From: Candidatus Kuenenia stuttgartensis
GTDB taxonomy: Bacteria; Planctomycetota; Planctomycetia; Planctomycetales; Planctomycetaceae
Assembly: GCA_945861975.1 (NCBI GenBank)
Contig: CAMAXD010000016.1
Span: 1 to 35,904, forward strand
Direction: 5' to 3'
DNA length: 35,904 nt
Of the stretch, positions 1 through 35,904 are shown one piece after another; the first letter of the stretch is position 1; every line of letters starts with the position of its first letter. The notes below the pieces were generated by a model that searched no databases, was not told the DNA's origin, and was given only the letters and a program-made list of their open reading frames with translations. Position numbers and translations under genes: made by a program.

Positions 1-462
1 AGGAATCGAATCCTGTCGGGCGGAGTGGAACGTCAACGCCTACTGATCCCGGATACCATCGAATGTACCGCCACCGAGTGCGTAGCACTTCTGGAGTCGC
101 TCGACCTGCTGAAAGAAATTGGGTTCGAACTTCAGGAATTTGGAGGTACGACCATTCTGCTCATGTCCTACCCAACGTTAATCCCGCGAGGCAATCTAGC
201 TCGAATCGTCAAAGATTTTGCAGAACAACTGATACAAAACGATGGCAAGATGTCCAGACGCGATCTTCTGGATCACATGCTTCACACTATGGCTTGCCGA
301 GCAGCAATCAAATCAGGGCATCGTCTTACGGCAGAAGAAATGCAGGAACTGCTTCGGCAGAGACATCTGGTCAATGACTCGCACCATTGCCCACATGGTC
401 GCCCAACGTCCTTGACCTTGAGCCGTGGCACATTGGATCAGCAGTTCGGAAGATTGGGCTAA
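1..462 (+). CDS. mutL: DNA mismatch repair protein MutL, C-terminal part (5' end outside window)
   Basis: The reading frame is already open at base 1, so this is the 3' part of a longer gene. The GTG at 25 is internal and not a start. The roughly 153 visible residues match the MutL C-terminal dimerisation domain: a segment like 'LLIPDTIECTATE', then 'FGGTTILL', then the end of the protein. Three of the four motifs typical of endonuclease-type MutL (PMS2-like) are visible: ACR in 'MACRAAIKSGH', CPHGRP in 'CPHGRPTS', and FxR in 'QQFGRLG' at the very C-terminus. The fourth, DQHA(x)2E(x)4E, should lie upstream of the window. This suggests a MutL that nicks the nascent strand, as in bacteria without MutH; that role is inferred. 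The gene converges on the aldolase pseudogene, only 30 bp away. Confidence 0.9.
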   Translation, partial: RNRILSGGVERQRLLIPDTIECTATECVALLESLDLLKEIGFELQEFGGTTILLMSYPTLIPRGNLARIVKDFAEQLIQNDGKMSRRDLLDHMLHTMACRAAIKSGHRLTAEEMQELLRQRHLVNDSHHCPHGRPTSLTLSRGTLDQQFGRLG

Positions 463-492
463 ACGACTGGCACGAATCGCATTACTGCGGAT

Positions 493-1280
493 TCAATTGG
501 CATAAGAATGAAGCCGCAAGCATTCGCGAAATGGTTCTGCACAGCGCGGGATCCTGAGAGAGACAAACACGTCCCCAATTGGAACCTTCAACAAACGCCT
601 CAATCTATCGGGCACATCGGCATGTTTGCACTGCTCGATCTCTATCTGTTCCGTAATGCCGAAAAAGGCGGTTTGAATCAACTCACGCAGAAACGCACCG
701 TCGTTCGAATAGACAACAAATTCTGATCCCTGCCCAATCGTGCGCTGCATTTGTTCGGGCTTGCCAAACCAGCAGCCAGCCGGGATATGGGAACGATCCG
801 CAACATCGATAATCCGCTTCAGGATTGCGATCAGATCCGGATGATCATATTCACTCGGGATTCCCATCGTTGTCGTAAGATCATTGGGTCCGACAAAGCT
901 CGCTTTGACTCCCGGAATTCCGCAGATTGCCTCCAGATTTTCAATATCTGCCGGAGATTCAATCATGGGCACAAAGTCGGCATTTTGACATCGGTCTTCG
1001 AGGATATACCTGCGACTTTTCTCGCCAGGCCAAACTCCCTCGCGAAGGACTCGCTCCAGAGCGAGTCCTTTCAACAGGCGATAGATGGCGGCAGCAGCCA
1101 AACGGCGAGCGTGCTCCACGCCTTCAACGTGGACCACACAACGACTCCATCAAACGTCTCGCAGACTCTCGAGACATCATCCGGATCACGACTGTTGCTT
1201 TGCATCGCTACAAGGAGCCCTGAATTCTCCATGGAAACCCTGCAGCCTTTGAGATAATTCTCCAGGCCCACCTCACACCC
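493..1280 (-). pseudogene. Decayed HpcH/HpaI-type aldolase gene (5'-truncated, frameshifted)
   Basis: The frame starting at 1137 (minus) contains aldolase-family signatures: 'VPMIESPADIENLEAI', 'FVGPNDLTTTMGIPSEYDHP', 'AGCWFGKPEQMQRTIGQG' and 'FVVYSNDGAFLREL'. The residues that should precede it ('SRDPDDVSRVCETFDGVVV', 'GLENYLKGCR') are in a different minus frame, from about 1280 down to 1135. The switch falls in the run GTTGTGTGGTCC near 1130-1140, which fits a small indel in a GT-rich stretch. The N-terminal part that should carry the first barrel strands is missing: homology begins right beside the stop codon of the neighbouring DUF1549 gene. The ORF also runs on past the expected end of the aldolase with unrelated residues. 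Members of this class II pyruvate-aldolase family cleave 2-keto-3-hydroxy acids. This copy is probably dead. A sequencing error could explain the frameshift but not the missing N-terminus. Confidence 0.75.
1045..1070. repeat. Perfect 11-bp palindrome with 4-nt loop
   Basis: The arms AAGGACTCGCT (1045-1055) and AGCGAGTCCTT (1060-1070) are exact reverse complements around CCAG. The element lies inside the aldolase pseudogene, in the part read as 'KGLALERVL'. Its style (short perfect stem, tiny loop, no flanking T-run) resembles the palindrome in ileS and differs from a rho-independent terminator. Confidence 0.8.
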
Positions 1281-1290
1281 AGCGAATGCC

Positions 1291-3717
1291 TCAATGCTGG
1301 AAGAGGAATTCCTTGCTGTTGATAACGGCCCAGGCGATATCTTCCAGAGCCCGAGTCCGGTCTTCATTGGCCTTGATGTGATTCTGTGCTGTTTGTTGCT
1401 CTTCAGGCAGCGGAGGCCGACTCAATGCCGTTAAGTACAATAGTTCGATGATCTCTGCGTCCGTCTTTCCGCCGGCCACCCACTTATGCACGTTTCCTGC
1501 ATCAGAACGCAGTTTGTTGTGTACTGTAGGCCCGTTGATCAACTGCAAGGCCTGAGATAAATTGCTGTCTGTGGATCGTTCGCACTCACAGGGAAGCTCT
1601 CGTTGAGGTTGACCAAAGACCTGCAGAAACTTGTGTCCCTCCGGCGGGTCAACCAGATCAACCGCCTTTGTGCCACCGGGCATGCCGGCAAAGTCTTCCG
1701 GCAGTCCTGTCACAGCACAAATCGAATCGAGAAGCTGTTCCGCTGTCAGCATGCGAGTTGTCGCGTGGCTGAAGTAGATCTCATCATCTGCGTTATGCTT
1801 GTTTCTCTGGGAACTCAATTGGTAGACCCGACTGTTCATGATTGTGCGGATGAGGTGGCGCGAGGAAAAGCCACTCTTCACCAACTCACCATCCAGATAA
1901 CTCAACAGTTCAGGGTTGGACGGCGGATTTGAATCTCGGAAGTCATCCACGGGATCGACGATCCCCTTACCCACAACATGGCCCCAGATACGATTTGCGA
2001 GGGACCGGGCAAAGAAAGGATTCTCGTTCTTCGTCAGCCAATCCGCAAAAACAACTCGACGATCCTGATCTGCAGGAACATCGACATCACCCTGCATCAA
2101 TAGCCGAACCTTCATTTGTTTTCCGGTACGAGGCTGAGTCACTTCTCCACCAGCTTTGACAAAAATCATTTCATCATCCGGGAGCCCGGTTTCCTTACGC
2201 CCCACACGGATGAAAGCGGCTGCTGTGCCGTAGTAATCATCCTGAGTCCATTTCTCAAACGGATGATTGTGACATTTTGCACACTGAATACGGATCCCAA
2301 GAAACAATTGTGCGGTCGTTTCGGTGGCATCAATTTCGTCGCGACTTGCTTTCCAATAAGCCGCAGCAGCATTCTGCTGAGTGCTACCGGTGGCGGTCAG
2401 GAGTTCGTGCGCAAACTGATTCAGGGGAACATCATTCTTGACGACATCATACAGCCACCGACGAAATTTATGCACGCCAGTTCGAGTCATCTTCTTGCTG
2501 TTGGATCGCAGCAGATCGGACCATTTCATAGACCAGAATCGGGCGTGATCATCGGTCGCAAGTAATCGATCAATCACAGCAGTACGTTTGTCGGGAGATT
2601 GATCTGTAAGGAACTGCTGAGATTCCTCCAAAGACGGAAGACGGCCAGTCAGGTCGAGCGTTGCCCTGCGAAGAAAGTCCGTGTCGCTGCACAACTCGGA
2701 GGGCTGGATCTGAAGCTGCTTCAGCTTTCCAAATACCAGTCGATCAATCTCAGTCGTCTCTGCCGGACTCGGCCACTGAAAATCGGGACGTTCGGTAAGG
2801 AATGTGAGTTGAGTTGTAGACACTTTGTCGAGGTAGCGGGCCAGAACCGTCACTTCTCCACGCCCCTGCTGCGAGACCACACCATACGGCGAGATCATGC
2901 CAATGCCTTCATCAGAAGAATCAAATGCAGTGAGCGCAGTGATATCTCGCACTGATCCATCGCTGAAATAACCATTTACAATCAGTTGCTGTCGATCAGC
3001 GCCATCCCGGAGAACTCTCGGAGACGGCAGCAACTCAATGCGTGACAACGTAGAAGCGCCGTCCGAATCCAGCTTCATTCCCTCCGCGATCCAGTCTCTC
3101 AAAACTCGATGACTAGGATCTCCATGCTGCAGCCGACGACCACCACCGTGAGCCACTTCCATCAAAGGTTTTCGCAGAAGAAGACTCTCATCAGGGCTCA
3201 GGATATTCGAACGCCGATTGAAGAACTCGCCCCTCAATGTCACCAAATCCACGTTAGGGTCGTATCCTCGAAGAGATAGACGGAACCCGCCTTTGCCAGA
3301 CGGAGAACCGTGACAGGCCCCCATATTGCAGCCCGACTTCGTCAGAGATGCCAAAATCTCAGTTTGAAACGAGACTGGAGCAGGCATTTCAAAGTTCGAT
3401 ACAGTGACTTTGGCCGATGCCGTTTGGCCACCACGCGTCACATGCACCGTCGTGGTCCCATTTCCTTTAGCCTTTACAACTCCGCCTTCAACGACAGCGA
3501 CAGTAGCGTCATCGGTCCGATACTCTGCCAGCCCTGTCGCATCGTGAATTGTGGCAGCATCGCTATTCGCAGTGACAATCAATTGCTGCACACCACGAGG
3601 CCCAACCAGAACAATCTCCGCTGGTTGAACCGCGAGTGATAACGTCGGAAGTTCAACAGCAAAAGAAGCAGACGCGCCAAGGACGAACGTCATCAACAGG
3701 CATGATAATCGGAACAT
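1291..3717 (-). CDS. Exported DUF1549/DUF1553 (PSD1) protein with Ig-like BIG2 domain and cytochrome-c-like motif
   Basis: An 808-residue protein starting at ATG 3717 with a signal peptide ('MFRLSCLLMTFVLGASASFA'). The frame stays open up to a GTG at 3798, which would add 27 residues, but the ATG gives a compact signal peptide. Domain order: a BIG2-like Ig fold (about residues 25-110); a segment with 'CNMGACHG' (about 129-136); a second Ig-like stretch; DUF1549 with a CxxCH haem-type motif 'CAKCHNHPFEKW' (about 478-489); and DUF1553, with 'FARSLANRIWGHVVGKGIVD' and 'SRVYQLSS', to the C-terminus. This set is characteristic of planctomycetes, where such genes are abundant. A role in periplasmic electron transfer linked to polysaccharide or sulfatase metabolism is often proposed but not established. 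It lies 154 bp downstream of the PPC-domain gene on the same strand, so the two are probably co-transcribed. Confidence 0.85.
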   Translation of the reverse strand: MFRLSCLLMTFVLGASASFAVELPTLSLAVQPAEIVLVGPRGVQQLIVTANSDAATIHDATGLAEYRTDDATVAVVEGGVVKAKGNGTTTVHVTRGGQTASAKVTVSNFEMPAPVSFQTEILASLTKSGCNMGACHGSPSGKGGFRLSLRGYDPNVDLVTLRGEFFNRRSNILSPDESLLLRKPLMEVAHGGGRRLQHGDPSHRVLRDWIAEGMKLDSDGASTLSRIELLPSPRVLRDGADRQQLIVNGYFSDGSVRDITALTAFDSSDEGIGMISPYGVVSQQGRGEVTVLARYLDKVSTTQLTFLTERPDFQWPSPAETTEIDRLVFGKLKQLQIQPSELCSDTDFLRRATLDLTGRLPSLEESQQFLTDQSPDKRTAVIDRLLATDDHARFWSMKWSDLLRSNSKKMTRTGVHKFRRWLYDVVKNDVPLNQFAHELLTATGSTQQNAAAAYWKASRDEIDATETTAQLFLGIRIQCAKCHNHPFEKWTQDDYYGTAAAFIRVGRKETGLPDDEMIFVKAGGEVTQPRTGKQMKVRLLMQGDVDVPADQDRRVVFADWLTKNENPFFARSLANRIWGHVVGKGIVDPVDDFRDSNPPSNPELLSYLDGELVKSGFSSRHLIRTIMNSRVYQLSSQRNKHNADDEIYFSHATTRMLTAEQLLDSICAVTGLPEDFAGMPGGTKAVDLVDPPEGHKFLQVFGQPQRELPCECERSTDSNLSQALQLINGPTVHNKLRSDAGNVHKWVAGGKTDAEIIELLYLTALSRPPLPEEQQTAQNHIKANEDRTRALEDIAWAVINSKEFLFQH

Positions 3718-3871
3718 AGTGAAGAGGCCTTTGTTTGCGATTCTTTGTAGCCAGGCAATGGCCTGAATACGCACATTCAAGGAACTTTTGCTTTTCACAG
3801 AATTGCCTGATCAGCAACTCCGCGGTGGGATTCTTCAGCGGCTTAGAAAAAACAATCGAGAACGTCTCAGA

Positions 3872-5863
3872 CTACTTGGGTACAACTTCTACAACAACTG
3901 GTGGAACCGGATGAACAGGTTCAACTTTATCCTTCTTTGACTTTCCCTGAAGGAAAATCGTGAACGGACCTGTCACGGCATCAGCAGTGGCCGTAATCGT
4001 GACTGCCAATTCTCCCGCAGCCATCGAACCGCCGGTTACAGTAATTCCAGTCGGCAATTGATCAGCGGGAGTCACAAGTGTAATTTCAATAGGCTCAGTC
4101 CACTCAGGAATTCGAGTCGACTTCAAGATTACGGTTGCCGCCGTCCCCTGAGTAACGTTGATACTGGATGGTTCTGCCGACAATGAAAATTGCGCCGCCG
4201 GTTGAACAGCCGTGAAGAGATCAGTCCTGACTCGAGCACTCCGAAAGACCTCTGCATCAGCCTTCTTCGGCGCTGGAGGGGCTAACTGAATTTCCGCCGG
4301 CGGCATACCAACACCCTCGGGTGCCGTCATTCGGAGAGTCACTGGCCCCCAGTCAGCATCGGATGCAGTCGCGGCAGGGTCCTTCGCTGTGAGAACAACA
4401 GCAAATGCGCTCTGTTTTCCACCGATCGTGAAAGGAGACATCGTCAAAGCTGCCGGGAGCCCGACAGCTTCTACTTTTAGAGGACCGTCGTAATGAATTC
4501 TTCTCACAGCAAGAAGCATCGCGGCACTGCCCCCTCTGGGCACATTGATCCGATCGGCAGGTGCAGTCACGTTAGCAGCCTTTCGACCCCGAAACACATC
4601 CAGAGCATAGATCCACTCCGAACCACCCCGCCCCGCAATCTCACTGACTTTCAGAAAATAGTCGCCAGCCGCGGCAAGCATGAATGTGAGTTCTGCGTCC
4701 CGTGGCCCCACATCATCATTCTCTGCGACCTTTCCACCTTCCGAGTTGTAAAGTTCAAGCATCACATCGGTGGGGCTGCTGAGCTCACGAGTTCGAGTTA
4801 CCACCAAAAGAGCTGTCGGTTCGCCAACAGTCACTTTAAACCAGTCGGAATCTCCCTTTGCAATGAAGCTTCCGGTCAGCATCTGCGATTCAGCCGCCAC
4901 AACCGTGGCTTCAGCTCGACCATTATTCGGCTCCACTTCATTCTGCGACAGACTTGTCGTAACAAGTACAGCCCCGAGCGTGCTCGCATCTGCCTCGGCT
5001 GGTCGAAAAGAGACCGGCACAAATGAAGCCGGCAGATCAGCGGATCCCTGAGCAGAAGCCTCGCCGACAACCTCTCCCGAACTACCAACCAAAGAAACTT
5101 TCCCACCGACCTGAGTAACTCGCGGCATCGTCGCACTGGCCAGCGTCATCTTTCCCATTCGAAGATGAAAGAAGTGACGGGCACCGCCTGAGTAACGGAC
5201 ATCTCGCAATTCGATTCGATGCTCACCATCACCGGCGGCCGTAAACTGAAGTTGAGTATCTCCCTCAGCACCAGGCAGATCATCGCGGTAAGCAATCTCT
5301 TTGCCATCTGGACCGGTCACTCGGAGAACCGGATCAAGATCCGAACCCAGTCGGCGAGCCAGCACTTCCGCACTCACCGACTGGCCAGCCGTTAATGCAA
5401 CACGGAAGAATCTCGACAAGACGGGATTGAGCTGCCCTTCGACACAACATGGCAATGTGACCACCTGGCCAACAGCACGATCCTGGCTTTCTGGTGCCAG
5501 AGCAACGGATGGCAAGTCATCGACTACCAACCATCCTGCTTCTGAACAACCATGATTAGTGACCATTCGCGCCGGATAAACGCCGGGGACAGCATCAGCT
5601 TTGACATCGCCTTCAAAGGTTACTGGCTGATCTTTCGACAGATCGGTGCCTTCTTTAGGTCGGAGTATACCAATGGGCGTCCAAAGACCACTCGCCCCCA
5701 TCAATTGCTTACCGTTGACTATAACGTTTGCCTTTTGTCCCGGCCTAAAATTCGCCACATCAAGTCGATCAATGATGGGTTCCTGAGCGGACGCTTCGGG
5801 CCAGCCGATGAGCGCACTAAAAGAACATGCGACAGCCAGAACAACTGTGCGGCGGAGAGACAT
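3872..5863 (-). CDS. Exported protein with two PPC (bacterial pre-peptidase C-terminal) domains
   Basis: A 663-residue protein. ATG 5863 gives a clean signal peptide ('MSLRRTVVLAVACSFSALIG', cleavage probably after 'EASAQ'). The frame extends to 5971 only through a TTG and two further ATGs (5953, 5887) with no strong ribosome binding site. Two PPC-like beta-sandwiches are visible. The first (about residues 148-230) contains 'SRFFRVALTAGQSVSAEV' and 'DPVLRVTGPDGKEI'. The second (about 307-420) begins 'NEVEPNNGRAEAT' and contains 'GDSDWFKVTVGE' and 'AAAGDYFLKVSE'. The C-terminal third is beta-rich and rich in Ala, Pro and Thr. No catalytic domain is seen. In planctomycetes such proteins are often encoded beside DUF1549/DUF1553 genes, as here, so a binding or scaffold role on the cell surface or in the periplasm is likely (inference). 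Confidence 0.8.
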   Translation of the reverse strand: MSLRRTVVLAVACSFSALIGWPEASAQEPIIDRLDVANFRPGQKANVIVNGKQLMGASGLWTPIGILRPKEGTDLSKDQPVTFEGDVKADAVPGVYPARMVTNHGCSEAGWLVVDDLPSVALAPESQDRAVGQVVTLPCCVEGQLNPVLSRFFRVALTAGQSVSAEVLARRLGSDLDPVLRVTGPDGKEIAYRDDLPGAEGDTQLQFTAAGDGEHRIELRDVRYSGGARHFFHLRMGKMTLASATMPRVTQVGGKVSLVGSSGEVVGEASAQGSADLPASFVPVSFRPAEADASTLGAVLVTTSLSQNEVEPNNGRAEATVVAAESQMLTGSFIAKGDSDWFKVTVGEPTALLVVTRTRELSSPTDVMLELYNSEGGKVAENDDVGPRDAELTFMLAAAGDYFLKVSEIAGRGGSEWIYALDVFRGRKAANVTAPADRINVPRGGSAAMLLAVRRIHYDGPLKVEAVGLPAALTMSPFTIGGKQSAFAVVLTAKDPAATASDADWGPVTLRMTAPEGVGMPPAEIQLAPPAPKKADAEVFRSARVRTDLFTAVQPAAQFSLSAEPSSINVTQGTAATVILKSTRIPEWTEPIEITLVTPADQLPTGITVTGGSMAAGELAVTITATADAVTGPFTIFLQGKSKKDKVEPVHPVPPVVVEVVPK

Positions 5864-6246
5864 TACAGGTGTGATATAAACAGCCATCACGGTAGGTTTT
5901 CCGAAGAACACATGGCTGGGAAGGCGCGTAGGGAGGACCGACAGTCTAAGCATGGCTGAGGGTGTCGTCAAAGTGAAACCGCATTTTGATTGAGGAGGAG
6001 GCCAATCTTATGCCTGAATCGCGATTGTACGGTTCTCTACTCGAAACGGCCTTGCCCATGATCCGGCACTTAGCCGGGGGAGACTCGATTGCCATGTCTC
6101 TACTGACCATAAAGAATGGCATTTCTGCAAAGTCAAAGGGTATACTTTCAAAAGTTCTGCAGCTGACGTCTCAACCGCAGTTTCGCAGTGTATTCCCCAT
6201 ACAGTGTTGATCTGAACAGTTTTTGCATCGAAACTAAGGAAGAATT
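5864..6246. other. Divergent intergenic region between PPC-domain and cytochrome genes
   Basis: About 380 bp must hold the promoters of both divergent transcription units. I see no convincing -35/-10 pair, hairpin or operator. A 74-codon plus-strand frame at 5986-6210 has no signal, motif or family likeness and is treated as chance. Confidence 0.5.
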
Positions 6247-8142
6247 GTGGTCCTTCTTCTCCGTCGGACCATGTTGATCCAGACCTCACCTCTCCAGTCG
6301 GTTTTTGGAATACCGTTTATGATCTCTCGAACGCTTCGCTTGTCAGCCCTCGTCGCGATCACGATTTCAATTTTTGCGTCAGAGGGACGTTGCGCGTTGC
6401 CCCCTGAAGTGAAGAAGGAACTCACATCGCTGGGCAAAGAGCTGAAAGAAGTTCAGGGCATGGTGAAGAAGAAAGAGATCGATCAGGCGAAAGACTTGAT
6501 TAAGAAGACCGAAGAACGCATTAAGGAACTGGCAATTGAAGAGGACGAAAAAGATCGATCCTACGCAACGTTCAAAACCGCCCTTGAGAAGGCGAAGAAT
6601 CTGATCCCCGTGAGCTTCGAACAGGAAGTCGCTCCAATCCTGAAAGCAAACTGCCTCCAGTGCCACGGCGAAGCACAAGCCAGCGCTAATCTCCGCCTTG
6701 ATACGTACAGCATGATTGCCAAAGGAGGACGAAGCGGAGTCCCGGTTGTTCCTCGCATCCCTCAACGCAGCGGTCTCGTTCTTCGCATGGTCGCTGAGAA
6801 CGAACAACAGAGGATGCCAAAAGGACGCGCCAAACTAGATGACGCTGAGATAATGACGATCGCTCGCTGGATTGAACAAGGGGCTGCATTCGACGGCAAA
6901 GATCAGGATGCACCAATTGGCGATTCAACTGTGGTCAAGAAGCCACCAGTAACCGTCGTTAAAGCGGATGGCACAGAGACTGTTTCCTTCTCAAAGGATA
7001 TCGCACCATGGATGGTGAATATCTGCATGGGATGTCATTCAGGAAACAATCCTCGCGGCAATTTCGGTTTCACAACATTCGAACAATTGCTGCAAGGCGG
7101 CCCCACGGGCACAACCATCGTGCCCGGCAAGCCAGACGAAAGTTACATTGTCGACCTTGTCCTGCGGCAGGAACCGTTGAAGATGCCGGCGGGACAGGCT
7201 CAGCTTAAGCAATCGCAAGCACTGGCTCTTGAAACATGGATCCGCGAAGGCGCCCATTTCGATGGCGAGGATGCGAAGGCTTCGCTGCGCGAGATCGTGC
7301 CTACGGAAGCACAAATGGAAGCAGCCAAGCTGGCTTCAATGACGGATGCGGAGTTTGCTGAACGACGAATTACGCAAACGGCGGAACTGTGGAAGCGAGT
7401 GTCCCCTAAGACAGAGGGCGTCTCCGCGACCACAAGCAATTTCTATCTCTACGGAACAGCATCGGAAGATCGTCTGAAGGAGCTCGGTGAAAAAGCAGAG
7501 ACGCATCTGACGAAATTGACGTCGACTTATAGCTTGCCTGCCGGGGAGAAGGCGTTTCGCGGAAGACTAGCGATTTTTGTCACGGCTGAGCGCTTCGACT
7601 ATGAAGAATTCAATACGGTAATGATGAATGGGCGAAGAACCCCCAAGGCAGTCTCAGGCCACACCGTGCTCAATGCAAACTTCGAAACGGCCTATCTCGC
7701 GATGCACGATGTCGGTGACATCCAGTCTGCAGAGGCATTGTCGGCCGAGCAATTGCTGAAGTCGCTCATTAGCCAGTGCTATCTGACACGAGATGGATCC
7801 GCATTGCCAGACTGGCTGAAGCAGGGTTTCGGCCTGCTGGAATCCGGCGTTGAAGAAAACGCTGATTACGTGAAAGCCGTTCCCACTCGTGCGGGACAGG
7901 CTGTGGCGACAATTGACGATCCAGCCAAACTGTTCAACGATGGAACACTGGCCCCTGAAGAAGTCGGTGATGTTGGCTACCTGCTGGTGAAGTTCCTCCT
8001 GTCTCAGGGCGGCCCGGCTCGGTTTCAGCAACTGGTCAGTGAACTACGAACAAACCCAGATGCTGCACGAGCGATTCAGCAGGTCTATGGCAGCGCGCCA
8101 GCCGCGTTGGGGCAAATGTTCCTGCGAAGCGGTGGGAGGTAG
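6247..8142 (+). CDS. Planctomycete cytochrome C (PSCyt1) protein, two haem-type motifs, C-terminal peptidase-like region
   Basis: The 631-residue frame starts at GTG 6247, which has a good ribosome binding site (AAGGA seven bases upstream). ATG 6271 and ATG 6319 are alternatives, and 6319 begins a compact signal peptide ('MISRTLRLSALVAITISIF'). After export come a Lys/Glu-rich coiled coil (about residues 52-110), then two PSCyt1 domains with CxxCH motifs: 'CLQCHGEAQ' (about 135-143) and 'CMGCHSGN' (about 259-266). Each is followed by the usual 'MPKG' or 'MPAG' and 'WIEQGA' or 'WIREGA' signatures. The last 250 residues resemble the gluzincin-like tail of DUF1570 proteins: 'LPDWLKQGFGLLESGV' is like 'PxWLxEGxA'. 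However, the preceding helix reads 'LLKSLISQCYL', with no HExxH zinc motif, so peptidase activity is unlikely. Probably a periplasmic haem or redox protein; the partner is unknown. Confidence 0.85.
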   Translation: MVLLLRRTMLIQTSPLQSVFGIPFMISRTLRLSALVAITISIFASEGRCALPPEVKKELTSLGKELKEVQGMVKKKEIDQAKDLIKKTEERIKELAIEEDEKDRSYATFKTALEKAKNLIPVSFEQEVAPILKANCLQCHGEAQASANLRLDTYSMIAKGGRSGVPVVPRIPQRSGLVLRMVAENEQQRMPKGRAKLDDAEIMTIARWIEQGAAFDGKDQDAPIGDSTVVKKPPVTVVKADGTETVSFSKDIAPWMVNICMGCHSGNNPRGNFGFTTFEQLLQGGPTGTTIVPGKPDESYIVDLVLRQEPLKMPAGQAQLKQSQALALETWIREGAHFDGEDAKASLREIVPTEAQMEAAKLASMTDAEFAERRITQTAELWKRVSPKTEGVSATTSNFYLYGTASEDRLKELGEKAETHLTKLTSTYSLPAGEKAFRGRLAIFVTAERFDYEEFNTVMMNGRRTPKAVSGHTVLNANFETAYLAMHDVGDIQSAEALSAEQLLKSLISQCYLTRDGSALPDWLKQGFGLLESGVEENADYVKAVPTRAGQAVATIDDPAKLFNDGTLAPEEVGDVGYLLVKFLLSQGGPARFQQLVSELRTNPDAARAIQQVYGSAPAALGQMFLRSGGR

Positions 8143-8284
8143 TTCAACAGAATCAGCCGTGTAATCACATCTGATTCGATGCAATCGAGACTGTGAATGG
8201 CCCATTATTAGGTTTCGCGACTTAACGATTGTGCGTTGGAGAGAGGATCAAAACGGCGGGAGAGATGACACTTCATGCATTAAG

Positions 8285-8401
8285 ATGCCTCGATGTCAAA
8301 TCGTCCCGCTTGCCGATCACCATAAAGTTCTGGGAATTGATTTCTGGGGCAACGCATCAGGAGCCGTGATTCGGCAACTTCAATGGCTGGCATACGATGA
8401 T
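8285..8401 (+). pseudogene. Probable remnant of a PmoA/DUF6807 family gene with internal deletion
   Basis: The 39 codons starting at ATG 8285 read 'MPRCQIVPLADH' directly followed by 'HKVLGIDFWGNASGAVIRQL' and 'QWLAYDD'. From memory, the first piece resembles the N-terminus of planctomycete DUF6807 (PmoA-like) proteins, and the second resembles the stretch after their HDHHRS...WFAHH segment. In intact members dozens of residues should separate the two pieces. The join falls in GATCACCAT, coding for the shared 'DHH', as would follow a deletion between short direct repeats. Downstream of 8401 the frame gives no further likeness. The assignment rests on remembered family consensus and is moderate at best. 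Confidence 0.4.
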
Positions 8402-8546
8402 CACACTCACTTGCTTTCAACGATCATCAGAATCAACATCGCCCCTTCGAGTTTCAATCTGATCGCTTCTCCAAAACCCTCGAAGAATTGGTGGCACGCG
8501 ATCAAGCCCAATTCAGTTCGAACCGCCGCGGCAAAGTCATGATCAG

Positions 8547-8556
<10 letters not shown>
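8401..8556 (+). other. Start-less 51-codon open frame, possible gene fragment
   Basis: A plus-strand frame with no start codon runs from just after a TGA (8398-8400) to TGA 8554-8556. It ends in a protein-like hydrophilic segment ('FSKTLEELVARDQAQF', then 'GKVMISYE'). It overlaps the last 10 bases of the convergent lpdA. I do not recognise the family. With the DUF6807-like remnant just before it in another frame, it may be the far end of the same or another decayed gene, or chance. Confidence 0.25.
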
Positions 8557-9932
<1,376 letters not shown>

Positions 9933-9950
9933 GACGTACCCTGTAAGACG

Positions 9951-10047
9951 AATGGTGTGCCCGCGTTCGCATTCGCTCACTTGTCACACCCTACAAGTGC
10001 AGGCTGAAATCTGCAGGGTGTGACAAGCGAAGCGACGGCACACCATT
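9951..10047. repeat. Long imperfect inverted repeat between sucB and lpdA
   Basis: The left arm (9951-9992: AATGGTGTGCC ... CTTGTCACACCCT) is mirrored by the right arm (10015-10047: AGGGTGTGACAAG ... GGCACACCATT). The 13-base and 11-base blocks match exactly; the sequence between them, containing CGAAGCGA-like bases, matches only partly. A small stem (TGCAG 9998-10002, CTGCA 10011-10015) sits in the centre. The element lies 19 bp upstream of the lpdA start, in the mRNA leader or intercistronic region. It looks like a mobile palindromic repeat, not a terminator, because no T-run follows. Confidence 0.8.
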
Positions 10048-10054
10048 TTAATCA

Positions 10055-10074
10055 CCGATCTGAGGACAGATCGG
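10055..10074. repeat. Perfect 8-bp hairpin just downstream of sucB
   Basis: CCGATCTG (10055-10062) and CAGATCGG (10067-10074) are exact reverse complements around a 4-base loop. The hairpin sits a few bases after the sucB stop codon. On the minus transcript it is not followed by a T-run, so it is more likely a dispersed repeat or an mRNA-stabilising stem than an intrinsic terminator. Confidence 0.7.
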
Positions 10075-10081
10075 CCTACAG

Positions 10082-11263
10082 TTAGACTTCAAGAATCAGT
10101 CGCGTTGGATCTTCAATCAGATCCTTCACAAGTTTCAGGAAGGAAACAGCTTCGCGGCCGTCGACGACTCTGTGGTCGTAGGTCAGAGCAACGTACATCA
10201 TCGGTCGGATCACAACTTCTCCATTGACCGCGATCGGGCGATCAAAGATGCCATGCATGCCAAGCACGCCGCTCTGAGGAGGATTTACGATCGGCGTCGA
10301 AAGCAGCGAACCGTAAACGCCGCCGTTGGTGATCGTGAACGTGCCGCCGTCCAGTTCTTCCAGGGTAATCTGGTTGTTCTTCGCCTTCACAGCGTATTGA
10401 ACGATCGCCAGTTCGATATCGGAGAAGCTCATGTTCTCAGCATTTCGCAGGACGGGGACCACAAGTCCTTTGCCGCCACCAATCGCAATGCCGATGTCGC
10501 AGTAGTTATAGTGCGTGAGCTGCTTGCCGTTCATCTGTGCATTCAGCGCCGGAAATTGCTGAAGTCCAGCGACGACGGCTCGCACGAAGAACGACATGAA
10601 GCCCAGCTTCACGCCGTATTTCTTTTCGAAAACGTCCTTATACGATTCACGCAGCTTCTTCACGGCTGACATGTCGACTTCATTGAAGGTCGTCAGCAAC
10701 GCGGCGGTCTGCTGAGCTTCCACAAGTCGACGGGCGATCGTCTGACGAATCGGGCTGAGTGGCACGTTACGAGTTTCACGGCTTCCGCCGACTCGCACAG
10801 GGCCCGCCTGGACCGTTCGGATCACGTCTTCCTTAAGCACCCGACCGCCAGGACCTGTGCCTGCCACTGAACCTGCGGGAAGATTGTTCTTTGCCATTTC
10901 AGAAGCCGCCGCTGGCATCACATGACCACCGGCTTTTGCAGGAACCGCCGGGGCTGTTGGTGCAGAAGCGACTGGCGCGGCCGCAGGCGACGGAGCAGAA
11001 GTTGCGGCGGGTGCATCAGAAGGCTGCAGGTATCCAATAACCTCGCCAATCGCTGCCGAATCACCAGCCTTCTTCAGAATGCGAGTTACAATGCCACTCA
11101 CCGGCGCTGGGATACCAAACGTTGCTTTGTCCGTCTCAAGTCCGACCACATCCTTGTCAGCCGCCACGAACTTTCCTTCGCTGGCATACCACTCTCCAAT
11201 GAAAACTTCGGAGATAGATTCACCAACGGCCGGAACCTTGATTTCGATTTCCTTAGTGCTCAT
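10082..11263 (-). CDS. sucB: Dihydrolipoamide succinyltransferase, E2 of 2-oxoglutarate dehydrogenase
   Basis: A 393-residue E2. The N-terminal lipoyl domain (1-80) carries the lipoylated Lys46 in '[13 protein letters not shown]'. A Pro/Ala linker follows (about 80-110), then the peripheral E1/E3-binding domain ('[20 protein letters not shown]' then 'VLKEDV'), then the catalytic acyltransferase domain with 'RKTIA'-like '[14 protein letters not shown]', 'TTFNEVDMS' and the active-site motif DHRVVDG (His364, Asp368). 'FNEVDM' and 'FGIPAP' fit succinyl- better than acetyltransferases. ATG 11261-11263 overlaps the sucA stop in an ATGA junction, which implies translational coupling and a common transcript. 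Together with sucA and lpdA it completes the complex that converts 2-oxoglutarate and CoA to succinyl-CoA in the TCA cycle. Confidence 0.96.
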
Positions 11264-14160
11264 TCGAGTTCAAATGCCTGTTTAAGAATTGTCTGTTGTT
11301 CAATTTTGTGACTGGTCGCAGACCCCGTAGCTGGGCTGGCAGACTCTGGACGACATACGCCTCGGAACGGATACTGATCCAACAGGCGTTCCCCATACTT
11401 CATTCTCAAAAAGCCCCACGCACCCATATTGCGTGCTTCTTCCTGAACCCAGAATAGAGACAGCTTCTCCGGGTACTGTGACAACGCCTCACCCAGGACC
11501 TTTGCGGGGAATGGGTACAGTTGTTCAATCCGAATAATCGCCACGTCCGTGATCTTGTTATCTTCTCTGTACTTCGCGAGATCGTAATAAACTTTCCCGG
11601 AACACAGCAGAACCCGACTGACGGCTTCCGCCGGAATTGTCGTATCCGGAATCACTTCCCGGAACTGTCCACTGACAAGTTCCGAAAGCGGAGAGGTCGC
11701 ATCTTTGGACCGAAGGAGACTCTTGGGTGTCATCACGACTAAGGGCTTTTTCCAGCGCCGAAGCGTTTGCCGCCGCAACAGATGGAAGTAATTTGCTGGA
11801 GTTGTCGGATTTGCCACCTGGATGTTGTCATCGGCACCCATGGCAAGGAATCGCTCCAGCCTGGCGCTGGAATGCTCCGGCCCCTGCCCTTCCATTCCAT
11901 GAGGAAGCAACAGCACCATGCCGCTGAGTCGCTTCCACTTGTCTTCACCACTGGCAATGAACTGATCGATGATTACCTGTGCAACGTTAACAAAGTCGCC
12001 GAACTGAGCTTCCCAGATCACCAAGCCATCCGGACAGTCGAGGCTATAGCCGTACTCGAAACCAAGTACACCAACCTCCGAAAGCGGGCTATTGTAAATC
12101 TCAACATGTTCCGCACGAGCAGCCACGTGCTGCAGACCAATCCAAACTCGCCCATCATTGAAGTCGTAGAGTCCGGCATGGCGATGACTGAATGTTCCTC
12201 GACGAACATCCTGCCCGCTGAACCGCATATGAGTTCCCTCTTGCACGAGGGTCCCGAAGGCAGTCATTTCTGCCCCACCCCAGTCAAAGAGAATTTCACC
12301 AGCCGCCATCTTTCGTCGGGATTCCAAAATCGCCTCAATCTTTGGATGCGGCTTGAATCCTTCCGGAGGTGACGTCAACGTCGTCATTACCTTGCGAATC
12401 GTATCCGCAGGTACTCCCGTTACAGGAGCATCAGCTTTAGCGGAAGCGCCGCCGAAATAACCGTTCCACATCCCTCCGCCACTGTCTTCCAGATACTTAA
12501 AGCCCTCTTTGCGAGCTTCGAGCAACTCTGCTTCCAACACCTGCCCTCGACGCGCGACAATTTCCATGCCTTCTTCCTTCGTCACCTCGCGCAAACCGAC
12601 GAGAGACTCAAGGAAGCTGTTGAAAACTGTTTGGCGACTTCGAATGACCTGATACATTGTCGGCTGAGTGAATGCAGGCTCATCGGCTTCGTTGTGACCG
12701 CGACGACGGAAGCAATACATGTCGATAATGACATCGCGATGAAACTTCGCGCGGAAGTCCATTGCCAACTGAACAACCTGAGCAACGGCCTCCGGATCTT
12801 CGCCGTTCACATGGAAGATCGGTATCTGCAACATCCGAGCAACGTCTGTCGAATACGTACACGATCTCGCTTCAGATGGCGACGTCGTGAAACCAATCTG
12901 ATTGTTTACAATAATATGCACAGTGCCGCCTGTCTGATAACCAGGCAGTTCACTCAGATTCAATGTTTCCTGAATGACCCCTTCACCAGCAAACGCGGCA
13001 TCTCCATGCACCAGGATGACACAACTCTTTCGACGATCGAAATCCTCGTTTCGATCCTGTTTTGCTCGAAGTCGGCCCTGAGCAACCGGGTTGACGAATT
13101 CGAGATGGCTCGGATTGAAGCATAATGTCAAATGGACATTCTGCCCCGAGGAAGTCATACGGTCGGAGCTATAGCCAAGGTGATACTTCACATCACCACG
13201 GCCCATCTTCAACTGAGGATCCACGTCATCAAATTCGCGGAAGATCTTCGATGGGCTCTTGCCCATGATGTTTGCCAGCACATTCAGTCGCCCGCGATGC
13301 GCCATCGCCAACACGATCAGATCAGTCCCCTGACTTCCAGCTCGTTCGATCGCCATATCGAGCAAGGGAATGAGACTCTCGGCACCTTCGAGCGAAAAGC
13401 TTTTGGCCCCAACGTATTTCTTCTGAACGAACTCTTCAAAAACAACGGCGTCGCTCAGTCGTTCAAGAATTCGGACTTGTTCGGACCGTGAAAGTTTGAG
13501 TCGATTGGCGGTTCGCTCCATTCGGTCCTGCAGCCACTGTCGCACTTGCATGCTGTCGATATGCATAAACTGCACACCGATTGATCGACAATAAGTCGAC
13601 TGCATCCACGTTACAAGTTGACGGAGCGTCTGAGTATCAGGCCCACCAGCCCATTGAGTCGAAAACTTTCGATTCATGTGCTCTTCAGTGAAGCCGTAAA
13701 ACGCAGGATCAAGTTCCGCTGGCTTCGGGCGTTCAGCATTCAACGGGTCGATCTTAGCGATAATATGACCGCGGACTCGATAGCTGCGGATCAGCTGATC
13801 AAGGCGTTCCTGCAGAATGACCGCATCCGAAGTCGAAGGATCAACTCGAACCTCAGTCGACTTATGAAAGATGCTCTCCGCTTGAAACGGTGCCTGGAGG
13901 CTTTCGGGAGTCAGGCCAGAATCAACAACCTGAAGTTCATCAAAATAATCTCTCCAATCAGGAGAGACCGAGTTGCGATCGCGAAGGTAACTTTCCAGTT
14001 GAGTCTCTGCGAACTCGACATTCTGCGTGCCCATGTCAACGCGAGGCTTCGCACTCGGGACATGACCAGCAACATGCCCGGTGACACCGTCACCATGCCC
14101 TTCATTCGGCGAATCCAGAAATGCCGGAGCGCCTGTTGGAAGTGAAGTTGTGTTAGACAT
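11260..14160 (-). CDS. sucA: 2-oxoglutarate dehydrogenase E1 component (thiamine diphosphate-dependent)
   Basis: A 966-residue E1. ATG 14160 was chosen; the TTG at 14166 would only add two residues. An acidic, poorly conserved lead of about 50 residues precedes the conserved N-terminal E1o helix ('[20 protein letters not shown]'). Landmarks: '[17 protein letters not shown]' (about residue 288 on); the ThDP/Mg motif starting '[18 protein letters not shown]' and ending in 'VNNQIGFTT' (about 384-425); '[16 protein letters not shown]'; and the transketolase-like domain with '[17 protein letters not shown]' and '[16 protein letters not shown]'. The family is usually 900-990 residues, so this is full length. 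It decarboxylates 2-oxoglutarate and transfers the succinyl group to SucB. It is first in the minus-strand operon and divergent from mog. Confidence 0.97.
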
Positions 14161-14391
14161 TTTCAACTGACTTTGTTTTCAGCGGTACCGTACATGAGTC
14201 GGTCATACGGCCTGCGTGGAGGGAACTGAGGGGAGTATTCTGATTCAACAGTGTAGACTTTGACGCCCACAGGGTTGCCGCATCATAGACGGACTGCCAT
14301 GATTGGGAAGCTTTTGACGGTCTGCAGGTCAGGAATTTTGCGGTGGGAAGATTCTTAGACCTCACCCAGAACAAAGGGAATATTGACTCAC

Positions 14392-14928
14392 ATGGAAACA
14401 ATTGCACAGATCGGGGTGCTCACAGTATCAGACCGTGCCAGTCGAGGTGAATACGAAGATCTGGGCGGCCCAGCGATCCAAAACTACCTGTTCGAGGTGA
14501 TCGCTTCGCCATGGTCCCCGATTTACCAAGTCGTCCCTGACGATCGACCATCGATCGCTCATGAAATGCGACGAATGTCGGATGAGCTTAACTGTTGCCT
14601 GATCATCACGACAGGCGGAACCGGCCCCGCCGTCAGGGATGTCACTCCCGAGGCGACCGCAGACGTATGCGAAAAAATGATGCCGGGCTTTGGAGAACTT
14701 ATGCGAAAGGTCTCACTGGAAAAGGTTCCTACTGCAATTTTAAGCCGACAAACAGCAGGAATTCGTGCAAAATGCCTGATTGTGAACCTTCCCGGACAAC
14801 CCAAGGCGATCAAAGAGTGCCTTGACGCGGTAATGCCTGCAATACCTTATTGCATCGATCTGATTGGCGGACCAAGACTGGAAACTCATGAACACCGAGT
14901 GAAAGCATTCAGACCCAAGGCAAAATAG
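14392..14928 (+). CDS. mog: Molybdopterin adenylyltransferase
   Basis: A 178-residue MoeA/MogA-fold protein starting at ATG 14392. A TTG at 14383 with nearby AAAGGG is an alternative that adds three residues. The N-terminus 'IGVLTVSDRASRGEYEDLGG' and the glycine-rich active-site segment 'ITTGGTGPAVRDVTPEAT' (about residues 72-90) are the family hallmarks. The segment 'LSRQTAGIRAKCLIVNLPGQ' corresponds to the conserved 'SR...G..g..liinlPG'. The enzyme adenylylates molybdopterin before molybdate insertion by MoeA. No other molybdenum-cofactor gene is visible nearby. It is transcribed divergently from sucA across about 230 bp in which I see no clear promoter motif. Confidence 0.93.
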   Translation: METIAQIGVLTVSDRASRGEYEDLGGPAIQNYLFEVIASPWSPIYQVVPDDRPSIAHEMRRMSDELNCCLIITTGGTGPAVRDVTPEATADVCEKMMPGFGELMRKVSLEKVPTAILSRQTAGIRAKCLIVNLPGQPKAIKECLDAVMPAIPYCIDLIGGPRLETHEHRVKAFRPKAK

Positions 14929-14972
14929 TCCCACAACCCATAAAGATAGTTCTCCAACCCGTGGATACCAAC

Positions 14973-15001
14973 AAAAAAAGCCCCAGAGAATACTCTGAGG
15001 C
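14973..15001 (-). terminator. Rho-independent terminator of the Gly-rich exported protein gene
   Basis: Read on the minus strand: a nine-pair stem (GCCTCAGAG / CTCTGGGGC, one G-U pair) with loop TATT followed by seven T residues, about 30 bp after the stop codon at 15031. The reverse direction has only a weak T-tract, so it may help terminate mog less efficiently. Confidence 0.85.
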
Positions 15002-15030
15002 CTTAATTTGACATAGACATATCATCAGTT

Positions 15031-16275
15031 TCATGGGCTCGCCGCACTGTCATTTTGACCCGCAAGATAGCCAGCCCCAGCACCAATCGCACCACCAAGA
15101 AGTGCCCCAAGTCCGCCTCCTCCGCCACCGCCTCCTCCAGCACCGGCACCACCGCCTCCGGCACCACCTGCACCTGGCGTTCCTGGAGGAGCGCCCGGTG
15201 GAGTTGCACCCGGAGTCACGCTACCACCAGTTAAATCAGCAGAGTTCGTGCTATTGAAGTTCCCTGCGTTTGCGGGCGCAACATTCATTTCAAGCGAAGC
15301 CATCACGGCAACAGTTCGGTATTGTAAAGAACCAGCCTGAGCGACCTCCTGTTCGGCCCCAACAATCTCAACACCTAGAGCGAATGTCCCATCTTTTCCC
15401 ACGCCAACAACGCTGTGGAAACCCGGCTCTAAGCCAGCAATAAGAAACTCACCGTTGTTCTCAACTTCTGACTTTCCGACGATCTTACCTTCTTGGACAA
15501 AATACACAGTAAGATCAAGCACTTCGCGGAATCGTCCGGTCCGATCATCCATCAGACTGATCGACCCCCTCAATCGTCCATCCTTTTGTAACTGAACACG
15601 ATGACGGGCCACCGAAGTTGACAAGTCGCCGCCACCAAACGGAAACTTCTGATCATCGTCAGCCGCAGTACTGTCGAACCGAAGATCGGCCTTTGGAAGC
15701 TTTGAACTAATCAACTGCCTCACAATCCCAACGTCTGCACCAGAAACCAGTGCAGAATCAATATCAATTTCATTTGCTGAGTCATGATTTTCGTCAGCAG
15801 CGACTAAATTAATGCCGTAAAGCATAAATCCATTCTCGCTGTAAGCGAGCAATGCTGCCACGCCCGGCTTTAGCCCGGCGATCAGAAAGTTACCTTGGTC
15901 ATCAGTACTTGCTTTCCCTGATTCCACGCCTTCCTGAATCACTTTGACCGAGACACCCTTCGCCGCAGCCGCTTCGGAGCCAGAACCATATGCCGACAGC
16001 TTACCGGAAAAAGCTCCCGAAGCGTCAAGAACGACATCATGGCTTCTGGAGTGAATAACCTGATCAGGAGCCAACGGCTGCTGGATTGATTTGGCAACAT
16101 CCTCGACCACGGCTTGGGCCGCGGCTTGATTTCCACCTTCAGCCACAAGGCCTTCAGCCTCAACCGGCGATTCCTGTGGCGAAGCCGCAGAGAGCGAAAC
16201 GTACATCGAACCAGCGGTCACAGACGCGGCTAATCCAACCAGTGCAATGCCGGAGAAAAACTGATTAGACTTCAT
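15031..16275 (-). CDS. Exported protein with two carboxypeptidase-regulatory-like repeats and a Gly-rich tail
   Basis: A 414-residue protein starting at ATG 16275, with AAAGGGAAA about 10 bases upstream. The signal peptide is 'MKSNQFFSGIALVGLAASVT'. Two internal Ig-like repeats can be aligned: 'STDDQGNFLIAGLKPGVAAL' (about residues 120-140) and 'SEVENNGEFLIAGLEPGFHS' (about 273-292). Each has 'G.F.IAGL.PG' followed by a Gly-containing strand, as in carboxypeptidase regulatory-like or SdrD B-like folds. The last 70 residues are Pro/Gly-rich with a run of nine glycines, then 'ALLGGAIGAGAGYLAGQ', a glycine-zipper-like membrane-inserting segment. No enzymatic domain is seen. It is probably a surface or periplasmic structural protein; the gene is monocistronic, with its own terminator. 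The function is unknown. Confidence 0.75.
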   Translation of the reverse strand: MKSNQFFSGIALVGLAASVTAGSMYVSLSAASPQESPVEAEGLVAEGGNQAAAQAVVEDVAKSIQQPLAPDQVIHSRSHDVVLDASGAFSGKLSAYGSGSEAAAAKGVSVKVIQEGVESGKASTDDQGNFLIAGLKPGVAALLAYSENGFMLYGINLVAADENHDSANEIDIDSALVSGADVGIVRQLISSKLPKADLRFDSTAADDDQKFPFGGGDLSTSVARHRVQLQKDGRLRGSISLMDDRTGRFREVLDLTVYFVQEGKIVGKSEVENNGEFLIAGLEPGFHSVVGVGKDGTFALGVEIVGAEQEVAQAGSLQYRTVAVMASLEMNVAPANAGNFNSTNSADLTGGSVTPGATPPGAPPGTPGAGGAGGGGAGAGGGGGGGGGLGALLGGAIGAGAGYLAGQNDSAASP

Positions 16276-16503
16276 CTGACGATTTCCCTTTCTCGGGGGC
16301 TATCATGCGAACGTAAAACCCAAGACCCTAAACTAAAGCCCGCTTGTTTCTGAGCTGTTTAGCGTTCCATGACACAGAATTATGGCTTTGGCGGCTAAGT
16401 CAACGCAACTCAGAATTAGGATAAATTGCTGGATCTGATTAAAGCAACTCGTTTCCCCAAATTAACCAAACCAACTTTCAATTCAGGCTAACGGCAGGAA
16501 AAA

Positions 16504-17286
16504 TTGACTACAACTCGTGTAACCACATGGAACGTCAATGGATTGCGTGCTGCAATTCGAAAGGGGTTCCAGCGACACCTCGACGTGATCAAACCCGACG
16601 TGTTGCTCCTGCAGGAAGTCAGGGCGCGGCCGGAACAGTTGCCCGTAGAGTTTCAAAACCCCGACGGATGGCATGTCATTTGGAATCCTGCCGAAAAACC
16701 GGGCTACTCCGGAACAGCCATTTGGTCTCGCCACCCAATTCAAACGCATCAACTTGGACTATCGCCATCCACCCCTGATTCAGAGGGACGACTGATCGAA
16801 GCCAAAATCAACGGCCTCCGCATCGCATCTGTTTATCTCCCGTCCGGCTCTTCCAGCCCGGAACGGCAAGCGGTTAAGAATGAATGGTTAGACCAATTCA
16901 TTATGTGGTCATCAGACCGAACTGAACAAACGCCCACTATTTTTGGCGGTGACATAAATATTGCACACACCGAGAAAGACATCTTCTACGCGAAGGCCAA
17001 TCAGCAAACATCTGGTTTCCTCCCGCATGAGAGAGACTGGTTCGGCGGTTTGCTGAAATCTGGCTGGCACGATCTCGTTCGAGAACACCACGGCGAAGTT
17101 CAGGGGCCCTACTCCTGGTGGTCAAATCGAGGCAAAGCACGCGAATTGGACCGCGGCTGGCGAATTGACTACCTGCTATGCAACAAGGCCGCCAGACCCC
17201 TATTTGAGTCCGCCACGATTCACCGAGAAGCGGGGCTCGAAGTCAGTGACCATGCTCCCGTTTCGATTGATATCCGACCCCACTGA
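16504..17286 (+). CDS. xthA: Exodeoxyribonuclease III (AP endonuclease)
   Basis: A 260-residue enzyme of the exonuclease-endonuclease-phosphatase family at the usual length. No ATG or GTG start is in frame near the conserved N-terminus. TTG 16504 is preceded by AGGA four bases upstream and gives 'MTTTRVTTWNVNGLRAA', so a TTG start is well supported. Catalytic residues visible: Asn10 and Asn12 in 'WNVNGLR', Glu38 in 'LLQEVRA', Asp150 and Asn152 in 'GGDINIAHTEKDI', and Asp249-His250 in 'SDHAPVSI'. 'YSWWSNRGKARELDRGWRID' is the usual DNA-contact stretch. It cleaves the backbone at abasic sites in base excision repair. No partner gene is adjacent. Confidence 0.95.
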   Translation: MTTTRVTTWNVNGLRAAIRKGFQRHLDVIKPDVLLLQEVRARPEQLPVEFQNPDGWHVIWNPAEKPGYSGTAIWSRHPIQTHQLGLSPSTPDSEGRLIEAKINGLRIASVYLPSGSSSPERQAVKNEWLDQFIMWSSDRTEQTPTIFGGDINIAHTEKDIFYAKANQQTSGFLPHERDWFGGLLKSGWHDLVREHHGEVQGPYSWWSNRGKARELDRGWRIDYLLCNKAARPLFESATIHREAGLEVSDHAPVSIDIRPH

Positions 17287-17544
17287 GCAACCAATGCCTC
17301 GTTTTCTTCCCTAAACGGTATAAAGAAGCACCATTCGACTGAACAAGAACCAAGACCGTGTTGTCGCGGGGAAACACTTGGCATCAAACCACAGCATGTT
17401 CGTTCGCGGAGCGACATCGCCCTAATTTGCTGGCCACAGGATCGTACGAAAGCCGCGAATCTCCTAATATTCTCCTTCCGCATGACAGCCCAAAAGGGCT
17501 ATCCGGCAAATCCTTTTTGACTCCCTGAAGCCACGTTTCGACTC

Positions 17545-20500
17545 ATGTTTCAACCTGTTTCTGACAGCAATTTTGTTACTGGCGAACATTCAGTTTTGAA
17601 GTTTTGGGAGATCCAACAGATCTTCCGCCAACTTCGGCAGAAGAACGCCGGCCGCAAGCGATGGAGTTTTCTTGACGGGCCGATCACAGCGAACAACCCG
17701 ATGGGAGTTCATCACGCCTGGGGCCGCACGTACAAGGATACGTATCAACGCTTCTTTGCGATGACCGGACACGATCTACGATACCAGAATGGGTTCGACT
17801 GTCAGGGTCTGTGGGTCGAGGTGGAAGTAGAAAAACAGCTTGGCCTGGGGACTAAGACCGCAGTTCAAGAATTCGGCATTGATAACTTCGTCAATGAATG
17901 CAAACGACGAGTTCTCCGGTTTGCGGCTCGCCAGACCGAACAGTCGCAACGACTTGGCTACTGGATGGACTGGGACAATCCGACCCAGCTCCGACAATTG
18001 GCTGCACATGTTGGCACTGACGCCGAATTCACAATGACAACTCCGAGCGGCAAGACGGAAACGGCGAAGGCTCATCAACTGGTTGAAAAGCTAGGCAACC
18101 AGGAATGGGGCGGCAGCTATTTCACATTCAGCACCGAGAACAACGAAACCATCTGGACCTTTTTGAAGAAGTGCTTCGAACGTGGCAAAATCTATCAGGG
18201 CCACGACGTCATGCCCTGGTCCGGCCGTGGCGGAAGTGCGTATTCGCAGATGGAGATCGCCGAAGGCCGCAAGCTGACGACGCATAAGAGTGTTTTTGTG
18301 CGGTTTCCGATCAAGAGGGAAAGCAATGGGAGTGGTGTGAAGAATGGGAATAATGACAGTCAGTCACATGACTCCTCTAACTCCCATTCCTCTCATCAGG
18401 CAGCACAGGAATACCTCCTCGTCTGGACCACAACCCCGTGGACACTCACCAGCAACGTCGCCTGTGCGGTGAATCCTGATCTGCACTACATCAAGATCCA
18501 GACGAAACGTGACAATGCGATCTACTACTTCGCAAAAGACAACCTGAACTTCCAACGCCTGTCCACCGAATTCAAAGACGGGTTCGGTCGACCAGAATGG
18601 AAGTGGCCGGAAGGCGTGCCGAAGCTCAAGACGCTGGCGCAGATCTTCAAAGAACAAGGCGGATTTGAGGAACTCGGTACGCTCAAGGGTGCCGAGATAG
18701 TTGGCTGGAAATATGACGGGCCATTTGATGAACTACCGGCCCAGCAAATGGATGGCGGGTGCCCGGTCGATGAAAGCAACCTTGGCAAATGTGGAAAGTC
18801 ATGGCACAAAGTCATCGACGGTGGACGCGACTCGCGCGGCAGCGCGAATGTCGTTGCGGGTGAAGGCACCGGCATTGTTCACATGGCTCCGGGCTGCGGG
18901 GATATCGACCACAAGATCGGTATGTCCGTCGGCATGCCGGTGATTGCCCCTCTGAAAGATGACGGCACGTATGATGAAGGCTTTGGCGAATTCACGGGAC
19001 TCGAAGCCATCTCGCCAAAAACGGCTGAACTGGTGTTCGAGAAGCTCAAGGCGAAAGGAATGCTGGTTGCCGTTGAGACGTATCCGCACATTTATCCTCA
19101 CTGCTGGCGAACGGGTGATGAACTGGTCTTCCGATTGGTTGACGAGTGGTTCATCAACATGGACTGGCGTGACGAGATCAAAGATGTGACGCGCCAGATC
19201 AAATGGTTGCCGGACAGCATCGACGGACAAGAACGCGAGATTGACTGGTTGACCAACATGGGCGACTGGATGATTTCCAAAAAACGCTTCTGGGGACTCG
19301 CCCTGCCGATCTGGGTCAACGAAAACGATCCATCAGACTTCGATGTGATTGGCTCACTGGCAGAACTCAAAGAACGCTGCGTTGAAGGCTGGGGAGATTT
19401 CGAAGGCAACACGCCGCATCGTCCGTGGATCGACGGAGTCATCATCGAAAGTCAAACTCCCGGCAAAGAAGGCCAGCGAATGCGCCGCATTCCGGACGTG
19501 GGCAACCCATGGCTCGACGCAGGCATCGTGCCGTTCAGTACGATGGGCTACAACACGAACCGCGAAGAATGGCAGAAGTGGTATCCGGCGGATTTGGTCA
19601 CAGAATGCTTCCCTGGCCAGTTCCGCAATTGGTTCTACTCGATGTTGTCACTGTCGACGATGATGCGTTACGACGAAGCGGACAACGCTGAAGATAAGAA
19701 GCCGTTCCGCACTCTGCTTGGGCATCGACTTGTTCAGAACGAACAAGGCAAGCCGATGCACAAATCCGACGGTACGGCAATCTGGTTTGAAGAAGCCGCC
19801 GAACAGCTAGGCGTCGACACCATGCGATGGATGTACCTGGCTCAGAACCCGGCTCAGGACCTGCGATTTGGAACTCGTCACGGCGACAAACCCGTGACAC
19901 TTCAGACACCGGATGGGCCAATCGACAAGACGTTGGAAGGGGTTGCAACTTGTATGGTGACGAGCGGTCCGGCGGATGAGACTCGCCGACAGATCCTGAT
20001 CCCATTGTGGAACTGCTACAAGTTCTTCGTGGACTACGCGATCGCGGATGGCTTCGGGCCCAGTGACGAGCTGCGCAGACGAGTTACGCTATGTAGCCAT
20101 CTCGCTCCGCGAGATGGCTACATAGCAATCGCAGAACGTCCTGAAATCGATCGTTGGATTCTGTCCAACCTGCAATCGCTGATCGAAGTCGCTCATCGTG
20201 AAATGTCGAACTATAACGCCCCGGCGTTCTGTGCGGCAGCAGCCGGTTTCATTGACGATCTCAGCAACTGGTATATCCGTCGCAATCGCCGTCGCTTTTG
20301 GCGATCGAAAGATGCGAGCGATACGGACAAGAACGCGGCGTATGAAACGCTCTACGAAGTGCTCGTCACGTTGTGCCGATTGCTGGCCCCGAGCATTCCG
20401 TTTCTGACGGAGCGGATGTATCAGAACCTGGTGCTTGGCCAGGGGTTTTCGGATACAGGTTTTCAGTTTTCGGACAATCGCAGTGAAACCGAAGCGTCTG

Positions 20501-21354
20501 CCCCCCTCACTTCCGAAAACCGAAAACCGAAAACCGAAAACCCACTGCCCTCCTCAGTCCATCTCTGCGACTACCCTACCGCCGACGCATCGCTGCTCGA
20601 TGCGGACCTTAACCTGCGCATGGCGTCCGCTCAGAAGGTTGTGCGACTCGGTCATAAGTTGCGGGAAGAATCGAACTTGCGAGTTCGTCAACCACTGGCT
20701 GAACTACGGTTTGCGTCGTCCAATGCCGACACAGCGGCAGCCATTGAAAAACTTGGCGACGTGATTGGTGAAGAGCTGAACATTCAAAAAGTGATTCGTC
20801 AGGATAACCTCGATTCGCTCGTGAAGTACGCTTACAAGCCGAACCTGAAAACACTCGGACCGAAGTACGGCAAGTTGCTGAACGCACTGCGAACCAAACT
20901 GCCGGAACTCGGTGACGCCGTTCTGGCTCCGCTCCGTCGCTGCCAGAATCTGACCGTGGAACTAGAGGGCCAGTCGGTCGATCTGACTCCGGAAGATGTC
21001 CTTGTCAGCACCGAGCAAGCGGCTGAATGGGTCTGTGCCAACGACGCTGGCATTCAGGTGGCCATCAGCACTGTGCTGACTCCGAAACTCCTCCGCGAAG
21101 GTATGTCTCGCGACTTCGTCCGCCAGGTCCAGCAGGCCCGCAAAGACGCCAATCTGAACATCCAGGATCGCATCAAGGTTGAATATCACTCACAAGATAA
21201 TACCGTACAAGCCATGGTCGCCGAATGGGGCGACTACATTCGCGGCGAAACTCTTGCGGACTCAATTGAGTTTTCTATGTCCGCCGGGATAGAAACGAAA
21301 TCCGTCAATGTTGGAGAATCGGTTGTGAACATCTGGATTGTGATGTCTTCCTGA
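17545..21354 (+). CDS. ileS: Isoleucyl-tRNA synthetase, divergent type with GVHH in place of HIGH
   Basis: A 1269-residue class I synthetase, about 150-200 residues longer than type-2 IleRS. The Rossmann N-half is identified by '[10 protein letters not shown]' and '[20 protein letters not shown]'. The HxGH tetrad is replaced by Gly54-Val-His-His57. The next signature reads '[14 protein letters not shown]' instead of 'GWDCHGLPVE'. The editing domain (about 190-500) keeps '[16 protein letters not shown]' and '[16 protein letters not shown]' (441-456). '[16 protein letters not shown]' follows. The KMSKS loop is 'PMHKSDG' (737-743), keeping the second Lys (740). The anticodon domain contains '[12 protein letters not shown]' and '[16 protein letters not shown]'; the C-terminus has 'EELNIQKV'. 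Three repeat-derived segments inflate the protein at about residues 257-289, 848-861 and 967-1000. It charges tRNA-Ile. No T-box or other leader control is seen. Confidence 0.93.
18325..18389. repeat. Inverted-repeat, low-complexity insertion in the ileS editing domain
   Basis: AATGGGAGT (18325-18333) is the exact reverse complement of ACTCCCATT (18380-18388). A second copy, GAATGGGA (18342-18349), pairs with TCCCATTC (18382-18389). The encoded stretch is Ser/Asn/His-rich ('[15 protein letters not shown]'), unlike the rest of the protein, and lies between 'FVRFPIKR' and '[11 protein letters not shown]', where other IleRS have a short connection. The exact borders of the insert are uncertain. 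Confidence 0.6.
20088..20126. repeat. Perfect 18-bp palindrome with 3-nt loop inside ileS
   Basis: The arms 20088-20105 and 20109-20126 (right arm GCGAGATGGCTACATAGC) are exact reverse complements around TCC. The unit is 39 bp, exactly 13 codons, so the frame is kept. It is read as '[13 protein letters not shown]' just before the conserved '[13 protein letters not shown]'. Confidence 0.9.
20443..20543. repeat. Inverted TTTTCGG-repeat element inside ileS
   Basis: The left arm 20443-20474 and right arm 20512-20543 are 32 bases each and match as reverse complements at about 27 positions. Both are built from a 7-base unit TTTTCGG / CCGAAAA (four units on the right, degenerate on the left). The segment is read as a Ser/Lys/Asn-rich linker ('[15 protein letters not shown]') between 'MYQNLVLGQ' and 'VHLCDYP'. 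Confidence 0.85.
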
Positions 21355-21364
21355 TGGAGCCTCC

Positions 21365-21832
21365 ATGGACCTTATCGATGAACTGGCGGCCTTGATCAAA
21401 GCATTGAACGATGCTGGGGTTCGTTATGCTCTTTGCGGAGGTTTGGCGATGGCAGTGCACGGGCACCCTCGAGCCACTCAGGATATTGACCTGCTGATCC
21501 CCGAAGAAGAGTTGGCAAAGATTCAGCAGGTTGCTGAGACTGTTGGATTCTGGATCCCGAGTGGTCGAATGCCGTTTAAGGCCAAAACCCCGCTGGCAAT
21601 GGAGATTTATCGAATCTCCAAAGCAGTGGGTTCGATCCTGATACCGCTGGATATGATCATTGTTTCGCCGGCGTTGCAACAAGTCTGGGAGAGCCGCATG
21701 GAATTGCCGCTGGGGACGTTCCATTGTCCCGTCGTTTCAAAAGAAGGGTTAATCCGCATGAAAACGATCGCTGGTCGGCTTCGGGATCTGGCCGACATTG
21801 AGAGCCTGACAGGAGCTGGTGATGAGTCCTGA
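21365..21832 (+). CDS. Nucleotidyltransferase-fold protein (AbiEii/MNT-like)
   Basis: A 155-residue protein starting at ATG 21365, with GGAG six bases upstream and only 10 bp after ileS. The N-terminus carries the minimal nucleotidyltransferase signature: Gly25-Gly26 in 'ALCGGLAMAVHGHPRATQD' and the catalytic pair Asp40/Asp42 in 'TQDIDLLIP'. The rest fits the small sensor/AbiEii-like form ('VVSKEGLIRMKTIAGRLRD' then 'DLADIESL', a common C-terminal motif, with the Lys and the 'DLADI' acidic patch). Such proteins occur as toxins of type IV or VII toxin-antitoxin pairs and as orphan enzymes of unknown substrate. Its reading frame overlaps the next gene by 11 bases, which suggests translational coupling and a functional pair. 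The toxin role is inference only. Confidence 0.8.
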   Translation: MDLIDELAALIKALNDAGVRYALCGGLAMAVHGHPRATQDIDLLIPEEELAKIQQVAETVGFWIPSGRMPFKAKTPLAMEIYRISKAVGSILIPLDMIIVSPALQQVWESRMELPLGTFHCPVVSKEGLIRMKTIAGRLRDLADIESLTGAGDES

Positions 21833-22004
21833 AGAAGGCAGACGGCAGGGAACTGCACCGGTTGACATGTCACCAGATGCCATCATGCAGCGATTGCAAC
21901 TGGTGGGACAGCTCAATGATCTTTGCCGGTTTCTTCAAACAGGCCAGCGGCCTGTGCGTCAAAGCGAGCCTTCGTCACGACAACAGCCCGATGTCGTTGC
22001 TTAG
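21822..22004 (+). CDS. Small 60-residue protein overlapping the nucleotidyltransferase gene
   Basis: ATG 21822 lies inside the last codons of the nucleotidyltransferase gene (11-base overlap) and is preceded by AGGAG at an ideal spacing (21811-21815). The product begins 'MSPEEGRRQGTAPVDMSPDA' and has one predicted amphipathic helix ('IMQRLQLVGQLNDLCRFLQT'), then a polar tail. No family is recognised with certainty. Short helical proteins often follow nucleotidyltransferases of this type, so a partner or antitoxin-like role is plausible. The ribosome binding site and overlap make it a likely real gene despite its size. Confidence 0.6.
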   Translation: MSPEEGRRQGTAPVDMSPDAIMQRLQLVGQLNDLCRFLQTGQRPVRQSEPSSRQQPDVVA

Positions 22005-22086
22005 CCATCGCCGTGACGTTCCTGAAACGAGGGCTCTCTGCCTTGAAGCCATCATCAAAGGGATGTTTGGCTGACTGTTGTGCGTG

Positions 22087-22599
22087 ATGATTGCCCTTTT
22101 GCCATTGTTGTCTCTTGAGCCACAGCTTCCGTGGTTTCCGTGGTTTCCGTGGTTTCCGTGGTTTCCTGTAGGAAACGAGAGCGTCGTCATTATTTTGCTG
22201 GCGTGCCTTGCCCTCGAAGGTGTGAACATCTGGCGAATCCTCACAGCACACCTTGATCCGAAGTCGCCGCCTGACCCCACTGCTGCTCTGCGTTTCAAAC
22301 CACCTTCAATCGTTGTTCTTCGCCTTCTGTCTTTTCTATGGTACCTCTTCCACATGCTCAGTGCGGGGGCGGTTATTGAGATATGCAAGTACCAGACATT
22401 GCATGCTGCCAAGACCGGCGACAAAGTCATGGGGCTGATATGCGGGTTCGGAATGCTGGGAGCGTTTAATGTTTTTCTTGCTCTGACTGCCAAGGCAATA
22501 ACAATCAGTCACTCATTTTTTGCTCGACTCTGGCGATGTCGATTTCTGATTGACATCACCTTTAAAGCCACTGTCTTCGCATACGCACTGGCCAACTAA
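22087..22599 (+). CDS. Small membrane protein with N-terminal PWF tandem repeat
   Basis: 170 residues from ATG 22087; no strong ribosome binding site is seen, and the true start could be downstream of the repeat. The N-terminus is 'MIALLPLLSLEPQL' followed by four PWF repeats encoded by a 9-bp tandem repeat. Hydrophobic segments follow: 'SVVIILLACLALEGVNIW', 'VVLRLLSFLWYLFHMLSAGA', 'VMGLICGFGMLGAFNVFLAL' and 'FLIDITFKATVFAYALA', giving about four membrane helices separated by short polar loops. No family is recognised. The hydrophobic pattern supports a coding region, but the repeat-derived N-terminus and weak start leave doubt. Confidence 0.5.
   Translation: MIALLPLLSLEPQLPWFPWFPWFPWFPVGNESVVIILLACLALEGVNIWRILTAHLDPKSPPDPTAALRFKPPSIVVLRLLSFLWYLFHMLSAGAVIEICKYQTLHAAKTGDKVMGLICGFGMLGAFNVFLALTAKAITISHSFFARLWRCRFLIDITFKATVFAYALAN
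22129..22164. repeat. Four tandem copies of CCGTGGTTT, followed by a palindrome
   Basis: The 9-base unit is repeated four times without error and is in frame with the membrane-protein ORF. It is followed at once by GTTTCCT-GT-AGGAAAC (22161-22176), a perfect 7-bp stem. The array length could vary between strains by whole codon triplets. Confidence 0.9.
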
Positions 22600-22793
22600 A
22601 CCAAGCGGCAAACTTCCTAATCCCCGAGACGCATTTTCTCATCTTCCGGCGGACGGTTCGTGAGCTTGAACGTATGGAACTGGTTCCTTACGGGAATCTG
22701 ATCTTTCCCGTATCGCCTCCGGTTACGCTGATATTCCGTGCAGCGTCCGATAGAGTTTATTCATCAGCAAGCAAACAAATCCGCTCCATTGCC
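22600..22793. other. Gap between the membrane protein and the DUF1571 gene
   Basis: A convergent intergenic region of about 190 bp. No gene, hairpin with T-run or repeat is recognised. Confidence 0.4.
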
Positions 22794-23603
22794 TCAATAG
22801 TTATAGCTGGGGTTATTGACATCAAAGTCGCGATCTGAGAGTCGAACTTCCGGTTTGATCGCCGTAAACGCGTAGTCTTCCAGCATCGGCGGCTTTGCGT
22901 CCTTCTTTTTCGGGAAGCCGAACTGCTGAACTCGCACGGCCAATCCCGTCTTTTCGTCGATCCAGAGCCTTGTCATGTGGAACTTGAACTGTTTCCGAGG
23001 CTGTGGATGGCTGCTTTCGATCACGCGACACTTGTAGTCACCCACCTTCGCATCTTCAAAATACTTAACCTCCGTCTCCGCGTACTTCGTCTCTTCTTCC
23101 CACTGCAGTACTACCGACTCCAACATCTTCTTGAGCCCGGCCTTCGTGATTGGATAGCGATTCTCAGCCATCACACGAGAATCTTCGGGAGACAACGTTA
23201 AGGTACCGATCAAAGCAGCGAGACCTGTTTCGTGAACCTGCAGCTTATTGTCATTCTTTCCTTCGACGAAAATGACCTCACGGCCTTTCGAAGGTTCCAT
23301 AAAGTACATGTAGACGCTGAACGGTTCATGGCGAACCTTCATATTCATAGTCTGAGAAATTAGTTCGTTCCCAACAACCTCCTTCTTGGAGAAGCTACAC
23401 TCATACCCTTTCATCTCCTGTGCTTTACCAAGACAGCTTTTGGCATGCCGCAACGCGGGCATAAGAGGATGCTCCGCGTTTGATGCTCGTTCATCGGCAG
23501 ACAAACCCCGATTTGCAGCCAATGAAGCACCAGCCAGGCACGCCATCACGGAGAAGCCACGTCTGGAGATTTTCTGACTAACATGATTCTGCTTGACTGA
23601 CAT
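22794..23603 (-). CDS. Tat-exported DUF1571 family protein
   Basis: 269 residues from ATG 23603, preceded by GGAGA eight bases upstream; the open frame to 23729 lacks comparable support. The N-terminus has a twin-arginine signal ('KISRRGFSVMACLAGASLAA'), so it is probably exported folded. The mature part matches DUF1571: 'MKGYECSFSKKEVVGNELIS', 'VRHEPFSVYMYFMEPSKGRE', 'LQWEEETKYAETEVKY', 'RVIESSHP' and 'TRLWIDEKTGLAVRVQQFGF', ending 'YAFTAIKPEVRLSDRDFDVN'. The fold resembles LolA/LolB-like outer-membrane lipoprotein carriers, a likeness recalled from family knowledge. A carrier or lipid-binding role in the periplasm is possible but unproven. Confidence 0.85.
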   Translation of the reverse strand: MSVKQNHVSQKISRRGFSVMACLAGASLAANRGLSADERASNAEHPLMPALRHAKSCLGKAQEMKGYECSFSKKEVVGNELISQTMNMKVRHEPFSVYMYFMEPSKGREVIFVEGKNDNKLQVHETGLAALIGTLTLSPEDSRVMAENRYPITKAGLKKMLESVVLQWEEETKYAETEVKYFEDAKVGDYKCRVIESSHPQPRKQFKFHMTRLWIDEKTGLAVRVQQFGFPKKKDAKPPMLEDYAFTAIKPEVRLSDRDFDVNNPSYNY

Positions 23604-24022
23604 TCCGCATCTCCAAATTTTTTGCAGTGTGCAGTAACATCCATCGATTACGCGAGCCGTTTGAAAGGTCACCAGCAAATCTCGCTGGTTCCTGAAATGC
23701 CGCAGTAATCCAGGGGATCCCGCCATCATACGAAACCTATTCTTCTCTCCATCGCAGATTTAAACCAGATCGCATCATAAAAAATCAAACGCTGAATCTC
23801 TATAAATTCAGTTTGTGGCCCGGAGACTGAATATCTTCACGTGATCATTCTGCACGTGACAAAACCTCTCGACGCCGACTCCGCAAACAACCAGTACTCA
23901 CTGAACTACCATCCTGAGGGCAAACGAAAATTGGAATTGTGGTAACTTCCGTCAGCCGATAGAATCCGGCAGAAATTGCCCGATGGAGCGGCAATCCCAT
24001 TTAAAATAGACGGGATGCGGGA
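23604..24022. other. Divergent intergenic region with two CACGTG boxes
   Basis: About 420 bp between the divergent DUF1571 and acidic membrane-anchor genes. Two CACGTG hexamers lie 15 bp apart (about 23840-23860, TTCACGTGATC ... TGCACGTGAC). The local A/T-rich run near 23780-23815 could hold promoters, but no clear -35/-10 pair stands out. Confidence 0.35.
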
Positions 24023-24658
24023 ATGGAATCCTCTCGCAGCGGACTACTTTCGACGCTGTTGATGACGTTACCACTAATCGTGGTGCCGGCCATCGCATTG
24101 TTGCGCCCGCCGGGACAGATACCATCTGTCTCTACAACGCCGCTTGAAGCAGCAGACGACTCTGCAGAGGAACTCCTTGATGAGTTCGATATTGTCGAGT
24201 CTGATTCTGAACCTCGAAAATCGCGTTCTGACCGCGAGACAGATGGTGCCAGTGAGGAATTCGACGAGCTATTTGCTGAGTCTCCATCCGTTAGCAACTC
24301 AAGATCGGCCGACGCGGACCGCCCATTGAAAAGTGACTCAACAGAAGCCTTCGACAAAGACCTGTCAAATCCGTTCGACGTTGAGGAATCATCTGACGAC
24401 TCACTCAGAGAACAGCAAACTCCGAAAACGACCGGAGGTGCCGAGAGGATCGTTGAAGAACTGAACGTTAATGGTGCATTGCGAACAATGTGGTTTGAAG
24501 CTGGCTCAAAAACTCCCGTGGGGTTCGCAGCTTTCTTTCGTGGTCAGACTGAGTTGACACGAATACGATTCGAAGCCGTAGGGCAGTCACGTGAAGAATG
24601 TGCAAGAAATGTTCTGAATCAGGTTAGGCAGTGGCAGGCTGAACAGGCTGTTGAATAA
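24023..24658 (+). CDS. Acidic membrane-anchored protein of unknown function
   Basis: 211 residues from ATG 24023. A single N-terminal hydrophobic segment ('LLSTLLMTLPLIVVPAIALL') is a signal anchor. It is followed by a long low-complexity acidic linker of about 110 residues, rich in Asp, Glu and Ser ('ADDSAEELLDEFDIVESDSE'). A small globular C-terminal domain of about 70 residues begins 'RIVEELNVNGALRTMWFEAG', contains 'TRIRFEAVGQSREECARNVL', and ends in an amphipathic helix ('NQVRQWQAEQ'). No family is recognised. The arrangement (anchor, flexible spacer, small domain) suggests a periplasmic domain held away from the membrane. scpB follows about 200 bp downstream on the same strand. Confidence 0.65.
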   Translation: MESSRSGLLSTLLMTLPLIVVPAIALLRPPGQIPSVSTTPLEAADDSAEELLDEFDIVESDSEPRKSRSDRETDGASEEFDELFAESPSVSNSRSADADRPLKSDSTEAFDKDLSNPFDVEESSDDSLREQQTPKTTGGAERIVEELNVNGALRTMWFEAGSKTPVGFAAFFRGQTELTRIRFEAVGQSREECARNVLNQVRQWQAEQAVE

Positions 24659-24856
24659 CTATCTCGAGGTTGTCTTCAACGAGTTTCCCATGACCACTTA
24701 ATGTTTCTTCTGAGCGATCAGGTCCGACATCTCCACACAGACCGGCGAATCTCGCATGCTCACTTTTCTCATTGCCAGGCTCTTGGTTTCTCTCTTCGAA
24801 ACTGCACGCCGAAAACCCTGAGGAATTTTCGATTCCTCCGCCGACGCCTCTCAGCC

Positions 24857-25594
24857 ATGCCCCCATCATCGCGCGAAACATCGACACGAATCGGACAGCC
24901 CTGGTCAACAGTCTCTTCTGGTGGCACAGACCGAGAGCGAATTCAGTGGCTGATCTCGAACGGATCGTCCCCCGGGGACACTCGCGGCGCGTTTCAGATT
25001 CTTGCCGATGGCGGACTCGTTCGCTCAACTCGCCTTGCTCGACTGGAAGCGGCCTTATTGATTGCCGAAGGTGCGACCCCAGCTAAGAAACTCTCGCAAG
25101 TCGCTCGACTGATTGATGTTCGCGAGGTGCAACAACTTATTCAGGTACTGAATGATGGCTATGACCGAACTCGGTCTGCATTCCGAATTGAGCAAACGGC
25201 GTCAGGCTACATTCTAATGACGCGAGCTTCACTGTCGGCCTGGCTGGACCGTCTCCACAATCGACAAGCAGAAATGAAGCTGTCAGCACCCATGATGGAA
25301 ACGCTGACGATTATCGCCTACCAACAGCCTGTTACGCGAGCCGACGTGGAAGCCATCCGAGGCGTACAGTCGGCCGAGATGATTCGCCAATTAATGGATC
25401 GAGGGCTATTGCGAATCGGCGGAGAAGATAATTCTCTCGGTCGACCTTTTCTTTACGAGACGACTCGGCAGTTTCTGTCGATGTTTGGCCTGCGGAAGCT
25501 GGAAGATCTCCCAAATTTCGAGACCCTCCGCAGACAAAGAACATTACCAGCAATCGCTGAAACACCTAACGAGGAAGAAGACGAGGCTGCATGA
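24857..25594 (+). CDS. scpB: Segregation and condensation protein B
   Basis: ATG 24857 gives a 245-residue protein; the frame is open to 24701, but the added residues are Arg/His-rich and not conserved. Two winged-helix domains are visible. The first has 'LARLEAALLIAEGATPAKKL' and 'GYILMTRASLSAWLDRL'. The second has the family signature 'SAPMMETLTIIAYQQPVTRA', then 'IRGVQSAEMIRQLMDRGLL', 'GRPFLYETTRQFLSMFGL' and 'LEDLPNF'. The family is usually about 190-250 residues. ScpB dimers bind ScpA (kleisin) and SMC to condense and segregate chromosomes. The usual neighbour scpA is not in the window. The acidic C-terminus (EEEDEAA) is common in the family. Confidence 0.92.
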   Translation: MPPSSRETSTRIGQPWSTVSSGGTDRERIQWLISNGSSPGDTRGAFQILADGGLVRSTRLARLEAALLIAEGATPAKKLSQVARLIDVREVQQLIQVLNDGYDRTRSAFRIEQTASGYILMTRASLSAWLDRLHNRQAEMKLSAPMMETLTIIAYQQPVTRADVEAIRGVQSAEMIRQLMDRGLLRIGGEDNSLGRPFLYETTRQFLSMFGLRKLEDLPNFETLRRQRTLPAIAETPNEEEDEAA

Positions 25595-25613
25595 CGCAAC
25601 CAGACCATCTCCT

Positions 25614-26756
25614 TTAAAAGGAAACGCCCATCCTTAACATCATTGCCGCGTCCAGATCCTGCTGGAAAGCAATATTGGTATACTCGATGGACCTGTTAAA
25701 GACATAACCAGCTTCGACAAAGACAGATCGATTTTGTGGCTGCAGATGTTCCAGACCGAATACCAGCCGCAGGTCGCTCAGTGTGAGTTCATCCGCGACT
25801 CCACCGGTCCGCTTGACGGCCCAGGTGTTGCCGCCAAAGACTCCGCTAACATAGCCCCACGTCTCATGCTCAGAGCCACTCTTTGCCAAGCGGCAGGATA
25901 TTCTGGGTGAGGGAAACTGAATGTCATACTTCCATCGTGGCGAGGGCGTCCACTGTAGACCCATCGCTGGCAAAACCGGATAGTCATGGCGTCCCGTGTA
26001 AACAACACCACCAGAAACTGAAAGCGTTTTCGGTACCCATTGCCAGGTCAGAAGTCCGAGACCAAATAGCCGAAACGCGTTATCACTGGTCTGAAAATCG
26101 CTTCGAACCGACGGGGTCACCAAAATCATCGACCCGAGTCGTTCTGAGATCGGACGACGCCAAAACATCTTGACGCCAGTATCGTAGAGTGAATCAGGAA
26201 CATCAAAGATCGCCGCAGCCTCAAGTAGATCAGCCCGAAGGTAAGGCGTGATAGATATCACATTGTCCATACTTCCCAGAGGTATCGCAAAACTGGCGCT
26301 GGTGTCGACCGTCCGCACGACGATGCCAGTGGCAGGATCATCGCCGATCGAACCATAGCTCACCTGAACACCCTGGATAAAACCATTTCGATGGCGAACC
26401 AGGGGAATCTCACAGTCGCCGGACTGTTCGCAATCCTGCTCCGCGCAGATTGCATCATCAGTGAAGCCCACAGGTTCAACGGTGCCGTCTTCGGCACCGT
26501 TCACCGCATAACCCGTGTTATGGAAGTCATCTTGCCCTTCAATCAAGGAGCCATTCTCAAAAGCGTTTTCCTGTTGCATTGTCTTTGTCATTGGGTGTGA
26601 GACAAAGACGGGGGTAAATTCCGAAGCCCCGGAGTCGCTTGCAAATGACGTAATCCGCAGAGCATTCAGGAAAAGCTCTTCGCCTCTTGCTAGCCCAAAA
26701 TTCGCGGCAAAAAGCAGAACGATCGGGATGCAAATCAGCGTACGACGAGACAGCAT
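25614..26756 (-). CDS. Predicted outer-membrane beta-barrel protein (DUF6268-like)
   Basis: 380 residues from ATG 26756. A signal peptide ('MLSRRTLICIPIVLLFAANF') is followed by a variable, acidic segment with several Cys ('CAEQDCEQSGDCEIP'). The last 240 residues are a series of amphipathic beta strands: 'NVISITPYLRADLLEA', 'GSMILVTPSVRSDFQ', 'GLGLLTWQWVPKTLSVSGGV', 'SVFVEAGYVFNRSIEY' and a final strand ending in Phe ('MMLRMGVSF'). A C-terminal phenylalanine is typical of BAM-inserted barrels. The general pattern is like DUF6268 proteins of planctomycetes, from memory. Function unknown. It converges on scpB, 20 bp away. Confidence 0.65.
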   Translation of the reverse strand: MLSRRTLICIPIVLLFAANFGLARGEELFLNALRITSFASDSGASEFTPVFVSHPMTKTMQQENAFENGSLIEGQDDFHNTGYAVNGAEDGTVEPVGFTDDAICAEQDCEQSGDCEIPLVRHRNGFIQGVQVSYGSIGDDPATGIVVRTVDTSASFAIPLGSMDNVISITPYLRADLLEAAAIFDVPDSLYDTGVKMFWRRPISERLGSMILVTPSVRSDFQTSDNAFRLFGLGLLTWQWVPKTLSVSGGVVYTGRHDYPVLPAMGLQWTPSPRWKYDIQFPSPRISCRLAKSGSEHETWGYVSGVFGGNTWAVKRTGGVADELTLSDLRLVFGLEHLQPQNRSVFVEAGYVFNRSIEYTNIAFQQDLDAAMMLRMGVSF

Positions 26757-27139
26757 AGAAGTTCCCGACCATTAACCAAGGACCTACTCAACTCACAAGG
26801 GCAGCATCAATCATTGTTCGGATCGCGCAGTGCCGTCTGGTTATTAGGTGTAATCGTCGGCATTTTTCAAACCCTGAAAGGGTGTCGTTTCTGCGAATGA
26901 CCTGACGTATTCGTCTTCAACCGGTCCATTGTCCGGCAGTTTGCTTCCTTGATGAGCACACTTCGGCAGGTTCTTCTGAACATCGGCTGAAGTCTTCTTA
27001 AAGCACCAGAGGCCTGCTATCCTTTGGCACTGCTTGTGATACCGATGAAATGACGAATCCCAGTGAGAAGATGCTAACCCTGCGGATGGAGCTTTCGAAT
27101 ACGCCCCCTTCTCTCGACTCCACTTAAACTTATCAAACT
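26757..27139. other. Divergent intergenic region upstream of suhB
   Basis: About 380 bp with no convincing ORF. ACCCTGAAAGGGT near 26870 forms a small perfect stem (five pairs, GAA loop) and may be another short dispersed palindrome. No clear promoter motif is recognised. Confidence 0.4.
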
Positions 27140-27937
27140 ATGAAGCCATCAGAATTCAAAGCGGACGATCTGCACCTCTGGCTCTCCGCCGCAGTCGAAG
27201 CCGCCCAACAGGGTGGAAAAGTTCTTCAGGAATGGATTGGACGATTTTCTGTCCGGGAGAAGAGTCGGTCCAACCTCGTCACCGAAGCGGATGAAGCCTC
27301 ACAGTCGGCGATCGTCGAAAGTCTCAAGCGGCATTTTCCAAACCATGGATTCCTCGGCGAAGAAAATCTCAACGATCGAACGCCGGGGACAGAAGCTTTC
27401 TGGATTATCGACCCACTCGATGGCACCACAAATTATGTGCACGGCTTCCCGTACTACTGCGTATCGATCGCATTGTCTGTTGGTGGTCGAATTGTTGTCG
27501 GTGTTATCCATGACCCAACTCGCAACGAAACTTTCTCGGCGGTAATTGGACACGGTGCGTTTCGCAACGGCCTGCGCATTCAGACGAGTGGGGAGACAGA
27601 AATGAAGTCTGCGATGGCAATTGCAAGCTTGCCCGTCGCAACGGATCCCGAGAACCCGGCAGTGAAGAGATTCCTGAAAGCACTCACACAACTGCAAACC
27701 GTACAAAGGACGGGCTCAGCAGCGTTGAATCTGGCTTACGTCGCTTGCGGTCAAATTGATGCGTTTTGGTCCACCAGTCTATACGCATGGGATGTTGCAG
27801 CGGGAGCCTTACTGGTTTCTGAAGCTGGAGGATCCATTACAACCCTTACAGGCGATGAATTTGATGCTTTCGTTCCAAGCCTGCTTGCTGCCAGTACTGC
27901 GACACTTCGCCAGAAACTCGTAACCGCATTCCTTTGA
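27140..27937 (+). CDS. suhB: Inositol-1-monophosphatase family protein
   Basis: 265 residues from ATG 27140, the normal length. The metal-binding signatures are all present: Gly73-Glu-Glu-Asn76 in 'FLGEENLND', Asp91, Asp94 and Gly95 in 'IDPLDGTTNYVHGFP', and Trp217-Asp218 in 'YAWDVAAGALLVSEAGG'. The N-terminal 'NLVTEADEASQSAIV' is the usual Thr/Asp contact. The enzyme hydrolyses inositol monophosphates, or related sugar or nucleotide phosphates; SuhB homologues also act on rRNA transcription in some bacteria. It precedes two very large exported-protein genes on the same strand with a 100-bp gap. A functional link is not evident. Confidence 0.93.
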   Translation: MKPSEFKADDLHLWLSAAVEAAQQGGKVLQEWIGRFSVREKSRSNLVTEADEASQSAIVESLKRHFPNHGFLGEENLNDRTPGTEAFWIIDPLDGTTNYVHGFPYYCVSIALSVGGRIVVGVIHDPTRNETFSAVIGHGAFRNGLRIQTSGETEMKSAMAIASLPVATDPENPAVKRFLKALTQLQTVQRTGSAALNLAYVACGQIDAFWSTSLYAWDVAAGALLVSEAGGSITTLTGDEFDAFVPSLLAASTATLRQKLVTAFL

Positions 27938-28036
27938 TTTCCTTCAACGCCTTCACCAGCCGCCAAATTCCGCCTAAACTAACAGGAGAGTCATTTTCGG
28001 AGTCCGCGTCATCTGATGCAGAAAGGAAGCGGGTCG

Positions 28037-31000
28037 ATGAGGCCATTAATCTGCCTGCTGTCACTGCAGCTTTGGATGATCTTGTCTGAATCTGAGCTTT
28101 ACGCTCAGTCTGATAACGCTCTGCTGCCACCATCCGGGACGAACGAAGCGGCTGCCGCAATTGCGGCGGAATCCAGTGTGGAGGCCGGGGCAATCCTGTT
28201 TCGGACTCCTCAGGGCCAACTGGTCCCGGTCTCTGATCTGCTGGGCAACGGCATTGTTGAAGAGATTCTGCAACGTGTTGAAGAACAGCGAAATGAGCCA
28301 CGCTTCACAGTATCTCAACTGGAAGTTCAGGGTCGCATTGATCAGGACGAAGTGCGCCTGAAAATTGATCTACAGATCCAGGTGAACTCCGTTAAAGAAT
28401 GGGTCATCGTTCCTCTGGCCCTTGGGGATGTTTATCTCGCCGGTCCACCGAAAGCAGTGTCGTCCGCGGTGAATGGGCAATCAATGCTCAGCACCGGTGA
28501 GCAGAATACTCAACAGTGGCATTTACGAGGTAAGGGGCTGCACACGATTTCGATGGACCTCGTTGGAAAAACAAGGGTCGTGTCACCGGGCGTCTCGCAG
28601 ATCAGCCTCAATCTTCCGGCCGCCCCAATCTCACATGCGATGTTTCAATTTGGCGGACCAGTTGAACTGTTGAAGCTTCCAGCATCCACTGTCGACAAGA
28701 CCACCCGTGATGAGCAAGGCGTGCGTAATGTTGAACTCTGGGGTCCGGGGCCTGGTTTTGGAATGACCTGGTCGCAGGTCGTTTCGCGAATCACGCAGAA
28801 GCCTGTTATTCAGGTTCAGAACCGCATGAAGCTGGACCTGACCACGATTCCTGTCACGCTGACAGGAACGCAGGTCCTTCAGATTAGCGGAAGCCCCTTG
28901 AGTGAAATTCCGGTTACGTTTCCGGCGGGGTTTCAACTTGTCGAAGCCGATGCTCGAAACGCTGCCGGGGTCTCCGTCCTGAACAACTTCGAAAGTCCTC
29001 CCACGGACGGTCCTGTTGCGGCGTTGTATCGTCTCACCTCCGCACTGGAAGGTACGCTGACTCTCTCATTTGACCTCGAACTCACGGGCCGTCAGTTTCC
29101 ACAGGACATCAGAGTCTCAATGCCGTCGGTTCGGGATGCTGGTCAGCAGCCGGGAGATTTGGATATTCTTGCTCCGACCGGACTTCTGGTTCAGCAAACA
29201 GAACTCCGGGGGGCTCAACGAATTCGTGTGACCTCGGAAGCCGATCTGAGTGTTGCCGCGACAGCATTTCGCATGCGATCACCCGAATCTCTGATTGCCC
29301 TGCACGTCGAGGAGACCGAAGCTCAGTTTGCGGTTTCCCCGGAACTCAGTTTGAAACCTGACCCACAGAACGTGGTGATGACAGTCCGTTATCCTGTGAA
29401 TGTGCTGAAAGGATCTCTGCTGGATCTCTCAATTATCTGGCCGGGTTACTCTGCCAACGAATGGCAAATCGTCCCTGGTACGCTTCGTCTGGAAACTGGA
29501 AAGAACAGTTTTCCGTTAACGAGGACTACTTCAGAAACAGACAAAGATATGCTGCAGGTGACTTTCCCTGAAAGGCAATCCGGGCAATTTACCGTCGTCT
29601 TCAGCGCGTATGCGCCTCTGGCGGAAGTGCGATCGGGAACAATACAATTACGTTGCCCGGAGGTTGCAACTCGACGCGCACAACCTTTTGTTATTCGAAC
29701 CATCGAGTCTGATGAATACTCTGTTCGCCCCATCAACATGGGAACAGGAGAACTCTTGCCGTCTGTGCCTGTTGCGGGGGCGTTGACGGGGATTGGAGTT
29801 GATGACGGATTGAAGTCGGAAAGCTGGCTTCACGATGATCCAACAAATCCTATTCGCCTCGAACTACCGGCGCAGGCGCCGTCGGTTAACGCGGAAATCA
29901 CCGTGGGATTACAACCTAGAGAGAACGGCATTGAAGTTCAACAATTGATCCATTTCGAGATCGAACATCGTGACTTGACGAGCCTTCAACTCCAGGTCCC
30001 GGATGGCATTCGTCGTCCCACAGTCCGAATCGCGGGGACAACCGAACCGCTTCGAGGGACCATTGAATCATCCAACTGGAGTTTCCGGCTTCCGGAAAGT
30101 CGGCGTGGCAGTCTCGACGTCGAGGTGACTTATTTGTGGTCAAGTCCGCTTGAGGCGGCACAGCCAACGAATTATGTGTATCAACTCCCGGTGATTATCC
30201 CGGAGTCCACAACGGTCCTCAGTATTCTTGCAGGAACAAGTTCTTTTAGCGGTCTCCGTATTCCGGATGATTCCACCTGGTCTCCGGTCTATTCAGAGAC
30301 TTTTGAATCCGCGATGCAAACGACACAGCCTGTGACTGTGATTCCAATTCAATGGACAGACCGGATGGCTCTGACTGCCTCCATAAGCCCCGATCTGGTC
30401 TTCGTCGGAACGACAATCATTGGCGGCCAGGCCATTACTTCAACACTTGCAGTTTATGATTCGGTCCCGGACTCCCTTGTCATTGAAACTCCTGAGGACT
30501 TAAAGCTGGAAACAATACTGCTCGGCAATCGTACATTGCGAGCAAGCGGCGCGGATTCCGTTGTCATGCCCCCCCAGAGAATCGCGGATCGGCGAGTCAC
30601 TCGTCGCACAATAGCCGTTGATAAGATCGACGGTATTGGCAGTGGCCCCGTACTCTTCGAGATTCGCGTTCGCGAAAAACTACCAGAAACAAAAGCACTG
30701 TGGTTATCTTCATTGTTCCGTAGAGCATCTATCGTCGGCGAGTCTGCGGCAGCTCCGGTTGTTTGGTGCGTTGGATCTCAGGACGAGTTTCAGGCGGTTT
30801 CTGCATCCACCACATTTTTGTCTTTGACCCAGCGAGGAGCAACAATGCTTCCGGGAGGTGAGACGGTTCGCAGTCTGGCAGATCGACAGCTTCTTGCCGT
30901 AGTTTCGCCTTACTCAGAGCACCTCCAGAATGTGATTATCGAGCGAGCGGATGAATGGTTGGGACAGCCCGGACGCCATGATTTATTTTTTGGTTCCTCA

Positions 31001-31414
31001 GAATCGGGTGCCCTGAAGCTTTATCTGGTCCCACATGTCGCTTTGCTGCTGGTTAGTGCATTAACTTGTGTTCTGTTCTATCTGACCTCCTGGCTTTTCA
31101 GAGGACTTACAATAACGGCCCCGACCCTGCTACTGATCTGTTTCGGTCTGGCCGCTTGGCTCTTTGTCCCGGAGCGAACTCTAATCGTGGCTCCTTACGT
31201 CGCAATGGGCATACTATTTGGATTTGTTTCTGCCACGATACAGCGAATGACCAGTGAACGAAGAATGAGATTCTCCGGGTCTTCAAAAGTTAACGAGTAT
31301 CCCACGGTCTTTGGTTTCTCTGGCGTAATGACGTCACCATTGCCGGATTCCGGTGGTCCGATTTCCGCTCAGAACTCGCGTGCTTCGGATGTGACAGTGG
31401 GTTCCGCTGGCTAA
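28037..31414 (+). CDS. Large exported beta-rich protein with C-terminal membrane helices (unrecognised family)
   Basis: 1125 residues from ATG 28037 (GGAAG about nine bases upstream); the frame is open to 28016, but that start has no ribosome binding site. A signal peptide ('MRPLICLLSLQLWMILSESE', then 'LYAQ') precedes a conserved-looking lead ('ILFRTPQGQLVPVSDLLGNG') and a beta motif ('SQLEVQGRIDQDEVRLKIDL' with 'WVIVPLALG'). About 900 residues of predicted beta sandwiches follow, rich in Leu, Val, Thr and Pro. Residues about 1000-1073 form three membrane helices ('VPHVALLLVSALTCVLFYLT', 'APTLLLICFGLAAWLFVPER', 'VAPYVAMGILFGFVSATIQR'), followed by a polar tail. No enzyme motif or known domain is recognised. 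The topology suggests a long extracytoplasmic part anchored by the C-terminal helices. It is followed by a protein of the same design. Confidence 0.8.
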   Translation: MRPLICLLSLQLWMILSESELYAQSDNALLPPSGTNEAAAAIAAESSVEAGAILFRTPQGQLVPVSDLLGNGIVEEILQRVEEQRNEPRFTVSQLEVQGRIDQDEVRLKIDLQIQVNSVKEWVIVPLALGDVYLAGPPKAVSSAVNGQSMLSTGEQNTQQWHLRGKGLHTISMDLVGKTRVVSPGVSQISLNLPAAPISHAMFQFGGPVELLKLPASTVDKTTRDEQGVRNVELWGPGPGFGMTWSQVVSRITQKPVIQVQNRMKLDLTTIPVTLTGTQVLQISGSPLSEIPVTFPAGFQLVEADARNAAGVSVLNNFESPPTDGPVAALYRLTSALEGTLTLSFDLELTGRQFPQDIRVSMPSVRDAGQQPGDLDILAPTGLLVQQTELRGAQRIRVTSEADLSVAATAFRMRSPESLIALHVEETEAQFAVSPELSLKPDPQNVVMTVRYPVNVLKGSLLDLSIIWPGYSANEWQIVPGTLRLETGKNSFPLTRTTSETDKDMLQVTFPERQSGQFTVVFSAYAPLAEVRSGTIQLRCPEVATRRAQPFVIRTIESDEYSVRPINMGTGELLPSVPVAGALTGIGVDDGLKSESWLHDDPTNPIRLELPAQAPSVNAEITVGLQPRENGIEVQQLIHFEIEHRDLTSLQLQVPDGIRRPTVRIAGTTEPLRGTIESSNWSFRLPESRRGSLDVEVTYLWSSPLEAAQPTNYVYQLPVIIPESTTVLSILAGTSSFSGLRIPDDSTWSPVYSETFESAMQTTQPVTVIPIQWTDRMALTASISPDLVFVGTTIIGGQAITSTLAVYDSVPDSLVIETPEDLKLETILLGNRTLRASGADSVVMPPQRIADRRVTRRTIAVDKIDGIGSGPVLFEIRVREKLPETKALWLSSLFRRASIVGESAAAPVVWCVGSQDEFQAVSASTTFLSLTQRGATMLPGGETVRSLADRQLLAVVSPYSEHLQNVIIERADEWLGQPGRHDLFFGSSESGALKLYLVPHVALLLVSALTCVLFYLTSWLFRGLTITAPTLLLICFGLAAWLFVPERTLIVAPYVAMGILFGFVSATIQRMTSERRMRFSGSSKVNEYPTVFGFSGVMTSPLPDSGGPISAQNSRASDVTVGSAG

Positions 31415-31564
31415 TCCGTCCGTCAATTACCTCAGTTTCAAATTGAATTCGGGATTAACGAAGTAACTTTTTCACCTCGACTTCGAGGATACCACTTTCC
31501 TCTGGATGATGCATTTCGCAAAAGTTGTCGCGACTAATTCCCGGTCTGGGACTGACGGATCTTC

Positions 31565-34500
31565 ATGAACGTTCTGGCCTTACTTCTGATGATGCTGATG
31601 CAGAATTCGACCAATGGATCGAATCCCGGCGATCATGCGCAGAACGAGACTCATGAACTCTCGGCTGAAACCGTGCCTCTTGATGAGATCAGACAGCGTG
31701 CGAACGCCGGAGAATATGTTCCCGTACCGCGGAGCGGATTAGACAAGATTCGGACGAAGAGTCAGGAATCGGAACAACCTGAGTTCTCAAAGAATCGATC
31801 GAGAATCAGCAACGCGTTGTACGAAGCCACTCTGGAGGGCTCACGGATCACCTCGGGCAAGGTTGAACTCCGATTCTATGAAAATGAAGAACATTCAACA
31901 GCCAGCACTGACGACCAACTCGCTTTGACTCCCCCGTCTCAGTCCGAAATTCAAAACGGAAACCGTTCCGACCGATCAAATGGAGGGGCGCTGCTGTTGG
32001 GAACAACCAACCTTCAGCAACTGAAACTAACGGATGATCAGGGGCTCGTGACACTTGGATCCGACGCCTCACGCCGGATATTTGTGCTCCGATCCGGCGT
32101 GCCGACACTTCTTTCCGGCACATGGACGGCCGAAGGGCTTGTGGCCGGCAACGTCATCATGTTTCGGTTCTCACTGCCGAAAGCCACAACTTCAAAATTC
32201 CTGCTGCATACTCCTCCCGGAATTCAGGTCAGCAGCGTGGGCAGTTTAGTTCTTGGCCCGGAGATTTCTGAGTCGCGCTCGACGTGGACTCTGATCCCGG
32301 GGGATTCATCACGTTTGACGATAAGTTGTCGACCCCAGTCTGACCTGAAGTCTCAGGAATCTCTGACGCTAAACGGTTTCACTGCCAGTCATATTGCTTC
32401 CGGAGAAATACTGACATCGCGCTGGACAATCGGCTTACCCACATCGGTTGTTCATCCGATTACCATCGTGGCCCGCATTCCGGAAAGCATGCGAGTCAAT
32501 GAGGTTTCTCTTGAGGACAAGCGGCCCGTCGATTGGTCCGTCGTAAAAGAGAATAATCAATTCCTTTTGAAGATGTCGATCCCGAAGGTGACATCAGGTG
32601 CCGTGATAACGATCTCAGCAGAGTCCATACTGCCTCAGTCCGAAACATGGAACCTCCCCATGCTTTCGCCATCTCATTGGGTTAGTACGGACAATCAGTA
32701 TAAAGGCCTGATTCTTCTGCCGATGAGCCAGATCAGCGTGTTACTTCCGTCGACGATCAAGCTTGATGAGTGGACTCTGGTTGGAATTCAGGAACGAGAT
32801 GTTGTTACCCGCCCTGATCAGTCAAGGGAGTATCAACTGACTCAGTTTCTACCCGAGGCATCCGCAGTCGTTCGCACGTCGACGAACCAACCACGAATCA
32901 GTGAAGCCCTTGCAACCATTGTCGAGCCGGCCGGGCGTCTCGCAACAGTCCGCTGCCTTGCGAATGTCAGTTGTGAGGCGGCTCCTGTTGTGGAACTGAG
33001 GTGGCCCGTGACCCCGGGATGGCAAGTGATCGCAGTCCGCTATGCATCTAACTTCCGGTCTCTGTTTTTTGAAGCGACCGATGTGAGTTCTGCGTCAGAT
33101 GTCAGTTTGCTGACAGTTCATCTTCCGGAAGCACTTGAACCGGGAGCATCGCGTCTGCTCGAAATTCAGTTGCAACAGACCGACACTGCGGACCAACTGT
33201 TACTCGCGCTTCCGCTGCAGTCGATCCCGGAGTCCGAAAGAACCATTTCAGTCGTGATGTTTCCGCCAGCATTTACTCTGAACACCGACCTGCAGCGACG
33301 ATGGAGCATGGGACGTCGGTCAATGAGTCGCGACGAAGTGCTGCAACAAATGTCCTGGTTCCCGGCCAGTCGTTTTCTTTCTGGTATGGAAGCCTTCGAA
33401 ACGGGAAATGCAATATCGTTGACACCACAAATCTATTCCCCAACAAACAATCTCATTGGCACTGAACAGCAATTTGAGCACACAATCCGAATCATAGACG
33501 GGCTGATTGTGGAGAATTCACGAATTCAGATCCCTGCGGAAATGCAGACGAACAACAACCTCACTGTGACTGTAACGTCCAGCGCGAGTCCTGACCTGAG
33601 ATGGACCGTCGATGGTGAATCTGTCGCCGCCCGACGCGTAGACGATCCCGATCTGACATCTGAATGGAAGCGATGGACGATCCCATTAAAGAATCCCGGC
33701 ATAGGATCGTCGGTTGTTGTTCGGTGCGAATCTCGACGGACGGTAAGTCCTGAATTCACCGCAACAATCCCTGTACCGGACTCAACACTGCCACTCGAAG
33801 GGACGCTTCAATTATTCGCCAGCGATGAAGGACTACTCTCAGTCAGTGGCCTGGCCAGAGACAATCGGGATTCAGAACCACAATCAACGGTCTGGAAGTT
33901 ACCCCCTGGTCTTTCGGCTGTTCGTGTCAGAGTCGATGTGAATCCGGGGCTGGAGTCAGGTCAGGCAATCGACCTGCATATTCTCCACCTGATCAGTGAG
34001 GAAAGTGGATCCCTGCACCGTGAACTTCTGGCCGTCGCAAACGTCGCTCGCAGCGCGGGACAGAATTCATTACCACTGGCATTGCCGGAACATCTGCATC
34101 CACTGGTTCTTGTCGACGGACATCGTGTGCAGCTTCAGCAAACGCCCGCGGGCTTTTCTATTCCACTGCCTCTGACCTCTGCAGACTGCCAGGTCATCGT
34201 GCGCTGGACTGAATCAGCCAGTCGTTCACGGCGCGTCACGGGAGAACGTGAACTTCCCCGACTTTTTCTGAATGAACTGGCAGTTCCGCAATGCACTCAT
34301 CACTTCCTCGTCGATCCGGAACTCGAACTGCAGTCCCCCGAAAATCCATTTGCTGCGACTGAACCTGCCGTCATCTCCGGGATTCTGGACCGACTCCTGA
34401 TCAGCACGAATGATGGAAGCCGAATGATGCAGTCTCAGGATTCTCGCTCCGTTCCTGCGGAAATCCGGCAGTTCATCATTCAATGGCAACTTGCAGTAGT

Positions 34501-35904
34501 TCAGGGCTGGCAGCCGCAGACCCTGATCGACACCATCGAGTCAAAAACAGCGGTGATCATTCAGGTGACTCAGTTGCGCCGTCGACTTGCGATCACAGTA
34601 GGGACCTTTCTTTTACTGACATTCGGCTGCATAGCCTTCCGCAATCCTGCAGCACGGTACCGTGTCCCAACAGCCTTCCTGGCCCTTGGTTTTCTTGCTG
34701 TCAGCGTGCTCGTAAAAACTCCTGTGGTCACTGCAATACTTGAAGGAGCGTTCTGGGGGCTCTGTGTTGGTTTGACAATCGTGATGTTGAGTCGCTGGAA
34801 TTGGATCCGAACGCCTTTGAAAGGCCTTTGGATTCAGTCATGCATCATGATTTTGGTCATCGGTTATTCCCAGACTGCCACTGCATGGCAAAGTCCATCG
34901 CCCGCTGATACTCCCCTACTGCGAACCGCCGGGAATTCGGGAGAGGTGATCCCTCCAAAACAAAGTCGAGGCATTGACGTCCTGATGCCAGACGTTGAGT
35001 TGTCGGACGCAGATATCGTTTATGTTCGCCGTGATATCTTTGATCGTTTTCAGCAAAACACGATTGATCAAAAGAGTCTGATGCCAGCAGCTGTTGTCAC
35101 AAAGCTGCATGCGAAAATCGTGGCAGAGGCCGCGAATTCTCTGGAAGTTCGGCTCACAGTGGGAGTTTCTGCCATCAGCGGCGAGGAAGATTCGGCGTTG
35201 CGTATTCCGCTGCAGGGTTCTCATCTTGTTGAATGTCGGATCGACGGGATCCCGGTCCTCCCGGAACCTTTTGGCACAGATTCAATCGTTGTCCAAATCC
35301 CTGCTTCCAGTCTACTCCCGTCTCGTTCAGTGGAAGACTCTACGTTCCTCTCTGCAGAAGATCGTTCAGCAATTTCAACCTCCGTGGATGCGGGCTCCCT
35401 TGATGCCTTCACTTTGCACACAATTGAGTGTCGACTGCGGCCTGTGACCTCAAGACAAACATCGGGGGTCCAATTCCGGCTACCCAGCCTGCCCTGCCCC
35501 GAAGCCACGGTCGAAGTTATATGCCCTGCAGATCTATACTCCAGTGCAAGAGCACAGTCTCCGGAGGGAGCAGTCCAGTGGAAACCTGCGGAAGGTGTAA
35601 TTCAACTCAATAGTCTGGGAATGTCTGATGGGGTCAATTTTCGGCTGCTCCAAAATGAAATTGAACGAGGGAGTCCTCGCTCCGCAACAGTTCAAATTCT
35701 AAGCATCTGTGAGGCCAACGCCGGCCAACAAATCATGAACTGCATCTGCCGTTTTACCCGTTGGAACAAGCTGACGCCGGAAGTTCGTTATCGAATTCCT
35801 GCAGGATTTCGCCTGAATACTGTCTCAGCAACCACCGGTGCCGATGTCATTACGGACTTGCTATGGTCGGTAACGGACCAGAATGCGGTGATTCAACTTC
35901 CTCC
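31565..35904 (+). CDS. Giant exported protein, duplicated architecture (3' end outside window)
   Basis: The frame from ATG 31565 has no stop through the last base, 1446 codons so far. A short signal peptide ('MNVLALLLMMLMQNST') is followed by 'TVPLDEIRQRANAGEYVPVP' and a beta motif ('LYEATLEGSRITSGKVELRF'). About 900 residues of beta-rich sequence follow, then three or four membrane helices at about residues 1008-1078 ('LAITVGTFLLLTFGCIAF', 'VPTAFLALGFLAVSVLV', 'GAFWGLCVGLTIVMLSRW'). At about 1090-1111 a signal-peptide-like segment ('SCIMILVIGYSQTATAWQ') opens a second module ('DVELSDADIVYVRRDIFDRF', then 'TKLHAKIVAEAANSLEVRLT'), which runs to the window end. It looks like a fusion of two genes of the same kind as the preceding one. 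The gene starts 150 bp after its neighbour. No family is recognised. Confidence 0.8.
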   Translation, partial: MNVLALLLMMLMQNSTNGSNPGDHAQNETHELSAETVPLDEIRQRANAGEYVPVPRSGLDKIRTKSQESEQPEFSKNRSRISNALYEATLEGSRITSGKVELRFYENEEHSTASTDDQLALTPPSQSEIQNGNRSDRSNGGALLLGTTNLQQLKLTDDQGLVTLGSDASRRIFVLRSGVPTLLSGTWTAEGLVAGNVIMFRFSLPKATTSKFLLHTPPGIQVSSVGSLVLGPEISESRSTWTLIPGDSSRLTISCRPQSDLKSQESLTLNGFTASHIASGEILTSRWTIGLPTSVVHPITIVARIPESMRVNEVSLEDKRPVDWSVVKENNQFLLKMSIPKVTSGAVITISAESILPQSETWNLPMLSPSHWVSTDNQYKGLILLPMSQISVLLPSTIKLDEWTLVGIQERDVVTRPDQSREYQLTQFLPEASAVVRTSTNQPRISEALATIVEPAGRLATVRCLANVSCEAAPVVELRWPVTPGWQVIAVRYASNFRSLFFEATDVSSASDVSLLTVHLPEALEPGASRLLEIQLQQTDTADQLLLALPLQSIPESERTISVVMFPPAFTLNTDLQRRWSMGRRSMSRDEVLQQMSWFPASRFLSGMEAFETGNAISLTPQIYSPTNNLIGTEQQFEHTIRIIDGLIVENSRIQIPAEMQTNNNLTVTVTSSASPDLRWTVDGESVAARRVDDPDLTSEWKRWTIPLKNPGIGSSVVVRCESRRTVSPEFTATIPVPDSTLPLEGTLQLFASDEGLLSVSGLARDNRDSEPQSTVWKLPPGLSAVRVRVDVNPGLESGQAIDLHILHLISEESGSLHRELLAVANVARSAGQNSLPLALPEHLHPLVLVDGHRVQLQQTPAGFSIPLPLTSADCQVIVRWTESASRSRRVTGERELPRLFLNELAVPQCTHHFLVDPELELQSPENPFAATEPAVISGILDRLLISTNDGSRMMQSQDSRSVPAEIRQFIIQWQLAVVQGWQPQTLIDTIESKTAVIIQVTQLRRRLAITVGTFLLLTFGCIAFRNPAARYRVPTAFLALGFLAVSVLVKTPVVTAILEGAFWGLCVGLTIVMLSRWNWIRTPLKGLWIQSCIMILVIGYSQTATAWQSPSPADTPLLRTAGNSGEVIPPKQSRGIDVLMPDVELSDADIVYVRRDIFDRFQQNTIDQKSLMPAAVVTKLHAKIVAEAANSLEVRLTVGVSAISGEEDSALRIPLQGSHLVECRIDGIPVLPEPFGTDSIVVQIPASSLLPSRSVEDSTFLSAEDRSAISTSVDAGSLDAFTLHTIECRLRPVTSRQTSGVQFRLPSLPCPEATVEVICPADLYSSARAQSPEGAVQWKPAEGVIQLNSLGMSDGVNFRLLQNEIERGSPRSATVQILSICEANAGQQIMNCICRFTRWNKLTPEVRYRIPAGFRLNTVSATTGADVITDLLWSVTDQNAVIQLP

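Follow-up and report, generated by a model that had tools for sequence, protein, structure and literature searches.

An In-Frame Palindrome in a Planctomycete ileS Gene as a Probable Collapsed Remnant of a GTAG REP Doublet

The ileS Gene and Its Palindrome

The window (the whole stretch of DNA that was analysed, 35,904 nt) carries at 17545..21354 on the plus strand a frame of 1269 amino acids, which hosts the insert and is identified as ileS from its open reading frame, NCBIfam match and Pfam-type domains. The best NCBIfam match is ileS TIGR00392, with E 3.3e-174 and a score of 581 bits, which falls short of the curated cut-off of 621; the domains found are tRNA-synt_1, Anticodon_1, which starts at residue 869, and DUF5915. 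Within this conserved protein gene, at 20088..20126 of the plus strand, lies a perfect 39-bp palindrome: the arms, 20088-20105 and 20109-20126, pair at 18 of 18 positions around a TCC loop (20106-20108), as had been claimed in an earlier note made from the sequence alone. With loops of up to 10 allowed, it is the longest perfect hairpin of the whole window, and its 18-bp arms exceed the longest arm in each of 20 first-order Markov shuffles of the window (8-12 bp), so that a chance palindrome is rejected. The predicted RNA fold of 20068-20146 reaches -38.5 kcal/mol, compared with a mean of -20.1 (sd 3.0) for shuffled sequences (z -6.1).

The palindrome was also said to occupy exactly 13 codons. 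Its length does equal 13 codons, but it is displaced by one base from the codon register: it begins at position 3 of codon 848 and ends at position 2 of codon 861. The inserted peptide of 13 residues, delimited by the frame, the homologues and a structure model, corresponds to codons 849-861 (20089..20127, plus strand). The frame is unbroken through the palindrome and both flanks, and the peptide would presumably be translated. In an AlphaFold2 model of residues 700-1060, predicted with 54 of the 75 available relatives as input (mean pLDDT 72, parts under 50), residues 850-861 form a coil between helices 841-849 and 867-888, with a block pLDDT of 69 for the insert compared with 88 and 90-97 for the adjoining helices. 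A Foldseek search with this model returns IleRS structures, which confirms the IleRS fold and nothing further; sequence alignments to solved IleRS also break at 261-288, 769-863 and 963-1003, among other places.

The REP Family and Its Putative Transposase

The left and central part of the palindrome is a complete REP unit, GTAGC-CATCTCGC-TCC-GCGAGATG, at 20093..20116 on the plus strand, with a GTAG tag (20093..20096), an 8-bp stem and a 3-nt loop. The tag is read directly from the sequence and recurs in the genomic copies, which are built alike; these copies agree with the palindrome up to 20116, the end of the REP unit, and then diverge. On the minus strand, 20109..20121 holds the remaining half of an inverted partner REP, GTAGCCATCTCGC, including its CTAC tag at 20118-20121, an assignment that follows from relatives in which the full partner is present at this place. 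The ileS copy consists, in consequence, of one REP unit and half of an inverted partner, and its membership in a GTAG REP family is well supported.

This family is abundant in the source genome. A 119-base query yields partial copies on three other contigs, which end at the end of the inner hairpin, and the 17-mer GTAGCCRTCTCGCTCCG, with at most one mismatch, is matched 29 times in forward and 25 times in reverse orientation, 54 in all, compared with 0 and 0 for the reversed control. The reading of the palindrome as a unique element is rejected on these approximately 54 family copies; the earlier note had named the lack of any other copy in the genome as evidence that would speak against a mobile element, and this lack is not found. 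Among the 59 genomes searched, the 17-mer is matched in 18, the source included, with 29-54 copies in six congeners (again counting the source), 26 in the family member G040 and 1-7 in each of eleven others. Within a subset of the 54 matches, the 34 placed REP units, 26 are arranged in 13 head-to-head pairs (REPINs, or BIMEs) with an outer span of 115-169 bp, and two lie within long frames with a protein family match, namely ileS and metH. The collapsed core, on the other hand, occurs a single time in the source genome, which is a draft of 612 contigs with 94% completeness. A search for repeated collapse in 18 genus genomes found none, save one match with 3 mismatches in G011, located in a stop-to-stop frame of 251 aa.

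A RAYT-like gene of 224 aa lies on contig C122, directly between two REP pairs that are similar by eye. Its product matches Pfam Y1_Tnp with 29.5 bits, above the cut-off of 23, and NCBIfam REP_Tyr_transpos NF047646 with E 1.3e-15 and 57.6 bits, below the strict cut-off of 80; it also contains a HIH motif and a later tyrosine (YIANN). The genome holds five Y1_Tnp matches, and the C122 gene is the one flanked by this REP: the loci of approximately 3 kb around the other four lack the GTAG REP. No PADLOC family was matched at E up to 0.001 in a search for a defence association of the C122 gene. The probable agent of mobilisation for the REP family is a RAYT (HuH-Y1) transposase.

The Same Site in Related ileS Genes

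The comparison of ileS covered 110 loci (80 named loci and a further 30; L056-L165), 87 of which entered the shuffle scan, the gene-wide scan and the tree set. The 23 left out were mostly second copies under G handles, together with L158, L165 (G013) and L160-L164, whose ileS genes are without such an insert. At the same codons as the palindrome, a full in-frame doublet of this REP type is present in L057 (which also figures as the congener G014), L064, L072 and L094. Its left REP reads in frame as SHLAPRD, SHHAPRD, GHLAPRD or SLHAPRE, followed by the spacer, and its right REP as ERDGY, or SDDGY in L064; in L159 a contig end falls inside the right REP, of which the right half alone is present. 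In most of the other homologues from outside the genus the loop is short, with the form FDPxxxxVPVADRPEIDRW.

The comparison of ileS with and without the element, which had been proposed as a check, thus separates the two states, and the residues prove, as claimed, to be unexpected in IleRS: they are absent from the short-site homologues. Neither are they conserved in the absence of a nucleotide palindrome, since SHLAPRD and ERDGY co-occur with hairpins in the homologues shown. The possibility that they are native IleRS sequence, palindromic by accident, would agree with their position in frame in a conserved gene; it is nonetheless refuted by the short-site homologues, by the REP copies elsewhere and by an arm length beyond that of the shuffles, and retains practically no credence.

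Intermediate and divergent states are also observed. The site in L063 has the same length as in the window, with changed letters, and is possibly a decayed collapsed copy; L067, like L063 a Fuerstiella relative, shares this length and also differs in its letters. The residues DGY occur alone, without a hairpin, in L058 and L063, where they are read as remnants, and in L058 a further repeat seems to stand beside the remnant right end. Other repeats are found at the same place: a GTAGGACGGCTC doublet in L117, a GTAGGACGGGCACTC doublet in L076, a long inverted repeat in L124, a GCGAGCGGCAGGGC element in L056, L059, L065 and L068, and, by eye, another GTAGCC doublet in G129. Other repeats also fill the site in L056, L065 and L066, which are the closest relatives in which it can be read, and for this reason the immediate precursor allele was not found.

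The inverted-repeat score exceeds all 100 mononucleotide shuffles at 12 of the 85 ileS sites that are spanned among the 87 loci, a count in which the rows are not independent (several congeners and the duplicate pair L073/L146 were kept) and L159, cut by the contig end, figures among the misses. For three of these 12, an equally high score is reached once elsewhere in the gene. Across 170 genomes of the family, the filled-site pattern is matched at 11 places in 10 genomes, six of them outside ileS; of the five within ileS, four are loci already in the comparison and G129 is new.

In a FastTree phylogeny of 86 rows, calculated with the insert regions masked and with L159 dropped as too short, the filled sites are scattered. 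L094 stands beside the short-site L079 (support 1.0), and L072 beside L073 and its duplicate L146, both with short sites (0.985); L124 and L117 each fall inside an otherwise short-site group (1.0 and 0.999, respectively), L126, a member of the L124 group, lacks a readable site, and L076 stands beside L090 with weak support (0.485). This scatter favours repeated insertion. The flanking residues TPVL are common to L072, L094, L076 and L117, however, and a single ancient insertion followed by many losses, or an exchange of gene segments, may be the cause instead.

Other Intragenic Inserts

The second REP location in a long frame, metH, carries the same doublet complete and in frame in the source genome, with the right tag changed to GCAG. 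It lies on a metH fragment, identified by its Met_synt_B12 domain, at 1-1227 of contig C402 (L017), and is common to four congeners; counting the source, it is present in five of the 17 genus genomes with a match. The other 12 have different repeats (G017, G001 and G005), a short site (G008, G003, G009, G002 and G013) or no match to the site motif (G011, G007, G010 and G006). Among the five genomes with the doublet, identity is 95-97% in the REP units, 70% in the spacer and 82-83% in the coding DNA on either side, values that count gaps as differences and are descriptive.

This constancy of the REP units relative to their flanks, together with the strong predicted RNA hairpin, would fit a hairpin that is kept in ileS for a function, such as slower translation or a regulated mRNA structure, with its likeness to REP reflecting domestication. 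Such retention appears unlikely in view of the 73 of 85 ileS sites whose inverted-repeat scores stay within the range of their shuffles, and of the Fuerstiella relatives L063 and L067, which preserve the length of the site with different letters.

A gene-wide scan of the 87 ileS loci, performed with a fixed score threshold and without shuffles, reveals strong inverted repeats only at residues ~258-292, 403-418, 710-716, 842-866, 962-1003 and 1137-1146. Besides the palindrome site at 842-866, there are accordingly five more IleRS loops with in-frame inverted repeats, distributed over different planctomycetes. In the window, a second inverted-repeat insert of ileS is located at 20443..20543 on the plus strand (residues ~965-1003). 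It is in frame and imperfect, with 32-nt arms (84%) that are longer than those of the palindrome, and includes repeats of the heptamer CCGAAAA at 20513-20542. This insert is part of the permissive-loop pattern and not of the REP family. At the corresponding loop, relatives contain other inserts, some of them composed of short repeats of ~7 bases in inverted pairs.

Several further repeats were recorded alongside these inserts. A second abundant inverted-repeat family, GCGAGCGGCAGGGCGTSAGCCCTCCG, has 68 copies in the source genome and 237 in G001 (controls 0), and also occurs in ileS of the congeners L056, L059, L065 and L068; it is absent from the 35,904-nt window at up to 3 mismatches. The window also contains a perfect 9-base tandem repeat, TTCCGTGGT, of 4.4 copies at 22127-22166, in overlapping frames on both strands, and an imperfect 19-bp inverted repeat (89% complementary, 16-base spacer) at 9977-10030.

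A broader and rather doubtful generalisation would be that a few loops of essential planctomycete enzymes, six in IleRS and one in MetH, act as recurrent landing pads in which unrelated hairpins repeatedly insert in frame, replace one another, nest and collapse, the intragenic REPs remaining more constant than the codons around them. If this were true, the constancy of REPs in genes would mean either repair by copying from repeat to repeat or a selected role of the hairpin.

Origin of the Palindrome

With high probability, a permissive loop of IleRS once received a REPIN in frame, the central part of this REPIN was lost afterwards, and the palindrome is what is left. The proposed series of events, whose order in this lineage is an inference, would begin with the entry of the REPIN (two GTAG-tagged REP hairpins in inverted orientation), presumably moved by the RAYT of the genome, into the loop preceding Anticodon_1. 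Its survival would be explained by a loop that tolerates extra residues and by the lack of a stop, in the frame used, across both REPs; the insert may be nearly neutral for the enzyme. The middle of the doublet may then have been lost by deletion between the direct repeats GCGAGATG, or between copies of GATG alone in the case of the GCGTGATG partner variant, which would keep the frame and leave a single long palindrome.

The arithmetic of this deletion can be followed in the relatives. In L072 the direct repeat common to the two REPs is GCGAGATG, at a distance of 87 bp, and in L057 it is GATG only, at 84 bp. Removal in silico of one repeat and the DNA between the two converts the L057 doublet exactly into the 29-nt core of the window, and the L072 doublet into the same core with one difference. 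Both distances are multiples of three because the reading phase is common to the two REPs (RDE...ERDGY), and for the same reason the deletion keeps the frame. Confidence in the reading as a whole is slightly lowered by the short repeat in the congener doublet, of only 4 bp, where the deletion would have occurred.

The deletion by itself does not yield the five outer pairs, GCTAT/ATAGC. At these positions the left side reads GCAAA or CCAAA in the relatives, and the right side reads ATTGC in L058; this mismatch implies that later changes or template-switch repair are needed after the deletion, and the outer pairs could come from such a template-switch correction. Perfection of palindromes by template switching is a known process, and the whole palindrome might have arisen in this way, from a single inserted REP through an inverted copy of its 5' tail, GCTATGTAGC, made during replication, with no doublet as precursor. 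The outer arms, which differ from the relatives on both sides in a matching manner, would fit such an event. It is nevertheless quite unlikely, since the right REP end or the DGY codons are present at the site in L057, L058, L063 and L159, and since deletion from a doublet yields the core directly.

A further explanation is that the palindrome exists in the assembly alone, the assembler having fused the REP units of what is in reality a doublet. Assembly of REP doublets is difficult, and the source genome is a draft of many contigs. At the join, however, the stretch common to the two REPs of a doublet on one strand is no longer than 8 bp (L072) or 4 bp (L057), because the loops TCC and GGA differ, and common assembly k-mers are longer than this. 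The frame and both flanks are moreover intact in the single assembly of the organism that was examined, and an artefact is considered very unlikely.

Under the preferred reading, a collapsed REPIN, successive stages of one process are on display within the same few codons of an essential gene: an empty site, a full doublet, a collapsed palindrome and possible decay. The ileS site would then allow a natural test of the entry of bacterial hairpin repeats into proteins, of their trimming with the frame preserved, and of whether the encoded residues are neutral.

Comparison with Known Systems

The earlier note had likened the palindrome to the Rickettsia palindromic elements (RPE). The likeness holds for in-frame insertion of a palindrome in protein genes, for the many relatives in the genome and for the existence of homologues without it, but the element is a GTAG REP associated with a RAYT. 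RPE-4 and RPE-6 are assigned to the CGTC superfamily, whose repeats apparently have no dedicated transposase, in PMC3733652; the tag of the ileS palindrome is GTAG. Membership among the RPEs is rejected on this difference in tag, as judged from the published classification. Nor would the palindrome be a complete element: the ileS copy is most probably a collapsed derivative, and the relatives hold the full doublet.

The closest known system is that of GTAG REPs and REPINs (BIMEs) with their RAYT (TnpA-REP). The GTAG tag, the 8-bp stem, the 3-base loop, the head-to-head doublets and the repeat-flanked RAYT-like gene are all shared, whereas the ileS copy has collapsed to one long palindrome inside an open frame and the RAYT is here known from sequence. 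A REP with a perfect 8-bp stem and a 3-nt loop is described for Stenotrophomonas in PMC8266576, and planctomycete Y1 transposases are listed in PMC6006769. According to PMC3733652, GTAG and CGTC REPs occur in over 80 species, with Planctomycetes and R. baltica named. REPs as such are in this way described for planctomycetes, a group for which the earlier note knew of no such description; a planctomycete insert in ileS was not found in a literature search that covered few subscription papers.

Both components of the proposed history are in print, and the kind of event is in this sense already known. Deletion between the two REPs of a REPIN, giving a long palindrome with a single REP, is mentioned in PMC3116915 as an unpublished observation in SBW25; the case described here differs in being in frame in ileS and in having uncollapsed relatives at the same site, protein genes not being mentioned in the available part of that article. 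REP monomers and dimers within genes, including the tRNA synthetase genes of X. oryzae, E. lithoralis and S. alaskensis, are reported in PMC3733652, as are different REPs at about the same recB site in X. campestris and X. oryzae. The present insert resembles these in lying within an open frame of a tRNA synthetase gene, and differs in that one loop contains several hairpin families across planctomycete lineages, with one copy collapsed. The more interesting part is this repeated occupation of one ileS loop: its use by different repeat families is a checkable claim that goes beyond the list of intragenic REPs in the available portion of PMC3733652.
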